A stretch of DNA of 64,000 nt, from the NCBI RefSeq assembly GCF_000379725.1, contig NZ_KB903666.1:62001-126000 (forward strand), given 5' to 3'. Both the position numbers and the translations under genes were made by a program. This document shows positions 1-64,000 of this stretch, one piece after another. Source of the stretch: Cytophaga aurantiaca DSM 3654 (GTDB lineage Bacteria; Bacteroidota; Bacteroidia; Cytophagales; Cytophagaceae). Under the pieces are notes generated by a model. It was not told the DNA's origin. It made no database searches and saw nothing but the letters and a program-made list of their open reading frames with translations. How positions within the stretch are numbered: position 1 is the first letter of the stretch; the number at the start of each line of letters is the position of its first letter.

Positions 1-282
1 ATAGGTATATATACTGGAGAAAGGGATGCAGATAAAGAATAAAATTTCTTCGATAGGCAAATTGCCAATATAGATTCCTGTTAAATACGTAGGATTAAAC
101 CCCCATACACCAAGGTGTGTATAGTACATATCCCATATGATAAACAAGGTACATACAATCAGATTAGATAATCCAAAGGCAGCCCATTTTGTGTAGAATC
201 CAAATTTAGAATGAAAGCTAAAGATCAACGGGATGATCAACGAACCCAGGTCAATTGCCAGATACGTATAATTAGTGTCCAT
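1..282 (-). CDS. Lycopene cyclase domain protein (partial, 3' end outside window)
   Basis: The first 94 codons are present; the stop lies left of the window. The reverse strand reads MDTNYTYLAIDLGSLIIPL, then hydrophobic helices and the motif GNLPIEEILFFICIPF. This PxEE-FF pattern is the hallmark of the small membrane lycopene cyclases (CrtYc/CrtYd, archaeal/fungal type), which cyclise the ends of lycopene to beta-ionone rings. The start ATG (280-282) overlaps the end of crtZ by 11 bp, so the two are translationally linked in the carotenoid operon. If the family assignment is right, CrtZ would hydroxylate the rings this enzyme makes, giving zeaxanthin-type xanthophylls. Whether it is a two-domain or single-domain cyclase cannot be seen. 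Confidence 0.85.
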   Translation of the reverse strand, partial: MDTNYTYLAIDLGSLIIPLIFSFHSKFGFYTKWAAFGLSNLIVCTLFIIWDMYYTHLGVWGFNPTYLTGIYIGNLPIEEILFFICIPFSSIYTY

Positions 283-739
283 TTTTCCTTGCTTCTTTGA
301 AATATTTAAAAGGAACCAATAGCATACCGAAGCATTCTCCGTCTTCTTTACCTAAATGTTTGTGATGTATTTTATGTGCTTTTCTGATTGCTCTGAAATA
401 AACAGAATCTGCATTTCGTAAAACTTTAATACGCTGGTGTATGAACAGATCATGAATAAAGAAATAGGCAGCACCATAAGTGGTAATGCCTACTGCAATC
501 CAGAAGGGCAGCGAAAAATCTTTAATACCAATAATGAATAAAATGATTGCAGGTGTAGCAAAAATAAGAAAGAAGAAATCATTGTGTTCAACCGGTGTTT
601 CCGGGTTAGGCTGGTGATGGTCCTTATGCAGTTTCCAGAGCAGTCCGTGCATAATGTATTTGTGTGCAAGCCAGGCAACAAATTCCATTGTTAAAAATGT
701 TACGATGATTACTGCCGTACTAGCGATCCAATTATCCAT
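272..739 (-). CDS. crtZ: Beta-carotene hydroxylase (fatty-acid hydroxylase superfamily)
   Basis: A 155-residue membrane di-iron hydroxylase. It adds 3-hydroxyl groups to beta-ionone rings (beta-carotene to zeaxanthin). The His clusters expected for the family are visible: HKYIMH and HKDHH near residues 26-42, HDLFIH near 96, and HKIHHKH near 122. About four hydrophobic segments lie between them. Length is normal for bacterial CrtZ. It sits 14 bp downstream of the small secreted protein and overlaps the lycopene cyclase by 11 bp, inside the crt operon. A related C4 sterol or ketolase activity is possible, but the operon context strongly favours carotenoid hydroxylation. Confidence 0.93.
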   Translation of the reverse strand: MDNWIASTAVIIVTFLTMEFVAWLAHKYIMHGLLWKLHKDHHQPNPETPVEHNDFFFLIFATPAIILFIIGIKDFSLPFWIAVGITTYGAAYFFIHDLFIHQRIKVLRNADSVYFRAIRKAHKIHHKHLGKEDGECFGMLLVPFKYFKEARKNGH

Positions 740-753
740 ATGTAGTTGAAGAT

Positions 754-1251
754 CTAATTAAATAAATTTTTTTCCTGTTCCGTACACAAGCCGGATTGTA
801 GCATAAAATCCTTAATTCGTTTTTTTAAATCTGCATCATTCACCAAGGAGTATTTTTGTAGAATAAATGTTTTATCTGTAGTAATCTGATTGCTGTAGCC
901 TAAGAATGAAGGTGCACTTGTTTGTACACAAATTCTTAGATATCGAAGTTCAATGTTGTTTGGTTCAATGTTGATTGAATTTTCAAGTAATACTTTTCCT
1001 TTATTGAAATAGCTGAGCTTAGTATATGGATTATATACGTATTTTGCTTCAATCATGTGGGAAACTGCAATATATCCTTTAATACTTTCAGTTGGATTTT
1101 GAATCGATGTTACTGTAGTTTTAAACGTTTCGGAATCTTCTTTTGATAATGAAGCTTTGTAATACAAATTCCGGATGGTAATCATATTCCATTCTTCACC
1201 CTGTGTACATACAGGTAATAGAAAGAGTAGAACATAAGGAATAATGCGCAT
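754..1251 (-). CDS. Small secreted protein of the carotenoid operon, function unknown
   Basis: About 165 residues. The chosen ATG (1249-1251) shares bases with the crtB stop as TAATG, a typical coupled start, and gives a clean signal peptide (MRIIPYVLLFLLPVCTQGEE). A longer reading from 1284 would run deep into crtB. The mature part is soluble and helical, with a TPR-like section around residues 50-110 (KGKVLLENSINIEPNN). No catalytic motif is recognised. Its location between crtB and crtZ, with tight coupling, suggests a role in carotenoid handling in the envelope, but this is inference from position only. Confidence 0.8.
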   Translation of the reverse strand: MRIIPYVLLFLLPVCTQGEEWNMITIRNLYYKASLSKEDSETFKTTVTSIQNPTESIKGYIAVSHMIEAKYVYNPYTKLSYFNKGKVLLENSINIEPNNIELRYLRICVQTSAPSFLGYSNQITTDKTFILQKYSLVNDADLKKRIKDFMLQSGLCTEQEKNLFN

Positions 1252-2087
1252 TATAATATGTTCAATTGATTTCGCAAATAACATTGAAAGAGTAATCCAA
1301 ATTTATTGAGATTGGGTATACGAATGCGTTCTTTTAAAATACGCTCAGCCGGAACAGATTTTATTTTATTGAATAAATGCTGGTAATAAATATATGCAAG
1401 ATATACGCCAAGTCTTGCTTCTGACGGAAGCTCCTTAATGCCGATAAGTGCATGCTGGAAATCTTTTTCAATATCCGATTCAATACTTTTTTTAATTTTC
1501 TGATCAAAATTTTTCATGCTTACATCAGGAAAATACGTTCTGCCTAAAGAATCAAAATCTTCTTTTGCATCCCTGAGGAAATTTACTTTCTGAAAAGCTG
1601 AACCTAGACTCATTGCATACGGTTTTTGTTTCTCATACATAGTTGCATCTCCTTTAACAAAAACATGTAGACACATTAGTCCTACTACTTCTGCAGAACC
1701 TACAATGTATTCTTTATACGATTCCTGATCATGAGCAGATTGTTCAAGATCCATTTCCATACTTTTTAAAAACGTATCGATCAGTTCCCATTCAATATTA
1801 TAATCGTGTACGACCTTTTGAAAAGAATTTAGGATGGGGTTGAGGCTTATTTTATCTTCCAGTGCAGTAACCGTATCGTTTCTAAACTGTTGCATGAGAC
1901 GTTTTTTATCATATCCATGAAAAGAATCAACAATTTCATCAGCAAACCTCACAAAACCATAGATTGCATAAATAGGGTCGTGAATTTTTTTATGCAGAAA
2001 ATAGATCCCTAATGAAAAGCTGGTGCTGTATTCTTTTGTCGTTAATTTACTACACTTGGCAGAAACGTTGTCAAATAAGTGCTTCAT
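1251..2087 (-). CDS. crtB: Phytoene/squalene synthase family protein, phytoene synthase
   Basis: 278 residues, all-alpha isoprenoid synthase. It condenses two geranylgeranyl diphosphates to phytoene, the first carotenoid step. The two Asp-rich Mg-diphosphate sites are present: DEIVD near residue 50 and DAKED near residue 173, the latter followed by the family sequence GRTYFP. The start ATG overlaps the crtI stop by 4 bp (ATGA), and the stop overlaps the next start (TAATG), so crtI-crtB and the companion are translationally coupled. Squalene synthase is the alternative, rejected because of the direct coupling to a phytoene desaturase. Confidence 0.95.
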   Translation of the reverse strand: MKHLFDNVSAKCSKLTTKEYSTSFSLGIYFLHKKIHDPIYAIYGFVRFADEIVDSFHGYDKKRLMQQFRNDTVTALEDKISLNPILNSFQKVVHDYNIEWELIDTFLKSMEMDLEQSAHDQESYKEYIVGSAEVVGLMCLHVFVKGDATMYEKQKPYAMSLGSAFQKVNFLRDAKEDFDSLGRTYFPDVSMKNFDQKIKKSIESDIEKDFQHALIGIKELPSEARLGVYLAYIYYQHLFNKIKSVPAERILKERIRIPNLNKFGLLFQCYLRNQLNIL

Positions 2088-3562
2088 ATATTCACTTTCA
2101 GGGTTTTCAATAATTCATTTGCAGCTACCTGTCCCGATACAATAGATGGTGGTACACCCGGCCCCGGTACGGTTAGCTGTCCGCAATAATAAAAATTTGG
2201 AATGTTCTTGTTTTTTATTTTGGGCTTAAGGTTCGCTGTCTGCATGAGTGTGTTGGCTAGTCCGTAGGCATTTCCCTTGTACGAATTATAGTCTTCTATA
2301 AAATCGTTCACACAATAACTTTTTACATACTCAATATTTTCGCGAACGGAAACGCCTGTATACTTTTCCAATCGTGTTAATAACAGATCGTAATACGAAT
2401 CTCGTATTGATTTTTCATCTGCAATGCCAGGTGCTATGGGCATCAGGATGAAGAGATTTTCTTTATCCTTTGGTGCTACAGAAGGATCTGTTTTGGAAGG
2501 GCAGCAAACATAGAAGAGGGGATTGCTGGGCCATTTCGGATCTTCATAAATTTCAATTGCATGCTTAGGGAAATCCGCATCAAAAAAAAGATTGTGATGT
2601 TCCAGTTTATCCAACTTTTTATTTACACCGATGTAAAAGATCAGCGAAGACGGTGCAAATACTTTTTTGTCCCAATAATTTTCTGAATAATTCCGATCGT
2701 TGGATTGTAATAGTTTGCTCTCAACATGATGATAGTCGGCAGATGCGATCAAGCCATCTACGTTTATTGTCCGACTGGTTGTGCTTAAGCTAATCTTTGA
2801 ATCATGTAACTTTTTTATTCCTGTTATACCTTCAGAAAGATTAAATTCTACGCCATGTTCACGTGATATTTGAACCATGGCATCGATTACTTTTTTAAAG
2901 CCACCCATTGGATAATACGTACCTTGCTTCAAGCCTGCATAATTCATAAGGCTGTATAGAGCAGGAGTATTTTTAGGCATGGCTCCTAAAAATAATACCG
3001 GAAATTCCATTAACGCAATCAGCTTTTCATTTTTAAAATAGCTGCGTACATGTTTACTGAATGAAGAAAAAACCTGCAGACGGAACACACCGCTGATTGT
3101 ATCTGCATTTATCAGTTCCAATAAAGATAGGCCAGGTTGATAGATGAGCTTTTTTACACCCACATCATATTTGTATTGCGCTTCACGCATGAATGCGACA
3201 AGTTTATCCGCTGAGCCGGTTTCTATTTGTTCAAAGAGTTCTAATAATTCTTCCCAGTCAGCGGGAATTTTTAATGTGTCTCCATCTGAAGTAATGATCT
3301 GAAAACCCGGGTCCAGTTTTTTCAATTCATAAAAGTCGCTGCTGGTATGACCAAACTGATTGTAAAAGCGTTCGAATACATCCGGCATCCAATACCAGCT
3401 TGGGCCCATGTCAAAGGTGAAGCCATTTGCTTCAAATTGGCGCATACGTCCTCCGAGCTGATCGTTTTTTTCAAACACCACAACTTTTTGTCCCTTCAGC
3501 GCTAACACAGAAGCAGCACTTAAGCCACTCACTCCGGATCCTATGATTCCAATTGTTTTCAA
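2084..3562 (-). CDS. crtI: Phytoene desaturase
   Basis: 492 residues, FAD-dependent CrtI-type desaturase that converts phytoene to lycopene. It opens directly with the Rossmann dinucleotide motif GSGVSGLSAASVLALKG and ends with the CrtI C-terminal FAD signature VPGPGVPPSIVSGQ. The reading frame has no ATG near the Rossmann fold: the start is TTG at 3560-3562, since the next Met (residue 41) would remove the FAD site. The gene follows the MerR-type regulator by 22 bp and overlaps crtB by 4 bp. A weak TTG start may keep its yield below that of the regulator. Confidence 0.95.
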   Translation of the reverse strand: MKTIGIIGSGVSGLSAASVLALKGQKVVVFEKNDQLGGRMRQFEANGFTFDMGPSWYWMPDVFERFYNQFGHTSSDFYELKKLDPGFQIITSDGDTLKIPADWEELLELFEQIETGSADKLVAFMREAQYKYDVGVKKLIYQPGLSLLELINADTISGVFRLQVFSSFSKHVRSYFKNEKLIALMEFPVLFLGAMPKNTPALYSLMNYAGLKQGTYYPMGGFKKVIDAMVQISREHGVEFNLSEGITGIKKLHDSKISLSTTSRTINVDGLIASADYHHVESKLLQSNDRNYSENYWDKKVFAPSSLIFYIGVNKKLDKLEHHNLFFDADFPKHAIEIYEDPKWPSNPLFYVCCPSKTDPSVAPKDKENLFILMPIAPGIADEKSIRDSYYDLLLTRLEKYTGVSVRENIEYVKSYCVNDFIEDYNSYKGNAYGLANTLMQTANLKPKIKNKNIPNFYYCGQLTVPGPGVPPSIVSGQVAANELLKTLKVNI

Positions 3563-3584
3563 TAGTGTATGTTGATTTTAAAAA

Positions 3585-4472
3585 TTAGTTATTTAATAGT
3601 TGAATGAATGTATTCATGTCAGAGATCTGCACATGATCTTTGGGCAATTTTATTTCTTCGAATAAATAGGATGCACCGCAGACATATTTTTTTATTCCCG
3701 GAAAATCCTTTTTCATATTGTTGATGAATGTTTGCAGCCATTCAGCAGAGTGGTAGCGCACGATAAAGTATTGCAGGCATTCCGGTTCTACATCTTTTAT
3801 TACGGCTTTTAAATTGTAATACGGTACACGTTGACCCAGATAAATCACGCGTCTGTTGGATGAACGTATCAAAAAGTTAGCAATAAGCAACCCTATTTCA
3901 TGATCTTCTTCTTCAGGCAAAAAAAGCAACCAGGTTTCGGCCGTTGAAGGCGGTATAGGTAGCTGTTCAATGGCATGATGTAGTTTCTGTTTTAAGATGT
4001 TTGAAATAAAATGTTCCTGTGCTGGTATAATTTCACTCTTGCCCCACAATATACCTATTTTAACAAGTATTGGATAAATAACTTTCTGATAGCAAACAAC
4101 CAATCCATATTTTTGAGTTGCTTGTTTAAACACCTTGTTAAATTCATGTTCATTGTAATCGATTCCGGCTGCAATTAATTTATGTATGTATACTGAGATT
4201 TTAGAATCTTCATCTTCAGCATGCTGAATAGAGCGCTCGAGCAACTCGTTTATTTCTGAATCTGTAAGCTGAATTATTCTGGAGATTTTAATTCCCAGTT
4301 TAATGAGCGTAGAAACGTTTAATAAGCGCCGAACCTGATCGTCGTTGTAACTGCGTATGTTTCCATCGGATCTTAGCGGAGTAAGAAGATTGTAGCGCTG
4401 CTCCCAAATACGGATCGTATGGGCTTTAATTCCGCTTAATTTTTCCAGATCTGAAATAGAATACTGAGACAT
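3585..4472 (-). CDS. CarH-type MerR regulator with B12-binding photoreceptor domain
   Basis: 295 residues. Residues 4-70 form a MerR winged helix (KAHTIRIWEQRY). Residues 90-295 form a MetH-like helical cap plus cobalamin-binding domain. The CarH signatures are all present: W143-x9-E153-H154 in the cap, and E189-x-H191-x-x-G194, whose His is the lower cobalt ligand. In known CarH proteins the adenosylcobalamin-bound tetramer represses carotenoid genes in the dark and falls apart in light. Here the gene is first in the crt operon and starts next to a perfect 11-bp inverted repeat (4473-4510), which suggests autoregulation. Light response is inferred from motifs; a B12-independent CarA-like role would be expected to lack this His. 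Confidence 0.9.
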   Translation of the reverse strand: MSQYSISDLEKLSGIKAHTIRIWEQRYNLLTPLRSDGNIRSYNDDQVRRLLNVSTLIKLGIKISRIIQLTDSEINELLERSIQHAEDEDSKISVYIHKLIAAGIDYNEHEFNKVFKQATQKYGLVVCYQKVIYPILVKIGILWGKSEIIPAQEHFISNILKQKLHHAIEQLPIPPSTAETWLLFLPEEEDHEIGLLIANFLIRSSNRRVIYLGQRVPYYNLKAVIKDVEPECLQYFIVRYHSAEWLQTFINNMKKDFPGIKKYVCGASYLFEEIKLPKDHVQISDMNTFIQLLNN

Positions 4473-4510
4473 ATTTTGTTTAATTGATGTTGAAAATAGT
4501 TAAACAAAAT
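4473..4510. promoter_or_regulatory. Perfect inverted repeat, candidate CarH operator
   Basis: ATTTTGTTTAA at 4473-4483 is exactly repeated in inverse at 4500-4510 (TTAAACAAAAT) with a 16-bp centre. The left arm abuts the regulator's start codon. MerR proteins bind long dyads, so this is the natural candidate for autorepression of the crt operon. Confidence 0.55.
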
Positions 4511-4518
4511 AGGAAAAG

Positions 4519-4526
4519 CAAATTTA
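4519..4526 (-). promoter_or_regulatory. Candidate -7 element for the carotenoid operon
   Basis: On the minus strand this reads TAAATTTG, matching the Bacteroidota -7 consensus TAnnTTTG. Transcription would begin near 4512, so the inverted repeat at 4473-4510 would lie just inside the transcript start, a position suited to blocking RNA polymerase. No clear -33 TTTG is seen. Confidence 0.4.
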
Positions 4527-4771
4527 TCATAATAGAAGGTTATTATGTGTGTAAGTTTCTATTATGAGAAGGGGAAATGGGTAATTGAAGAATGAAAATT
4601 GCATCTTTTACAGAGGTTGTTGAATGCAAAACAGTTACTTCAGAAAGAGATAAATCAACCGGGATATATAACCTTTGAATTCAATTTCATAACTTGAAAA
4701 GTTGTGTTAGAAAACGAATAAAGGCAATTTGTAGAAATCGCTAATTTAAATAAACCTAATTTACCTATATC

Positions 4772-6169
4772 ATGCAAAAGCAACTTGCGCTTATTATTAT
4801 CCATTTTTTGATTTTTATATCTGTTTTTACATTATTCAAAAACGAAAAAATATACCATGCTACTTTGGGTAAAGTATCCATGACCTATGAAAGATCAGGA
4901 ACCTGGGAGAATCCAGAGATCAAGCTGGTAAAAAAGCCTTTTATTGCTATTACCAATGAGAATCTTGAACAATGGGATGCCTCCATTTATAAGTGCATCG
5001 AAGAATATAGTTATTCTTTGGAAGGTGACTGCTATAACAAAGTTAAATTTGCCTTCTTCCCTCTATTTCCTTTACTATGGAAAACGACTCATTTGAGTAC
5101 CATTGGAGTTTGTATGTTAAATTATTTACTTTTTGCAGTAAGTATTTTAATTCTCATTAATATTCTAACTCATTCTCTGCCTACCCGTGAAAAAATAATA
5201 CTTCAGTTGATATGCTTCACGATACCGTCTATCGTTATTTATTATATTCCTTATTCAGAAGCCATCTTTATGATGACAATGACACTTGTTGTCTTTGGAA
5301 TTCTCCGGAATAAATACGGGTTATATTTTATTGGGTGTTTCCTTGCAGCTACTTCGAGGCCTGCTACGGGGTTTATTGTTTTTGCAATTTTACTAACGGA
5401 ATTATATTTATTTTATAATTATAAAGACTTACGCACGCTCATTAAAAATGTAGCTATGAGAGTAAGCCCCTTTTTGTTAGGATATTTCTGTGTGTTATCA
5501 ATGGAATATTTTTATACAGGTTCTTGGGATGCTATTGCTGAAGCCCGAAAATACTGGAGTGAAGAATCGCTAGGATTTCGTTTGCCTGAACAGATTAGCG
5601 ATTGGTCAGTAGAAGGCTTTGGAATGTCGTCTTTTGTTTTATTTTTTGTTATTGTTCCCTCTTTTATTTTCCTGATACGTTTATTGTTAAAACCGCCTAT
5701 TAAAAATGTATCATCGGGATATACTGCAGAACCAAAAGATTATCTTGTCATGGTTTCTTTATCCTATGTGTGTTTATTTTTTATATATTTTCTCTTTTTT
5801 CGAGGGGGAAGTATGAACAGTTTTACCAGATACATAATAAATTCACCTTTGTTTTATTCTCTGTTGATCATATTGTTTGAAAAAAAGATCAAATCTTCAT
5901 GGGGAGTTCTGAATAATAGCCTATTCTTTTTTATCTCATTGATTTTGCTTTGTACCTTTTTGTCCTTTGTGGAATATGGAGGTGGACGTTTTCGTTTTGA
6001 ATATGCCGGAATGTATATTTTTATTTTGCTGGCTTTTTATTTCAGCTATAACAATTATTTCAATTATTATATTCGTACTCTTTGCATTATTGGTCTATGG
6101 TTATTGAATATAGTATGGAGCACGTATTTGCTTGATATGTTTATTTGCAATGGATGGATCTATGCTTAA
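4772..6169 (+). CDS. Multi-pass membrane protein, PIG-V/GT-C-like glycosyltransferase
   Basis: 465 residues with an N-terminal TM anchor and about ten further hydrophobic helices. After the first TM comes a periplasmic loop with WDASIYKCIEEYSY (68-81), followed by AFFPLFPLLWK (94-104). The WDA-xxY plus FFPLFPLL pattern is that of the PIG-V/Gpi18 mannosyltransferase superfamily, GT-C enzymes that use polyprenyl-phosphate sugars. In bacteria such proteins are thought to glycosylate envelope molecules. The Asp of WDA is the likely catalytic residue. Flanks give no pathway. Donor and acceptor are unknown. Confidence 0.6.
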   Translation: MQKQLALIIIHFLIFISVFTLFKNEKIYHATLGKVSMTYERSGTWENPEIKLVKKPFIAITNENLEQWDASIYKCIEEYSYSLEGDCYNKVKFAFFPLFPLLWKTTHLSTIGVCMLNYLLFAVSILILINILTHSLPTREKIILQLICFTIPSIVIYYIPYSEAIFMMTMTLVVFGILRNKYGLYFIGCFLAATSRPATGFIVFAILLTELYLFYNYKDLRTLIKNVAMRVSPFLLGYFCVLSMEYFYTGSWDAIAEARKYWSEESLGFRLPEQISDWSVEGFGMSSFVLFFVIVPSFIFLIRLLLKPPIKNVSSGYTAEPKDYLVMVSLSYVCLFFIYFLFFRGGSMNSFTRYIINSPLFYSLLIILFEKKIKSSWGVLNNSLFFFISLILLCTFLSFVEYGGGRFRFEYAGMYIFILLAFYFSYNNYFNYYIRTLCIIGLWLLNIVWSTYLLDMFICNGWIYA

Positions 6170-6260
6170 TAAATTAATTCTTTTCGAAAACATAGAACAG
6201 ATTTATCATAACACTACCATTAAACGGATTTCCTAATCTTTCTGTATACGCAATACATAG

Positions 6261-7457
6261 ATGCCACAAACTAGTAAAATAATCAACCTCTGGATCATCA
6301 TAGGTATTACCATATTAAATGCAGTCGGCATGACCATTGTACTTCCGCTCTTTCCATTTCTGTTAGAAAAATACGTTCCTGCTAAAGATGTTGCTCTTGT
6401 AATGAGTGCACTTGTATCTGTATTTGCTGTGAGTACATTCTTTGCAGCTCCTGTATTCGGAGCACTTAGTGATCGTTACGGACGCAAACCGATTTTGATC
6501 GTAAGTCTGTTGGGTTCTGTAGTAGGATATATACTGCTTGGAGTGGGCGGGGCACTTTGGATTCTTTTTCTTGGAAGAATCATTGATGGACTTACTGCAG
6601 GAAATCAAAGCGCCTTATTTGCATACATTACCGACAGTACAGAACCTGAAGAAAGAGGGAAGTGGTTTGGGTACCTTGGCGGTGCCATTGGTATTGGCTT
6701 TATGATCGGACCTGCTATCGGCGGCTTGTTCGGCTCCGAATCCATTACCTTGCCTTTCTTTATTACAGCGGGCATCACGATGGTATCAACCTTGTGTATC
6801 GCACAGTTTGTACCTGAATCACTTCCTGTAGAAAAACGTACCACACATCTTACGTTGCAAAACTTCAATACCTTTTCTCACTTCAAAGATGTTTTTTCTT
6901 TGAAAGAAGCCCGTGCATTGCTTGTTATGGGTGCGTTCTTCTATATTGGACTTAACATCTGGCAATTCAATGCAAGTATTTTTTTTAAAGATGTATTTCT
7001 ATGGGGCCCATCCTATATTGGAGGTGTCTTTGTACTGGTTGGTATCTGTGATATTTTATCCCGTGTAGTTTTATTGCCTCAGTTGCTTAAGAAATGGAGT
7101 GAACATACCATTGGCATTGTTGGCCTTTGCGGACTTTTCATAGGACTGGGACTTATATTTTTGAGTTCCTATATTCCATCGATGTATCTTATCATTGCAG
7201 CAGTTGCATTCATTGTGTTGGGTGAAGGCTTGTTTGATCCTTCCTATAATGCACGTTTATCTATGAGTGTGGATGACACTATGCAGGGGCAGTTGCAAGG
7301 AACCAATCAAAGTCTGCAGGCTTTGTATCATGTAATTGTTCCGTTGGGAGCAGCAGCTATATATACATACAGCCACGGTGCTGTATTTGCTGTGGCAGCG
7401 GTGTTAATGGTTGGTGGTTTGGTATTATTTGCGAAATTAAAAACGAAGAATGCATAA
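6261..7457 (+). CDS. MFS transporter, TetA-like (DHA1) drug/H+ antiporter
   Basis: 398 residues, 12 predicted helices. The loop 2-3 signature GALSDRYGRKPILI (near 72-85) is typical of the major facilitator superfamily, and the helix 5 antiporter motif GPAIGGLFG follows near 149. The closest class by pattern is the TetA/YajR-like DHA1 group, which extrudes small drugs by proton exchange. It stands alone, with 50 bp to the VOC gene in the same direction, so the two may be co-transcribed. The substrate cannot be read from sequence, and tetracycline resistance should not be assumed. Confidence 0.85.
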   Translation: MPQTSKIINLWIIIGITILNAVGMTIVLPLFPFLLEKYVPAKDVALVMSALVSVFAVSTFFAAPVFGALSDRYGRKPILIVSLLGSVVGYILLGVGGALWILFLGRIIDGLTAGNQSALFAYITDSTEPEERGKWFGYLGGAIGIGFMIGPAIGGLFGSESITLPFFITAGITMVSTLCIAQFVPESLPVEKRTTHLTLQNFNTFSHFKDVFSLKEARALLVMGAFFYIGLNIWQFNASIFFKDVFLWGPSYIGGVFVLVGICDILSRVVLLPQLLKKWSEHTIGIVGLCGLFIGLGLIFLSSYIPSMYLIIAAVAFIVLGEGLFDPSYNARLSMSVDDTMQGQLQGTNQSLQALYHVIVPLGAAAIYTYSHGAVFAVAAVLMVGGLVLFAKLKTKNA

Positions 7458-7507
7458 ACGATAAAAGTCCGGAATAGATTTTTATATATTCAACAAACAA
7501 TACAGAT

Positions 7508-7927
7508 ATGGAAGATTCAAAAAAACAATCGGATAAAGCAGGTGATGTAACACCGAAGATCACTGGCATTGGCGGGGTTTTCTTTTTTTCTGATAATCCG
7601 AAAGAAATGAAAGAATGGTACGTTAAAAATTTAGGACTTGAAATCAATGAGTGGGGTTCTTCTAGTTTTGAATCCAGAAATATGAATAAGCCGGAAGAAA
7701 TAGAATCTCTTCAATGGAGTCCATTCAAAAAAGGAGATGAATATTTTTCTCCATCAAAAAAAGAATTTATGATCAATTACCGTGTTCAGAACCTGGAAGG
7801 ACTTGTAATTAAACTCAAGGGAAATGGGGTAACCGTACTTGATGATATTGTCACATACGACTTTGGAAAGTTTGTACACATCATGGATGCAGAGGGCAAT
7901 AAAATCGAGCTCTGGGAACCTGCCTGA
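7508..7927 (+). CDS. VOC superfamily (glyoxalase/bleomycin-resistance-like) protein
   Basis: 139 residues carrying one glyoxalase fold: a first beta-alpha-beta unit (GIGGVFFFSDNPKEMKEWY, residues 18-36) and a second ending in HIMDAEGNKIELWEP, whose Glu is a standard VOC metal ligand. Single-domain VOC proteins dimerise and act as dioxygenases, isomerases or drug-binding proteins. It lies 50 bp after the MFS pump and 15 bp from the convergent HxlR gene. The reaction is not identifiable. Confidence 0.85.
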   Translation: MEDSKKQSDKAGDVTPKITGIGGVFFFSDNPKEMKEWYVKNLGLEINEWGSSSFESRNMNKPEEIESLQWSPFKKGDEYFSPSKKEFMINYRVQNLEGLVIKLKGNGVTVLDDIVTYDFGKFVHIMDAEGNKIELWEPA

Positions 7928-7942
7928 TAGGTGTCTGCAGGA

Positions 7943-8314
7943 CTATTCTTCCTCTACACAAGGTACTTTTTTGTTTACCGGCATGTTTGTTCTGCCCCAC
8001 AAAGACATTACATCAATAATCGGTAACAGCGTTTGTCCAAACTCGGTAATGCTGTATTCAACCCGCGGCGGTATTTCCGGGTAGATGATGCGTTTCAACA
8101 CGCCATCCATTTCAAGCTCTCTGAGTTGATTGGTTAAACTTTGTTTACTGATCTCAGGCATGTTTTTAAGAATGGAACTATACCGATTGACATCATTCCG
8201 GATATGATAAATAATGCTTGGTTTCCATTTTCCACCAAGAAAATTCATGCAATGTACTACAGGGCAATTCCCCGGATTGAACTCTTTTGTCTTTCTTTTT
8301 AACGAATTTTCCAA
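7943..8314 (-). CDS. HxlR-family transcriptional regulator
   Basis: 123 residues, winged-helix HxlR domain: CPVVHCMNFLGGKWKPSII (18-36) then the recognition segment KQSLTNQLRELEMDGVLKR and the wing PPRVEYSITEFG. The family often senses electrophiles or redox state and commonly regulates a divergent neighbour. The frame has no ATG upstream of the domain and an in-frame stop lies just before, so the start must be TTG (8312-8314). It is divergent from the 89-residue gene with overlapping promoters and a three-copy direct repeat between them, which suggests it controls both. Confidence 0.92.
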   Translation of the reverse strand: MENSLKRKTKEFNPGNCPVVHCMNFLGGKWKPSIIYHIRNDVNRYSSILKNMPEISKQSLTNQLRELEMDGVLKRIIYPEIPPRVEYSITEFGQTLLPIIDVMSLWGRTNMPVNKKVPCVEEE

Positions 8315-8380
8315 TAGTCTATAATTTTAGCCTATATACAAGTTAATAGTCTATGAACCGTATACTGACAAAGTTAATAG
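8313..8380. promoter_or_regulatory. Three phased direct repeats, candidate HxlR operator
   Basis: AATAGTCTAT occurs at 8313-8322 and 8345-8354. AAGTTAATAG occurs at 8340-8349 and 8371-8380. The common TAATAG/CAATAG core therefore recurs three times at 31-32 bp spacing, three helical turns, across the divergent promoter. The first copy covers the TTG start of the regulator. Confidence 0.5.
8369..8376 (-). promoter_or_regulatory. Candidate -7 element of hxlR-like gene
   Basis: The minus strand reads TAACTTTG, matching TAnnTTTG. The implied start of transcription is near 8362, giving a leader of about 48 nt that contains two of the direct repeats. Confidence 0.45.
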
Positions 8381-8385
8381 CTTTG
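8378..8385 (+). promoter_or_regulatory. Candidate -7 element of the divergent small gene
   Basis: TAGCTTTG matches TAnnTTTG and sits one base from the opposing -7 box, so the two promoters overlap and should compete. The leader to the ATG at 8408 would be about 16 nt. Confidence 0.45.
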
Positions 8386-8407
8386 TCCATTATTTAAAGA
8401 TAAGAGG

Positions 8408-8677
8408 ATGAAAAGAATAATTGTGGTGACGACTAAACCGGTAAATAATACTACAGAGGCAGATTTTGAAGCATTAAAAGCGAAAGAAATGGCATTTATA
8501 GAGAGCTGGAAAGCTTCAGGAGTTTTAGAGAATTTCTATATAAGAGCTGAAAAAAACGGGGCGGTACTTATTTTTAAAGGTTTAGAGACAGAAGAGGTGA
8601 TCAAGAATATTGAAGGTTTACCATTCTTTCCCTACATGAAAAAAATCGAATACATGATTTTCGATAAAATATTTTAG
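8408..8677 (+). CDS. Small YCII/muconolactone-isomerase-like protein
   Basis: 89 residues. The pattern of an opening beta strand (KRIIVVTTKP), an amphipathic helix (EALKAKEMAFIESWKASG), a strand pair and a closing segment GLPFFPYMKKIEYMIFD fits the ferredoxin-like YCII/muconolactone isomerase fold (dimeric alpha-beta barrel). Small proteins of this kind detoxify or rearrange small organics. A purine-rich AAGAGG precedes the ATG. It is divergent from an HxlR regulator, which often controls such enzymes. The substrate is unknown. Confidence 0.7.
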   Translation: MKRIIVVTTKPVNNTTEADFEALKAKEMAFIESWKASGVLENFYIRAEKNGAVLIFKGLETEEVIKNIEGLPFFPYMKKIEYMIFDKIF

Positions 8678-9305
8678 ATCTATCCTGATAATTCCTATAG
8701 TTATTCTAATACTATTCATTTACAATAGGAATTAGGTCAATTAAAAACTGTTTTTCAGTACGACCTCAGAGGGGTCGCACGTTTATAGCACAAATATCAT
8801 AATAGTTTTTTGCGCACAATACCGAAGGAATTTTATTTGAAAGAATACCTTCGGTATTGTGCGTATTTTGTTTGAATCTGATAATTCTATAAACATATGA
8901 CCCCGCTGGGGTCAGAGCGTATTATCTACTGCAGTATGTGTTTTGCAAACTAATTTGTATGAAAGCGTCTGACCCCAAAAAAAGGATTCACGATAGATGT
9001 GACGAATGCTTCTCATTTTGGAACATAACATATCGTATTGAAGCCCCAAATTCGTTGATCTAAAAGAAAATTTTATTTTTTGTAATACTGTCGCAGTAAA
9101 AATATTTCTATAAGATCATCCTAAGGGAAAAGGTAAACCCAATCTTCATTGGTTTTTTTTTACGAGTTACAATTTAGTAGATATCTACAGCTAATTCAAT
9201 TTTCTATGTACATGTTCATCCGAATTCCATTATATTTAAGGGTGGATTGAAATAGGAATAAAAGACTAATTTTCGAATTCCGCACCATACATAAACCATT
9301 TCAAA
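8678..9305. other. Gene-free 628-bp region with palindromes
   Basis: No credible protein gene is seen on either strand. The left half holds a cluster of short REP-like palindromes (8761-8976, listed separately). A hairpin followed by nine T residues lies at 9135-9160 (left arm AAACCCAAT, right arm ATTGGTTT) and looks like a plus-strand terminator. The rest (9161-9305) shows nothing recognised except the likely promoter area of the next gene. Confidence 0.6.
8761..8976. repeat. Cluster of REP-like palindromes
   Basis: CGACCTC-AGA-GGGGTCG (8761-8777) and TGACCCC-GCT-GGGGTCA (8898-8914) are two versions of one small hairpin. Between them lies a perfect 16-bp inverted repeat, CGCACAATACCGAAGG at 8813-8828 and its complement at 8848-8863. 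A further half-site TCTGACCCC (8968-8976) pairs with GGGGTCAGA (8908-8916). Confidence 0.75.
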
Positions 9306-10736
9306 ATGATTTTAAGCAGGTTTTGGCTCGCAATATTTATTTCTTCGGTGTTATTTATTTTGGTCTCATTATTCACCGGATCTTTTTATAGTTTAGAATA
9401 TACCTTAACCGGAAAAAAAGATGATCCGAAAATCATCTCTGAAAAATATCTTACTCAACTTCCGGTAGCTGTTCAGGATACGTTGAAAGCCAGTCCAACA
9501 CATGCGGTGGTTATTAACGATACCAGTTATGTGTACGAAAAATCTGTTGTAAAAATATACCACAGCAAACAGCAGGCAGATGGATTGCTTACAACCTGTA
9601 AAAATACCATCACCGATATCGTCATTCCCTTGATCGCCTATCTGGCATTCTTCTGCGGACTATTGCAATTGCTTATAGACTCAGGCGCATCCGGTAAACT
9701 GGCTACCGTAATCAGTCCGGTGTTTGTAAAGATTTTTCCTGAGATCCCGAAGAATCATCCGTCCATTTCTTATATGACGTTGAATTTTGCAGCAAATTTC
9801 CTGGGACTTGATTCTGCTGCTACACCTTTTGGTTTAAAGGCTATGGAGAGTTTGCAGGAACTGAATAAAGACAAAGAAACAGCAAGTAATTCGCAGATCA
9901 TGTTTATGTGTCTGCATGCAGCCGGACTAACATTGATCCCAACATCCATCATCGGATACAGAGCCGCGCAGAATGCCGCCAACGCTGCAGATGTAATGAT
10001 TCCGTGTATCATCACTTCCTTTATTGGTACCCTTGCGGCCTTGCTGATTGTGGGGATTCGTCAGAAGATCAATTTCAAAAGTGCTGCACTCATACTTTCT
10101 ATTGGTACACTGGCAGCTGTAATTGTGAGTTTGTTGCTCTTTATCAATTCACTTGATCTGATCTCGAAAAATCATTTCACCGGAAATTTATCCAACGTAC
10201 TGATGTTTGGCATCATTCTTTTTATTCTGGTGTATGCCGTTCTAAAAGAAAAAGTATTTGACGCACAGGGAAAAAATGTATTCTCTTCTTTTGTGGAAGG
10301 AGCTACATCCGGTGCTAAAACAGGGTTTACGGTGTTTCCATATGTTTTGGGAATGTTGGTTGCAATATCCTTGTTCCGCAACAGCGGCTTATTCGAAATG
10401 ATCACTTCGAAGATGGCAGATTTCTTTTTGATGTTCAATATTAACCGGTCTATTGTAGATGCACTTCCGGTTGCCTTGCTGAGACCATTCAGTTCGGGCG
10501 GTTCCAGAGGCTTTATGATCGATGCAATGAACACGTACGGAGTAGATTCGTTAACGGGTCGTTTGTCCTGCATTTTCCAATGTGCTGCGGAAACTACCTT
10601 CTATGTGGTTGCTGTTTATTTCGGAAGCATCAATGTTAAAAATACACGATATGCATTGAGTACCATGCTTTGGGTTGACCTTGTATGCGTACTTGCAGCG
10701 ATTGGTGTGAGTGTGTTGTTCTTTGGCCTGAGCTAG
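9306..10736 (+). CDS. SpmA-SpmB-like nucleoside-recognition (Gate) membrane protein
   Basis: 476 residues. An N-terminal TM and a periplasmic loop (residues 33-95) are followed by two Gate-domain halves: residues about 95-260 resemble spore maturation protein A (ITDIVIPLIAYLAFFCGLL; NFAANFLGLDSAATPFG) and 290-476 resemble spore maturation protein B (KTGFTVFPYVLGMLVAIS; LLRPFSSGGSRGF). In non-sporulating bacteria this fusion is a putative transporter of unknown solute. It is monocistronic with a strong terminator 90 bp downstream. The name reflects homology and does not imply sporulation. Confidence 0.88.
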   Translation: MILSRFWLAIFISSVLFILVSLFTGSFYSLEYTLTGKKDDPKIISEKYLTQLPVAVQDTLKASPTHAVVINDTSYVYEKSVVKIYHSKQQADGLLTTCKNTITDIVIPLIAYLAFFCGLLQLLIDSGASGKLATVISPVFVKIFPEIPKNHPSISYMTLNFAANFLGLDSAATPFGLKAMESLQELNKDKETASNSQIMFMCLHAAGLTLIPTSIIGYRAAQNAANAADVMIPCIITSFIGTLAALLIVGIRQKINFKSAALILSIGTLAAVIVSLLLFINSLDLISKNHFTGNLSNVLMFGIILFILVYAVLKEKVFDAQGKNVFSSFVEGATSGAKTGFTVFPYVLGMLVAISLFRNSGLFEMITSKMADFFLMFNINRSIVDALPVALLRPFSSGGSRGFMIDAMNTYGVDSLTGRLSCIFQCAAETTFYVVAVYFGSINVKNTRYALSTMLWVDLVCVLAAIGVSVLFFGLS

Positions 10737-10744
10737 TTGTCAGT

Positions 10745-10764
10745 GGACAGTAAACAGTGGTCAG
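10745..10764. repeat. Dispersed short repeat, copy 1
   Basis: GGACAGTAAACAGTGGTCAG, matching 29050-29069 with two changes. It lies between the SpmAB-like gene and its terminator. Confidence 0.6.
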
Positions 10765-10828
10765 TCAAGTGATATCATGTCATAAATTGTCTGGCTTAAG
10801 TGTTTGCTTGTGCCTAATGTTCTAAAGT

Positions 10829-10861
10829 AAAAGTCCCTCGATAGTTATCGGGGGACTTTTT
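10829..10861 (+). terminator. Rho-independent terminator after the SpmAB-like gene
   Basis: AAAAGTCCC ... GGGGGACTTTTT with an inner TCGAT/ATCG stem. It lies between convergent genes and its A/T flanks would serve both strands. Confidence 0.8.
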
Positions 10862-11327
10862 AAATTGAATTCATAAATTCTTTGTCTTTATCAGTTTCTA
10901 TGCAGCGGCAAAATTTAATACCGAAAGGGCACCATTCACTATCGTAGTGGCACAATTCAAGATGTGTGATCCCTGAATCCATTGCAATAATTTTTTGCTT
11001 TAAAGTGTTTATTAGCAATGTATATTTTAAAGCCGCAGGTAAGTTGTCCGGCAAGTCAATCGATACATTCCAACTTTCTAAGCATTCAAGATATGCATCT
11101 GAAACTGTATTGAGTTGCTTTTCGGTTAAACGGTTAGCAGGAGGAAAACATTCTTCCTTCATGCCCAGGATGTCTCCGATTGGTTCTTCTCCCTCGCCAT
11201 TTAAGTAACGCTCTACTTCTGCAATATAGTCTTCGAAGCTTTCATGTGTTGGGCTTTGGTTTAGTGACTGCTTTTTATTTTGAGCTGCTGTTAGATCTTC
11301 GATAAGTTGATTGATGTAGATTTGCAT
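10860..11327 (-). CDS. Hypothetical soluble protein (155 aa)
   Basis: Not recognised. The protein is acidic and mostly helical: residues 1-35 look amphipathic (MQIYINQLIEDLTAAQNKK), followed by an acidic middle (EVERYLNGEGEEPIGDI) and a Cys/His/Trp-rich end (CHYDSEWCPFGIKFCRC, residues about 126-142). The clustered C, H and C-x-C could bind a metal. It lies 57 bp downstream of the YhcG-type nuclease on the same strand; the spacer holds a fragment of a dispersed repeat, so co-transcription is uncertain. Bacteroidota genomes often carry such a protein as a stand-alone gene. Confidence 0.75.
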   Translation of the reverse strand: MQIYINQLIEDLTAAQNKKQSLNQSPTHESFEDYIAEVERYLNGEGEEPIGDILGMKEECFPPANRLTEKQLNTVSDAYLECLESWNVSIDLPDNLPAALKYTLLINTLKQKIIAMDSGITHLELCHYDSEWCPFGIKFCRCIETDKDKEFMNSI

Positions 11328-11360
11328 ATAGCTAGTGGGTTAGTGAAAAGTGAAAATTAT

Positions 11361-11380
11361 TTTCTTCGTGTCTTTGCGAG
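11361..11380. repeat. Fragment of the CGCAAAG dispersed repeat
   Basis: TTCTTCGTGTCTTTGCGAG matches, in orientation and wording, the repeat units of the large hairpin at 19717-19838 (CGTTCTTTGCG, CTTCGCGCCCTTTGCG). It sits between two genes and looks like a lone half of that family. Confidence 0.55.
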
Positions 11381-11384
11381 TATA

Positions 11385-12446
11385 TTACATTTCTTTAAAA
11401 AGTTCATGCAATTTTTTCTGAAGTAGATGTTTATTGGGTAATTGCATTTTATATTCTGCAACCAAAGTAGGAGAAAGGTTTCTACTGAGCGCATACTCTA
11501 CAACTTCATTGTCCTTGTCTTTACACAATAGCAAACCAATACTTGGGTTTTCATTGTCCTTTTTTACATCTCTGTCTAAGGCTTCTAAATAAAAATTGAG
11601 TTGACCTAAATACTCTGGTCTAAATTTGTCGGATTTCAATTCAAAGGCAATCAAACATTGTAAGCCTCGGTGGTAAAATAGCAAGTCAATATAAAAATCA
11701 CTATTACCTACGTGTAACTTATATTCTTCTGCTACGAATAGAAATTCTTTACCTAGTTCTAATACAAAAGATTTCATCTGATTTATTAGAGCTCTTTGCA
11801 GATCACTTTCCTTTAGAGGTTCTTTTAAATCTAAAAATTCGAATATATAATTGTCTTTAAAAATGTTGGCAATTTCAGAGTGACGTTGCTTTAAAGACGG
11901 AGAAATCTGTAAGTTTGAAATGGATCGTTCATAAACTCCGCTAGTGATTTGTCGTTCCAATTCACGAACACTGTATTTTTCTTTAATAGCTAAACGAATA
12001 TAAAATTCCCGTTCTTCATTTGTCTTGCAACGAGAAATAAGGATGAGCTGATGCGTCCAACTTATTTTTGTAAGTAAGCAGTTTTTTTGATTGGACAAAT
12101 CTAGTTTTAATATAATTGTCCTTATCGATTTATTGTTTTGATTTTCAGTGGTTTGTAATTGTGTCATCAGTGATGACACAATTAGCGATTTAGAATAAAT
12201 CTCATAAAACTGTTTCATCCGGTAAAGACCGCGTCGATCGAATCCTTTAATTTCAGGATGATTACTTTTGATAAAAGTAGCCAGTTCATTTATTGTATTA
12301 TCTCCCCAATGCGCTTGTTTAACTTGTATAGAAATAAAGGCACCAATTTTCCAGTATAGATTAATCAACTCGGTATTCACTGCACTGATCGCTTTATTGC
12401 GAGAAGACTGAATGAGTTGTATTATTTCAGTGAATTGATTTTGCAT
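11385..12446 (-). CDS. YhcG-type PDDEXK nuclease domain protein (DUF1016)
   Basis: 353 residues. Residues 1-150 match the DUF1016 N-terminal helical domain (NLYWKIGAFISIQ; GFDRRGLYRMKQFYEIY). Residues 170-353 form the YhcG PDDEXK nuclease: the acidic DFYIDLLFYHRGLQCLIAFELK region gives the D and E-x-K catalytic residues, and GQLNFYLEALD follows. Full-length members are about 340-380 residues, so it is intact. Proteins of this family are frequent in restriction and defence islands, but here it stands beside ordinary genes. It starts in a low-GC stretch. DNA cleavage is expected from the fold; the biological target is unknown. Confidence 0.9.
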   Translation of the reverse strand: MQNQFTEIIQLIQSSRNKAISAVNTELINLYWKIGAFISIQVKQAHWGDNTINELATFIKSNHPEIKGFDRRGLYRMKQFYEIYSKSLIVSSLMTQLQTTENQNNKSIRTIILKLDLSNQKNCLLTKISWTHQLILISRCKTNEEREFYIRLAIKEKYSVRELERQITSGVYERSISNLQISPSLKQRHSEIANIFKDNYIFEFLDLKEPLKESDLQRALINQMKSFVLELGKEFLFVAEEYKLHVGNSDFYIDLLFYHRGLQCLIAFELKSDKFRPEYLGQLNFYLEALDRDVKKDNENPSIGLLLCKDKDNEVVEYALSRNLSPTLVAEYKMQLPNKHLLQKKLHELFKEM

Positions 12447-12592
12447 GATTGAGATGGAAAAAAAGTTAGTAAATAAAAATGTGCTACAAGTGTAAGCGTT
12501 TTTGAGGACGGGAAAAAGAAATAAAGGAGATTGAATGATGTTTTTTTACAAACGATAACTTATCGAGTACTTATTGATGGGAGTTATGTTTT

Positions 12593-12600
12593 TATATTTG
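12593..12600 (+). promoter_or_regulatory. Candidate -7 promoter element for the DUF202 gene
   Basis: TATATTTG fits TAnnTTTG. A weak ATTG lies 16 bp upstream. The predicted leader to the ATG at 12664 is about 57 nt. Confidence 0.4.
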
Positions 12601-12663
12601 AAAAGAGTTATCTATAGAACAATCTTTTTTCATTAACTTCAATCTTAAATCAAAACGATTTCC

Positions 12664-13056
12664 ATGGAACCCGAAAAAAGAAAAGCAAACCCAACTGATT
12701 ATTTAGCAAACGAACGTACGTTCCTTGCCTGGGTGCGCACCAGCATTGGTATCATGGCATTTGGTTTTGTGGTGGTGAAGTTTTCGATGTTTGTAAAGCA
12801 GCTCTCACTTATGCTGGAGTTGGATAATACGCCGGAAATGGCCGCAACACATGCACATTATTCAGCTATCATCGGGATTGTATTGGTGGTCTTGGGCGTG
12901 GTAACAATTATTATGTCGTACTTAAGTTACCGCAATACAGACAAGCAATTGTCGGCAGGTGTGTATCAACATTCTACTTTGTATATAAGTCTGCTTACAG
13001 CATTGATATTTTTGTTGAGTGTACTGCTAGTGTTTTATTTGATAAAGACTGCATAG
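12664..13056 (+). CDS. DUF202 (YidH-type) inner-membrane protein
   Basis: 130 residues with the DUF202 signature ANERTFLAWVRTSIGIMAFG (residues 15-34) and three hydrophobic helices. The role of the family is not known; some members are stress-associated or work beside transporters. A perfect 12-bp terminator follows. No operon partner is visible. Confidence 0.9.
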   Translation: MEPEKRKANPTDYLANERTFLAWVRTSIGIMAFGFVVVKFSMFVKQLSLMLELDNTPEMAATHAHYSAIIGIVLVVLGVVTIIMSYLSYRNTDKQLSAGVYQHSTLYISLLTALIFLLSVLLVFYLIKTA

Positions 13057-13151
13057 CTGAACTAAATTCCAAAGAACAAATCCAAACTGTTCTTCAAGTG
13101 CAAATTCGGTTGTGCCTTATGATTCTTAGAAAGATCGAATACTGGATAAAT

Positions 13152-13184
13152 AAAAAGCTCACTTTATACAGTGAGCTTTTTATT
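13152..13184. terminator. Bidirectional terminator
   Basis: Perfect 12-bp stem AAAAAGCTCACT/AGTGAGCTTTTT with loop TTATAC, flanked by A and T runs. It lies between the convergent DUF202 and DUF1761 genes. Confidence 0.92.
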
Positions 13185-13207
13185 TAAAATATCATAGGGA
13201 AGATGTA

Positions 13208-13636
13208 TTAGACCCAACACGTTAAAATGGATGATACAACAAGTAATGAAAGCAAATTGTATCCTGCATCAATGCCAAACAGCACCCACGATCTGTTCTC
13301 CCAGGCAGTGGCACCTAGTAAGCCTGGAAAATAAAATCCCAGAAAGGTGAAGATCGCAGAGCTCAGGATATTTGGTACGTTACCCATTTCTTTTATTCCG
13401 GGTACAAATTGCCATGCAGCAATATTATGCGCAAGTACCCAGGCAAAAAGAAAATTTCCGATCACCATAAACACCATTCCTTTTATCATGACTTTACTTT
13501 CTGCTTTTACGTTTGGATCATAACCCATTTCTTTTCCCCATAATTTCCCAAACAGCACCGTATACCAGATAAAGCCGAGTATGAAGTTTACAAAAACTGC
13601 TACAAGAATGGCTGCGATATTAATTTTCAATTCCAT
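13208..13636 (-). CDS. DUF1761 membrane protein
   Basis: 142 residues, four hydrophobic helices. The start NIAAILVAVFVNFILGFIWY followed by LFGKLWGKEMGY (residues 29-40) is the usual DUF1761 opening. The family has no assigned function. Monocistronic; convergent with DUF202 across a shared terminator. Confidence 0.85.
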   Translation of the reverse strand: MELKINIAAILVAVFVNFILGFIWYTVLFGKLWGKEMGYDPNVKAESKVMIKGMVFMVIGNFLFAWVLAHNIAAWQFVPGIKEMGNVPNILSSAIFTFLGFYFPGLLGATAWENRSWVLFGIDAGYNLLSLLVVSSILTCWV

Positions 13637-13844
13637 AATATTTTTTTTAGTGTAAATTCTCTACTCTTATGGATTTTTGATGACTCCCGTTTGTATGGTT
13701 GCTGCTCCATGTGGATGATTTTAAAGAAGTGTTTGAAATACAATATATTTATTTTCATTTAAAAAGAATATTAAATAAGGTATTCCGTGAATTGTAGAGC
13801 AACGACTGCTATATCATTGCATTCATAATTTATAACTTATAATT

Positions 13845-15422
13845 TTAAATTATCTTTAGACGTTCTTCTTCGAGATCTATCTGGTACAATTGTTCCCTGA
13901 TGATTTCTTCACTGATCTTCGGATCTTTATTGAGTTCCACTAAGTATTGACGCTGACTTTCGAGCATCTCGGCAAAAATGGTTTTTGTTTTTTCATTCAT
14001 CCAGATATCTTCAGCACTTTTTGTACGTTCTTCCCAAAGTTTCATATACTTTTCCATGCCGGCATGAACGTTCAATTCGTTTTCATATTTATTTTTCATA
14101 AACTGATGGATGTGCAATTTTAAGCCAAGTTTCATTTGCTTCCTGTTCTCTTCGTGCGCTTCATTTTCTATAATATGATCAAACAGCTTCGAACGTTTTA
14201 TGAAATAAGGCAATGTAAGTCCCTGTATTACGAGCGTAAGCAGAATGGCTACAAAGGTGATGAACAGAATCAGATTCCGATGAGGAAACGCCGTACCATT
14301 ATCCAATGTAATGGGAATTGCTAATGCAGCTGCAAGCGAAACCACACCGCGCATGCCCGACCAGCCCAATATAAGCGGCATCAGCAGCATGTTGGTTCTG
14401 CGTCTTGGTGCTACACCTGGTCTGAAAAGAAAGGTTGCGATCATGGCTGCATACGAACTGATGATACGTGCGATGATCAGCACAACAGTGATCAATACAC
14501 CATAACCGATGGCGGTACTAAGCGGTATACCTTGCATGCGGAGGCCTTCTACAATTTCAGGCAGTTCCAGTCCGATAATGAGAAAGACTACACCATTCAA
14601 TATAAATACAAAACTTGACCAGACGCTAAACCCCTGTATACGGCTGGCACTGTTCAGGAACGTAAGTTGTCTTGTGGACATATATAAACCTCCGACAACA
14701 ACAGCCAATACACCTGAACAGTGAAGCTGCTCTGCTGCCCAATACATAAAATACGGTTCGATAAGCGTGAGTGCGATATCTGAAGATGCATCCGTAGGCA
14801 AACGTTTGTGTGCTTGTACGAAGGCCCATGCAAGCATCAAACCAACAGCAGCTCCGCCGATCACCATCCATACAAAAGTTGCTGCAGCCTGATACCAGAT
14901 GAATTGTCCGGTGCCGACTGCAACCAGTGCAAAGCGGAAGATAATAAGCGAGGATGCATCGTTCAACAGGCTTTCACCTTCCAGAATCGCAGATGTAGAT
15001 CGGGGGATTTTTACAAACTTTGTGATCGCACCGGTACTGATGGCATCCGGTGGTGCAACAATTCCTCCAAGCAGAAATCCTAACGCAATGGTAAAGCCCG
15101 GTATAAAATGATTGGCTACAAGTGCTACCGATAGGGCGGTGAAGAAGACAACAAGAAAAGCAAAGCTTCCGATGATGCGCCACCATTTTTTCATTTCTTT
15201 GAATGAGATCGACCAGGCTGCCTCAAACAACAAAGGAGGTAAGAAGATGAAAAAGATCAGATCGGGATGAATGCGGACGGCGGGTAACCCTGGAATGAAG
15301 CTGATCACCAGACCTGCAATGACCAGTAAAATAGGGTAGGCAATTTTTAATTTATCTGCCCACATTTCCAGCAGTACAACCGCTGCGATCATCGCTAATA
15401 AAAAGGGTAAGATACTATGCAT
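13845..15422 (-). CDS. Na+/H+ antiporter, CPA1 family (NhaP/NHE-like)
   Basis: 525 residues. Residues 1-410 form a 12-13 helix CPA1 transporter. The ion-binding Asp pair region reads GESLLNDASSLIIF (near 147-160), with GGIVAPPDAISTGA (near 122-135) forming the crossed-helix part. The last 110 residues are a charged cytoplasmic tail with coiled-coil character, a feature of NhaP/YjcE-like members. It exchanges sodium or potassium for protons for pH and salt homeostasis. It is 28 bp downstream of the DoxX gene on the same strand, so they probably form an operon. Confidence 0.92.
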   Translation of the reverse strand: MHSILPFLLAMIAAVVLLEMWADKLKIAYPILLVIAGLVISFIPGLPAVRIHPDLIFFIFLPPLLFEAAWSISFKEMKKWWRIIGSFAFLVVFFTALSVALVANHFIPGFTIALGFLLGGIVAPPDAISTGAITKFVKIPRSTSAILEGESLLNDASSLIIFRFALVAVGTGQFIWYQAAATFVWMVIGGAAVGLMLAWAFVQAHKRLPTDASSDIALTLIEPYFMYWAAEQLHCSGVLAVVVGGLYMSTRQLTFLNSASRIQGFSVWSSFVFILNGVVFLIIGLELPEIVEGLRMQGIPLSTAIGYGVLITVVLIIARIISSYAAMIATFLFRPGVAPRRRTNMLLMPLILGWSGMRGVVSLAAALAIPITLDNGTAFPHRNLILFITFVAILLTLVIQGLTLPYFIKRSKLFDHIIENEAHEENRKQMKLGLKLHIHQFMKNKYENELNVHAGMEKYMKLWEERTKSAEDIWMNEKTKTIFAEMLESQRQYLVELNKDPKISEEIIREQLYQIDLEEERLKII

Positions 15423-15449
15423 GTGATTTTTTATTTCAAGTTACGTATT

Positions 15450-15875
15450 TTATTTTTTTAGAAATGCATCGATACTGAATGGATATGCATTTTGCACTGC
15501 CAATAGAAAAGAGGCTGCACTTCCTACCCAAACCGAATAATCCAGTGTTGCTTTTATGCCAATAGATCCAACCATAGATAATGCAAACACTAGTAACAAT
15601 GTACCTGTAAGATAAGCCGTGATCTTTGTTTTATATCCGATCAGCAACAGAATACCGAAGATGCCTTCTGCAGCTGTTGCAGCGATTGCTGCTGCTTCGG
15701 TTAAAGATGCCGGAAGATAAAAGGTGAGTGTTCCGGTGTATTGTACAAAATTTTGCCAGTTACCCCAGACAGATTGTGTACCCCAATATCCAAAACGGTC
15801 GGCCACAGCAGATAACAACGTAAGGGATAATGCAGCTCTAAAAAAAAGAGAAATATATGATTGCTGTTTTGTCAT
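15450..15875 (-). CDS. DoxX family membrane protein
   Basis: 141 residues, four hydrophobic helices. The pattern FFRAALSLTLLSAVADRFGYWG, then a helix with LTEAAAIAATAAEGIFGILLLIGYKTK, fits DoxX-like quinol-oxidase-subunit relatives (DoxX/YphA group). Such proteins are linked to oxidative or thiol stress, without a firm role. It is the first gene of a likely two-gene unit with the antiporter. A perfect inverted repeat lies 17 bp before the start. Confidence 0.82.
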   Translation of the reverse strand: MTKQQSYISLFFRAALSLTLLSAVADRFGYWGTQSVWGNWQNFVQYTGTLTFYLPASLTEAAAIAATAAEGIFGILLLIGYKTKITAYLTGTLLLVFALSMVGSIGIKATLDYSVWVGSAASFLLAVQNAYPFSIDAFLKK

Positions 15876-15891
15876 AATGTTTTCAAATTAA

Positions 15892-15923
15892 ATCATTCTA
15901 TTCATAATTCATAATAGAATGAT
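15892..15923. promoter_or_regulatory. Perfect 11-bp inverted repeat between divergent genes
   Basis: ATCATTCTATT (15892-15902) and AATAGAATGAT (15913-15923) with a 10-bp AT-rich centre. It lies in the shared control region of the DoxX and Bcr/CflA genes. Operator or cruciform; no matching regulator is adjacent. Confidence 0.5.
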
Positions 15924-15958
15924 CATGCAATAACGTATTTCATTCAGTATACATTACG

Positions 15959-15966
15959 TATCTTTG
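15959..15966 (+). promoter_or_regulatory. Candidate -7 promoter element for the MFS gene
   Basis: TATCTTTG fits TAnnTTTG exactly. Transcription would start near 15973, upstream of both possible start codons (16002 and 16038). Confidence 0.5.
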
Positions 15967-16037
15967 TGCATAATCATGCAACAGCAACGCAAACTTAATA
16001 CATGTGTTTTCTGTTCTCCGAATTCAATACCTTATTC

Positions 16038-17270
16038 ATGCGACATACACAAAATAGAAATCTCATTACATTAATTTTAGGAATGCTGGCAACCGTTACG
16101 CCTTTTGCCATTGATCTGTATCTTCCTTCTTTCTCTAAAATTGCAACGCACTTAGGAACCACTACTGCAAAGGTTTCGCTTTCTGTTTCCAGTTATTTTA
16201 TCGGAATGGCGTTGGGACAATTAATATACGGCCCACTGCTGGATCGCTTTGGAAGAAAGACACCCCTTTATATTGGTTTATTTATTTTTATACTGGCAAG
16301 CATTGCCTGTACATTTTCTACAAGTGTAGAAGTTCTCATTACGGTTCGATTTATACAGGCATTAGGTGGCAGTGTTGCTGGTGTAGCAGCTATTGCAATG
16401 GTAAAAGATTTCTTCCCTCCGGAACAGGGAGCGAAGATTTTTGCGATGTTGATCTTAACGATTGGCTTATCACCGTTGCTTGCACCAACTATTGGCGGCT
16501 ATGTGGCTACCGTTATGGATTGGAAAGCAGTCTTCTTTCTATTGGCATTGATTGCAGTATTCGCCATAACAATTGTATTTCTGTTTTTACCTGAAGGACA
16601 AGAACCGGATAAAACCGTTTCGTTGCGTTTTATGCCAATGATGAAAACCTATTTCTCCATTCTTTCAGATCCACAGTTTTTTACCTATACGCTTTCAGGT
16701 TCGTTTGCGTTTGCTACCTTATTCATATATGTAGCAGGTTCTCCGATTGTATTCATGGAACTCTTTCATGTGAGTCCGCAGGTGTATGGTATGATCTTCG
16801 CATTTCTTTCCGTAGGCTTTATCGGAGCAAGTCAGTTGAATATATTTCTGGTTAAGAAATTCTCCAGTCATAATATATTTCGCTTTGCATTGATTGTGCA
16901 GGTGATCGCAGGTATTGTATTTCTTTTTGCTGCGTGGAGTGGTTGGATGAATTTGTATTCTACGATTGTGATGCTTTTTATTTTCTTAAGCTGCGTAGGG
17001 TTGATCAATCCGAATGCATCTGTCTTAGCTCTTGCTCCCTTTACTAAAAATGTAGGCAGTGCAGCTGCTATGATGGGTTGTTCTCAGATCGGTATTGCCG
17101 CACTTGCATCTATTGGTGTGGGTATGTTTGATACGGTCAGCATTCTCCCAATGATTGTATTGATGTCTGGTACGGCGGTTATTGCCTTGATTTTATTTAT
17201 AGTAGGTGAGAAGAAAATGAGTGGGAAGATTGTTATTACGGAGAGTAGTAATACAACTGTGATGCACTAG
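16038..17270 (+). CDS. Bcr/CflA-family MFS drug efflux protein
   Basis: About 410 residues, 12 TM helices. The helix 1 signature ATVTPFAIDLYLPSF is diagnostic of the Bcr/CflA subfamily, and GQLIYGPLLDRFGRKTPLYI gives the MFS loop motif. Members export bicyclomycin, chloramphenicol or metabolites. I chose the ATG at 16038 because it places about ten residues before helix 1, as in the family; an ATG at 16002 adds 12 residues (MCFLFSEFNTLF). Monocistronic, divergent from DoxX. Confidence 0.88.
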   Translation: MRHTQNRNLITLILGMLATVTPFAIDLYLPSFSKIATHLGTTTAKVSLSVSSYFIGMALGQLIYGPLLDRFGRKTPLYIGLFIFILASIACTFSTSVEVLITVRFIQALGGSVAGVAAIAMVKDFFPPEQGAKIFAMLILTIGLSPLLAPTIGGYVATVMDWKAVFFLLALIAVFAITIVFLFLPEGQEPDKTVSLRFMPMMKTYFSILSDPQFFTYTLSGSFAFATLFIYVAGSPIVFMELFHVSPQVYGMIFAFLSVGFIGASQLNIFLVKKFSSHNIFRFALIVQVIAGIVFLFAAWSGWMNLYSTIVMLFIFLSCVGLINPNASVLALAPFTKNVGSAAAMMGCSQIGIAALASIGVGMFDTVSILPMIVLMSGTAVIALILFIVGEKKMSGKIVITESSNTTVMH

Positions 17271-17499
17271 TATGTAGAAATTTCAAATAGCAAAAGACAA
17301 ATTTCAAACGGATAAGATCATATGTATCTGGTCTGTTGGTTTGCCGCCGTGAATTTTGAATATGCTATAAATCCTACAATATTTTTTAAAAATCATGTAA
17401 TGGTTTTGCTGAGTCGTATGTAGATCTTTGTGTGGTAAGATGCTTATCCATTGGGTAAGTATACATTTAAACGATCGTTCACCCAAATCAACTACGGTT

Positions 17500-17940
17500 A
17501 TGAAAACCATTCTATTTGTAATCTTTTCTTCCTTTATCTTATTCTTTGCAGGTATAGGAGCGAATGCACAGAATTATAAAGCTCAGCTTCCTGTTCAGAT
17601 CGACAGTTCAGGAGTCATGAAAAATGAGGCAGGAACCATTTTTGCTACCATTTCAAAAGACAGTATTATTAAAGATCATAAAGGGGAGAAGGTTGCTTTT
17701 ATTGATCGCAACGGAAATCTTATCGATAAAAATGGAAAAATTTTAGGTAAAACTGCTAAGAACGGAGACTTTCATAATGCGAAAAATGAAGTTGAATATA
17801 CGGTACAGCCTTCCACAAAAGGTGATACCTATGATGTATACGATAACACAGGGAAACGTGTATTGATTGTTCCTGCAAATTACAAAGCTCAGGCAGGCAT
17901 TATGGCTTATGTACATAAAAACATGTTGATCAGTAGATAG
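17500..17940 (+). CDS. Secreted protein with short beta repeats, function unknown
   Basis: About 146 residues. The ATG at 17500 gives a signal peptide ending GIGANAQN, a typical Bacteroidota cleavage site; earlier in-frame codons would bury it. The mature part shows repeated short units with a D-x-x-G or N-x-x-G turn: DSSGVMKNEAG, DRNGNLIDKNG, KNGDFHNAKN, DNTGKRV. This recalls periplasmic beta-flanking repeat proteins. No enzyme motif. A strong terminator follows 20 bp on. Confidence 0.75.
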   Translation: MKTILFVIFSSFILFFAGIGANAQNYKAQLPVQIDSSGVMKNEAGTIFATISKDSIIKDHKGEKVAFIDRNGNLIDKNGKILGKTAKNGDFHNAKNEVEYTVQPSTKGDTYDVYDNTGKRVLIVPANYKAQAGIMAYVHKNMLISR

Positions 17941-17960
17941 TCAGTCGTGATCAAACATAG

Positions 17961-17992
17961 AAAGGCAACGGAGTAATCGGTTGCCTTTTTTT
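17961..17992 (+). terminator. Rho-independent terminator
   Basis: Stem AAAGGCAAC/GTTGCCTTT, 10-nt loop, then a run of seven T. Follows the small secreted protein. Confidence 0.9.
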
Positions 17993-18160
17993 ATGTTATC
18001 GTAATTAGAATCATCGTATACTCTATATATTCTGAATCTATTCGATTATTATTAAAAACTTAATTTTGCAAATCTGTATTTTTGTTTTGATTCTGGTTAT
18101 CTTGAATAATCCTATTCTGCAGATCATACTACCTTTCAATTTTAATAAGCACAAACAATT

Positions 18161-18571
18161 ATGGAAACAGTACAAAACGAAGGTGTTATTTTTCCAAAAG
18201 GGGAAAAGACGTCAGCAGATTATTTTACCGGAACGGCATGGTTAACGGTGTTGGTTCCAAAGGATGAAACAGGAAACTACACAGTAGGGAATGTAGTATT
18301 TGAACCGGGTTGCAGAAACAATTGGCATACACATCCCGCGGGACAAATTCTTTTGGTAACTGAAGGAAATGGCTGGTATCAGGAAAGAAGTAAGACTGCA
18401 CGTGCTCTTAAAAAAGGAGATGTAGTTGTTATTGCATCTGCCATAGAACACTGGCACGGAGCTACAAAAGACAGTAGGTTCACACACATTGCGATAAGCA
18501 ATATTACAGAGAAGGGACCTGTTGAATGGCTGACTCCGGTTACAGATGAAGAGTATGATAGCGTGCATTGA
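18161..18571 (+). CDS. Cupin-domain protein
   Basis: 136 residues, one cupin barrel. Motif 1 reads [19 protein letters not shown] (two His and a Gln as metal ligands, residues 47-65) and motif 2 includes [15 protein letters not shown] (86-100) with the remaining His. This version is common beside alcohol dehydrogenases and in quinone or carboxymuconolactone-type stress genes. A TAATTTTG box at 18061-18068 could be its -7 element with a long leader. It precedes the alcohol dehydrogenase by 95 bp. Reaction unknown. Confidence 0.88.
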
Positions 18572-18627
18572 AAAATTATGAATTCATTTTTTAGAGAATG
18601 TCTCGTTCTGTTGAGATACTTTCCCTT

Positions 18628-18662
18628 CTTATTACTTAAAACATAAAACTTATTACTTAAAA
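18628..18662. repeat. 14-bp direct repeat upstream of the alcohol dehydrogenase
   Basis: CTTATTACTTAAAA occurs at 18628-18641 and again at 18649-18662. The 21-bp period equals two helical turns. The second copy reaches the bases just before the ATG, so it could be a regulator site or a small tandem duplication. Confidence 0.6.
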
Positions 18663-18666
18663 AAAT

Positions 18667-19710
18667 ATGATACAGACCAAAGGTTACGCCGCTCAAAACG
18701 AAAAATCAGATCTTGCACCCTGGAATTTTGAACGCAGAGAAGTTGGACCGCACGACGTACAATTTGATATTTCATTTTGTGGTGTATGTCACTCGGATCT
18801 ACATCAGATTCGCAACGATTGGTTTCCTGGTATCTTCCCGATGGTACCCGGACATGAGATCGTTGGAAAGATTGTAAAAGTTGGTGCACATGTAACGAAA
18901 TTTAAAGTAGGTGATCTTGCAGGTACGGGCTGTCTGGTTGACTCCTGCAGAACGTGTGACAATTGCAAAGAAGGATTGGAGCAATATTGTTCAACAGGTC
19001 CGACAGGAACGTATAATAGTTTGGGACAGGATAAAAAGACACCAACGTATGGTGGGTATTCAAATACCATTGTCGTACACGAAGATTTTGTGTTACACAT
19101 CAGCGACAAGTTGGATCTTGCAGCAGCAGCACCGTTGTTGTGTGCGGGTATCACTACATATTCTCCATTAAGACACTGGAAAATTGGTAAAGGGCATAAA
19201 CTTGCTGTGCTGGGTCTTGGAGGTTTAGGTCACATGGCGGTGAAGTTTGGAGTAGCTTTTGGTGCAGAGGTAACTGTATTGAGTACCTCTCCAAATAAAG
19301 AGGTAGATGCGAAAAAATTAGGTGCGCATAACTTTGTCGTTACCACTGATCCTACACAAATCAAAGCAGCTAAAGCTTCGTTCGATTTTATTCTGGATAC
19401 GGTATCGGCGCCGCATGATATCAATATGTATATGTCGTTATTAAGAACCAATGGCGTACATATTTGTGTGGGTGTTCCTCCAACACCTTATCAGATAAAT
19501 GCATTCAGTATTATCGGAGGAAGAAAGAGCTTAGCAGGTTCGTCTATCGGAGGGTTACCTGAAACGCAGGAGATGCTTGACTTCTGTGCGAAACACAACA
19601 TCGTTTCGGATATAGAATTGATCGATATTAAAAATATCCATGCTTCGTATGATCGTATGATCAAAGGCGATGTGCGTTATCGATTTGTGATTGATATGGC
19701 GACTTTATAA
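18667..19710 (+). CDS. Zinc-dependent NAD(P)-alcohol dehydrogenase (YahK/CAD-like)
   Basis: 347 residues, medium-chain dehydrogenase fold. Catalytic zinc ligands are in CGVCHSDLH (38-46) and GHE (62-64). The structural zinc site has four Cys in CRTCDNCKEGLEQYC (residues 95-109). The coenzyme fold follows with GLGGLGHMAVKF (near 182). Pattern and length match the cinnamyl-alcohol/YahK aldehyde reductases that turn aldehydes into alcohols with NADPH. The preceding cupin gene may be co-expressed. Substrate not determinable. Confidence 0.93.
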   Translation: MIQTKGYAAQNEKSDLAPWNFERREVGPHDVQFDISFCGVCHSDLHQIRNDWFPGIFPMVPGHEIVGKIVKVGAHVTKFKVGDLAGTGCLVDSCRTCDNCKEGLEQYCSTGPTGTYNSLGQDKKTPTYGGYSNTIVVHEDFVLHISDKLDLAAAAPLLCAGITTYSPLRHWKIGKGHKLAVLGLGGLGHMAVKFGVAFGAEVTVLSTSPNKEVDAKKLGAHNFVVTTDPTQIKAAKASFDFILDTVSAPHDINMYMSLLRTNGVHICVGVPPTPYQINAFSIIGGRKSLAGSSIGGLPETQEMLDFCAKHNIVSDIELIDIKNIHASYDRMIKGDVRYRFVIDMATL

Positions 19711-19716
19711 AAGAAT

Positions 19717-19838
19717 TTAACCGCAAAGGGCGCAAATTTTTTTCGCAAAGAACGCAAAGGAAAAATATGGTAGACCGTATTTTATAAAATGACTTATTAC
19801 GTTCTTTGCGGTTTTATCTTCGCGCCCTTTGCGGTTAA
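19717..19838. repeat. Large imperfect hairpin made of CGCAAAG repeat units
   Basis: Outer arms TTAACCGCAAAGGGCGC (19717-19733) and its exact complement (19822-19838), inner arms CGCAAAGAACG (19744-19754) and CGTTCTTTGCG (19800-19810). It fills the gap between the convergent alcohol dehydrogenase and chrA genes. A lone half appears at 11361-11380. The family resembles dispersed intergenic repeats known from many Bacteroidota. Confidence 0.8.
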
Positions 19839-19854
19839 TTTTGTTAGTTTTTAT

Positions 19855-21006
19855 TTAAACCATATGAAATTTCGATACCATTCCTACCAATGCAGCAGCA
19901 AGGATCACAAAAGGTTCAGGAACTTTGTACTTGAATAAAATGATTGCTGTTACAATTGCAATAAGTACAGTAGGGATATCTGTTAAATTTCTTTTTGCCA
20001 GAATCAATACTGCACCAGCTATGGCGCCAATTGCAGCGGCTGTTACTCCATCTACAAATGCTTTTATTGCAGGATGTTTTCCATATTTTTTGAAATAAGG
20101 TGCAGGCAAAACGGTGAAAATATAACAGGGTATAAATGTTGCAAGTGCAGCCACGCAGGCACCCGAAACACCGCCAACAAGATAACCGATAAAGCCAACG
20201 GTGATAACAACCGGTCCGGGTGTGATCATCGCTACAGCAACTGCATCAACAAATTGCTGTTCGTTTAACCATTGATATTCTTTTACAACACCGCCATATA
20301 AAAACGGTACAATCGCAATACCGCTGCCGAATACAAAAGCACCAGCCTTTGTAAAGAACCAGGCAATCTGCCACAGCTTCCCATTTGTGCCTGCTGTTAC
20401 AGGAACCTGTAGCAATACTGGCCAGAATAACATTTTCAAAGAGGCTTTGTTAAATTTGGGTGGACTTTTTACAAACCAGATCAGAATTCCGGAAGCTAGG
20501 ATCAGCCAGATGTTTTCTTCTTCTGTAATGAATGTGAAACATAAGAGTACCACAAAGATTCCCCACAACCAATAGTCTTTACCAATGCTCTTTGTTGTAA
20601 GTTTATAGCTGCTGATGGCGATGATGCCTATTACTGCAGAACCTACACCATAAAAGATTGCCTGCATCCAGGGCAGTCCGCCAAAGGCTACATACGCCCA
20701 GCCGATACATAAGACCATTAAAAAAGAAGGAAGTACAAAGGCGATTCCCACCAGTGTGGCACCGATAATTTTGTAATGCACATAGCCGATGTAAATACTT
20801 AGCTGTGCAGCTAACGGGCCAGGAGCAAGCTGCGAAAGCGCCATGCCTTCTTTGTAATCTTCTTCGCTGATCCATTTTTTATTTTCAACCAGGTCGCGGT
20901 GGATGTAACCGACCAAAGCAACCGGTCCGCCGAAGCCCCAGGTACCTAGCTTTAAAAAATAAATGATCAGTTCTTTAAGAGAATAGGGAATGGTATTGAT
21001 ACTCAT
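19855..21006 (-). CDS. chrA: Chromate transporter, two-domain ChrA
   Basis: 383 residues with two CHR domains. Domain 1 (7-185) carries FLKLGTWGFGGPVALVGYIH and LSQLAPGPLAAQ; domain 2 (205-380) has the matching TKAGAFVFGSG and MITPGPVVITVGFIGYLVGG. The long form arose by duplication and exports chromate, probably in exchange for protons or by sulphate-type transport. About ten hydrophobic helices. Monocistronic; ends at a repeat hairpin. Real substrate may be sulphate or another oxyanion. Confidence 0.92.
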   Translation of the reverse strand: MSINTIPYSLKELIIYFLKLGTWGFGGPVALVGYIHRDLVENKKWISEEDYKEGMALSQLAPGPLAAQLSIYIGYVHYKIIGATLVGIAFVLPSFLMVLCIGWAYVAFGGLPWMQAIFYGVGSAVIGIIAISSYKLTTKSIGKDYWLWGIFVVLLCFTFITEEENIWLILASGILIWFVKSPPKFNKASLKMLFWPVLLQVPVTAGTNGKLWQIAWFFTKAGAFVFGSGIAIVPFLYGGVVKEYQWLNEQQFVDAVAVAMITPGPVVITVGFIGYLVGGVSGACVAALATFIPCYIFTVLPAPYFKKYGKHPAIKAFVDGVTAAAIGAIAGAVLILAKRNLTDIPTVLIAIVTAIILFKYKVPEPFVILAAALVGMVSKFHMV

Positions 21007-21199
21007 AAGGATTTTAAAATCTATTATATAATAATGAATAAAAAATGAAATTTATTATTTAGGTTTAACATACCAAATGTGTTTAGTATAAATCTTACTC
21101 TTTTTCGGGTATCGTACCACTAAAACAATTAAAGATTATAAATGGTATAAAGATTTCTTTATAGATCATCTTTACATCGTTTTCGATAAAATATACAAT

Positions 21200-21997
21200 A
21201 TGAATGAAACGACATTGGAACTTAGAACAGTAAACGTTACGCGGTATGTTACACCACTGCGTGAAGGTGGTTCTATGCCGGCAATAGTTGAAGCCGATGA
21301 TGGTTTTTTGTACGTAATTAAATTCCGTGGGGCCGGACAAGGTACGAATGCCTTGATTGCGGATCTGATAGGTGGTGAACTGGCACGTGCCTTAGGTTTG
21401 AAAGTTCCGGAGCTCGTATTTATTCATCTGGACGAAGGGTTTGGCAGAAGTGAAGCCGACGAAGAAATTCAGGATCTGTTAAAATTCAGTGTAGGCTTGA
21501 ATTTGGGTTTACATTATTTATCCGGTGCCATTACCTTTGATTCAACCGTAACAAAACTAGATCCACTGCTGGCTTCAAAGATCCTTTGGCTGGATTGTCT
21601 CTTAACCAATATAGATCGTACATGTCGCAATACCAATATGCTGATCTGGAACAAGGAGCTTTGGCTGATTGATCCGGGTGCGTCCTTGTATTTTCATCAT
21701 AACTGGAGCAATTGGAAAGAGCATATTAAGAGTCCGTTTGCCTTGGTGAAAAATCATGTGTTATTAAAAGATGCAGCGCAATTGAAAGAAGCGGATCTAT
21801 TCTGCAAAAAGATCTTAACGAAAGAAGTGATTGAATCGATCGTGTCGCTGATTCCAACGGATTGGTTAAAAGATGAACCGTTATTTGAAAGTAAAGAAGA
21901 ACAACGAAATGCCTATGCGGAGTTTTTGCTTACGCGTATGCAATATTCAGAACTATTTGTAAACGAAGCTCAACATGCACGAGAAGCACTTATTTGA
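21200..21997 (+). CDS. HipA-like Ser/Thr kinase (HipA_2 group)
   Basis: 265 residues. A short N-terminal strand region (GGSMPAIVEADDGFLYVIKFRG, Lys near 49 as ATP contact) is followed by the HipA-like lobe: catalytic NIDRTCRNTNML (residues 137-148) and IDPGASL (157-163), which supply the Asp pair. It lacks the N-terminal Couple_hipA domain and no HipB antitoxin gene is nearby. It overlaps a DUF3037 gene by 23 bp, a pairing seen across bacteria. Target and purpose are unknown. Confidence 0.82.
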   Translation: MNETTLELRTVNVTRYVTPLREGGSMPAIVEADDGFLYVIKFRGAGQGTNALIADLIGGELARALGLKVPELVFIHLDEGFGRSEADEEIQDLLKFSVGLNLGLHYLSGAITFDSTVTKLDPLLASKILWLDCLLTNIDRTCRNTNMLIWNKELWLIDPGASLYFHHNWSNWKEHIKSPFALVKNHVLLKDAAQLKEADLFCKKILTKEVIESIVSLIPTDWLKDEPLFESKEEQRNAYAEFLLTRMQYSELFVNEAQHAREALI

Positions 21998-22358
21998 TTA
22001 TGCTGTGATCCGTGTTGTACCTAGGGTAGAGCGCGAAGAATTTGTAAATGTGGGTGTGATTTTATTTTGCAAGGAAGAAAAATTTCTCCGGGTTAAATAT
22101 ATATTGGATGCCAATCGGTTGCTTGCTTTTTCTCCGGAATTGGATCTGGGTGCGATTGAAAATAATTTACAGGCAATGCAGCATATTTGTCTGGGGAATA
22201 AAGAAGGAGGCAGCATAGGAGAGTTGGATATTGCATCCCGCTTCCGGTGGATCACTGCAACCCGAAGCACGGTGATTCAGGCATCTAAGGTACATCCCGG
22301 ATATACGGAGAATGCTGCAGAGACGCTGGAAAAATTATTTATTGAACTGGTTATTTGA
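21975..22358 (+). CDS. DUF3037 protein, partner of the HipA-like kinase
   Basis: 127 residues. The opening YAVIRVVPRVEREEFVNVGVI is the DUF3037 signature (residues 9-29), followed by conserved FSPELDLGAIE. No catalytic motif is known. It overlaps the kinase gene by 23 bp in another frame, so the two are translated together. It might be a regulator, substrate or antitoxin of the kinase; this is inference from co-occurrence. Composite palindromes follow the stop. Confidence 0.85.
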   Translation: MHEKHLFDYAVIRVVPRVEREEFVNVGVILFCKEEKFLRVKYILDANRLLAFSPELDLGAIENNLQAMQHICLGNKEGGSIGELDIASRFRWITATRSTVIQASKVHPGYTENAAETLEKLFIELVI

Positions 22359-22374
22359 AAAATATAAATGCTCT

Positions 22375-22570
22375 ATCCGTAGAGTCAACGCAGCGCTCTA
22401 CGGATCTTCTTATTAAATAGAGTCTTTGACTCGGTTTATGTCTCTCTAAGTTTTTTAATCGAGTCAAAGACTCTCAATTATTAAACATCCGTAGAGCGCT
22501 GCGCTAACTCTACGGATAGCTCACCATACCACTCTCCATGGCCTGTGAGTCACAGGCCATGGAGAGTGGT
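22375..22570. repeat. Nested palindromes between convergent genes
   Basis: Three parts. (1) Hairpin with arms ATCCGTAGAG/CTCTACGGAT at 22375-22405, and a near reverse complement of that whole unit at 22487-22517 (29 of 31 bases). (2) Inside, AGAGTCTTTGACTCG at 22419-22433 and its exact complement at 22460-22474. (3) A separate palindrome at 22528-22570 with perfect 21-bp arms around one G. The first two parts can fold as separate hairpins or as one long cruciform. Confidence 0.93.
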
Positions 22571-22584
22571 TAAATAGTTACATA

Positions 22585-23820
22585 TTAATGCGCATGACCT
22601 TCTTCACTGGAGTTATTCATTTTTGAAAGTAAGGCATACGTTCCCTTAATAACAACTACTGCATTTTTTGAATCAAAACCAGATGGAAGAATAATTTCTG
22701 TATACCCAAGTTGTGTAAGCCCTATATTTACTTCAATTGCTCTGAAAATATATTCTTCTTCATGTTGAATGATTTCGGTCGTATCAACACGTTCTCCTTT
22801 AATATTTTCATTGTGAATGTGTTTATGAACAACTTCTTTAATAAAAATATAATTTTTATCACCTACATGTGCAATTGCTTTTTCAGGAACGACTACTTTT
22901 TTATTATCATCTCCAATTTCAATGAATGCCTTCAAATACATATTTGGCATGAGTGAGGGATCAGCATCGAAATGTGCGTGTACACGAATTGTTCTATCGG
23001 CAGATATTTGATGATTGATTAAGTATACCGTTGCTGTCCGTTCTTTAGAACTTTCGTTCACCAAATAAAACGTTATTTTTTGTCCCACTTTTATTTTAGA
23101 AATGTCTTTTTCAAACACCGTTAATTCAGCATGCAAGTGTTCGGTGTTTACGATCTCGCAAATGATATCCTGCGGAGCTACGTATTTTCCAATGTTCACA
23201 TTTACGGTTGTGACATACCCATTAATAGGTGAGTAGATAGAAACAACACTACGGATATTTGATTTTGTCAATGTAGATGGATTGATATTTAGTATTTTTA
23301 GTTCTTCTGTTAATCCGCCAATGGTAGCTTGTAAACTATTGTATTCAGAACTCACCTGTTGAAATGTTTTGGCCGCTGCTACATTTTCACGGGCAAGTTC
23401 TTCCTGTCTTTTATATTCAAGTTCCAGGTATTTTAATTTTTGAATATTTTCTAAGTATTGTGTTTGAATTAAAATGAAGCTTGGGTTTTGTAATGTTAAC
23501 AGTACGTCTCCTTTTTTCACTTTCATGCCTTGAAGTAAATCGGTAGATTTTACAAATCCGCCCATAAGTGCAGATACCGATACCATATTTTGTGGGGGCA
23601 CGTCAAGCATACCATTTACTTCAATAGTAGCATGCAGATCTTTCATCTCTATTTTACCATATTGTATTTCTGCACTTTTATATTGCGTTTCTGTTAATTC
23701 TACAATGCCTTCTTCATCGTGATGTTCTTCTGCTGTAGATTCCGTACTTGTACTTTTGCACGAAGCAAGGATAGAACAGATAAGTAAGGTATAAGCTATG
23801 TTATATAATGTTGCTTTCAT
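22585..23820 (-). CDS. RND efflux periplasmic adaptor lipoprotein (CusB/CzcB-like)
   Basis: About 411 residues. The ATG at 23820 lies one base after the pump's stop, and gives a lipobox LLICSILASC; an earlier TTG in frame was rejected. Order: lipoprotein signal, a lipoyl-like barrel with GGFVKSTDLLQGMKVKKGDVL, a coiled-coil hairpin (residues about 125-185), second lipoyl half (SPINGYVTTVNVNIGKYV), beta-barrel and a His-rich end (VVHKHIHNEN; EEGHAH). His clusters suggest handling of copper, zinc or a similar cation. It joins the RND pump to the outer-membrane channel. Third gene of the metal-efflux unit. Confidence 0.92.
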   Translation of the reverse strand: MKATLYNIAYTLLICSILASCKSTSTESTAEEHHDEEGIVELTETQYKSAEIQYGKIEMKDLHATIEVNGMLDVPPQNMVSVSALMGGFVKSTDLLQGMKVKKGDVLLTLQNPSFILIQTQYLENIQKLKYLELEYKRQEELARENVAAAKTFQQVSSEYNSLQATIGGLTEELKILNINPSTLTKSNIRSVVSIYSPINGYVTTVNVNIGKYVAPQDIICEIVNTEHLHAELTVFEKDISKIKVGQKITFYLVNESSKERTATVYLINHQISADRTIRVHAHFDADPSLMPNMYLKAFIEIGDDNKKVVVPEKAIAHVGDKNYIFIKEVVHKHIHNENIKGERVDTTEIIQHEEEYIFRAIEVNIGLTQLGYTEIILPSGFDSKNAVVVIKGTYALLSKMNNSSEEGHAH

Positions 23821-23821
23821 A

Positions 23822-26800
23822 TTATTCGTTGTTACCAATTAAGAATTCAATTGTAATAATGGATTGATTGTATTGCTGCAGCACAGCAAGATAATTTGTC
23901 TGGACTGCCAGTGTTCTACTTAAGCCTTGGGATAACTCTATGTATCCAATGTTTCCGCTGTAATAGTTTTTTAATGCGTTCTGCATAATGATATCAGCTA
24001 TAGGCAATGCATTTTTTTCATAATACTCCAGACTGTTCCTGTATTTCAAATAGGTTTGAAATGCCTGATTGTATTGGCCTTCAAGATTTTTTTGATAAAG
24101 ATCGTATTCACTTTGCGCCATGTTTATGAATGTTTCACTTGCTTTTATTTTTGAAAGCTGAGGTTTTATCCAAAGTGGGAACGAGACACCTACGGAGACA
24201 CCTTGAAAACGTGTGCTGGCATCTGCAGATGCCGAAGGATTACGGTAATCGGGAGAGCCATAAAGCGATTGATTGAAATAACCAATATTTAAATCGGGTA
24301 GCAACTGCGCCTGTTCAAGCTTTTTACTTGCTTCGCTGACTTTAATCTGCTGACCGAAATAACGAAGTGCGGGATTATTTTGTATCGCTGCTGAGTCACT
24401 TGTAAGTGTTAGTGATCTTTTATCTATAAGGAATCCTTTGCTTGTAATACTCTCGCTGGTATTCAGCAACGTTTGCAATTGATTTTCATAAATGCGTATA
24501 TCGGCATTGTTCTGTTCGATCAAGGCGCGTATTTCATACAACTGACTTTCAGCTGTTGCTTTTTCCAAAACATTTGTTTCACCTGTTTTTAAACGCAGCT
24601 CTGCAGATTTTAATACAAGTACATACACGCTATCCTGCTTTTTCAGAAATACATCTTTTGCCTTTGCATATTGAAGTGCATAATAGGAGGATTTGATCTG
24701 CATGCGTAATTCATTTTCCGTTGCCTGCTTCGTAAGTTCAGCTCGCTTTATGGTTTCGTTATAATACTGTGCCTGGCGGTGTATGTTTGTTGGAAATGGA
24801 ATGCTTTGTGTAATGGTAAAGTTATTATCGTTGTAATAACTGTTGTACTGTCCATACATCAAGCTTGCATTTGTTTTTCCAATGGAACTTGCGGTACCTT
24901 TTAGATTTGTATTGTAATCAATACCATACTGTGCCGCCTTGATGGCATTGTTGTTTTCTATTCCCATAGTTATTGCTTCTTCCAGACTCAGTTCTCTGCC
25001 TTGTTGTGCTTTTGAAGAGAGGGGCATGGCAAGCATGACCATAAATGGAAGCAATGCCATTACTGCTTTGGGAGTTTTAAATTTGAACCCATTTTCAGAG
25101 AGCATGTATAAAATTGGCAATACCAATAATGTTAGGAGTGTTGCTGATAAGAGTCCACCAATAACAACGGTTGCCAATGGCTTTTGTACCTCAGCACCGG
25201 AACCATGTGATAATGCCATCGGTAAAAAACCGAGTGATGCAACGGTAGCTGTCATGAGTACAGGTCTAAGCCGTGTTTCTGTTCCTTTCATAATAATGTC
25301 TTTAAGATTTGTAAGACCACTCTTTTTTAAACTATTGAATTCACCAATTAATACAATACCGTTTAATACAGCTACACCAAATAAAGCAATAAATCCAACA
25401 CCTGCTGAAATACTGAATGGCATATCGCGCAACCATAAAGCTATGATACCGCCTATTGCAGATAAAGGAATTGCAGTAAATATTAATATACTTTGTTTGA
25501 TTGAATTGAAGGTGAAGTAAAGTAAGATGAAAATCAATATCATTGCGATGGGTACTGCAACAGACAAACGTGCTTTTGCTTCAACCAGATTTTTAAACTG
25601 ACCGCCATAGGTTACATAGTAGCCAGTTGGTAAAATTAATTGCGCATCAACTTTTGATTGAATTTCAGTAACAATACTTTCTACATCGCGGCCTCGTACG
25701 TTGAAGGCTACTGTAATTCTTCGTTTGGTGTCATCCCGTTGAATTTGATTCGGACCGTTTTTGAATTCTATAGTTGCAACCTGACTAAGTGGTATTTGCT
25801 TTCCCTTTGAAGTAGTAACAAATACATTTTGTATATCCTGTATAGATTGTCTGCTGTTTTCATTTAAGCGCACAACCAGATCAAATCGTTTTTCGCCTTC
25901 AAAGATTAAACCAGCTGTTTGACCTGCAAACGCTGAACTTACAACCGTATTCATTTCTTCTACATTCAATCCGAATTGAGCAACTTTATCTCTATCAAAG
26001 GCAATAACAATTTGTGGTAAACCTGTTACTTCTTCGATGTATAAATCCTTTACACCATCTACAGACTGAGTGATTGTTCCCAATTGTTTGGATAGCCGTG
26101 TAAGTTCATCCAAATCTTCTCCATAAATTTTTATGGCAACATCCTGTTTGGCACCTGTCATCAGTTCGTTGAAACGCATTTGTATGGGTTGTTGAAAACC
26201 AAAACTCACACCCGGAATTGCTTCTAAAGCCTGTTGCATTTTATTTGCGAGTTCATCTTTATTTGAAGCCTTCGTCCATTGATCTTTATCTTTTAATATT
26301 ACCATTAAGTCACAGGCTTCAATTGGCATCGGATCTGTTGGGATTTCTCCTGATCCGATCTTGGCTACAACCTGCTGTACTTCATTGGGAAATTGCTGCG
26401 TTAATATTGCGCCTGCTTTCAATGAAGCATTTACAGTTTCCATCATAGAACTACCTGTGAGTACACGCGTTTCAACAGCAAAGTCGCCTTCATCTAAGGA
26501 TGGTATAAACTCTCCCCCCATATTGATGAATAGAAAAAAACTCACTATAAATAAGGAAACTGAAATTACAAGCACTGCTAATTTTCTTTTGATTGCAAAG
26601 TTCAGGGCCGGTGAATAGATCTTGTAACAGAAATCCATTAAGCGGTCGGAAATATTTTTTTTATGAAAAGGATTTTTACTTAGGAACAATGCCGATATCA
26701 TTGGCACATAGGTAAGCGATAAAATGAATGCTCCCAGTATAGCAAATACAACTGTTTGCGCCATTGGTTTAAACATTTTTCCTTCAACGCCTACTAATGC

Positions 26801-28192
26801 AAGAATAGGAAGGTATACGATTAGAATAATAATTTCTCCAAATGCAGCAGAGTTCCGGATCTTCGAAGCAGACTCATATACTTCGTCATCCAATTCTGTC
26901 TGAGAAAGTTTGTGCGTATACTTTTTCCCAACGATATGGTGCAACGTTGCTTCAACTATAATGACAGCTCCGTCTACTATTAAGCCGAAGTCGATTGCTC
27001 CCAATGACATTAAGTTTCCGGACACACCGAATAAATTCATCATGGAGATTGCAAACAGCATCGCCAATGGTATGACAGATGCCACGACCAAACCTGCACG
27101 TAAATTCCCAAGAAATACAACCAATACAAAAATTACGATGAGCGCACCTTCAATTAAGTTTTTAGAAACAGTCGTTATAGCTCGATTAACTAAATGTGTG
27201 CGGTCTAAAAATGCTTCCAGTTCAACACCTTCAGGTAGGGTTTTCTTTATTTGTTCAATACGCTCCTTTACATTTGTAATAACTTCGTTTGAATTTTCGC
27301 CTTTGAGCATCATAACTACTGCACCTACCACTTCGCCTTCATTGTTACGCGTCATAGCACCGTAACGCACCGCATGTCCGTATGTTACGGTTGCTACATT
27401 TTTAATCAGGACAGGTGTTCCGTTGCTGGTATTTTTGACAACTATTTTTTCGATATCCGCAATGCTTGTAGCCAATCCCTCTGTTCGTATAAACCAGGCA
27501 TTTGGTTGTTTATCAATATATGCACCACCGGTATTCTGATTGTTTTTTTCGATCGCTGTAAATACCTCTGCAATACTAATATTCATACTTCGAAGCATGT
27601 CGGGATTGATAGCAATTTCATATTGCTTTACATAGCCACCCATACTGCTGATATCGGCAACACCTTTTGTCCCCAGCAATTGACGGCGTACGATCCAGTC
27701 CTGAATGGTACGTAATTCCATTGCATCGTATTTATCTTCATAGCCTTTTTTAGGGTGGAGCACATATTGGTAAATTTCTCCTAAGCCAGAACTTACGGGT
27801 CCCATTGAAGGAATTCCCACACCTTTCGGTATTTGGCTTAGGGCTACTTGTAGTCGCTCATTCACTTGCTGGCGTGCCCAGTAAATATCTGTTTCGTCTG
27901 TAAAAACTACAGTAACAACCGACAAACCAAAGCGTGAAATGGAACGCACTTCAATTAATCCAGGTATGTTGGCCATGGTAATTTCAACAGGGAAGGTTAT
28001 GAGACGTTCTACCTCTTGAGCCGCTAGCGACGGACTTGTTGTGATTACCTGTACCTGATTGTTTGTAATGTCAGGTACAGCATCGATTGGCAGCTTTGTT
28101 GCAGACCATACACCCCAGAAGATTAAGGCAATGGTGAAAACTCCAATAATTAGTTTATTCTTTATTGAGAAATAAATAATCTTATCAAGCAT
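23822..28192 (-). CDS. CusA/CzcA-type heavy-metal RND pump fused to a TolC-like channel
   Basis: 1456 residues, one open frame. Residues 1-1035 are a complete CzcA/CusA pump: 12 TM helices with the proton-relay helix 4 (FGLIVDGAVIIVE), and large periplasmic loops. Residues 1041-1062 form a hydrophobic stretch ending SSKAQ, resembling a signal peptide. Residues 1063-1456 are an outer-membrane efflux protein (TolC/CusC type) with long helices. Usual pumps are about 1040 residues, so this is a real fusion. The adaptor gene follows by one base and the Cys/His-rich small gene lies 211 bp upstream. Metals are inferred from family and neighbours. Confidence 0.93.
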   Translation of the reverse strand: MLDKIIYFSIKNKLIIGVFTIALIFWGVWSATKLPIDAVPDITNNQVQVITTSPSLAAQEVERLITFPVEITMANIPGLIEVRSISRFGLSVVTVVFTDETDIYWARQQVNERLQVALSQIPKGVGIPSMGPVSSGLGEIYQYVLHPKKGYEDKYDAMELRTIQDWIVRRQLLGTKGVADISSMGGYVKQYEIAINPDMLRSMNISIAEVFTAIEKNNQNTGGAYIDKQPNAWFIRTEGLATSIADIEKIVVKNTSNGTPVLIKNVATVTYGHAVRYGAMTRNNEGEVVGAVVMMLKGENSNEVITNVKERIEQIKKTLPEGVELEAFLDRTHLVNRAITTVSKNLIEGALIVIFVLVVFLGNLRAGLVVASVIPLAMLFAISMMNLFGVSGNLMSLGAIDFGLIVDGAVIIVEATLHHIVGKKYTHKLSQTELDDEVYESASKIRNSAAFGEIIILIVYLPILALVGVEGKMFKPMAQTVVFAILGAFILSLTYVPMISALFLSKNPFHKKNISDRLMDFCYKIYSPALNFAIKRKLAVLVISVSLFIVSFFLFINMGGEFIPSLDEGDFAVETRVLTGSSMMETVNASLKAGAILTQQFPNEVQQVVAKIGSGEIPTDPMPIEACDLMVILKDKDQWTKASNKDELANKMQQALEAIPGVSFGFQQPIQMRFNELMTGAKQDVAIKIYGEDLDELTRLSKQLGTITQSVDGVKDLYIEEVTGLPQIVIAFDRDKVAQFGLNVEEMNTVVSSAFAGQTAGLIFEGEKRFDLVVRLNENSRQSIQDIQNVFVTTSKGKQIPLSQVATIEFKNGPNQIQRDDTKRRITVAFNVRGRDVESIVTEIQSKVDAQLILPTGYYVTYGGQFKNLVEAKARLSVAVPIAMILIFILLYFTFNSIKQSILIFTAIPLSAIGGIIALWLRDMPFSISAGVGFIALFGVAVLNGIVLIGEFNSLKKSGLTNLKDIIMKGTETRLRPVLMTATVASLGFLPMALSHGSGAEVQKPLATVVIGGLLSATLLTLLVLPILYMLSENGFKFKTPKAVMALLPFMVMLAMPLSSKAQQGRELSLEEAITMGIENNNAIKAAQYGIDYNTNLKGTASSIGKTNASLMYGQYNSYYNDNNFTITQSIPFPTNIHRQAQYYNETIKRAELTKQATENELRMQIKSSYYALQYAKAKDVFLKKQDSVYVLVLKSAELRLKTGETNVLEKATAESQLYEIRALIEQNNADIRIYENQLQTLLNTSESITSKGFLIDKRSLTLTSDSAAIQNNPALRYFGQQIKVSEASKKLEQAQLLPDLNIGYFNQSLYGSPDYRNPSASADASTRFQGVSVGVSFPLWIKPQLSKIKASETFINMAQSEYDLYQKNLEGQYNQAFQTYLKYRNSLEYYEKNALPIADIIMQNALKNYYSGNIGYIELSQGLSRTLAVQTNYLAVLQQYNQSIITIEFLIGNNE

Positions 28193-28403
28193 GATTTTAT
28201 TATTAATAAGTTGAATGGCGCAGACATGAATATGTATTGCGCCGATAAGCTGATTCTTTCAATATGCCAATTAAACAAACATTCCTGATAATCATGAACT
28301 AACATGATTTATCTTGAATCGTACATAGTAGACACAATATGCACGACAATGTTGAGTTTAATACAATTTGGGTATTAACAAGAATGTGAAAGGAAGAGGG
28401 GAA
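28193..28403 (-). other. Leader of the RND pump gene with a hairpin
   Basis: A 211-bp gap holds a stem-loop at 28218-28243 with arms GGCGCA/TGCGCC and an inner ACAT/ATGT pairing. It lies 26-51 bases before the pump's start and could affect translation. No clear -7 element is seen on the minus strand, so readthrough from the promoter at 28732 is possible. Confidence 0.4.
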
Positions 28404-28727
28404 TTAAATTTTAGGCGGTTGCCAAAAAGTGTAATAGTACGTAGATATGAATTCGGAATTGTAGGTAGAAGCTAAAACAGGAGTAGTTGCTTTTTTAGTT
28501 CGTATAAAAAATAATTTTGGACTTGAGAATATTACTCCGGAAACACCGCAGCATGCACAAACACAGAAAGGCGAACAGGAGTCCGCTTCATCTTCACGAT
28601 GATTATGCTGATGTGTGGCTGTTTGTTCTTTCGTATGTATATCTTTTTCGCATGTAACAGCATCCGTGCATGGCATCATGGACAACACGATAATGTAGAT
28701 ACTGAATATGGCTATGAAAATTCTCAC
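28404..28727 (-). CDS. Small Cys/His-rich exported protein (DUF6660-like), metal-linked
   Basis: 107 residues. An N-terminal hydrophobic segment (RIFIAIFSIYIIVLSMM) is followed by a metal-binding region: HQHNHREDEADSCSPFCVCACC (residues about 38-60; four His/acidic groups then five Cys). This is the build of a small Bacteroidota protein family found in front of CusA/CzcA pumps. The start is GTG at 28725-28727; the next Met would lose the export signal. A near-ideal promoter sits directly upstream. Likely a metal trap or sensor in the envelope; inferred from residues and position. Confidence 0.8.
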   Translation of the reverse strand: MRIFIAIFSIYIIVLSMMPCTDAVTCEKDIHTKEQTATHQHNHREDEADSCSPFCVCACCGVSGVIFSSPKLFFIRTKKATTPVLASTYNSEFISTYYYTFWQPPKI

Positions 28728-28731
28728 TATA

Positions 28732-28762
28732 CAAATATAGAATTAATTGCGGCTCCTGCAAA
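28732..28762 (-). promoter_or_regulatory. Consensus Bacteroidota promoter before the metal-efflux unit
   Basis: The minus strand has TTTG (28759-28762), exactly 19 bases, then TATATTTG (28732-28739): a full -33/-7 consensus. Transcription should begin within about 4-7 bases of the box, at or next to the GTG start codon of the following gene, so the messenger is probably leaderless. A second TATATTTG overlaps at 28759-28766. Confidence 0.75.
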
Positions 28763-29013
28763 TATATGAACTTGTTTTTAAAGTATCAAACCGTTGGATA
28801 TGAATAAATTATATAATAGTCTTTAATATTCGATCAACATTTTTTTATAAAATATTCATTCTGCTGTTTACTTTTTGCGGACTGGTTCGTAGCATATTCG
28901 GAAAATCAAATTCGTATGAATGGCATTCGGGTGTGTCATTTATACTGAATATACTGATATTGTTGAACATACATCCTAGACAATCATCTAACTAATTTTC
29001 CATACTGTTTGGT

Positions 29014-29043
29014 AAAGGCATGCGTTTAACGTATGCCTTTTTT
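29014..29043 (+). terminator. Orphan rho-independent terminator
   Basis: Stem AAAGGCATGCG/CGTATGCCTTT with a TTTAA loop and T tail. No plus-strand gene lies upstream within the preceding 6.6 kb, so it may end an unannotated small transcript. Confidence 0.75.
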
Positions 29044-29048
29044 ATTAG

Positions 29049-29072
29049 TAGACAGTAAATAGTGGTCAGTTG
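29049..29072. repeat. Dispersed short repeat, copy 2
   Basis: TAGACAGTAAATAGTGGTCAG is a near copy of the sequence at 10745-10764 (GGACAGTAAACAGTGGTCAG). Both lie in intergenic DNA. Similar cagtcagtg-type repeats are widespread in Bacteroidota. Confidence 0.6.
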
Positions 29073-29143
29073 TCAATAGAAAATTTTATTATGCATTAAA
29101 TTTCCATATTACTTTCTATTCCTCATTTCTCTTCTATTTTTTC

Positions 29144-29151
29144 TAGCTTTG
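29144..29151 (+). promoter_or_regulatory. Candidate -7 element for selO
   Basis: TAGCTTTG matches TAnnTTTG. It would give a leader of about 17 nt before the ATG at 29175. No clear -33 element. Confidence 0.5.
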
Positions 29152-29174
29152 TAGCTTATCAGTACCATTCGTTC

Positions 29175-30728
29175 ATGGAGCATTTATCTACCAAACAAAT
29201 TTCCAATACATTTACAGAAACCTTTCCCGGTGATCTGTCGATGAATAATACAAGACGACAAACGCCTGGTGTTTTGTATTGTAGTGTATTGCCGACTCCT
29301 GTAGCACAACCCGTATTGATTTCATGGTCAGATGAGATGGCCGAAGTATTGGAGCTTAGTAAACCTTCGCCGGAAGATATTTTGATCTTAGGCGGGAATG
29401 CAATAAATCCAATGATGAAGCCGTATGCTTCCTGTTATGCAGGTCATCAGTTTGGTAACTGGGCCGGACAGTTAGGAGACGGTCGTGCAATATCATTGGG
29501 TTTTTGTAGTGGTAAAGACGGTGTGGATTATGAACTGCAATTAAAAGGAGCGGGGCCAACTCCGTATTCCCGAAATGCAGATGGTAGAGCCGTGTTGCGT
29601 TCTTCGGTTCGCGAATATATAATGAGTGAGGCCATGCATTATCTGGGAGTGCCGACAACACGTGCCTTAAGCCTTGTAGCTACAAGTGATCCGGTGCTGA
29701 GGGATATGTTTTATAATGGACATGCTGAATACGAACCCGGTGCAATTGTATTGCGTGTTGCTCCGTCCTTTATACGATTCGGTAATTTTGAAATACTTGC
29801 AGAACGCGGTAATGGTTTATTGAGCAAGCAATTATGTGATTGGGTTATTGCTCGCTATTATCCTGAAATTGATATAGAGCACGAAGATCGTGTAGTACAT
29901 TTATTTCAGGCAGTTGCAGAACGCACAGCAGATACGATTGTAGAATGGTTGCGTGTAGGATTTGTACATGGTGTTATGAATACCGATAACATGTCGATCC
30001 TTGGATTGACAATTGATTATGGACCGTATTCATTTGTTGATGACTACGATCTCAGCTTTACGCCGAATACAACCGACTTGCCTGGCAGGAGATATGCCTT
30101 CGGAAATCAGGCATCTGTTGCATACTGGAATTTAAGCCGCCTGGCAAATGCCTTGGCTTTCTTAGTTCCTGAAACAGATAAACTGGTTGCGGTATTGAAA
30201 AACTATCAGGATGTATACGAAAGAAAGTATTATGTGATGATGGCAAAGAAATTAGGCATTGATGAACTTCGTGAAGAAGATCGTTTGCTGATTGATTCGT
30301 TTGAAGAAATGTTGCAAACACTTAAACCGGATATGACCTTGTTCTATCAATTGTTGATTGATCTGCCTGATGCGATCGGATCGTCAGCAGATGTAAAGAA
30401 CTTCTTTCAGGAAACGTTTTATACTGAACCCGATGAAACGATATTGTATGCGTCAATGTTAACCTATCGTGCACGGATTGAAACAAATAGTTGTTCTGTT
30501 GAAACATCAAAGCAGATGATGCGTGCCGCGAATCCACGTTTCATCGTTCGTAATTACATGCTGCATGAAGCAATAGAAAAACTTGAAAAAGGAGATGATA
30601 GCTTATTGAAAAAGCTAGAAGAATATATGAAAGATCCTTATTCAAAAAAAGGAGATGAATATTTTGTAAAGCGCCCTGCCTGGGCTGAACAGAAGGCGGG
30701 CTGCTCTATGTTATCCTGCAGTTCTTAA
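29175..30728 (+). CDS. selO: Protein adenylyltransferase SelO (YdiU)
   Basis: 517 residues, full length for SelO. This pseudokinase-fold enzyme transfers AMP to hydroxyl side chains of proteins in redox defence. Visible motifs: GHQFGNWAGQLGDGRA (90-105), the ATP-binding ELQLKGAGPTPYSR with Lys124, DGRAVLRSSVREYI, and HGVMNTDNMSILGLTIDYGP (near 265) with Asn/Asp metal ligands. The C-terminus CSMLSCSS keeps the regulatory Cys that is selenocysteine in animals; here it is an ordinary Cys codon. The 88-residue gene follows after 10 bp. Confidence 0.96.
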   Translation: MEHLSTKQISNTFTETFPGDLSMNNTRRQTPGVLYCSVLPTPVAQPVLISWSDEMAEVLELSKPSPEDILILGGNAINPMMKPYASCYAGHQFGNWAGQLGDGRAISLGFCSGKDGVDYELQLKGAGPTPYSRNADGRAVLRSSVREYIMSEAMHYLGVPTTRALSLVATSDPVLRDMFYNGHAEYEPGAIVLRVAPSFIRFGNFEILAERGNGLLSKQLCDWVIARYYPEIDIEHEDRVVHLFQAVAERTADTIVEWLRVGFVHGVMNTDNMSILGLTIDYGPYSFVDDYDLSFTPNTTDLPGRRYAFGNQASVAYWNLSRLANALAFLVPETDKLVAVLKNYQDVYERKYYVMMAKKLGIDELREEDRLLIDSFEEMLQTLKPDMTLFYQLLIDLPDAIGSSADVKNFFQETFYTEPDETILYASMLTYRARIETNSCSVETSKQMMRAANPRFIVRNYMLHEAIEKLEKGDDSLLKKLEEYMKDPYSKKGDEYFVKRPAWAEQKAGCSMLSCSS

Positions 30729-30738
30729 TAAAAGGAAT

Positions 30739-31005
30739 ATGAAAACAGGGCCGCGTTATATAGGGAGTGTAAATTATGCTTCTATCGTTGCACACATAGA
30801 AAAATTAAGCATTACAGATTTATATAAAATTAAAATGAATCCGGTCGATTTTGAAAAGCTTGTATCAGAATACCAAGAGCTTTTTAAAAAAGATTTTACA
30901 TCTGTAATGCATATTGCAGGTATTCCTGTAGAACAATTTCCAACTACGCCTCTAAACCGAATCTGTGTAGTTGATAATACAGATGAAGATTCTTGTTCTA
31001 TTTAA
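30739..31005 (+). CDS. Hypothetical 88-aa protein downstream of SelO
   Basis: Not recognised. Short soluble protein with a helical centre (HIEKLSITDLYKIK; VDFEKLVSEYQELFKKDF) and two Cys near the end (RICVVDNTDEDSCS). It begins 10 bp after selO, so the two are almost surely one transcript that ends in the long palindromic terminator. A role with SelO, as partner or substrate, is possible from position only. Confidence 0.7.
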   Translation: MKTGPRYIGSVNYASIVAHIEKLSITDLYKIKMNPVDFEKLVSEYQELFKKDFTSVMHIAGIPVEQFPTTPLNRICVVDNTDEDSCSI

Positions 31006-31010
31006 TATTG

Positions 31011-31067
31011 TACAGCATAAAAAAAAGTGCTTAGCGATCGATCGCTAAGCACTTTTTTTATGCTGTA
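31011..31067. terminator. Long bidirectional palindromic terminator
   Basis: TACAGCAT-A8-GTGCTTAGCGATC is followed directly by its complement, with a single unpaired base in the A/T tract. Arms of about 28 bp make a 57-bp palindrome between the convergent selO unit and the GH8 gene, with A and T runs for both directions. Confidence 0.93.
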
Positions 31068-31071
31068 TTTT

Positions 31072-34000
31072 TTATTGTTTTATTATCTTTCGAATCGCTT
31101 TATAATCATCCCATGTTACGATCAATTGATACATGCCTGATGCAAAAGGCATTTCAAGATCAATAGGCGTTCCTGAATACGTAATCGTTTTATTAAGAAC
31201 AATGTTTCCGATTGCATCAATAAGTATATAAGAAACTTCTGTTGACGTTGATTCAGTCAGTTCTATTGTGATCTTATCAGAACAAGGAATAGGATACACT
31301 TTAATGATATTTTCTGTAGATGGAACCAGAATCGCAGTTGGTGTACCTACAGTTACAGCTAGTGTAATTGTGGAAGTTTGTCCAGCAGGATTTGTTTCAA
31401 CCAGTTTTACATTGCCGCTAGTTGTGCCAAAATGTACAACAATTGAATTTGTACCTTGTCCGCTTGTAATAGTGGCTCCAGCCGGAACAGACCAAGTGTA
31501 CGTCATGCCTGGTTTATTCGTTACAGAATAAGTGACTCCAGTTTGATTTGAAGTAACAGAAGTTGGTCCTGAAACATTGGAGTCAAATGCAGGGCTTGCA
31601 TTTACTGTCATTGTAATCGAATTAGAAGTTGCTTGAGTTGTAGTTACGCAACTTGCATTTGATGTCATTGTTACACTTATTACATTACCATTTGTTAATG
31701 TGGTTGTAGTATAGGTTGAATTTGTTGCTCCCGAAATTGCTGTTCCTCCTTTTTTCCATTGGAAGGTGGGAGTAGAACCTCCATTAGAATACGTAGCGGT
31801 GAATGTAACCGATTGTCCACTATAGATGGTTGTTGCAGAAGAACCAGCCGTTACGGATGGAGTAACCTTTGCATTTACAGTAACACTTTTTGACGCAATT
31901 GTTCCGCTTCCGCATGCATTTATAGGAGTTACCGTTACTGTTCCACTAGCTGTTCCCATTGTAACAGTAATGCTATTGGTACCAGAACCTGCAGTAATGC
32001 TTGCTCCTGTTGGTATAGTCCATGTATAGCTGGTTGCATTACTTACCGCAGCTATGCTATAGGTCACAGATGTTGTACCCGCACAAACCGATGTTGATCC
32101 TGTAATTGCTCCAGCTGCTGATGGCAATGTACAAGAAGAACCTAATAAAATAGCTGTTCCAGCATAGGACGGATTTGTCCAAGCTTGATCTGCACTTGCA
32201 AACCACGACATTTTCCCATCTCGTGTACCGCCATCGTCATCGTCATCAACTTCTACATCAAAGCCAACCAATTGATTGATAGAAGGAGTGTTGTTTAGTG
32301 TAGACCATGGAATTCTGATTTCAGTAATGTAGCCACCTGTCTTCGTTACATGAGCAAATGTAATTCCTGTTACAGATTTGTTGTTTGCCTCCGTTACTGT
32401 TGCATCGTTCCAACGGAACATGTATTGGAAATAATTGCTGCCCACAGTTGTTGCTTTTGTATTTCCTATATCAAAAAACACTTCGATGTTGTCATCATCG
32501 TATTTATTTGTTCCGCTATCATTTATTAATGCATTATCTGTTACATCAACTAAAACATACACATAGGTATTATCCCATAAGGCTTTGAAGGTTCCTGATA
32601 AATCTGATGTATTGGAAACTGTTCCGGAAATAACCGTATTTAAATTTCCTGAATTGTTTGTAGTCCAGATAGCATCTATTGTTCCATCAATTGTTGGAAC
32701 GGTAGTGGTTTGATTTATTGCTTTATATACATTCAATGCTACAGGTGAACTTGTAGCTGTTGCGGAACTTGAATTGTAAGCTATTGCAGTGATAGATAAA
32801 TTTCCTGAAGTAGGGATTGTCCAGGACAACGTATATGGTGATGTTGTTGAAGAGCCAATCAGTGTTGTACCATAATAGTATTCTACTTTGGAAATTGTAC
32901 CGCTTGTAGTTGTTGCCGTTGCTTTTAGTGTAACGGCTGTTCCTTCTGTATAATTTCCAGCTGTTGGGGATGTTAAACTTGCTGTTACGGCATTTCCTGT
33001 TATGGCACTTGGATTCCAGAAATTACCTGTTTGGACGAATAATGATATTACTCTTAGTGTGTTTCCAAAATATCCAGATCCATCTACAGTGTTTACTGTT
33101 TTAGTATACATGCTGTTCATGATTGTTTGGTAGGTAGAGGTCGCCCCACAAATACCAGCTGCAAATGTTGATACAAAAGTTGCATTAACCGTTCCATTTC
33201 CTCCTGATTGAGCAACAGGTCCACCTGCATTTCCAGCACCTTTACCATTTATATAAGATGCTATAGGTACACAGAAATTTGTTTGTGCAGTACTGTTGCC
33301 TGTCCATAAAACTTCTACTGCCATTCTCCATGGATTGCGGCAGGCATCGTATCCATATTCATTTGATCCATTACAATTATTAGGAGAGCCGTTTTGATCT
33401 GACCAGTTACTAACCAATCCCGTTGTTGAATTTCTATTTGCATTTAGTAAAGTATATGCAGCTGTTACTGCACTGTTCCAGGTGCTTGCCTGTGAAGTGA
33501 CTTGTGTTGCAAATTGTCTGTAATAAGCAGGAGATTGATAGCTTGGGTTTCTACACGTAGAATTCATGCCCCAACCATCGCCATTGATTGCTTGAAAAGA
33601 TGTTGTTTGGATTTCATATGTTTTAATCGCAGTGATTAACGTGTTCGCTTCAGTACTATATGTATATGGACTTGTAGCTGATGGCCATTGCTTCGATGCT
33701 ACAATCAATGCCATTGCTGCATCTAAATCTGCATCTGTAGCACCATTAGAGCCTGAAGCTCCTGTACAGCCACCAATCTTCCAATTCATCAAACCATTGT
33801 TATTCGAATTGGTTTTATAATATGCCCATAAGCCATCAAACAATGCTTTATCTGCTGCGTAGGCTGCCAATAACATGCCATAGCCAATGCCTTCTGAAAC
33901 GGTTGAAGAGTTGTCATCAAATAAAACTCTGTACTGTGTCCCGCACGCTCGGACATAGGTTGTTTTCCATGTATTGTAAGCCGTGTAGGCATCTTGCGAT

Positions 34001-34215
34001 TTGCCATATAAATTACTAGCCGGAGTATACGCACCCGTTGGAAGCGTAGCTGGTATGATCCCATACCCATAAGGGTTTGCTGAAGCAGCAATTTTAGAGC
34101 CGAACGGCACTGTTGCTGTACTCGGTGTGTTGATCTGAGTATAGGCGAATGGGATAAAAACAAATATAATGACTAGGGTAAGTAACCAATTTTTACTTCT
34201 GCAGAGTGTCTTCAT
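31072..34215 (-). CDS. Secreted GH8 endoglucanase with CBM9, Ig-like domains and T9SS signal
   Basis: 1047 residues. Signal peptide 1-26 (FVFIPFAYTQ). GH8 domain 35-405: catalytic acid Glu108 in VSEGIGYGMLLA, and the family pattern ATDADLDAAMAL at 159-170. Then a Big_9-type Ig domain (~415-500), a CBM9-like domain (~505-700; DGTIDAIWTT, DDNIEVFFDIG), three Ig/PKD-like repeats (~705-970) and a C-terminal type IX sorting domain (VYPIPCSDKITIEL ... IRKIIKQ). GH8 enzymes cut beta-1,4 glucans such as cellulose, lichenan, or xylan/chitosan in some members. It would be exported through the outer membrane and anchored or released. Fits a cellulose-degrading lifestyle. Confidence 0.93.
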   Translation of the reverse strand: MKTLCRSKNWLLTLVIIFVFIPFAYTQINTPSTATVPFGSKIAASANPYGYGIIPATLPTGAYTPASNLYGKSQDAYTAYNTWKTTYVRACGTQYRVLFDDNSSTVSEGIGYGMLLAAYAADKALFDGLWAYYKTNSNNNGLMNWKIGGCTGASGSNGATDADLDAAMALIVASKQWPSATSPYTYSTEANTLITAIKTYEIQTTSFQAINGDGWGMNSTCRNPSYQSPAYYRQFATQVTSQASTWNSAVTAAYTLLNANRNSTTGLVSNWSDQNGSPNNCNGSNEYGYDACRNPWRMAVEVLWTGNSTAQTNFCVPIASYINGKGAGNAGGPVAQSGGNGTVNATFVSTFAAGICGATSTYQTIMNSMYTKTVNTVDGSGYFGNTLRVISLFVQTGNFWNPSAITGNAVTASLTSPTAGNYTEGTAVTLKATATTTSGTISKVEYYYGTTLIGSSTTSPYTLSWTIPTSGNLSITAIAYNSSSATATSSPVALNVYKAINQTTTVPTIDGTIDAIWTTNNSGNLNTVISGTVSNTSDLSGTFKALWDNTYVYVLVDVTDNALINDSGTNKYDDDNIEVFFDIGNTKATTVGSNYFQYMFRWNDATVTEANNKSVTGITFAHVTKTGGYITEIRIPWSTLNNTPSINQLVGFDVEVDDDDDGGTRDGKMSWFASADQAWTNPSYAGTAILLGSSCTLPSAAGAITGSTSVCAGTTSVTYSIAAVSNATSYTWTIPTGASITAGSGTNSITVTMGTASGTVTVTPINACGSGTIASKSVTVNAKVTPSVTAGSSATTIYSGQSVTFTATYSNGGSTPTFQWKKGGTAISGATNSTYTTTTLTNGNVISVTMTSNASCVTTTQATSNSITMTVNASPAFDSNVSGPTSVTSNQTGVTYSVTNKPGMTYTWSVPAGATITSGQGTNSIVVHFGTTSGNVKLVETNPAGQTSTITLAVTVGTPTAILVPSTENIIKVYPIPCSDKITIELTESTSTEVSYILIDAIGNIVLNKTITYSGTPIDLEMPFASGMYQLIVTWDDYKAIRKIIKQ

Positions 34216-34480
34216 AATAATATTAAACGGATTGGTTATGAAAATAGTCTATTTTTTTATTGAAAATGTTATAAAAATAGCTTAAAAATTACATTGTCAA
34301 TAAATAGACTTACTTCTTGGTTCATTTTCAAATGGTTTGCGAAATGCTCTAACTAGATTTTTAGTAAATATTAAAGCAATCGAAAAAATAAACACCCATT
34401 TTATAAATATATTGAGTCATAATAATGGATGTCATTAAACGGTCGTATTATTAATTATTTCTTAAAAGGGAAGTAGACAC

Positions 34481-35746
34481 TTACTCAAACAGATACCCGC
34501 TATATGCCAGTCCCTTTGCTACGCTGATAAAGTTATCATCTGATTTGATCGCAATGTGCGGAAATTTAGTTTTGAAAAGCTCCTGAATGGCATATACCAA
34601 TGAGGTTCCTCCGGTTAAAAATAGGGTGTCAATCGTATTCACTTCGATCGTATTCTTTTCTAAAAACAGATCCAGATACTTTTTTATTTTAGTAATATCC
34701 CGTTCTATGATTTTATTGTATTCTTCTAATTCTATTGTTTCTTCTATATCAATACTCAGATTATGATATGCAAACGTTGAACGTTTTTGGTTAGACAATT
34801 CAACTTTTGTTTTTTCTATCGATTGAAATACAGAATAACCCAGATTATTTTCTGTTAGGGTAATGAGGTTTTTTATTTTCTCATTCTGTTTGGTGTAGCT
34901 GTAATATTGACGTAGGTCATTTTGTACTTTCGATCCATTAAAGAAGTTCATTTTTTCCCAGGAACAGATGTTGCTGAAAAAACTTGGTGGTACATCAACC
35001 TGCTTGCCAGGCATGGATTCATATGTTACACCTCTTCCGAAATAAGGCGTTCCTTTATCCCACATAAATGCAGAATCAAAACTATCGCCTCCGATATAAA
35101 TACCTCCGGTGGCTTTGATATCATTGCGACGATCTTTCTCAAATGTGCGTGAAGGATCAAGTGTAATGTAAGTGAAGTCGGTTGTGCCGCCGCCCAGATC
35201 GGCCACAAGAACATTTTCTTTTTTTGAAATATTCTTTTCGTATGCAAAGGCTGCACCAATCGGTTCAAATTGAAAACGTATGTTTGTTAAGCCGGCTTGC
35301 TGCGCTGCACTTAAAAGGCGTTTCTGCGCAAGGTCGTCGTTGATGCTGCTGTCGTCATCAAAGTATACAGGTCTTCCAATCACGGCTTTGTTGCAATCGT
35401 AGCCAATGATGGCATCTGCTTTTTGTTTTAATTCCTTTAAGATTAAAGTAATTAAACCTGAGGCGTTAAAGGATTTAGTATGAATGCGGGTCTCCACAAA
35501 ACTGCTTCTTGGCAATACACGTTTTATGGATTTCATAAACCGACCTTTCATGCCATCTTTGATATAACGATGAATAGCGTTGTCTCCTACAGAGTATTCA
35601 AGAGGTTTTGCAGGATCAAACGTATCTGGAAAATAAAGAATGGAAGGAATCGTAATTGTTTCAATGATCTCTTTTTTTTCTTCGTCGTATATGGATAATA
35701 CTGAATTCGTAGTTCCAAAATCTATTCCGTAAAGATGCTTATTCAT
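34481..35746 (-). CDS. Hsp70-family (DnaK-like) ATPase lacking a substrate domain
   Basis: About 421 residues. The N-terminal phosphate loop LYGIDFGTTNSVLSIYD (start ATG at 35746; an upstream Met at 35767 adds seven residues) and the second phosphate motif LVADLGGGTTDFTYI (near 185) plus TLFLTGGTSLVYAIQ (near 380) define an actin/Hsp70 fold. It ends soon after the ATPase domain, so the DnaK peptide-binding and lid regions are missing, as in YegD-like proteins. A J-partner is not adjacent. Function unknown, probably specialised chaperone or regulatory ATPase. Monocistronic. Confidence 0.88.
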   Translation of the reverse strand: MNKHLYGIDFGTTNSVLSIYDEEKKEIIETITIPSILYFPDTFDPAKPLEYSVGDNAIHRYIKDGMKGRFMKSIKRVLPRSSFVETRIHTKSFNASGLITLILKELKQKADAIIGYDCNKAVIGRPVYFDDDSSINDDLAQKRLLSAAQQAGLTNIRFQFEPIGAAFAYEKNISKKENVLVADLGGGTTDFTYITLDPSRTFEKDRRNDIKATGGIYIGGDSFDSAFMWDKGTPYFGRGVTYESMPGKQVDVPPSFFSNICSWEKMNFFNGSKVQNDLRQYYSYTKQNEKIKNLITLTENNLGYSVFQSIEKTKVELSNQKRSTFAYHNLSIDIEETIELEEYNKIIERDITKIKKYLDLFLEKNTIEVNTIDTLFLTGGTSLVYAIQELFKTKFPHIAIKSDDNFISVAKGLAYSGYLFE

Positions 35747-35804
35747 GACGTATTGTAGTGACAGCATTGAGGCTCAATGGCCCCGAATCATTTTTTTGTA
35801 TCAA

Positions 35805-35812
35805 CAAAGATA
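35805..35812 (-). promoter_or_regulatory. Candidate -7 element of the Hsp70-like gene
   Basis: The minus strand reads TATCTTTG (TAnnTTTG). The leader to the ATG at 35746 would be about 50 nt. Confidence 0.45.
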
Positions 35813-35981
35813 CAGATAACATATTATATTATAATGAACCTATCAAAATCCATTTTATTAAACAATTGTTGTTAACTTCTGGTACGCTGGGCTTTTAGCA
35901 GGTACAATTATATGTATCGTGCATGCTATTTGGTTTTATTTTGTTATTTTAGTTTAAAGCAAACAAGGCTTTCAATTCAGT

Positions 35982-36611
35982 ATGAAAATTAAGTTGATTA
36001 TTTTTTCAGGATGTTTTTTATTGTTCATGAATATCCGATGTAATGCCCAAGGTGTTACGTTAGATGCAAATAAAAAAATTGAAGCTTCCGTACTTGGCGG
36101 ATGGTTTTTTACCGGAAATAATTCCTATCCTAAAATTAAAAATGCTCCGCTTTATAGTTTGTCTGCAGCATATTGTAAAAATCCTCAGCTTATGTATGAG
36201 TTAAACATCAATTCCTGTTTTTCAAAGATGCTGTATAATTCGTCTCAAGGAAATGGCGATACTTCCGTACGCTATACACAGACATACATCATGCTGGGAA
36301 TTGTGCGGATGTTTAAAACAGAAATACCGAATTTTATGCCGTATATGTCCGCAAATATTGGTGTTTCTTCGATGTCTGTACATGCACCTGGTGCTGTATC
36401 ACAGATGAAGTTGGCTGCAGGCGTCCTGGGAGGGATTAAAGTAGCTCTTAACAAGCGTTTGGGATTAAAATTTCAGGTTCGGGTTCAGGCGCCGTTAAAT
36501 GGATTGGGTCTATCCGTTGGAATTAGTACAGGCGGTCCGGGAGTTGGTATTGGTAGTTATTCCAGTGCAGTACAATTTGATGTTTCCACAGGCTTATTTT
36601 TTCGTTTATAA
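35982..36611 (+). CDS. Outer-membrane beta-barrel-like protein
   Basis: 209 residues. Signal peptide (IIFSGCFLLFMNIRCNAQ, residues 5-22), then alternating strands typical of small barrels: SVLGGWFFTGNN, YELNINSCFSKML, GISTGGPGVGIGSYSSAVQF, and a final aromatic residue region VSTGLFFRL. A C-terminal aromatic-ended strand is the sign of BAM-folded barrels. It is followed after 27 bp by the ATE-like gene. The family is not identified; it might be an outer-membrane anchor for T9SS or a porin-like protein. Confidence 0.65.
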   Translation: MKIKLIIFSGCFLLFMNIRCNAQGVTLDANKKIEASVLGGWFFTGNNSYPKIKNAPLYSLSAAYCKNPQLMYELNINSCFSKMLYNSSQGNGDTSVRYTQTYIMLGIVRMFKTEIPNFMPYMSANIGVSSMSVHAPGAVSQMKLAAGVLGGIKVALNKRLGLKFQVRVQAPLNGLGLSVGISTGGPGVGIGSYSSAVQFDVSTGLFFRL

Positions 36612-36638
36612 AAAAGTTTAATTCATATCTTTACGAAT

Positions 36639-37703
36639 ATGTTTGCAGAAGTTCATAAGCCTGAAAAATTATCCGGAGAAGAATTGGATCATTATCTAAG
36701 TGAAGGATGGTTTAGAAATGGGCAACGTATTTTTACTACAAATTTTTTAAATTTTAACAATCAGTTATATAGCGCTATCTGGTTGCGCATTCAGTTGAAA
36801 AACAGCAATGAAGATTCTGCGTTTAAAAAGCTCTCTAAGCTCAATAATCGATTCACTATTACCATTCAGCCTGCAAGTATTACTTCTGAAAAGGAAGCTC
36901 TTTTTCAGGAATACCGGTCGGGTATGTCCTTTGTTGCTTCACAAACCTTACACACCTTACTGTTTGGCGATTCGGCCTTCGATATCTTTAATACCTATGA
37001 AGTATTGCTGCATGATCAGAATGTATTGATTGGTGCTGGTTATTTTGATATCGGAAATAACTCTGCAGCCGGGATTATTTCATTTTATGATCTTGCCTAT
37101 AAAAAACACAGCTTAGGAAAATATTTAATTTTATTGAAAGTAAATTATTGTAAAGAATTAGAACTTGATTTTTTTTATCCGGGTTATTTTGCACCCAATT
37201 ATGCAGCCTTCGATTATAAATTGTCGATCGGGAAGAAGAACCTATCTTTTCTGCAATTAAGCTCCCAAAGCTGGTTGCCGATTGATCTTTTTGATTCAGC
37301 GAATGATCCATATCAACTTATGATCGGTAAATTGAAAGAAGCACAGAAGCTTTTGATGTTATCCGGAGTCTCTTGCAAATTATATAATTACACATTTTTT
37401 GAAGCGAACATTATACCGAATCTGATAGGGTTGAATTTGTTTGATTTTCCGGTTTTTGTAACCTGTTTTGATGAAGTAGAAGATGTTGTAAATCCGATGA
37501 TTGTGTACGATATACCCAATCAGTGTTTTCATTTAGTGGTTTGCAAAAGTGTATGGAAAGCAGATCAATCCTTGGAAGAAGAAGGATTTTATTCGACACA
37601 TTTATTGAAAATGAAAAAGCATATTTGTTCCGTTGAAAATGCAGAAGAAATAGTGAAAATAATTTCAAATGTTACCACTGCAAATTCCAATTTGAATACG
37701 TGA
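36639..37703 (+). CDS. Arginyltransferase-like (ATE/Bpt C-domain) protein
   Basis: 354 residues. The first 225 residues match the GNAT-fold C-terminal part of aminoacyl-tRNA-protein transferases: YLSEGWFRNGQRIF (24-37), QLYSAIWLRIQL, then EYRSGMSF, LIGAGYFDIGNNSAAGII, FYDLAYKKHSLGKYLILL and FFYPGYFAPNYAAFDYKL, which mirrors the family's SLG-x-L and GYY-x-YK core. The usual N-terminal Cys cluster (CxxC) is absent. A C-terminal region (230-354) has no match I know. True ATE/Bpt enzymes tag N-termini for degradation. Activity here is uncertain. The LRR-kinase gene starts 47 bp later. Confidence 0.6.
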   Translation: MFAEVHKPEKLSGEELDHYLSEGWFRNGQRIFTTNFLNFNNQLYSAIWLRIQLKNSNEDSAFKKLSKLNNRFTITIQPASITSEKEALFQEYRSGMSFVASQTLHTLLFGDSAFDIFNTYEVLLHDQNVLIGAGYFDIGNNSAAGIISFYDLAYKKHSLGKYLILLKVNYCKELELDFFYPGYFAPNYAAFDYKLSIGKKNLSFLQLSSQSWLPIDLFDSANDPYQLMIGKLKEAQKLLMLSGVSCKLYNYTFFEANIIPNLIGLNLFDFPVFVTCFDEVEDVVNPMIVYDIPNQCFHLVVCKSVWKADQSLEEEGFYSTHLLKMKKHICSVENAEEIVKIISNVTTANSNLNT

Positions 37704-37750
37704 TAGGTATTTGAATTAGATTCAGTATTTTTGATGGATCTTATATCTAC

Positions 37751-39046
37751 ATGCACAGCACTCAACAATTGCAATCCGGTGAATTAGCCGGAGCGAAGCA
37801 CATAAAAATCTCTGAGAACTTAACAGATATTCCTCAAGCGCTTTATCAATATGCCGATACGCTTGAAGTACTGGATTTGTCTGGTAATGAATTAACTGCA
37901 CTGCCCAACGATTTTGCTCGCTTTAAAAACTTACGCACCTTATTTTTGTCGAATAATAAATTTGAAGTTTTTCCGGAAGTATTAAGTCATCTGACACATC
38001 TTGATATTGTTGGGTTTAAAGCAAATCAGATAAAAGAAATTCCGGAACATGCACTTCCGGTTTCATTGCGCTGGCTGATCCTGACAGATAATAAGATTAC
38101 CGCACTTCCACATTCTATTGGCTTGTGCATCAACTTACAGAAAGTAATGCTGGCCGGAAATCAATTGGATAAGTTGCCGGATGAAATGGCTTCATGTACA
38201 CGCATCGAGCTGCTACGGATTTCTGCGAACAAACTTCAATCTATACCAGCCTGGCTATTTTCGTTGCCTAAATTAGCATGGCTGGCCTTTGCAGGAAATC
38301 CCTGTTCATTCAGAACGGCAGAGTCTGCTATCGAGGTAGATGTACTCTCCTGGAATTTGATTGAGATACAGCAGCAACTCGGCGAAGGTGCCTCAGGTAA
38401 TATTTATAAAGCTGTACGCAAAGATTCTGCTTCGGATATTGCAGTTAAAATTTTTAAAGGTGCCGTTACTAGCGATGGGTTACCTGTTGATGAAATGAGG
38501 GCCTGTATACAGGCAGGTATCCATGAGAATATGGTATCTGTAAAAGCTGTAATCACCGATCATCCGGATCATAAAGAAGGTCTGGTAATGGATCTGATTT
38601 CTTCTGATTATAACAATTTAGGTTTTCCTCCAAGCCATGTGACCTGTACACGCGATGTATTTTCAACGGATCAGGTGTTTACTCTGGCAGAAGTTATTCG
38701 TATTTCTCGCGGTATTGCTTCGGTTGCTGTTCAGCTGCATGAAAAAGGTATTATGCATGGAGATCTATATGCCCATAATATTTTGGTGAATAAAAACGGA
38801 CATCCGCTGTTTGGAGATTTTGGCGCGGCTACGATTTTCTCACCCAATGATCCGGCCTTGGCAAAACGTTTGGAACAGATAGAAGTAAGGGCTTATGGCT
38901 GTTTGGTAGAGGATTTGCTGAATCTCCTTGCAATGGATCAGCTAGCTGAGGCAGCATACATAACTGAGATCAAAAATCAGTGTATGAATGAGGATATTGA
39001 ATCTCGACCAACGTTTAAAAGCATTTTGGAAAGATTACAAATATAA
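37751..39046 (+). CDS. Leucine-rich-repeat protein kinase
   Basis: 431 residues, cytoplasmic (no signal peptide). Residues 36-185 hold about six LRRs of the LxxLxLSxNxLxxLP type. Residues 205-430 form a Ser/Thr/Tyr kinase: glycine loop LGEGASGNIYKA (210-221), Lys233 in AVKIFKG, HGDLYAHN (336-343) replacing the usual HRD, and DFG at 356-358. The catalytic Asp338 and Asn343 are present, so it may be active. LRR kinases of this compact type occur in Bacteroidota with unknown targets. Coupled by position with the ATE-like gene. Confidence 0.9.
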   Translation: MHSTQQLQSGELAGAKHIKISENLTDIPQALYQYADTLEVLDLSGNELTALPNDFARFKNLRTLFLSNNKFEVFPEVLSHLTHLDIVGFKANQIKEIPEHALPVSLRWLILTDNKITALPHSIGLCINLQKVMLAGNQLDKLPDEMASCTRIELLRISANKLQSIPAWLFSLPKLAWLAFAGNPCSFRTAESAIEVDVLSWNLIEIQQQLGEGASGNIYKAVRKDSASDIAVKIFKGAVTSDGLPVDEMRACIQAGIHENMVSVKAVITDHPDHKEGLVMDLISSDYNNLGFPPSHVTCTRDVFSTDQVFTLAEVIRISRGIASVAVQLHEKGIMHGDLYAHNILVNKNGHPLFGDFGAATIFSPNDPALAKRLEQIEVRAYGCLVEDLLNLLAMDQLAEAAYITEIKNQCMNEDIESRPTFKSILERLQI

Positions 39047-39147
39047 TTCAATAAATAGAAGGATTATTATTTGTTTAATTATATACAAACAATTAATTTA
39101 GAATGTATTGCTAGGTATATAGCAAAAAAGTATAAAATAAACGAAAC

Positions 39148-40680
39148 ATGAAAAAAGTAATCTTTTCAGTAATATTTTTGGCAAGTCAAGCTTCATTTGC
39201 GCAGGAGTCAAGTGAGTTATATCTTCATCAAAATCTAGGAGAGAACATCAATTCCAAAGCTACAGAATTAACACCCCGTATTTCTGCCGATGGTAAAATG
39301 ATGTTTTATGTAAGAGACGGCCATCCGGATAATAAAAATCCTCAGGATATCTGGCACTCAGAAAAAGATAGTCTTGGCAACTGGAGCCCTGCAGTACGTG
39401 CGGATGATAAGATCAATCAATTACCTGCAAACTGTGTATGGTCTGTAAACGCCGATGGTAAATCTCTTATGATCCGTGGTGCTTACGATAAAGGAAAATA
39501 CATCGGTAAAGGTTTTTCGCTGACACGTATGACAAAAGATGGCTGGACAGATCCTCAGATGCTTGTAATTAAAGATTTGGCTAAGGTTAACTTAGGGGTG
39601 AATGACGGTGCGTATTTATCTATTGATGGTAACGCAATCATTTTTACTATGTGTGATAAAAAGAAATGTACGCTATACGATCTGTTTGTGAGTACAAAAC
39701 TTCCGGATGGTACATTCACAAAACCTGTAAAATTAAGTACAACTGTTAACACAACGGATTTCAATGAGTTTGCACCTTTCCTGGCTGCAGATAACAAAAC
39801 ATTGTACTTCTCAAGCGATCGTCCGGGTGGTGCAGGTTTAACGGATGTATACAAGACAGAGCGTTTAACAGATACTTCATGGTTGGCTTGGAGCGCTCCT
39901 TTAAACTTAGGACCTCATGTAAATACTGCCTCTAAAGATGCCTATTATGTTACCGATGCAAAAGGTGAATATGCATATATGGTTTCTGATTTGAATTCAT
40001 ACGGTAGTGCAGATATTATTTCATTCAAATTGAAAGAAGAAAATAAACCAAAGCCGGTTGCTTTGTACGATGGTAAAATCTACAATGCTAAAACAAAAGA
40101 ATTGATCCTGGATGCTACCATTGAATATAAAATCTATCCGGATAATTCTGAAGAAGGTGTGGCACATACAGATCACGAAACAGGTCAATACAAGATCATC
40201 TTGCCATTTGGTCACAGTTATTCAATTGACGTTTTTGCTCCGGGTTTTGTATTGGATTACGATACAATCTCTGTATCGAATAAAAATGAATACATTGAAA
40301 TTACGCGTGATTATTACCTTACACCAATTGAAGTAGGACAAAGCATTAAATTAAATCACATTTACTTTGAAACGAGTAAATACGACTTGTTATCTGAATC
40401 GTATTATGAATTGGATAAGGTTGTAAAATTACTGCATGAAAATCCAACGATGCAAATTGAAATTGACGGACATACGGACAATCAAGGGAATGCGGATAAA
40501 AATCTTATTCTTTCCCAAAACCGTGCAAAAGCCGTTATGGATTATATTGTTTCAAAGGGGATTGCTGCTGATAGAATTACATATAAAGGCTTTGGCATGA
40601 CCAAACATATAGTTGATAACGATACGCCTGAACACCGTAAGTTGAACAGAAGAGTTGAATTTACAATTATCAAGATGTAA
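39148..40680 (+). CDS. OmpA-family outer-membrane protein with PD40 propeller
   Basis: 510 residues. Signal peptide to SFAQ (19). Residues 30-295 contain repeating PD40/WD40-like beta blades (ADGKMMFYVRDG; SIDGNAIIFTM; DNKTLYFSSDRPGGAG), then a carboxypeptidase-regulatory-like domain (305-385). Residues 395-510 are an OmpA peptidoglycan-binding domain (DGHTDNQGNADKNLILSQNRA). This layout matches Bacteroidota proteins such as the T9SS-linked PorE/SprF-type partners, which tie outer-membrane machines to peptidoglycan. Role here is inferred. A perfect terminator follows. Confidence 0.88.
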   Translation: MKKVIFSVIFLASQASFAQESSELYLHQNLGENINSKATELTPRISADGKMMFYVRDGHPDNKNPQDIWHSEKDSLGNWSPAVRADDKINQLPANCVWSVNADGKSLMIRGAYDKGKYIGKGFSLTRMTKDGWTDPQMLVIKDLAKVNLGVNDGAYLSIDGNAIIFTMCDKKKCTLYDLFVSTKLPDGTFTKPVKLSTTVNTTDFNEFAPFLAADNKTLYFSSDRPGGAGLTDVYKTERLTDTSWLAWSAPLNLGPHVNTASKDAYYVTDAKGEYAYMVSDLNSYGSADIISFKLKEENKPKPVALYDGKIYNAKTKELILDATIEYKIYPDNSEEGVAHTDHETGQYKIILPFGHSYSIDVFAPGFVLDYDTISVSNKNEYIEITRDYYLTPIEVGQSIKLNHIYFETSKYDLLSESYYELDKVVKLLHENPTMQIEIDGHTDNQGNADKNLILSQNRAKAVMDYIVSKGIAADRITYKGFGMTKHIVDNDTPEHRKLNRRVEFTIIKM

Positions 40681-40701
40681 GTTTAATTTAATATGATATT
40701 C

Positions 40702-40740
40702 AACGGGTTTCATCTGTACAGATGAAACCCGTTTTTTTTT
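40702..40740 (+). terminator. Strong rho-independent terminator
   Basis: Perfect stem AACGGGTTTCATCTGT with its exact complement (16 bp, no loop spacer), then nine T. Ends the OmpA-family gene and separates it from the RNA element at 40788. Confidence 0.95.
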
Positions 40741-40750
40741 GCTTTTATAC

Positions 40751-40783
40751 TTCGTTATATCGGATAAAAAATTCTTATCTTTG
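40751..40783 (+). promoter_or_regulatory. Promoter for a structured RNA
   Basis: TTCG (40751-40754), 21 bases, then TATCTTTG (40776-40783), a perfect TAnnTTTG box. The predicted start, near 40788-40790, coincides with the first base of the RNA's closing stem. Confidence 0.6.
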
Positions 40784-40787
40784 TATT

Positions 40788-40934
40788 GCAAGCTTGTATA
40801 CATTGTCAATGGCCGACATATACGCATGGATTTAACAAAAAATCGTTTATCTGTACTGTCAAAAGTCACATAACATTTTTTCCAAAAATAATTGTGCGTG
40901 CGCCGACAGTGAATTCACAAGCTTGCTTTTTTTT
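40788..40934 (+). ncRNA. Structured small RNA, 6S-like candidate
   Basis: A ~147-nt transcript is predicted between a -7 box and a T8 tract. Its ends pair perfectly: GCAAGCTTGT (40788-40797) with ACAAGCTTGC (40917-40926). Further inside pair CATTGTC/GACAGTG (40801-40807, 40905-40911, one G-U), GGC/GCC (40811-40813, 40902-40904) and ACGCAT/GTGCGT (40822-40827, 40894-40899, one G-U), leaving a long AU-rich apical part. A rod with a closing stem, internal bubbles and own promoter is the shape of 6S RNA; Rfam has a separate 6S-Flavo family. It could instead be a leader of the epimerase gene (ATG 40973). No protein frame fits. Confidence 0.55.
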
Positions 40935-40972
40935 ATATCTCTCGCTTATTTTTTTCGTATAGATAATTCATT

Positions 40973-42079
40973 ATGATCATAACACAGATAGAACTTTATA
41001 AGTCGCCGATTAAACTTAAAGAACCGTTCAAAATTTCTTTAGGTGTATTGACACATGCGAATAATGTGATCGTCCGTATTCATACAGATAGCGGATTAGT
41101 TGGTAGTGGCGAATGCAGTCCGTTTATGACCATTCATGGAGAAAGCATGGATACCGCGTTTATAGTCGGGCAGTATTTAGCGAAGCAGCTGATTGGTACA
41201 TTGTGCCTCGATATAGAAGCGAATGTTGCTTCGATGGATAAAGTAATTTACGGCAATGCCTGTATTAAAAGTGCATTCAATATTGCTTTATATGATCTGG
41301 CATCTCAGCATGCAAAACTTCCGCTGTATGCTTTTTTAGGTGGCACAAATGATAAGATCATTCAGACAGATTATACCATTAGTATTGATGAGCCTTCAAA
41401 GATGGCGAGCGATGCAGTGAAAATTAAAAAGAATGGTTTCGAAATTATTAAAGTTAAACTGGGAGGCACCAAGGAACAGGATGTAGAACGCATTCGGATG
41501 ATTCGTGAAGCTGTAGGTTATGATATTCAGATCCGTGTCGATGCAAATCAGGCCTGGAAGACAGCTGCTGCTTTGGATACCTTAAAGGCGCTTGCACCAT
41601 ATAAGATACAGCATTGCGAAGAACCGATCAACAGAGCACTTGTTGAATTTTTACCGGAGATAAAAGCAAAAAGTCCAATCCCGATCATGGCTGATGAATC
41701 CTGCTGCAATCATTTAGATGCACAGCGATTGATCCAGTTAAAAGCTTGCGATTCGTTTAATATTAAGCTGAGTAAATCGGCAGGAATTACAAATGCATTG
41801 AAAATTATAGCGCTTGCAGAACAGGTTGAAATGCCGGTTCAGATAGGAGGTTTTTTAGAATCACGCCTCGGCTTTACCGCTGCGGCACATCTAGCATTGG
41901 TAAGTAATTCAGTTTGTTATTATGATTTTGATACGCCACTTATGTTTGATGAAGATCCGGTGCTTAACGGGATCGTGTATCAGTCAAGGGGAGTAGTTTC
42001 ACTTAAAGATCACATCGGATTGGGTGCATCCTTCGATCCTGCTTATTTAGATTCATTAAAGGTGCTTCTGATAAATTAA
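40973..42079 (+). CDS. Dipeptide epimerase (enolase superfamily, L-Ala-D/L-Glu epimerase-like)
   Basis: 368 residues. N-terminal capping domain (1-125) and a modified TIM barrel. The catalytic Lys pair is in KVKLG (near 160) and NIKLSKS (near 264), metal ligands in RVDANQAW (near 189), CEEP (near 216) and ADES (near 241). The final barrel loop GGFLESRLGFTAAAH fits dipeptide epimerases. The enzymes recycle murein peptides or other dipeptides by inverting the C-terminal residue. A dipeptide epimerase from Cytophaga hutchinsonii has been crystallised, which agrees with the species inference. Stand-alone; a structured RNA sits just upstream. Confidence 0.93.
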   Translation: MIITQIELYKSPIKLKEPFKISLGVLTHANNVIVRIHTDSGLVGSGECSPFMTIHGESMDTAFIVGQYLAKQLIGTLCLDIEANVASMDKVIYGNACIKSAFNIALYDLASQHAKLPLYAFLGGTNDKIIQTDYTISIDEPSKMASDAVKIKKNGFEIIKVKLGGTKEQDVERIRMIREAVGYDIQIRVDANQAWKTAAALDTLKALAPYKIQHCEEPINRALVEFLPEIKAKSPIPIMADESCCNHLDAQRLIQLKACDSFNIKLSKSAGITNALKIIALAEQVEMPVQIGGFLESRLGFTAAAHLALVSNSVCYYDFDTPLMFDEDPVLNGIVYQSRGVVSLKDHIGLGASFDPAYLDSLKVLLIN

Positions 42080-42083
42080 TATT

Positions 42084-42091
42084 TACCTTTG
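42084..42091 (+). promoter_or_regulatory. Candidate -7 element before the CDGSH gene
   Basis: TACCTTTG fits TAnnTTTG; it begins 5 bases after the epimerase stop and gives a leader of about 77 nt to the ATG at 42175. Confidence 0.4.
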
Positions 42092-42174
42092 ATCATTCTT
42101 GTCAGAGCATTTAGTGTGTACTGTGACGAAGGACGAATTATCTGCTTAAACTATTAAATTCTAACTATTCAATT

Positions 42175-42399
42175 ATGTCTAAAACAAAAATTACAATTAA
42201 TAATAATGGCTCAGTTAAGCTGGATGGCGAGTTTGAAATTGTAGATATGGCAGGCAATGCATACGATTTGCAAGGCCGAACGGTTGTTTCTTTATGTCGT
42301 TGTGGTTTGTCAGCAAATAAACCTTTTTGCGATGGGTCACACAGAGAAAATTTCACACATGAAGCAATAGCATTTGCTTTACCCCCTAAGAAAATATAA
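42175..42399 (+). CDS. CDGSH iron-sulphur domain protein
   Basis: 74 residues with one CDGSH domain: CRCGLSANKPFCDGSH (residues 41-56) supplies the three Cys and one His that hold a 2Fe-2S cluster. Such mini-proteins (mitoNEET relatives) take part in redox or iron homeostasis in the cytoplasm. No signal peptide. A clear terminator follows. Partners unknown. Confidence 0.95.
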   Translation: MSKTKITINNNGSVKLDGEFEIVDMAGNAYDLQGRTVVSLCRCGLSANKPFCDGSHRENFTHEAIAFALPPKKI

Positions 42400-42416
42400 T
42401 ATCTCAGAAGTATTAT

Positions 42417-42451
42417 AAAAAAAAGATCCCGCTTAAACGGGATCTTTTTTT
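42417..42451. terminator. Bidirectional terminator
   Basis: AAAAAAAAGATCCCG-CTTAAA-CGGGATCTTTTTTT. Perfect stem between convergent genes (CDGSH and the T9SS protein). Confidence 0.93.
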
Positions 42452-42474
42452 ATCTATTCAATATATATATGTGA

Positions 42475-44427
42475 TTATTGAACTACTAATTTTTTAGAAA
42501 GGATTTGTGTTACTGTCTGAATACTTACAATGTATAATCCTGAAGCCAGGTCGCTCACCTGCATCTCTTGCGCATATAAACTGTTGTCGTAGTAGCGTAC
42601 TCTATTTCCGGTTACATCCGTAACAGTTACTGTAACCACTTCATTTTCGGCAAATGAAGAAGCAATCGTGAAGCTGCCGTCTTTACTTGGATTAGGGAAT
42701 ACGATCCAGTCTGATTGACTATCAAATTCAACAGCAGCTATAGATGAATACGAGAAAGATCCATCTAAATCAACTTGTTTTAATCTGTAGTATGAAGTAC
42801 CAGGATATGGACTATAATCGTATTGGTCATATGTAAGCAATGAACTGCTGTTTCTGTTTCCTCTTACAGTAGTGACTGTTTCAAAATGCACACCATCTGT
42901 TGAACGTTCGATTACATAATAATCATTGTTTTTTTCTTCAATTGTTTGCCATGCAATTTTTACGCTGCCGTTATCTTTAGTAGCAGTGAATGAAAGTAAT
43001 TTAATAGGTAAAGGTGCACATGGGTTCGTACAACCGGAATAGCCTAAGTAGGTTGATGGTCCTAGCATTAACTTGCTTTGGTCAAACTGAACACTTGTGC
43101 TTCCAAATACAGCACCTGTTGTAAAGGTACTTCCAATTAAATCAAAAGTAGTAGCGTTGATTTTAGTAACTTGCCAGTATCCATTTAAGTTTGTCACGCC
43201 GGTAGCTCCAATGATATTGATGTATTGTAAGTTACTCAAGCCTGAACCACAAGAGAAGTTGCCTGTAATACGGTAGGCATTACTACCATTATTTGAAACG
43301 GATGTTAATGTTGTTATACATCCACCACCATTCATTGGAGCAGCACCACAAAAATTCAAATTCATATTACTTAAAAACGGATTGTTGATTGCACTACTAC
43401 TTGCAGTAGTCGAACCCATAATGGAAGCACAACCTGATACTAAATTTATTGGTGTACCATTCCATGTAGTAATGTTGGTAGCAATGTTTAATAAACTATG
43501 GTTGTCCATGTTTATAGTACCGTTGTTTTTATATAAGCTATTCACATTAACAGTGCTATTTGCATTGATATTTAATGTGCCTCCATCAAGTCTCAATTCA
43601 TTTGCAAAATTCATCGTACCATTATTATTGGATGTGCCACCCGCTAAATAGTATTGACCGGAGAAGTTCATCGTACCATTATTGGTAATAGAAGGTTTAT
43701 TTGCCGTTCCTCCTGTAGTGAAGTTCATTGTAGAGCCGGCAGCATTGTTGATTAATGTACCTGCATCTGCAATCATGCTTGGAGTCCAGTTAAATGTACC
43801 ACCACCGGAATTGTTTAATATAGTACCTGCTTTAATCGTAGGAGAAGCAGATACGGTTAATGTACCTCCAATATTATTAATGGTGATTGGCTGATTGAAT
43901 TGTGTCATTGACAATGCAGGTACCGTACCATAGTTATTAAACGTTTTGGTATTCGTATTGTCCATATTATTGAAACTCACATTTGCTGTTGTAGAGTAAT
44001 TATTAATAATGGCTCCATTACGCAAATCCATCGTATAATTAGCGGTTCCATAATAATTTAATGTTGCTTTGTCATTGATTTGTCTGGTGCCACTAATTGT
44101 ACCACAAACATTCAAGGTTGCAGAGGTAGTGGGCAAAATGTCTCTTGTTAACGTACCGCCGGAGGAAACATTGATCGTACCTGTGGACATAGTAACTGCA
44201 CTATTTAAATTACCACCTGATTGAACAAGAACGGTACCTCCGTTAATAGTTATTGTACCTGAACTATAATTGGAACTGATACATAGTACATCAGAAGCGT
44301 TAACAGTATAATTTGTACCGGAAACAGCAGTTTGTGTACATGCGGGAGCGGGGCATTGGGCATTCGACTTCCTATTTATATAAATAGTGAAAATGAACAG
44401 TAAAGTGATTGTAATGAACTTTTTCAT
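42475..44427 (-). CDS. Secreted repeat protein with type IX secretion sorting domain
   Basis: 650 residues. Signal peptide ends near 23 (NRKSNAQC). Residues 30-330 carry many short beta-helix repeats rich in Asn, Gly and Thr (NNGTMNFSG; NNNGTMNFAN; NNSGGGTFNW; GGTLNINANS), as in right-handed beta-helix surface proteins. The part around 340-470 is a Cys-containing linker. The last 80 residues form a T9SS type A domain (WIVFPNPSKDGSFTIASS ... LSKKLVVQ). No enzymatic motif. Likely exported to the cell surface, maybe in adhesion or polysaccharide contact; a role is not proven. Confidence 0.85.
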   Translation of the reverse strand: MKKFITITLLFIFTIYINRKSNAQCPAPACTQTAVSGTNYTVNASDVLCISSNYSSGTITINGGTVLVQSGGNLNSAVTMSTGTINVSSGGTLTRDILPTTSATLNVCGTISGTRQINDKATLNYYGTANYTMDLRNGAIINNYSTTANVSFNNMDNTNTKTFNNYGTVPALSMTQFNQPITINNIGGTLTVSASPTIKAGTILNNSGGGTFNWTPSMIADAGTLINNAAGSTMNFTTGGTANKPSITNNGTMNFSGQYYLAGGTSNNNGTMNFANELRLDGGTLNINANSTVNVNSLYKNNGTINMDNHSLLNIATNITTWNGTPINLVSGCASIMGSTTASSSAINNPFLSNMNLNFCGAAPMNGGGCITTLTSVSNNGSNAYRITGNFSCGSGLSNLQYINIIGATGVTNLNGYWQVTKINATTFDLIGSTFTTGAVFGSTSVQFDQSKLMLGPSTYLGYSGCTNPCAPLPIKLLSFTATKDNGSVKIAWQTIEEKNNDYYVIERSTDGVHFETVTTVRGNRNSSSLLTYDQYDYSPYPGTSYYRLKQVDLDGSFSYSSIAAVEFDSQSDWIVFPNPSKDGSFTIASSFAENEVVTVTVTDVTGNRVRYYDNSLYAQEMQVSDLASGLYIVSIQTVTQILSKKLVVQ

Positions 44428-44863
44428 CGTTGTAGTACAATAAAACTTTAAGGGATTTTATTTAGTTTTATTTATCTTATGTTAACGTGAAATTAATTAA
44501 ATAGGTTGTTTATTAGATAAAATTGTATTATCGTAAGTGAAAAATACCGTTTATTGTACTGAAAAATCAATATCTAGATTCGTGGATAGTGTTTTTTGAA
44601 TAATTTACTGTGAATGTGGATAATGTATTTTAAAACAGGCAGAATTGAACCTCTAAAAATTGCTGAAAAGAGGAAGCTATATGAATGAAAAATTGTTGCG
44701 ATTCAGATGAAATCTTCTGAAAAATGAAAGCGGTCAGGACTACATTTTCCTGACCGCTTTTGCTTTTTCGTTTTGGATAAGTGTGCTATGTTTTAAACAC
44801 GGCTTATCAAATTTCCTCATACAAACTATAAAGTGTATTTTAGTACTGCTTAATATGATTTTC
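44428..44863. other. Intergenic region of about 430 bp with an orphan terminator
   Basis: The left part (44428-44600) is very AT-rich and must contain the minus-strand promoter of the T9SS protein. At 44727-44768 is a strong terminator. No plus-strand gene precedes it. The segment 44769-44863 precedes the Nudix start; an in-frame extension there is a low-probability N-terminus. Confidence 0.55.
44727..44768 (+). terminator. Orphan rho-independent terminator upstream of the Nudix gene
   Basis: Perfect 12-bp stem AAAGCGGTCAGG/CCTGACCGCTTT, 10-nt loop, interrupted T tract. It lies about 100 bp before the Nudix ATG: either it ends a small RNA or it attenuates the Nudix gene. Confidence 0.8.
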
Positions 44864-45301
44864 ATGAAACGTAAGTCTAAGATATTATTTATACATAAGG
44901 TTTCTTCAACAGAACATTATTTGCTGCTTGGGAAAAGAGTATCAAACAACGAGGCCTTCTGGTGGATTCCGGGCGGTTCGGTTGAACCAGGCGAAACCGA
45001 TTTTGAAGCAGGATTGCGTGAGCTTGGGGAAGAACTTTTTTTAACAGCGGATTATTTGCAGATCCTGAATAGGTACACGCATGCGGATATACTTCCCGAT
45101 ACACTCGAGTATGTAACACCTCAGGCACAAAACATTATTTTTTTAGTACCGATCATTCAAACAGATACGATTCCTTTGCCGGCAATTAAAGATGAATTTG
45201 AAGAGCTGGCATGGCAGAGGTTAAATGCCTTGCCTCAAAATATGTCGAGAGAATTTTCATACATACAGTCTCAATTAGAATCAACGATTCGATTGATATA
45301 A
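44864..45301 (+). CDS. Nudix hydrolase
   Basis: About 145 residues from ATG 44864 (44855 is an alternative three codons earlier; longer frames lack support). The Nudix box is GSVEPGETDFEAGL-RELGEEL (near residues 38-58), with the usual glycine after EE replaced by Phe, so it is slightly unusual. The context WWIPGG before it is typical. Nudix enzymes hydrolyse nucleoside-diphosphate-linked compounds. The substrate is unknown; the form resembles GDP-mannose or NUDIX housekeeping enzymes. Confidence 0.85.
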   Translation: MKRKSKILFIHKVSSTEHYLLLGKRVSNNEAFWWIPGGSVEPGETDFEAGLRELGEELFLTADYLQILNRYTHADILPDTLEYVTPQAQNIIFLVPIIQTDTIPLPAIKDEFEELAWQRLNALPQNMSREFSYIQSQLESTIRLI

Positions 45302-45363
45302 TTTTTATGTATAAATTCCGTTTAAAGAATGAATGATAAGCATTGCAGCATAGATTTGAATAT

Positions 45364-45873
45364 ATGATTGAGATTCGGAAAGTAGGGCTTTTATGTATGA
45401 CAATGCTGTTCGTTTGTTTGTCGGCATTTTCACAAATAGATACCGTCCGAATTCGGGTAATTGGACTTACCTGTTCAAGCTGCTCCAAGTCTGTAGAAGA
45501 AAAACTTATTAAAGTTTCTTTTGTGAAATCTGTGAATATGAATCTGAATCGGAATGAAGCTACAATACTGGTTGATTTTTCAAAAAAAGTAAATTGGAAT
45601 GTATTAGCTAGAGCTGTGTATGATGCCGGTTTTTCAGTAGGTTCATTTTTTGTTCCTTCGTGTAAAAGTGCTGCATATAAAATGAATCAGCTTACCTGCG
45701 ACGATAATTATTTCTTCGTTGGTGATGCAGCCATGGCTGCGCTCGATAAACCATATTATACCTTAGTCGGAAAATATTTTATGGATAAAAAATCGTACAG
45801 AGAATGGCAGCAGAAATTTTTGCTGCAAGGTTATACAGATCCGGCAGCGGTTGCATATTACTATTATTACTGA
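45364..45873 (+). CDS. Exported protein with a heavy-metal-associated (HMA) domain
   Basis: About 169 residues. ATG at 45364 gives a signal peptide (VGLLCMTMLFVCLSAFSQ). Residues 20-88 are an HMA fold with the metal-binding GLTCSSCSKSVEEKL (28-42). Most HMA domains are cytoplasmic, so an exported one is uncommon. The second half (95-169) has no match but contains paired Cys (SCKSAAYKMNQLTCDDNYF). It is followed by a membrane-barrel protein with overlapping codons TGATG, so the two are translated together and probably handle copper or another soft metal at the envelope. Confidence 0.85.
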   Translation: MIEIRKVGLLCMTMLFVCLSAFSQIDTVRIRVIGLTCSSCSKSVEEKLIKVSFVKSVNMNLNRNEATILVDFSKKVNWNVLARAVYDAGFSVGSFFVPSCKSAAYKMNQLTCDDNYFFVGDAAMAALDKPYYTLVGKYFMDKKSYREWQQKFLLQGYTDPAAVAYYYYY

Positions 45874-46865
45874 TGCTTAAAAATCACCTGCTGATAGCTG
45901 TATTTTTTTTAATGAGCACCTGTTTCTCATTCAGTCAGGAATTATTCCCTCATGCTGAACCCGCATCAAATGTACCTAAGGGAATTGTTGGTGTTCGGAT
46001 GTTCTATGAACGTTATAAAGAACAATCTTCCAATAGAATTAAAGAAGACTATCATGCACGCATTATGTATGGGATCACTTCTAAGTGGACGATCATGTCA
46101 ACAGTCAGTGTTTCAAACCATCATTACAAAGCCTTTCCAACGGATGTGCTGCCATATTTTTTTAATCACCATTTGAAAACGTATCCACCGGCAGGTTTCG
46201 CTTTTGAAGGAATAAATCTGTATTCTAAATACCGTTTTTTTACACGAGATAGATATCACCAGCATCTACGGATGGCTGTGTTTGCTGAAGGCTGTAAATC
46301 TTTTGTGGCACACGATGATGCAGAACCAACATTAATGACAGACAATTCAGGGTATGGAGGAGGGCTTATTACAACGTATTTGTATGAGAAGTTTGCAGTC
46401 TCATTAACCGCAGGATTTATTAAACCACTTGTATACAAACAGGACGACATAGATATAAAATTTCAATCCGGAAATGCGTCGTACCTTGAACTTTCAACCG
46501 GATACAGACTTTGGCCGATCCATTATAATTCGTATTCAGATCTGAATGTCAATATTTATTCTGAATTCAAATTTAAACAATATGGCGCGGCGTATGTAGA
46601 GCAATATGGTGCTGAAATTGATTTTGCTCAGTATGCAGCAAGCAATCCCTACACAGCGAAGGCTTTGGCTGCGGGATCATATATAGATGGACATTTTGCT
46701 CTTCAGTTCATAAGCAACTCTAATAGCCGTCTGGATATCGGAGTAACGCTTGCACTGAAAAACCGTTCGTATACGTATTGGTCGCCTATGTATACTCTGC
46801 AGTACCAAACCTATATTTATACGGGGAAAAAAAAGAAATTGAAACAACCGCCTACTTCTTTGTAG
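45873..46865 (+). CDS. Outer-membrane barrel-like partner of the HMA protein
   Basis: About 330 residues. The ATG at 45873 shares its A with the TGA of the HMA gene. Signal peptide MLKNHLLIAVFFLMSTCFSFS. Multiple amphipathic strands with aromatic girdles (YHARIMYGITSKWTIMSTV; SKYRFFTRDRYHQHLRM; TLALKNRSYTYWSPMYTL) predict a barrel of 12-14 strands. The family is not named by me; such proteins often sit beside metal or T9SS proteins. Reading it as an outer-membrane receptor or channel for the metal bound by the HMA protein is inference. Confidence 0.75.
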   Translation: MLKNHLLIAVFFLMSTCFSFSQELFPHAEPASNVPKGIVGVRMFYERYKEQSSNRIKEDYHARIMYGITSKWTIMSTVSVSNHHYKAFPTDVLPYFFNHHLKTYPPAGFAFEGINLYSKYRFFTRDRYHQHLRMAVFAEGCKSFVAHDDAEPTLMTDNSGYGGGLITTYLYEKFAVSLTAGFIKPLVYKQDDIDIKFQSGNASYLELSTGYRLWPIHYNSYSDLNVNIYSEFKFKQYGAAYVEQYGAEIDFAQYAASNPYTAKALAAGSYIDGHFALQFISNSNSRLDIGVTLALKNRSYTYWSPMYTLQYQTYIYTGKKKKLKQPPTSL

Positions 46866-46875
46866 GAAAGAGTAC

Positions 46876-47202
46876 TTACGCCATCAAGTCCTCTTCTTTT
46901 TTAAGCTGAAGATCTAAATAAAATGTTCCGAAAGGCAATAGCGAAGCGGCAAAGGCCCATGCTGCCCGCAATGGAGTCCACTTCAGAGAATAGAGTCCTA
47001 AACCAATGCAGGTTATAAATAGAAGAAATAATACTCCGTGCGCCATTCCCAGATATTTAATTCCAAGATGTACATCCATAGAAGTTGTTCTCTTAAGGAC
47101 GGCTAGTATTAATAAAATCAAATAAGAAATACCTTCTGCAACAGCTACATATCGGATGAATTTTGAAAGGCTTTTTAAGGATTTAGGAGTTGTTTCTTGC
47201 AT
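46876..47202 (-). CDS. DUF3817 membrane protein
   Basis: 108 residues, three hydrophobic helices. The start SLSKFIRYVAVAEGISYLIL (10-29) and the middle GIKYLGMAHGVLFLLFI with a conserved His (near 50-66) fit DUF3817 (YdzA-like). Function unknown. Located convergent with the HMA/barrel genes and divergent from the flexirubin cluster. Confidence 0.85.
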   Translation of the reverse strand: MQETTPKSLKSLSKFIRYVAVAEGISYLILLILAVLKRTTSMDVHLGIKYLGMAHGVLFLLFITCIGLGLYSLKWTPLRAAWAFAASLLPFGTFYLDLQLKKEEDLMA

Positions 47203-47261
47203 CGGAGATTAGAATTAAAGATTACCATGTAAAGGTATTTGTATTTTTTAGATTGTTTGCA

Positions 47262-47347
47262 TTTTGCAGCAAAACTTTGATTTCAGCTGGTTTTTTATTC
47301 GAGGAATCAAATGTGTATATTGCTTATTCATGACGGGTAATTCCTCG
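47262..47347. promoter_or_regulatory. Control region before the flexirubin cluster
   Basis: Two dyads lie between the divergent genes: TTTTGC-A-GCAAAA (47262-47274) and the arms CGAGGAAT (47300-47307)/ATTCCTCG (47340-47347). They are plausible regulator sites for the pigment cluster. No perfect -7 box was found. Confidence 0.35.
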
Positions 47348-47369
47348 TATCGAGATCTCATTCAATCTT

Positions 47370-49052
47370 ATGTCTGGTAAATTAGTTTTAAAGAAAACAG
47401 GAAAAATAGCGGGTATACTTTTAATCGTGTTGGTTATTGTTTGCGGACTATTTTTATGGATGGTTTCTTTAAAAGAGCCCGATATTTTAGATCAGGAAGC
47501 ATACGTAAAATTAAAACGGGATTCTATTGCCAATGGATGGAAGTCCGGTAATAATTGGATTCATAAAAATGAGTATGGTCTGTATGAAATGTATCTTGAA
47601 GGAAAACCTTACGAACGCGGATACATGCATGGATTATTGGCGCAGGAATTGGTTGTAAGACAAGAGGATCATTTTGTAGATCGCTTGAATATGCTTATTC
47701 CATCCAGACTGTATCAGATTTTTTTAAAGCAGATCGTAGTATGGCTCAATAAAGATCTGGATGAAAATATCTCCGATGAATACAAACAGGAGATCTATGG
47801 TGTTTCTCAATTCGCTTCTTCAAAGTATGATTACATAGCACCCAAATATCAGCGCATATTAAATTACCACGGAGCGCACGACATCGGGCATGCTATGCAG
47901 AACATGAACCTGGTTGCCTGCTCATCTTTTGGTGCATGGAATGGATATACTGCAGACAGCAGTTTATTGATCGCACGTAATTTTGATTTTTATGCGGGAG
48001 ATGATTTTGCACAGGAAAAAATTATTTTGTTTGTAAAACCCGATAGCGGTTATAAACTGATGATGGTTACCTGGGGTGGATTTACCGGCATTACTTCCGG
48101 TATGAATGAACACGGCCTGACAGTTACATTAAATGCTGCACCGTCTAAACTGCCTTCCAGTTCGGCAACACCAATCACCTTAATTTCCAGACAGATTCTT
48201 CAGTATGCAAAAAATATTGATGAAGCATTTGCAATTGCAGCGAAATCAAAATCGTTTGTTTCGGAATCGTTTTTAATCGGTTCAGCGCTGGATCATAAAG
48301 CAGTACTGATAGAGAAGACACCGGATACAACGATTCTTTATACAAGTCCGAAAGATGAAATACTAAGTACCAATCATTTTCAGAGTCCGTATTTTATGAA
48401 CGACCCTGTAAATGTAAAACACAAAGAAGAAAGCGCAACGGTGTTTCGCTATAACCGATTGCAGCAATTGTTAAGTCGTGAGAAGGTACATACGCCTGCT
48501 TCAAGCGTTGTAATATTGAGAAACAGACTTGGATGGAATGATACTAATATTGGTTTGTCGAATGAAAATACCGTGAATCAATTGGTCGCACATCATTCCG
48601 TTATATTTCTTCCGGAGAAAAAAGGTGTATGGGTATCTTCAAACCCTTATCAAATGGGCACATACGTGTATTATGATCTGAATAAGATCTTTGGAACGGA
48701 TTACGATGTTACGAAGCAAACCCATGTATACGAGGCCAGTCAGACCATTGCAGCAGATTCGTTTTTGACGACACCTGCGTATGCAGATTATGTGTTTTAT
48801 AAAGTGATCTTACAGAAGATGCAGCGTTCGTCTTTTGAAGCAGCATTAACTGTTACGGAGATTCTAAAATTTGAAGCCTCAAACCCTGAATATTTTGATA
48901 CGCATGTGCATATTGCGCAGTATTATATGGCTCGGAAGGCATATATACAGGCATTGCCTTATTTGAAAAAGGCTCAATCTAAAACGATTCCCAGAAAGGA
49001 AGATCGGGATAAAATTGTTAACTTAATTGAAATCTGCAACGCCGAATTATGA
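47370..49052 (+). CDS. C45-family Ntn hydrolase/acyltransferase with a C-terminal TPR part
   Basis: 560 residues. Anchored by an N-terminal TM (residues 13-32), then an Ntn-hydrolase domain: the auto-processed Cys184 in NLVACSSFGAW, followed by LIARNFDFYAG and GGFTGITSGMNEHGLTVTLNA, matches the acyl-coenzyme A:6-aminopenicillanic acid acyltransferase group. The last 130 residues look like helical repeats (TPR-like). It is the first gene of the flexirubin cluster and overlaps acpS by 4 bp. It may transfer the finished aryl-polyene chain or hydrolyse amide or ester precursors; the substrate is unknown. Confidence 0.85.
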   Translation: MSGKLVLKKTGKIAGILLIVLVIVCGLFLWMVSLKEPDILDQEAYVKLKRDSIANGWKSGNNWIHKNEYGLYEMYLEGKPYERGYMHGLLAQELVVRQEDHFVDRLNMLIPSRLYQIFLKQIVVWLNKDLDENISDEYKQEIYGVSQFASSKYDYIAPKYQRILNYHGAHDIGHAMQNMNLVACSSFGAWNGYTADSSLLIARNFDFYAGDDFAQEKIILFVKPDSGYKLMMVTWGGFTGITSGMNEHGLTVTLNAAPSKLPSSSATPITLISRQILQYAKNIDEAFAIAAKSKSFVSESFLIGSALDHKAVLIEKTPDTTILYTSPKDEILSTNHFQSPYFMNDPVNVKHKEESATVFRYNRLQQLLSREKVHTPASSVVILRNRLGWNDTNIGLSNENTVNQLVAHHSVIFLPEKKGVWVSSNPYQMGTYVYYDLNKIFGTDYDVTKQTHVYEASQTIAADSFLTTPAYADYVFYKVILQKMQRSSFEAALTVTEILKFEASNPEYFDTHVHIAQYYMARKAYIQALPYLKKAQSKTIPRKEDRDKIVNLIEICNAEL

Positions 49053-49432
49053 CCGTAGGAATTGGAGTGGATATTGTTGATATAGATCGTATAAAAGAAC
49101 GGATCGAAGCAGGTACAGGCTTTCGCGATTTGGTTTTTTCTACAGATGAAATTGCCTATTGTGAAAAGAAAACAAATCCATACGAGTCTTATTCAGCACG
49201 TTTTGCCGCAAAGGAAGCCTTTTTAAAAGCAGCAGGCATCGGCATTGATTTCAGTATGGATTTGAAAGAGATCGCTGTTGCGAATAATGAAAAAGGGAAA
49301 CCTTATTTTATATTGACAGAACCTGTTGAACGTTTCTTACTTCATCAACTGGGCTTCATACCGGAGACACAACTTAGCTTATCGCATAGCAAACAACAGG
49401 CGATTGCTTTCGTACTATTTAATAAAAAATAA
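49049..49432 (+). CDS. acpS: Holo-ACP synthase (4'-phosphopantetheinyl transferase)
   Basis: 127 residues, AcpS type. GIGVDIVDIDRIKERI (4-19) and FAAKEAFLKAAG (near 52-63) hold the Mg-binding Asp and Glu. It attaches phosphopantetheine to the cluster's ACP. It overlaps the C45 gene (ATGA) and is followed at once by the ligase gene. The usual cell copy is probably elsewhere, so this one may serve flexirubin. Confidence 0.93.
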   Translation: MTVGIGVDIVDIDRIKERIEAGTGFRDLVFSTDEIAYCEKKTNPYESYSARFAAKEAFLKAAGIGIDFSMDLKEIAVANNEKGKPYFILTEPVERFLLHQLGFIPETQLSLSHSKQQAIAFVLFNKK

Positions 49433-50716
49433 ATGAATACTTCTTTCGATACAGAAGAGCAGATCTATCAAAAACAATATGCTGCATTAAAACTGCAACT
49501 GGCATATTTAGCTGAACACTCGCCGTATTATCGTCGTGTTTTTAAGCTAGCCTCTGTTGATGTTGCTTCTGTTCGTTCGATTGCTGATCTGTCTAAGCTT
49601 CCGTTTACAACAAAAGAAGAGTTGAATCAGTTTTATTCTGAAATGCTGTGCATAAGCGAAGATGCAATTGCTGATTCGGTAGTAACCTCAGGAACCTTAG
49701 GTGAACCGATTCCATTTCATTTGTCTGAGAATGATTTGCAGCGATTGGCACACAATGAATTTTTATCGCTTTCTATTGCCGGTATAACTGCACAGGATAA
49801 AGTGCAGTTATCTGCTACAATGGATAAGTTGTTTATGGCTGGAATTGCCTATTATATGGGCCTGCGCAAGATCGGAGCAGGAGTGATCCGTGTTGGTCCA
49901 GGTGCACCTGAATTGCAATGGTCAACCATTAAACGTTTCTCTCCAACTGTGTTTATCGGAGTACCCTCGTTTATTTTAAAACTATTGGATTATGCAGATG
50001 CGCATGGAATAGATCCTGCAAAGACATCTGTTAAAAAAATTATCTGCATTGGTGAAGCCATTCGCAACGAAGACTTCTCGTACAACAATCTTGGCAAACG
50101 TATCATTCAGCGTTGGCCTGTAGCATTGCATTCAACCTATGCGTCTACTGAAATGAGTACCGCATTTACCGAATGTGAAGCGGGTAATGGCGGACATCAA
50201 TTATCGGATCTGATCATTACTGAATGCGTAGATGAAAACGATCAGCCGGTTTCGGAAGGTGAAATAGGAGAGCTTGTCATTACAACACTTGGCGTAGAGT
50301 CTATGCCATTGCTGCGTTTCAGAACTGGTGATCTGTGTCGTCTGTATACAAGTCCCTGCAGTTGCGGTCGTAAAACGGTACGTGTCGGTCCTATTGTTGG
50401 TCGTAAAAAGCAGATGATAAAATTTAAAGGCACTACGCTGTATCCGCCTGCATTGAATGAGATCTTAAATGAAATACCCTGCATCAGATCGTATTATACT
50501 GAAGTGTATAGAAACGAGTTGGGCTTGGATATGATTCGCGTACATGCTGCATGCATCAATGATAATGAGGAGAATGATAAGATCATCAAGGATCATTTTA
50601 AAGCGAAGATCCGGGTTACACCGGAGGTGATGTATGAAAAGTTTGAAAATATAGAAAAAGTCCGTAATAGTCTGAACTTCAGAAAGCCCGTAGACTTTAT
50701 GGATAATCGGAAATAA
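49433..50716 (+). CDS. Aryl-CoA/ACP ligase, PaaK-like (flexirubin starter activation)
   Basis: 427 residues, ANL superfamily of phenylacetate-CoA ligase type. Visible: TSGTLGEPIPFHLSE (P-loop-like, near 86), STYASTEMSTAFTECE (near 237), and LRFRTGDLCRLY (near 294) plus the Cys-rich SPCSCGRKTVRVGPIVGRK. It should activate p-coumarate (or a related acid) with ATP and load it onto CoA or the ACP as the polyene starter. Directly adjacent to acpS with no gap. The tyrosine ammonia-lyase two positions on makes its substrate. Confidence 0.85.
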   Translation: MNTSFDTEEQIYQKQYAALKLQLAYLAEHSPYYRRVFKLASVDVASVRSIADLSKLPFTTKEELNQFYSEMLCISEDAIADSVVTSGTLGEPIPFHLSENDLQRLAHNEFLSLSIAGITAQDKVQLSATMDKLFMAGIAYYMGLRKIGAGVIRVGPGAPELQWSTIKRFSPTVFIGVPSFILKLLDYADAHGIDPAKTSVKKIICIGEAIRNEDFSYNNLGKRIIQRWPVALHSTYASTEMSTAFTECEAGNGGHQLSDLIITECVDENDQPVSEGEIGELVITTLGVESMPLLRFRTGDLCRLYTSPCSCGRKTVRVGPIVGRKKQMIKFKGTTLYPPALNEILNEIPCIRSYYTEVYRNELGLDMIRVHAACINDNEENDKIIKDHFKAKIRVTPEVMYEKFENIEKVRNSLNFRKPVDFMDNRK

Positions 50717-50833
50717 GCTATTACATTTAGTTATAGTGTCTTGCGTCGGATCATAGCTCTATCCGCAACATTGAACAAATTGTATTTTTTGAACATTGTT
50801 TGTAAACATATACATGAAAAGTCCATTCAAAGT

Positions 50834-50852
50834 CTTAATTTTGTAAATTAAG
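50834..50852. promoter_or_regulatory. Internal promoter with an overlapping palindrome
   Basis: TAATTTTG (50836-50843) fits TAnnTTTG and lies inside the perfect palindrome CTTAATTT-TGT-AAATTAAG (50834-50852), 19 bases before the lyase ATG. The 154-bp gap here is the largest in the flexirubin cluster, so a second, regulated transcript may start here. Confidence 0.45.
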
Positions 50853-50870
50853 TATACTGAATCGATTGGA

Positions 50871-52403
50871 ATGGCAACTATTGGAGACCAAACATTAACA
50901 TTAAGTCAAATAAGAGGTTTTTTATATTCGGATGAGCATCTTGAGATTAGCGAAAAAGCAATTGCTCGCGTCAAAAAGAATCATCAGTTTTTGGTTGAAT
51001 TTTCAACAGATAAAATCATTTACGGAATCAATACCGGATTTGGTCCAATGGCTCAATACAGAGTCAGTGATGAAGAAAGAAAAAATTTGCAATACAATCT
51101 TATTCGCAGTCACTGTTCAGGCGCAGGCAACGTCTTAGATCCGATCTATGTTAAAGCAGCAATGATTGTTCGCTTAAACAGTTTTTTAATCGGTAAGTCC
51201 GGCGTGCACGAAAGTCTGATCTTCTTATTACGTGATCTGATCAATAACAACATTACTCCTGTTGTATATGAACATGGTGGCGTAGGGGCAAGCGGTGATC
51301 TTGTTCAGCTTGCACACTTAGGCCTATGCTTGATCGGTGAAGGAGATGTACACTATGAGGGTACGATCTGCAGCGCTGCAGAAGCATTTTCTAAAGCGAA
51401 TATTAAACCCATCGCGATTCAGTTGCGTGAAGGTTTGGCTGTGATGAATGGTACATCGTTCATGACAGGGATCGGTGCAGTAAATTTAATTCAGGCAAAC
51501 AATCTTGTTGAATGGTCTATCAATGCAGCTTCTCTGATCAATGAATTGATTGCATCGTACGATGATTATTTTTCTGCAGAATTGAATGAAGTAAAATTGC
51601 ATTCCGGTCAACGCAATGTTGCGGCCGGTATACGAAAGAGGTTGGAAGGCAGTACGCTGATCAAATCAAGAGCAGTGCACTTATATAAAAAAGTGGATGA
51701 AATGTATTTTGAAGATAAAGTTCAGGAATACTATTCGATCCGTTGTGTACCACAAATCATTGGTCCAGTTTTAGACACGGTTACATATGCAATACAGGTC
51801 ATTGAAAACGAAGTGAACTCTGTAAATGATAATCCGGTTGTAGATGAGGAAACAAATAATATTTACCATGGTGGTAATTTCCATGGTGATTATGTTTCTC
51901 TTGAAATGGATAAGGTGAAAATTGCTGTTACAAAATTGGCAATGCTTGCAGAGCGTCAGATAAATTATTTGATGAACAGCAAGCTTAATAATATGCTTCC
52001 GCCTTTCTTAAATAAAGGAGTGCTGGGCTTGAATTTTGGCTTGCAAGGCATACAGTTTACAGCAACCTCAACGGTTGCAGAGTCTCAGGCCTTGTCGAAT
52101 TCCATGTATGTACACAGTATTCCGAACAACAACGATAATCAGGATATTGTTAGCATGGGTACAAACTCCGCTTTGATCTGTGCGAAAGTTATTGAGAATG
52201 CCTATCAGGTAATGGCAATTGAATTGATGTCATTGACACAGGCAATAGATATTCTACAATTATCAGAACGTTTATCTGCATACAATACAAATGTACTGGC
52301 TGTAATCCACACAGCATTTGTGCCGTTTACAGATGATCAACCAAAATACAAAGAAATTCAGCAGCTATTAGCTGCAATCCGGATTTCACAATCCTCTAAC
52401 TAA
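50871..52403 (+). CDS. Aromatic amino-acid ammonia-lyase, probable tyrosine ammonia-lyase
   Basis: 510 residues, MIO-type lyase. The cofactor is made from A140-S141-G142 in GGVGASGDLVQLAHL. YGINTGFGPM (51-60) supplies the catalytic Tyr and RSHCSG (79-84) holds the selectivity His81. The family name is HutH-like, but a histidase would be expected beside histidine-degradation genes; here it lies in a flexirubin cluster, whose starter p-coumarate needs tyrosine deamination. The SHC loop agrees with known Bacteroidota tyrosine lyases. It gives trans-4-coumarate and ammonia. Confidence 0.88.
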   Translation: MATIGDQTLTLSQIRGFLYSDEHLEISEKAIARVKKNHQFLVEFSTDKIIYGINTGFGPMAQYRVSDEERKNLQYNLIRSHCSGAGNVLDPIYVKAAMIVRLNSFLIGKSGVHESLIFLLRDLINNNITPVVYEHGGVGASGDLVQLAHLGLCLIGEGDVHYEGTICSAAEAFSKANIKPIAIQLREGLAVMNGTSFMTGIGAVNLIQANNLVEWSINAASLINELIASYDDYFSAELNEVKLHSGQRNVAAGIRKRLEGSTLIKSRAVHLYKKVDEMYFEDKVQEYYSIRCVPQIIGPVLDTVTYAIQVIENEVNSVNDNPVVDEETNNIYHGGNFHGDYVSLEMDKVKIAVTKLAMLAERQINYLMNSKLNNMLPPFLNKGVLGLNFGLQGIQFTATSTVAESQALSNSMYVHSIPNNNDNQDIVSMGTNSALICAKVIENAYQVMAIELMSLTQAIDILQLSERLSAYNTNVLAVIHTAFVPFTDDQPKYKEIQQLLAAIRISQSSN

Positions 52404-52409
52404 CGGTAT

Positions 52410-53153
52410 ATGTCTGCTAAACTTAAATACGCTTTAGTAACAGGTGCAGCAAGAGGCATTGGTAAAGCAATTGCAATAAAGCTTGCAGCCGATGGGTATC
52501 ATGTATTGATCAATTACAGATCAAATGACGCCGAAGCTGAAAAAACAAAAGCTGTTATTGTTGAGCAAGGAGGGAATGCAACCTTGATGAAGTTTGATGT
52601 ATCGGACCGCACGGAAGTAACTACCATGTTGGGTGGATGGTTAGAGCAGCATCAGGACGATGCAGTGATAGAAGTATTGATCAACAATGCAGGCATACGC
52701 AACGATAAGTTGTTGTTGTGGATGGAGCCGAAGGATTGGGATGGAGTGATGGATGTAAACCTTACAGGGTTTTATAATGTTACAAAAGCCATCATCAATC
52801 AAATGTTGTTGAACCGTTACGGTCGCATTATAAGTGTCGTTTCTCTATCAGGCCTTAAAGGTGTAGCCGGACAAATGAATTACTCAGCAGCAAAGGCTGG
52901 TGTCATTGGTGCAACAAAAGCCTTGGCTCAGGAAGTAGGCAAACGTGGTATCACAGTAAATGCGGTTGCTCCCGGTTATATCAAAACAGATATGACTCAG
53001 GATATAGATGAACAAGAGCTGAAGGCGCAGATTCCTGCAAACCGATTCGGTGACTCCGAAGAAGTTGCAGAACTTGTATCCTTTCTGGCTTCTAAGAAGG
53101 CTTCGTACATCAGTGCGGAAGTAATTTCTATCAACGGAGGTTTATATTCATAA
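52410..53153 (+). CDS. 3-oxoacyl-ACP reductase (SDR, FabG-like)
   Basis: 247 residues, short-chain dehydrogenase. TGAARGIGKAIA (11-22) binds NADPH; NNAG (near 93-96), Ser in VSLSGLKG and the YSAAK pair (near 154) give the catalytic set; GYIKTDMT closes the active-site loop. In aryl-polyene assembly this enzyme reduces each beta-keto group. Follows the lyase by 6 bp. Distinct from the housekeeping FabG by its position in the cluster. Confidence 0.92.
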   Translation: MSAKLKYALVTGAARGIGKAIAIKLAADGYHVLINYRSNDAEAEKTKAVIVEQGGNATLMKFDVSDRTEVTTMLGGWLEQHQDDAVIEVLINNAGIRNDKLLLWMEPKDWDGVMDVNLTGFYNVTKAIINQMLLNRYGRIISVVSLSGLKGVAGQMNYSAAKAGVIGATKALAQEVGKRGITVNAVAPGYIKTDMTQDIDEQELKAQIPANRFGDSEEVAELVSFLASKKASYISAEVISINGGLYS

Positions 53154-53233
53154 CCGTAGATATAAACCTGTATATATAATCACAATGTAATTCAGTTTCA
53201 ATCAGAATTACATGCATTAAATTTCAAAACTAC

Positions 53234-54130
53234 ATGGCAGCTTGGGATGGTAAATCGAAAGGTTCAAAATCTGGCTACTCATTCTTTGTATTTATACTAA
53301 GAACGTTTGGCGTCTGGCCGACCTATGTCGTTTTATATCCCGCAGCATGTTATTTTTTTATTCAGCCGAATCAGGCATGGAAATCCATTTATTCTTTTTT
53401 GCGCACGAAAGTAGGCTTGTCTCCATGGAAGGCATTCACAGGAGTGTACAAGAACTTTTACATATTCGGACAAACATTGGTTGATCGGGTGATCGTGATG
53501 GCTGGCTACGGAAAATTTACATTCACCTTTGATGGAGAAGAGAATCTGATCCGTATGGTGGAAGAAGGTGCCGGCGGTTTATTGATAAGTGCACACCTGG
53601 GCAACTGGGAAATTGCCGGACATTTATTGTATCGTGTAAAAGCGAAAATAAATGTAGTAATGTTTGAAGGAGAACATGAAAAGGTGAAAGAATATATGGA
53701 TCGTGTGAAAGGTGAAAAAAACTTAAACATCATCGCAATTAAAGAAGACCTATCTCATTTGTACGCAATCAACGATGCCTTTGAACGTAAGGAACTTGTG
53801 TGTATGCATGGGGATCGCTTCTTGCCGGGGGCCCGTACAATTGAAGTTCCCTTCTTAGGTGAACCGGCTTGTTTCCCAAGTGGTCCGTTGTTAATGGCTG
53901 CTAAATACAAGGTGCCTGTATCGTTCGTTTTTGCAATGAAAGAACATGCTTCTCATTATTATTTCAGTGCTACAAAAGGTGTTGTATACACATACGATCG
54001 CGATAAAAACAAACAAGCCGAACAATTGAAACAAACGGTCGGTATGTTTGTTCAGTTGATTGAAAAGAACATTAAGAAGTATCCATATCAATGGTTCAAT
54101 TATTATAACTTCTGGCAAACAGGAAAGTAA
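53234..54130 (+). CDS. LpxL/HtrB-type acyltransferase
   Basis: 298 residues with an N-terminal membrane helix. The acyltransferase motif HLGNWEIAG with His near 123 (HX4E type) and HGDRFLPGARTIEVPFLGEP place it in the LPLAT/lipid A acyltransferase family. In aryl-polyene loci such enzymes attach the finished polyene or a fatty acid to a lipid carrier in the membrane. Followed by the methyltransferase with 3 bp. Lipid A acylation is the alternative but unlikely in this context. Confidence 0.85.
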   Translation: MAAWDGKSKGSKSGYSFFVFILRTFGVWPTYVVLYPAACYFFIQPNQAWKSIYSFLRTKVGLSPWKAFTGVYKNFYIFGQTLVDRVIVMAGYGKFTFTFDGEENLIRMVEEGAGGLLISAHLGNWEIAGHLLYRVKAKINVVMFEGEHEKVKEYMDRVKGEKNLNIIAIKEDLSHLYAINDAFERKELVCMHGDRFLPGARTIEVPFLGEPACFPSGPLLMAAKYKVPVSFVFAMKEHASHYYFSATKGVVYTYDRDKNKQAEQLKQTVGMFVQLIEKNIKKYPYQWFNYYNFWQTGK

Positions 54131-54133
54131 AAT

Positions 54134-55231
54134 ATGCAAACAAAAGAAACAAGATCCTCGATGAGGTTTTATGAGGAAGATAAACTTGCTGCTGTAGATG
54201 CAAAATTTGAAGCACAGAAAATTGCCTTCGCACCTTTTGTATTTCAAGCCTCCATGGCTTTACGTGATTTAGGTATTCTGAAAATTATTGAAGATGCTGG
54301 TGTTACCGGTATTAGTCAGGATGATGTTGTTGCAAAGCTTACACTTTCAACGTATGGTGTACGTGTACTTGTGGAAGCCGGCTTGGGTATGGGGCTATTG
54401 ATCTGTAAAGATGGGAAGTATGCACTTACCCGTGTGGGTCATTATATACTGAATGATTCGATGACCATTGCCAATATGGATTTTGTTCAGGATATCAATT
54501 ATCAAGGCTTCTTTCATTTAAAAGAATCTATTGAAACCGGCAAGCCCAAAGGTTTAAAAGTATTCGGTGAGCACTACGAAACGTTTTATCAGGCGCTTTC
54601 TGAACTTCCAGAAAAAGAAAAACAAAGCTGGTTGGCATTTGATCATTTCTATTCGGATGATTCATTCAATAAAGTATTGCCAATGGTATTTAAATTCAAT
54701 CCGAAAAAAATACTGGATGTCGGCGGCAATACAGGTAAGTGGTCGTTGAGCTGTGTGCATCATAATCAAGATGTACAGATGACGATTGCGGATCTGCCTC
54801 AGCAGATTGCGATGGCAAAAGAAAATATTAATCAGTATAAAGAAGGAAATAGAATATCCTACCATCCATTGGATATTTTGAAGGCTGAATCTACCTTGCC
54901 TGCAGGCTTTGATGTAGTTTGGATGAGCCAGTTCCTGGATTGTTTTTCTGAAAATGAAATCGTAAGCATTCTTAAAAAATCGCTATCTTCATTGAATGAC
55001 AATGGAAAATTGATCATCATGGAAACATTCTGGGACAGACAAAAGTTTGAAGCTGCCGCATTTTGTTTGCAGCAGACATCTTTATATTTCACATGTATTG
55101 CAAATGGCAACAGTCAGATGTATCATTCTGAAGTATTCATTCGCTGCGTAGAGAAGGCAGGTTTCGTAATTGAAGAAGATATTAATAATGTTGGTATCAG
55201 TCATACCGTGTTGATCTGCAAAAAGAAATAA
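54134..55231 (+). CDS. SAM-dependent O/C-methyltransferase of the flexirubin cluster
   Basis: 365 residues. N-terminal winged-helix dimerisation part (FQASMALRDLGILKIIEDAG, 37-56) and a Rossmann SAM-binding domain with ILDVGGNTGKWS (near 191-202) and LPAGFDVVWMSQFLDCF. This layout is shared with type 2 O-methyltransferases. It would methylate the aryl head (ring or phenol). Flexirubin carries a methyl on the aryl ring, so ring C-methylation is also possible. Tightly packed between cluster genes. Confidence 0.85.
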   Translation: MQTKETRSSMRFYEEDKLAAVDAKFEAQKIAFAPFVFQASMALRDLGILKIIEDAGVTGISQDDVVAKLTLSTYGVRVLVEAGLGMGLLICKDGKYALTRVGHYILNDSMTIANMDFVQDINYQGFFHLKESIETGKPKGLKVFGEHYETFYQALSELPEKEKQSWLAFDHFYSDDSFNKVLPMVFKFNPKKILDVGGNTGKWSLSCVHHNQDVQMTIADLPQQIAMAKENINQYKEGNRISYHPLDILKAESTLPAGFDVVWMSQFLDCFSENEIVSILKKSLSSLNDNGKLIIMETFWDRQKFEAAAFCLQQTSLYFTCIANGNSQMYHSEVFIRCVEKAGFVIEEDINNVGISHTVLICKKK

Positions 55232-55233
55232 GT

Positions 55234-55659
55234 ATGAACATATTGCTTCCGGATTCAGATATTGTTCGTTACATACCGCAGCGCCAACCCATTGTTCTGG
55301 TGGATGTACTTGTTGCTGTAGAGGATAACATAACGGAAACATCTTTTCTGATAAAGGATGGAGCATTGTTTATAGAAGATGGTGTATTGAAGGAACCTGG
55401 ATTGATAGAGAACATTGCGCAAACTGCAGCTGCCGGCGTTGGTTATATCTGTGCTGTGAAGAATGAAGCAGTGCCTGTAGGTTTTATCGGAGCGATAACA
55501 AATCTGCGTATTGAATATCTGCCAAAAGTAGGAGAGACAATTCGTACACGTGTGGAAGTATTGGAAGAGATTTTTGATATGTCTCTTATCAAAGGAGAAA
55601 GTTTTGTGGGTGAGAAGCCGGTGTTATCGTGTGAAATGAAAATTGTTTTGAAGAAATAA
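55234..55659 (+). CDS. Hotdog-fold dehydratase (3-hydroxyacyl-ACP dehydratase, ApeI/FabZ-like)
   Basis: 141 residues. A single hotdog domain: YIPQRQPIVLVDVL (residues 10-23), then IENIAQTAAAGVGYI (long helix) and the beta sheet. The His/Glu pair of classical FabZ is not obvious, since the first His is replaced by Gln-Arg-Gln, so activity may differ or depend on the other dehydratase (62414). Predicted to eliminate water from beta-hydroxyacyl-ACP. Flanked by 2-3 bp gaps. Confidence 0.75.
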   Translation: MNILLPDSDIVRYIPQRQPIVLVDVLVAVEDNITETSFLIKDGALFIEDGVLKEPGLIENIAQTAAAGVGYICAVKNEAVPVGFIGAITNLRIEYLPKVGETIRTRVEVLEEIFDMSLIKGESFVGEKPVLSCEMKIVLKK

Positions 55660-55662
55660 CAG

Positions 55663-56082
55663 ATGAAAACATTGCGTCATGAAACAGAAGTAGTCGTTCG
55701 CTTCAGCGAAGTGGATTCGTTGCATATTGTGTGGCACGGACATTATGTTCGTTATTTCGAAGATGCACGTGAAGCTTTCGGATTGAAATACGGCATTCAT
55801 TATTTAGATGTTCAGAAAGCTGGCTATTCCACACCCATCGTAAAAGTGCAGTGCGATTATAAAAGATCCTTGAAGTACGGCGATACAGCGCTTGTTGACG
55901 CAACCTTTGTAAATTCCGAAGCTGCAAAACTGATCTTTGCATTTACGATTCGTAATAAAGAAACAAAAGAAGTTATTGCTACAGGTGAAACGGTACAGGT
56001 ATTTTTGGATGCAAACAAAGAACTGTGTTTAACGAATCCTCCATTTTTCAGTGCTTGGAAGAAAAGCAACAGCATTGAATAG
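55663..56082 (+). CDS. Acyl-CoA/ACP thioesterase, 4HBT hotdog family
   Basis: 139 residues. The hotdog pattern RFSEVDSLHIVWHGHYVRYF (11-30) has the 4-hydroxybenzoyl-CoA thioesterase signature D-x-x-x-IVWH-G-Y. It can release the finished chain from the ACP or remove dead-end acyl groups. Three bases separate it from the dehydratase; the next KAS gene starts one base after its stop. Confidence 0.9.
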   Translation: MKTLRHETEVVVRFSEVDSLHIVWHGHYVRYFEDAREAFGLKYGIHYLDVQKAGYSTPIVKVQCDYKRSLKYGDTALVDATFVNSEAAKLIFAFTIRNKETKEVIATGETVQVFLDANKELCLTNPPFFSAWKKSNSIE

Positions 56083-56083
56083 T

Positions 56084-57211
56084 ATGAAAAATCCTGTATA
56101 CATGTTATCCGATTCGGTTGTGACTCCTTTGGGAAATACCATTGAAGAGAACATGGATAAACTGTATGCTAAAACTTCTGCTATTCGTCCATATAGTCAC
56201 GCTCAGATGGGAACCTTGTTTCATTCTCAGTTTTCAGAGACAGATACATTTCCAACAAAAAAAGATTCCGGTGCATATACAAAAATTGAACGCTTATTTA
56301 TTTATTCTATTGAACAGGCAGTAGCAAAGTTATCTTCAACGATAGATCAAAAAAATGTATTGTTCGTCTTTGCTTCTACAAAAGGAAATATCGAATATTT
56401 AGCAGATCCTGATTTTGATCCCGAACGTTTGCGTATAGGCATTATGGCTGATTACGTTGCACGGTATTTTAACAATCCCAACAAACCGGTTGTTGTATCG
56501 AATGCGTGTATCTCCGGCTTACAGGCAATACAGTATGCCTGTCAGATCCTGCAGCATAAAAAATATTCGCATGTAATTGTAAGCGGTGCCGATTGTGTAT
56601 CTGAATTTGTATTGTCTGGTTTTTATTCGTTCCAGGCATTAAGTCCTTTCCCGTGTACACCTTTTGATAAGAGGCGTGCAGGTGTTTCTCTTGGTGAAGG
56701 CTGCGGTACAGTCATCTTATCTTCACAACCTGAATCCGATACAAACATAGAAATACGTGCAGCTGTATCTTCAAACGATGCCAATCATTTATCGGGCCCT
56801 TCGAGAACGGGAGAAGGCTTAGTATCTGCGATCAAAGCAGTGATAAAGGAAGCAGACATTCAGCCTTCAGAGATTGATGTTATATCTGCACATGGTACTG
56901 CAACAATCTACAACGATGAAATGGAAGCGTTGGCTTTTCAAACGATCGGTGTGAGTGCAGCGCCTGTATACAGTGTTAAAGGAAATATTGGACATACCCT
57001 CGGTGCGGCAGGCATTGTTGAGACGATCTATTTAGCAAACAGCATGCATCTGAATAAAATCATTCCTTCTGCAGGTTTTTCAGAAACGGGAACCAGTGTT
57101 GTACTGAATGTTGTTAGAGAAGCAGTTCCTCAGAAATTAACGATTGGCTTAAAAACGGCTTCAGGTTTTGGAGGCGGAAATGCAGCAATTATTTTAAAGA
57201 AGCAAAAATGA
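56084..57211 (+). CDS. Beta-ketoacyl-ACP synthase (active, FabF-like)
   Basis: 375 residues from ATG 56084, one base after the thioesterase stop (a longer frame from 56051 is inside the previous gene). Complete catalytic triad: Cys142 in VVSNACISGLQAI, His270 in AHGTATIYNDE, His304 in GNIGHTLGAAG. It condenses malonyl-ACP with the growing aryl-polyene. The N-terminal extension is short compared with FabF. Overlaps the next ketosynthase-like gene by 4 bp, suggesting a heterodimer. Confidence 0.92.
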   Translation: MKNPVYMLSDSVVTPLGNTIEENMDKLYAKTSAIRPYSHAQMGTLFHSQFSETDTFPTKKDSGAYTKIERLFIYSIEQAVAKLSSTIDQKNVLFVFASTKGNIEYLADPDFDPERLRIGIMADYVARYFNNPNKPVVVSNACISGLQAIQYACQILQHKKYSHVIVSGADCVSEFVLSGFYSFQALSPFPCTPFDKRRAGVSLGEGCGTVILSSQPESDTNIEIRAAVSSNDANHLSGPSRTGEGLVSAIKAVIKEADIQPSEIDVISAHGTATIYNDEMEALAFQTIGVSAAPVYSVKGNIGHTLGAAGIVETIYLANSMHLNKIIPSAGFSETGTSVVLNVVREAVPQKLTIGLKTASGFGGGNAAIILKKQK

Positions 57212-57840
57212 CGTATAGCATAACTCGTTTTTGCCGCATCCGTAGAGATTCGGTTCAGGCCGATTCAGTTCGGATTAAAACAAACACAACCGAAGACCTT
57301 CAAAAGGTTGAATTTTCGGAGTTATATAAACATGTATCTATGGAGTACCCCAAGTATTTCAAAATGGATGCTGTTTCCAAATACGGAATTATAGCTGCAG
57401 AACACTTACTGAGAGGTATAGATCTCAAAGCGAAGTACACTGAAACAGAGATCGGTATTGTTTTGTCGAATGCATCTGGTTCTTTGGATACAGATGCTGA
57501 ATTTCAGAAAACTATCCAGAATAAGGTGAATTTTTTCCCTAGTCCTGCTATATTTGTATATACACTCTCAAACATTGTAATGGGCGAGATCTGTATCAAA
57601 CATAAAATCAAGGGAGAAAATATGTTTTTTCTCTCAGAAACCATTCAATCTGAACTATTAGAGGGCTTTGTGTCGGACTTATTCAATAAGAATTCGATAC
57701 GTTGTGCTGTGGTTGGCTGGGTGGAATATTCGTTTGGAAAACCCGATGTGCTGCTTCTCTTAGTAGAAAATACAGAGCAAAAGAATATAAACCAAATCGA
57801 ATTTACTTCGAATCAAATAGAATCATTATACGAGTTATGA
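57208..57840 (+). CDS. Short ketosynthase-like protein without active-site Cys
   Basis: 210 residues, about half a thiolase-fold enzyme. The middle (EIGIVLSNASGSLDTDAEFQ; FFPSPAIFVYTLSNIVMGEI) resembles KAS segments, but where an active KAS has Cys the sequence reads FFLSETIQSELLEG, without Cys, and both catalytic His regions are missing. It overlaps the active KAS before it and the ACP after it by 4 bp each, so it may form an inactive partner or a scaffold in the polyene complex. Found in other flexirubin loci in this position, as far as I recall. Confidence 0.65.
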   Translation: MTYSITRFCRIRRDSVQADSVRIKTNTTEDLQKVEFSELYKHVSMEYPKYFKMDAVSKYGIIAAEHLLRGIDLKAKYTETEIGIVLSNASGSLDTDAEFQKTIQNKVNFFPSPAIFVYTLSNIVMGEICIKHKIKGENMFFLSETIQSELLEGFVSDLFNKNSIRCAVVGWVEYSFGKPDVLLLLVENTEQKNINQIEFTSNQIESLYEL

Positions 57841-58106
57841 ACCAGTTAATAACTGAATTAAAAAAAGAAATTATTTATCAACTTAATCTTCAAGATATTA
57901 CTCCGGAGTCAATTAAAGACGATGCGCCCTTGTTTGGCGAAGGTTTGGGATTGGATTCCATCGATGTATTGGAATTGATTGTATTACTTCAAAAGAAATA
58001 CGGTATTAAAGTGAATGGTGCTGAAGAAGGTAAGACTGTATTTTTCTCTGTTAAATCTATGGCAGAGTACATAACTGCTAAGCAACAGCAGCAGCAACAA
58101 CAATAA
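57837..58106 (+). CDS. Acyl carrier protein of the flexirubin cluster
   Basis: 89 residues. ATG at 57837 overlaps the previous stop. The phosphopantetheine Ser is in GLDSIDVLEL (near 38-47). The middle helix and acidic surface fit an ACP. Unusual is a C-terminal run of seven Gln (AKQQQQQQQ) coded by a CAG/CAA repeat. It carries the aryl-polyene chain. Only one ACP is visible in this stretch, although related clusters usually have two; a second may lie outside the window. Confidence 0.93.
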   Translation: MNQLITELKKEIIYQLNLQDITPESIKDDAPLFGEGLGLDSIDVLELIVLLQKKYGIKVNGAEEGKTVFFSVKSMAEYITAKQQQQQQQ

Positions 58107-58118
58107 CGTTTGTTATAC

Positions 58119-59330
58119 ATGTCTTCACGGGTCCTGATTACCGGCATTGGTTCTGTTTCATCCATTGGTTTAAGTATTCAGGAATTAACAGATTCCATTG
58201 TAACATCTTCGAGCGGAGTATCCCGTAAAACAAGACTGGACTCTATTTTGGCTCGCACCTTGCCAACTGCACAAATTCAGTTGAGCGATGAAGAATTAAA
58301 AAAAAGAATTCCCGGATTATCTTCCAAACAGGTTTATTCAAGAACGGCGCTGCTAGGTATGCTTGCTGCATCGGAAGCGATTGCGAATGCCGGATTGGCA
58401 CCAAGTGATTGCAACGCTGCAGGTTTGGTGAATTCAACCAGCGCAGGTGGAATGGATAAAGGAGAAATTTTTTATGCGGATTATTTAACATCAGCAAACA
58501 AAGGAAATTTAAAATTTGCACAAACACACGATTGCGGTGATGCTGCCGAACAAATAGCTGCTTTGCTTCATATCGAACAATACATTACTACCATTAGTAC
58601 CGCTTGTTCTTCTGCCGCAAATGCAATGATTCATGCAGCGCGCCTGATCAAGGCGGGTATCTGTGATATCGTGATAGCAGGAGGTTCAGATGCCATCTGT
58701 AAATTTACGATCAATGGTTTTAATTCGCTGATGATCTTATCTGATGAAGACTGTAAACCGTTTGATAAAAATAGAAAAGGGTTAAACTTAGGAGAAGCTG
58801 CAGGATATTTTGTGTTGGAATCAGAAGCATCGGTAAAGCGCAGAGGCGTGAAGCCATTGGCCGTATTATCCGGCTATGGAAATGCCTGTGATGCATATCA
58901 TCAAACAGCGTCTTCACCGAATGGCGAAGGTGCCTATCTTGCAATGATGCAGGCCATTCGTACAAGTGGTTTTGAACCTGCTGAAATTGATTACATCAAC
59001 GCACATGGAACCGGCACACAGAACAACGATCTGTCGGAGAGTGTAGCTTTGTTGCGTATCTTTACAGAAAGTAATTTGCCTCCTGTGAGTTCAACCAAAG
59101 CAATGACCGGACATACACTGGCCGCTGCGGGTGGGATAGAAGCGGTGTTATCTGTATTGGCCATACAGAACGGATGGATCTTTCCGAATAAAAATTTTAG
59201 TGAAGCAATTGAAGAAACAGGTATTATTCCTGTAACAGAACTTCAGACAAATAAAAGCATCAAACATATTTTATCGAATTCATTCGGGTTTGGCGGTAAT
59301 AATTCATCTTTACTGATTTCAGCATGTTGA
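58119..59330 (+). CDS. Beta-ketoacyl-ACP synthase (active)
   Basis: 403 residues from ATG 58119. Catalytic Cys163 in TACSSAANAMIHA, His296 in AHGTGTQNND, His332 in TGHTLAAAGG. It is a second KAS, closer to FabF/FabB, and overlaps the following Cys-less homologue by 7 bp. With that partner it probably forms a KS/chain-length-factor heterodimer for polyene elongation, as shown for aryl-polyene ApeO/ApeC. Confidence 0.92.
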   Translation: MSSRVLITGIGSVSSIGLSIQELTDSIVTSSSGVSRKTRLDSILARTLPTAQIQLSDEELKKRIPGLSSKQVYSRTALLGMLAASEAIANAGLAPSDCNAAGLVNSTSAGGMDKGEIFYADYLTSANKGNLKFAQTHDCGDAAEQIAALLHIEQYITTISTACSSAANAMIHAARLIKAGICDIVIAGGSDAICKFTINGFNSLMILSDEDCKPFDKNRKGLNLGEAAGYFVLESEASVKRRGVKPLAVLSGYGNACDAYHQTASSPNGEGAYLAMMQAIRTSGFEPAEIDYINAHGTGTQNNDLSESVALLRIFTESNLPPVSSTKAMTGHTLAAAGGIEAVLSVLAIQNGWIFPNKNFSEAIEETGIIPVTELQTNKSIKHILSNSFGFGGNNSSLLISAC

Positions 59331-60385
59331 TCCGGAACGTATATATCAATGGATTATCAGCCGTGTCGGTTCAACCAACATTTGATGAATCATTTCTGGA
59401 TGGAAATAGTAAAGATCCGTCCTTTGTTTATATCAAAGGACTTGAACCCGATTACAAGCAATATCTGAATCCCACTGCCAGTAGACGTTTCAGTCGGTTG
59501 ATAAAAATGTCCTTGGTCGCTGCACAGAAAAGTATTGCTATGGCCGATGGCGTAATGCCGGAAGCAATCATTACAGGAACAGGTTTAGGCTGTTTAGAAG
59601 ATACAGAAAAGTTTTTGACTGCATTGATCGAAAGCAATGAATCCATGCTCTCGCCAACGGCCTTCATACAATCTACCCACAATACCATCAGCGGACAGAT
59701 TGCTATGATGATCAACTGTTATAATTCGAATTATACCTATTCAAACAGATATTTTTCATTTGAATCTTCTTTGCTGGATGGCATACTGATGCTGGAAGAT
59801 CGAAGTTGTAAGCATGTTCTGGTGAATGCGGCAGACGAAGTTATTCCTTCTGTACATAGCATTCTAAAGCGTATGCAGTTGTGGGATCGTAGGGAATGCA
59901 TTCAGCAGCAGGCAAGCATGCCTGTTACAATCGGCGAAGGTGCAATGAGTATGATGATCTCGTCTGAAAAGAAGGATACATCGCTGGCACAGATCAAGGC
60001 ATATAAATTACTCTATACACTTCCTGCAGAAAGTAGCATTGAAGGGCAGATAAAATCTTTTTTAGAAGAAGCAGCACTTTCTGTTTCGGATATTGACGTG
60101 ATCCTGTTGGGTATGAATGGAGATGCATCAAATGATTGTTATTACACACCTGTCCAATCCTTGTTCACAGAATCAACACAGTTGGTATACAAACATCTAT
60201 TCGGCGAATCCTTTACGGCTTCGTCCTTTGCTTACTGGCTTAGTGCGCAGATCATCCGTACAAAAAAAATCATACCGTCATGTGTTTTGTCTGATAAGAA
60301 TCGTACACCCAAACACATGTTCGTTTACAATCAGTTTAGAGGAAAGTATCATTCATTCTGTTTATTGTCAGATGTTGAAGTATAA
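59324..60385 (+). CDS. Ketosynthase-like chain-length-factor partner (Cys-less)
   Basis: 353 residues, thiolase fold. The region aligned with the active-site Cys of the preceding KAS (ACSS) reads FESS, so Cys is replaced by Glu. The His motifs are also lost. Related features: LMLSPTAFIQSTHNTISGQ-like TPFIQSTHNTI in the dimer interface (STHNTISGQIA). This is the state of chain-length factors, which pair with an active KAS. Its stop overlaps the deacetylase start by 14 bp. Confidence 0.82.
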   Translation: MLIRNVYINGLSAVSVQPTFDESFLDGNSKDPSFVYIKGLEPDYKQYLNPTASRRFSRLIKMSLVAAQKSIAMADGVMPEAIITGTGLGCLEDTEKFLTALIESNESMLSPTAFIQSTHNTISGQIAMMINCYNSNYTYSNRYFSFESSLLDGILMLEDRSCKHVLVNAADEVIPSVHSILKRMQLWDRRECIQQQASMPVTIGEGAMSMMISSEKKDTSLAQIKAYKLLYTLPAESSIEGQIKSFLEEAALSVSDIDVILLGMNGDASNDCYYTPVQSLFTESTQLVYKHLFGESFTASSFAYWLSAQIIRTKKIIPSCVLSDKNRTPKHMFVYNQFRGKYHSFCLLSDVEV

Positions 60386-61136
60386 CACAATCAAGTATTT
60401 CTTTTGGAGCATCTTGGTTAGTACAGTGCTTTATTCGTTATTTGTACAAAGCATATCGCTTTATTTTTTTATTCCGTTGGTGTGTGTGTGGTTGATCTAC
60501 ATTCTTTACGGATCTTTTAGGATGCGTGCCGAAATTTTTCTATCTTCTACATGTAGTGTTCCAAAAGCTGGTGCAACGAATATAATCCTTACGTTTGATG
60601 ATGGTCCGGATCCGAAGTATACACCGCAGATACTGGATATCTTAAAACAAGCTCAGGTAACAGCCGTTTTTTTTTGTATAGGTAAAAACATAGTTGCTTA
60701 TCCGGATTTAGTAAAACGCATTGCTGCAGAAGGGCATATTGTGGCCAATCACAGTTACAATCACTCAACTAATATTGGATCATATTCTACCTCAAAAGTA
60801 ATGACGGAAATAGAGCAGACAGAAGAGGTTATTACCGGTTGTATCGGAAGTTCGTTAAAATTATACAGGCCACCGTTTGGTGTTACAAATCCAAACATTG
60901 GAAGAGCAGTCCGCGCATTAAATATGAAGGTAATAGGCTGGAATGTACGTTCATTTGATACGGTTAGTAAAAGTAAGGAAGCTGTGTTAAACCGTGTCAC
61001 ATCAGGGCTCAAAAATGGCGACATCGTGTTGTTTCATGATACCAAGGCACTGGCTGCCGATATTCTGGCCGATTTTTTGTTATTTGCAAGAGAGAAAGGA
61101 TTTACGATTGATTGTAGTCCGATACGAGAATTATAA
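60372..61136 (+). CDS. Polysaccharide deacetylase (NodB/CE4)
   Basis: 254 residues from ATG 60372 (nested 14 bp in the previous gene; a longer frame is an artefact). One or two N-terminal TM helices, then CE4: LTFDDGPDPKYTPQIL, HSYNHS, RPPFGVTNPNIG, GWNVRSFD and DIVLFHD give metal ligands and catalytic Asp. Such enzymes remove acetyl groups from amino sugars. In this cluster it may deacylate the polyene carrier or cell-wall glycan; the connection is not understood. Confidence 0.9.
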   Translation: MLKYNTIKYFFWSILVSTVLYSLFVQSISLYFFIPLVCVWLIYILYGSFRMRAEIFLSSTCSVPKAGATNIILTFDDGPDPKYTPQILDILKQAQVTAVFFCIGKNIVAYPDLVKRIAAEGHIVANHSYNHSTNIGSYSTSKVMTEIEQTEEVITGCIGSSLKLYRPPFGVTNPNIGRAVRALNMKVIGWNVRSFDTVSKSKEAVLNRVTSGLKNGDIVLFHDTKALAADILADFLLFAREKGFTIDCSPIREL

Positions 61137-61140
61137 AAAA

Positions 61141-61782
61141 ATGAAGAAATATATATTTATTGCAGCAGCGGTGTTTACAGTCGTATTGAGTTCCTGGTTA
61201 ACTCAGACAGATCCGTATGTTGCAATGAAAGATGTTGCTGGATTTAAGACGAAGCTGAATCAAAAAAATCAAACCATCACTACACTTTCCTGTGATTTTG
61301 TGCAGGAGAAAAGTTTGAGTTTTATGGCGCAGAAAGTGATTTCTAAAGGCATTATGAAATACAAAAAGCCCGATATGATGAAGCTGGAATATACGACACC
61401 GTTTCAATACATCATGGCGCTGTATAAAGGCAAAGTAATTATAAAAGACAACGGAAAAGTAAGTAAATACGATTCCAAATCGAATAAAGTATTTAAATAC
61501 GTAAATGATCTGATGATCCATGCGGTACAAGGGAATGTGGCCGACAGTAAGGAGTTTACGATTGTGTACAAAGAGAATTCCAAAACCTATTTAATGGAAA
61601 TGACACCTGCGGAAGCAACCATGAAAGAGTATCTAAGCAAGGTGCTGGTTACGGTTTCTAAAACAGATTTGGGTGTGTTAAAAGTTGAAATGACGGAAAA
61701 GTCCGGCGATTATACATTGATCACATTTGTCAACCGCGTGTACAATACAGCACTGAAAGATGAAGAGTTTTTGGTTCATTAA
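61141..61782 (+). CDS. LolA-like outer-membrane lipoprotein carrier
   Basis: 213 residues from ATG 61141. Signal-like N-terminus (KYIFIAAAVFTVVLSSWL), then a half-barrel: TLSCDFVQEKSLSFMAQKV, GIMKYKKPDMMKLEYTTP and ALYKGKVIIKDNGKVSKY are the standard LolA motifs. Generally ferries lipoproteins across the periplasm; dedicated copies in aryl-polyene clusters are thought to move the polyene lipid. Overlaps the next gene by 23 bp. Confidence 0.88.
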   Translation: MKKYIFIAAAVFTVVLSSWLTQTDPYVAMKDVAGFKTKLNQKNQTITTLSCDFVQEKSLSFMAQKVISKGIMKYKKPDMMKLEYTTPFQYIMALYKGKVIIKDNGKVSKYDSKSNKVFKYVNDLMIHAVQGNVADSKEFTIVYKENSKTYLMEMTPAEATMKEYLSKVLVTVSKTDLGVLKVEMTEKSGDYTLITFVNRVYNTALKDEEFLVH

Positions 61783-62413
61783 AAGCATAAGCAGCTGTAT
61801 ACTTATAGCCCTTGTTGTTTCTTGTGCTCCTCATACATATAAGAAAGCATCGGTTACAACGGTCTATGAACAACCGATCCAATCGTATTTTTTTTCAAAA
61901 GATTCCGTTCATTATTTTAAGACCAGCATTGATACCTACGGTAAATCCTTAAGCGGAATACTGGCTGTTCGAAGATTGAATGTAGACACATTAAAGGTTT
62001 CCTTTTTTACGGAAGTAGGTGTTACCTTCTTCGATGCGATCGTTACCCACGATTCCTATCAATTGATCCGCTGTATTCCTCAATTAGATTCAAAGGGAGT
62101 GATGAATACCATTATAGAAGATATCCGCTGGGTTGTCTTATTCAATCTCAATCAATTGACGGATCCGGTACTTATAAAAACGAGTGATCCGGCTCCTATA
62201 GTTCGATCTAACTATCAGGATGTCTTTATCTTTACAGAATTGTCGAAAGATAATCTGCCTTTGCTCGTAACCTATGTGTATGGTTCAAAATTTAAGAGTA
62301 AATTTGATATACGATATGATTCCTTTGAAAATTCTATACCCAATAAAATTTTTGTAAGGCATTATAACATTGATCTAAAAATTGACCTGACCGCAATTTC
62401 ATTTTCGCAATAA
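61760..62413 (+). CDS. Hypothetical lipoprotein of the flexirubin cluster
   Basis: 217 residues. Lipobox IALVVSC with Cys22. The rest shows strands as in a LolA/LolB-like barrel (SGILAVRRLNVDTLKVSFFTE; MNTIIEDIRWVVLFNL). No named family. It overlaps lolA by 23 bp and touches the dehydratase gene, so it is part of the same unit and may be the LolB-like acceptor of the cluster. This is inference from fold pattern and order. Confidence 0.7.
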   Translation: MKSFWFIKSISSCILIALVVSCAPHTYKKASVTTVYEQPIQSYFFSKDSVHYFKTSIDTYGKSLSGILAVRRLNVDTLKVSFFTEVGVTFFDAIVTHDSYQLIRCIPQLDSKGVMNTIIEDIRWVVLFNLNQLTDPVLIKTSDPAPIVRSNYQDVFIFTELSKDNLPLLVTYVYGSKFKSKFDIRYDSFENSIPNKIFVRHYNIDLKIDLTAISFSQ

Positions 62414-62785
62414 ATGCTTGTACCAGATTTATACCGTATTCTAAGTCATAAAGCAGAAGCAGAGAGCATTCGAGCAGAAATAGAAATTGATGCAACCCAC
62501 GAACTGTTTAAAGGCCATTTTCCTTCCGTACCTGTATTGCCGGGTGTGTGTATGGTGCAATGCGTCAAAGAACTGATTGAATATTCGATACAAAAAAAGA
62601 CGCGTTTGGATAAAGCGGACACGATCAAGTTTTTATCGATGTTAAATCCTGCTGAATCCAATATGGTATCGGCGGAGATTGCATTAAAAGAACATACAGA
62701 GGCACGTGTGGTTTTTCAGGCAAGTCTGAAAAGCAACAATCAGGTGCTGTTAAAATATTCAGGGAGCTTATTTATTTTGAATTAG
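62414..62785 (+). CDS. 3-hydroxyacyl-ACP dehydratase (FabZ-like hotdog)
   Basis: 123 residues. ATHELFKGHFPSVPVLPGV (27-45) is the FabZ/FabA-like pattern: His34 (GHFP) is the catalytic base, and CMVQCVKELIEY follows in the helix. It is shorter than FabZ (about 145) but complete. It would form the double bonds of the polyene. Starts directly after the lipoprotein stop. Confidence 0.87.
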   Translation: MLVPDLYRILSHKAEAESIRAEIEIDATHELFKGHFPSVPVLPGVCMVQCVKELIEYSIQKKTRLDKADTIKFLSMLNPAESNMVSAEIALKEHTEARVVFQASLKSNNQVLLKYSGSLFILN

Positions 62786-62788
62786 GAA

Positions 62789-63973
62789 ATGGAGCATACA
62801 ACCCTACATCATAAATTTATTCATTATAAATGTTGCGTTCTTATACCTACGTATAACAATGCAGCAGCTCTTAAAGAAGTTATAAATGGTGTATTGGAAT
62901 TTACATCCAATATTGTAGTTGTGAACGATGGTTCTACAGACCATACCGCCAAGCTTTTAGAAGAGTATCCTGATCTTCAGGTTGAACATCATCCGAAGAA
63001 TATGGGTAAAGGTATGGCATTGCGTAGTGGATTTAAAGCAGCTTTTAAAAGCGGCTATCAATATGCTATTTCCATTGATTCAGATGGACAACATTATCCG
63101 GATGATCTACATCTGTTCATAGAACAGATCGATGCGCATCCCAATGCCATCATCATCGGTGCGCGAAACATGGATCAGCCGGGCATTCCCAATAAAAGTA
63201 GCATGGGAAACCGCGCTTCAAGTTTTTGGTTTTGGGTGATCACTGGTATAAAGCTTTCGGATACACAATCCGGATACCGCTTGTATCCACTGGCTCCATT
63301 AAATACCATTCATTTTATAACACGTAAATACGAATTTGAAATTGAAGTGATGGTTCGTTCGTTCTGGAAAGGAGTGAACGTCTTATCCATTCCGATTAAA
63401 GTATATTATCCGCCGGATAACGAACGCATTACACATTTCAGACCATTTACAGATGTAACACGCATTACATTATTGAATATTGTGTTTGTTTTTCTTGCTG
63501 CATTCTGGTTTACACCGATTCGATTGATAAAAAACTTTTCGTTCAAAGAGTCAAAAAAAAAACTCTATGATCATACCGTAGGCAGTCCGGATTCTATAAG
63601 AAAGAAATCCTTGTCTATGGGCTTTGGTGTGTTTATGGGTATTACTCCATTCTGGGGATACCAGATCTGGCTGGCTCTGGGATTGGCGCACGTGTTAAAG
63701 CTGAATAAAGTAATTGTTGCGATTTTTTCGAACATCAGCATTCCGCCATTGATTCCATTTATCATCTACGGAAGTTATTATGCAGGAGCTAAGTTGTTGG
63801 GTAAATCAACGGATCTTGTATTCTCAACCGATCTTGGTATTCAGGATGTATGGGAGTATTTGCAGCCTTACCTATACGGAAGTTTCCTACTTGCTTTTGT
63901 TGCAGGGCTCAGCGTGGGTCTTATTGCATACGCATCGTTCCATCTTGCAGCGAAAGTTTCAGTTAAAAAATAA
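62789..63973 (+). CDS. GT2 glycosyltransferase with DUF2062 domain
   Basis: 394 residues. Residues 15-240 are a DPM/GT2 domain: CVLIPTYNNAAALKEVING, VVVNDGSTDHT, SIDSDGQHYPDD and GARNMDQPGIPNKS. The last 130 residues are DUF2062 with two to three TM helices (GVFMGITPFWGYQIWLALG). Bacterial proteins of this type use polyprenyl phosphate or lipid acceptors. The role in flexirubin is unknown, perhaps sugar or lipid attachment in the envelope. Three bases separate it from the dehydratase. Confidence 0.88.
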   Translation: MEHTTLHHKFIHYKCCVLIPTYNNAAALKEVINGVLEFTSNIVVVNDGSTDHTAKLLEEYPDLQVEHHPKNMGKGMALRSGFKAAFKSGYQYAISIDSDGQHYPDDLHLFIEQIDAHPNAIIIGARNMDQPGIPNKSSMGNRASSFWFWVITGIKLSDTQSGYRLYPLAPLNTIHFITRKYEFEIEVMVRSFWKGVNVLSIPIKVYYPPDNERITHFRPFTDVTRITLLNIVFVFLAAFWFTPIRLIKNFSFKESKKKLYDHTVGSPDSIRKKSLSMGFGVFMGITPFWGYQIWLALGLAHVLKLNKVIVAIFSNISIPPLIPFIIYGSYYAGAKLLGKSTDLVFSTDLGIQDVWEYLQPYLYGSFLLAFVAGLSVGLIAYASFHLAAKVSVKK

Positions 63974-63985
63974 TCAGATACAAGT

Positions 63986-64000
63986 ATGAATAGGATCGTT
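63986..64000 (+). CDS. Start of the next cluster gene (five codons visible)
   Basis: ATGAATAGGATCGTT (MNRIV) begins 12 bases after the GT2 stop and runs off the window. In related clusters an MMPL/RND-type exporter or another ketosynthase follows, but five codons cannot tell. Confidence 0.35.

Follow-up and report, generated by a model that had tools for sequence, protein, structure and literature searches.

Locus and promoter

The window is a stretch of 64 kb from Cytophaga aurantiaca DSM 3654 (genome code G000; 4.42 Mb in 46 contigs). On its forward strand it carries a predicted structured small RNA of about 139–147 nt at 40788–40934, below called the rod RNA. The upstream neighbour is an OmpA-type gene (39148–40680), named from its translation. 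A terminator hairpin of 14 pairs with a T run (40702–40733, forward strand) parts this gene from the promoter of the RNA. Positions 40751–40775 are spacer behind that terminator, and the feature proper begins at 40776. The downstream neighbour is a dipeptide-epimerase-type gene (40973–42079), on the same strand and 38 bases past the T run of the RNA; its name comes from a reading of the translation and from the label in the first-pass annotation. Farther upstream, positions 37751–39046 encode a predicted protein of 431 aa, the translation of which looks like leucine-rich repeats with a protein-kinase-like domain behind them; a homologue is present at the equivalent position in a Cytophaga MAG (L077).

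The promoter element, read in the window sequence, is TATCTTTG (40776–40783, forward strand). It is of the type TAnnTTTG, the −7 consensus of Bacteroidota housekeeping promoters. The 147-nt segment (40788–40934, forward strand) opens 4 nt past this box. Its 5′ end is GCAAGCTTGT; its 3′ end is ACAAGCTTGC, followed by eight T residues (TTTTTTTT). The T8 run (40927–40934, forward strand) stands directly after the closing stem and is a probable terminator; a T-rich run is also present in the relatives that were read. TAnnTTTG occurs 90 times in the 64-kb window versus 83 expected, which is the chance level, so that a lone box is meaningful through conservation only.

Secondary structure of the RNA

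The window RNA folds as a single rod with a free energy of −37.4 kcal/mol (z −3.6); none of 200 shuffled sequences is equally stable. Its ends close over 10–12 pairs, and further helices are nested inside. The joint fold of 17 aligned loci has five helices, namely a ten-pair closing stem and four nested ones. The match of the covariance model R1 (described below) covers 40788–40928. All parts lie on the forward strand.

The closing stem P1 (5′ arm 40788–40797, 3′ arm 40917–40926) is changed on both sides in 6 of its 10 pairs, and P2 (40810–40814 and 40900–40905) in 4 of 5. Covariation likewise places P3 (40822–40826 and 40895–40899), the 5′ arm of which reads ACGCA here versus GCTCA in most relatives; its middle pair varies on both sides among the 22 loci (U-A, G-C, C-G). 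Above P3 the consensus structure opens into an unpaired central bubble, with TGGATTTAAC on its 5′ side (40827–40836) and CCAAAAATAATTG on its 3′ side (40882–40894). The bubble is asymmetric, of about 10 and 13 nt, and may or may not correspond to the bubble of 6S RNA. P4 follows, with the nearly invariant arms AAAAAAT (40837–40843) and ATTTTTT (40875–40881). The rod is capped by the apical hairpin P5, with the 5′ arm TATCTGTACT (40848–40857) and the 3′ arm AGTCACATA (40864–40872), both taken from the covariation alignment; in 6 of 22 loci one of its pairs is G-C in place of A-U.

Eleven further sequences were folded and gave z values from −5.1 to −1.5. The weakest fold is that of L063, for which 18 of 200 shuffled sequences are as stable. 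In the upper half, the minimum-energy folds of the single sequences L002, L004, L011, L013–L015, L017 and L052 do not follow the consensus.

Conservation and covariation

With the window segment as blastn query, 17 of 98 genomes (the own genome included) match at E ≤ 1.3e-5; with the threshold relaxed to E ≤ 10 every genome has a match, and beyond the 17 these are short and weak. The match spans from the −7 box or the stem (query positions 28–49) to the T run (193–197) in 9 of the 16 relatives, extends to the query end in L002, and is a shorter inner match in 6. A −7-like word, taken as the best word within the last 35 nt 5′ of the stem, was scored in 21 loci (L063 left out): it agrees with the consensus at 6/6 positions in 14 loci, at 5/6 in 4 and at 4/6 in 3. 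The 6/6 boxes (14/21 loci) stand 4–5 nt 5′ of the stem.

In an unfitted MAFFT alignment of 17 loci, 99.0% of the cells of the paired columns can pair, and 12 of 35 pairs are changed on both sides; no shuffle out of 500 reaches the observed score, and slid controls pair at 28–53%. The alignment of 22 loci, which was fitted to the model and thus leans towards the structure, gives 98.0% paired cells; both partners vary in 17 of 35 pairs, again none of 500 shuffles reaches the score, and slid controls lie far below it.

Mean column conservation in the 22 loci is highest in the arms of P4 (0.97), followed by the arms of the apical hairpin (0.87 and 0.93) and P3 (0.90–0.91). It is lower in P1 (0.81–0.83) and P2 (0.70–0.81), and lower still in the loop between them (0.51–0.56). 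The sides of the bubble reach 0.67 and 0.76, and the lowest value is that of the terminal loop (0.37). Upper and lower stems differ to a moderate degree.

The promoter element and the T run are thus kept while the flanks diverge, and base changes are compensatory, as is characteristic of a stand-alone structured small RNA. It is conservation that sets the element beyond chance. The first-pass annotation had described a perfect −7 element followed by a 147-nt segment, and a ten-base pairing of its ends around nested helices with a T8 end, and had named compensatory changes in relatives as a check; the description is borne out by the conserved box and the fold, and the changes are present in the alignments.

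Distribution

The covariance model R1 was built from the 17 blastn loci, with the window copy among them; its score of 161 bits on that copy is therefore a score on a training sequence. At E ≤ 0.01, R1 has matches in 21 of the 241 order genomes, or in 20 once a false match in G094 is dropped. Carriers are three genomes of family f20 and, in the window's family, 17 of the 19 genomes sampled; in the other two, G005 and G011, R1 has no match at E ≤ 0.01, and the RNA there may be lost, diverged or hidden by assembly gaps. In a phylum-wide sample of 198 genomes, two have an R1 match at E ≤ 0.1: a true one in the own genome and a false one in G219. The rejected matches L060 (G094, E 0.003) and L062 (G219, E 0.05) read as a plain inverted repeat and an unrelated stretch. 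Nine opposite-strand echoes on true loci (16–26.1 bits) are left out of the R1 counts.

A pattern scan of named genomes gave 15 contigs, from Cytophaga, Sporocytophaga, Cytophagaceae and Cytophagales MAGs, two MAGs labelled Chitinophagaceae and one Pseudarcicella MAG. Fourteen of the 15 loci duplicate loci already in the set (L074 and L076 on the ground of identical coordinates of their neighbours); the Pseudarcicella locus L063 alone is new and is confirmed by R1 at 103 bits. A match on a viral contig (L078) was discarded as a chance pattern match within a reading frame, without an R1 match at E ≤ 1e-6. With duplicates and L078 removed, the set holds 22 loci from 17 of 19 family genomes, three genomes of another family and the Pseudarcicella MAG. 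Genome G014 has two copies, L058 (C1:76537–76671) and L061 (C1:88057–88191), on opposite strands and about 11.5 kb apart; both have the closing stem, and in both the bubble reads CATGAAAA instead of CATGGAT.

6S RNAs of Bacteroidota and Cytophagales collected for comparison

The 6S-Flavo family (RF01685) originates from PMC2864571. 6S RNA is reported as expressed in F. psychrophilum (PMC9723704) and as found by dRNA-seq in B. thetaiotaomicron, with evidence of product RNAs (PMC7366714).

RF01685 matches 21 of the 198 phylum genomes at E ≤ 0.01, nine of them over its cut-off. In the order it matches 4 of 241 genomes at E ≤ 0.1. Two of these weak matches, L079 and L080, on reading show a closing stem, a T run and a 6S-like core; L081 and L082 do not. 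Model R2 was built from 17 of 20 fetched RF01685 loci together with L079 and L080, and picks L096 (E 3.6e-10), L097 (E 0.027) and L098 (E 0.10). L079, L080 and L096–L098 served to build model R3, so that its scores on these five, L097 of genome G007 included, are by construction. These Cytophagales 6S-like RNAs have a closing stem and a T run in those that were read; L097 lies at G007:C1:3394929–3395079.

R3 matches nine of nine RF01685 loci given to it from outside its training set, in the right place and at E 6e-4 to 8e-7, and one of six RF00013 loci (L083, E 0.03). It matches 42 of the 241 order genomes at E ≤ 0.1, the weakest at 4.9e-6; some of these were read individually. An HMM of 29 R3 loci, L097 excluded, finds L097 at E 3.4e-17 and L083 at 2e-5; the 29 loci were themselves found with R3. 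An Rfam scan at E ≤ 0.1 left all five Cytophagales 6S loci unreported and found the flavobacterial control, and R3 recovers the five. R3 fills the gap left by that scan, and the Cytophagales 6S RNAs are a candidate new Rfam family or an extension of an existing one.

Relation to 6S RNA

6S RNA (SsrS) is a rod-like stand-alone RNA. A 6S-like function of the rod RNA is possible but doubtful: rod and bubble would imitate an open promoter and trap the housekeeping RNA polymerase, whether the RNA is a diverged 6S RNA or an unrelated replacement. The overall architecture resembles that of folded Bacteroidota 6S RNAs. Common to the rod RNA, 6S-Flavo and the Cytophagales 6S RNAs of R3 are a stand-alone gene, a rod, a closing stem with a T run immediately behind it, a bubble and an apical stem.

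Sequence and covariance searches do not bear out an identity with 6S RNA. Rfam gives nothing at gathering score in the whole 64-kb window. In 801 bases around the rod RNA it gives ten unrelated matches at E ≤ 10, the majority of which lie on the upstream terminator hairpin; no row for RF01685, the 6S-Flavo model by which the first-pass annotation had proposed to check its reading, or for RF00013 (6S/SsrS) is present at E ≤ 10 there or in two relatives. The two relatives have 2 and 4 weak matches at E ≤ 10, none of them 6S, the best being to a fungal snoRNA model (E 0.07; 19.9 bits versus a cut-off of 40). Genome-wide, G000 has no RF01685 match at E ≤ 1 and no RF00013 match at E ≤ 10. Rfam also holds small RNA families of Bacteroidota such as FopS (RF04319), likewise small RNA genes of the phylum; the FopS match (17.6 bits versus a cut-off of 56) lies at 40673–40741 in the upstream terminator region, off the rod RNA.

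The models of Bacteroidota 6S RNA give only noise. Against 17 rod-RNA loci with filters off, R2 and R3 have best E values of 0.74 and 0.27, both off the RNA; of 16 R2 matches, two overlap the rod RNA in the same orientation (E 1.8 and 6.2), and of 34 R3 matches none does. In the reverse direction, the best R1 match to 15 6S loci is at E 1.2 and off the 6S RNA, and there is thus no covariance match either way. The HMM of 29 R3 loci, run against 22 rod-RNA loci at E ≤ 10, has no match on the RNA; its best (E 0.94) lies elsewhere. The rod RNA is about 140 nt long versus 152–201 nt in 15 6S RNAs. The 6S word AAANCNTGT is present in 27 of 29 R3 6S loci versus none of 22 rod RNAs. The word GCAGGCC was not used to separate the two RNAs, because GCANGCC occurs in 5 of 22 rod RNAs. 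A promoter-like word, AAWTRTG, on the 3′ side of the bubble (compare TAnnTTTG) was given no weight as polymerase mimicry, because a partial match is likely by chance in so AT-rich a stretch. The rod RNA has no detectable homology to 6S RNA, and by every test applied here it appears not to be the family's canonical 6S RNA under another sequence.

Both RNAs occur in one genome. G007 carries the 6S RNA L097 and a rod RNA, about 339 kb apart. B. subtilis has two 6S RNAs in one genome, so that coexistence in G007 does not by itself exclude a 6S-like function. Among the 241 order genomes, R3 6S and R1 rod RNA occur together in 1 (G007), the rod RNA only in 19, 6S only in 41 and neither in 180. This near-complementary distribution (42 genomes with 6S, 20 with the rod RNA, one with both) would fit a 6S-like function, as would the finding that, of the 20 sampled carriers of a rod RNA, 19 have no detected 6S RNA, G000 among them; but with neither RNA found in 180 genomes, phylogeny and model sensitivity could account for the pattern.

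With laxer filters, R3 run on 38 relatives yields in the window's family only G007 and a match at E 4.2 in G009, which sits in the start of a gene. Weak 6S candidates in G000 and relatives are L099–L102 (R2, E 0.1–1), L103–L109, L112 and L113 (R2 or R3, E 0.7–5), and L114–L118 (E 6.7–9.8). By eye, none of L099–L109, L112 and L113 has a closing stem with a T run behind it. L110 and L111, from other families, do resemble 6S RNA. Since weak candidates remain, absence of 6S RNA in the window's family means that it was not detected. L104 (G008; R2, E 2.0) and L107 (G012; R2, E 3.1) have a 6S-like 3′ word and no visible closing stem; they are possibly diverged 6S RNAs in genomes with a rod RNA.

A more specific course of events is improbable. 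It would have an RNA of separate origin replace 6S RNA in Cytophagaceae, with the canonical 6S RNA lost in most members after a two-RNA stage that persists in G007, and the rod RNA acting as a polymerase decoy. If true, the replacement would be a convergent reinvention of 6S RNA.

Among the papers listed on 6S RNA in Bacteroidetes and Cytophaga, on 6S-Flavo and on small RNA of Cytophaga hutchinsonii, none gives a description of the rod RNA; a 6S prediction for Cytophaga in Wehner 2014 is possible. Among titles found for Cytophaga hutchinsonii and small RNA, none is about its small RNAs. The rod RNA is absent from the consulted parts of PMC2864571, PMC9723704, PMC7366714 and PMC2190773.

Proposed role

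The rod RNA is structured, conserved and independent of its neighbours. It would come from a gene for a small non-coding RNA that occurs in Cytophagaceae and in a few of their relatives among the Cytophagales, and that is probably transcribed from its own housekeeping-type promoter and probably terminated at the T run directly behind the closing stem. The predicted molecule is a single rod composed, from the base upwards, of closing stem, second stem, short P3, asymmetric central bubble, A6/U6 helix and apical hairpin. The lower stems, where pairing is kept and letters change, would serve as a handle, and the upper half would be the recognition module. On this pattern of conservation, a protein partner is the simplest inference. 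That the RNA is a new, lineage-restricted, trans-acting and protein-binding RNA distinct from 6S is a prediction for which belief and doubt are evenly balanced. It may act as a decoy or scaffold non-homologous to 6S RNA, with RNA polymerase as one candidate partner.

A base-pairing regulatory RNA, in which the bubble or the apical loop would pair with target mRNAs, is unlikely. A stand-alone gene that has a promoter box and a T run of its own is consistent with it, as is the moderate conservation of the bubble stretches (0.67 and 0.76); against it, conservation is lowest in the terminal loop (0.37), and what is nearly invariant is not a single open seed but the upper helices on both of their strands. 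Letters kept on both strands of the upper half together with a free terminal loop fit protein recognition better than seed pairing with mRNA.

A cis-acting leader of the downstream epimerase gene, offered by the first-pass annotation as its second reading, is very improbable. The start of this gene at 40973, shortly past the T run and in the same orientation, would suit a leader. An epimerase follows in only 2 of 22 loci, however, and in 9 of 22 the next called gene runs the other way. No adjacent gene is common to different genera among the neighbour clusters shown (genes were called as simple ORFs from 80 aa upwards; flanks are mostly 1.5 kb). A constant link with one same-strand downstream gene is thus lacking, neighbours vary, and for these reasons the rod RNA is not taken as a leader. 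The first-pass annotation stands as to a stand-alone structured RNA with a promoter box, finds no support as to 6S membership, and is wrong as to the epimerase leader.

An mRNA of a tiny protein, starting at the ATG in the bubble and running for 15 codons in the window (MDLTKNRLSVLSKVT), has next to no probability: 15-aa frames also occur in four relatives (L043–L046), but the ATG reads ACG in 5 of 22 loci, the frame varies from 2 to 35 aa in the other 17, and base changes track pairing. No single frame stays open across the whole RNA in more than 7 of the 22 sequences; the first-pass annotation, too, had seen no fitting protein frame.

The predicted protein-binding rod RNA, which would act in trans, belongs to a structured RNA family without a match in Rfam 15. 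The family is present in Cytophaga and Sporocytophaga, which are gliding cellulose degraders. Its near-complementary distribution with 6S RNA makes a direct test possible, and raises the question whether a family without detectable 6S RNA may use another RNA to restrain its RNA polymerase.
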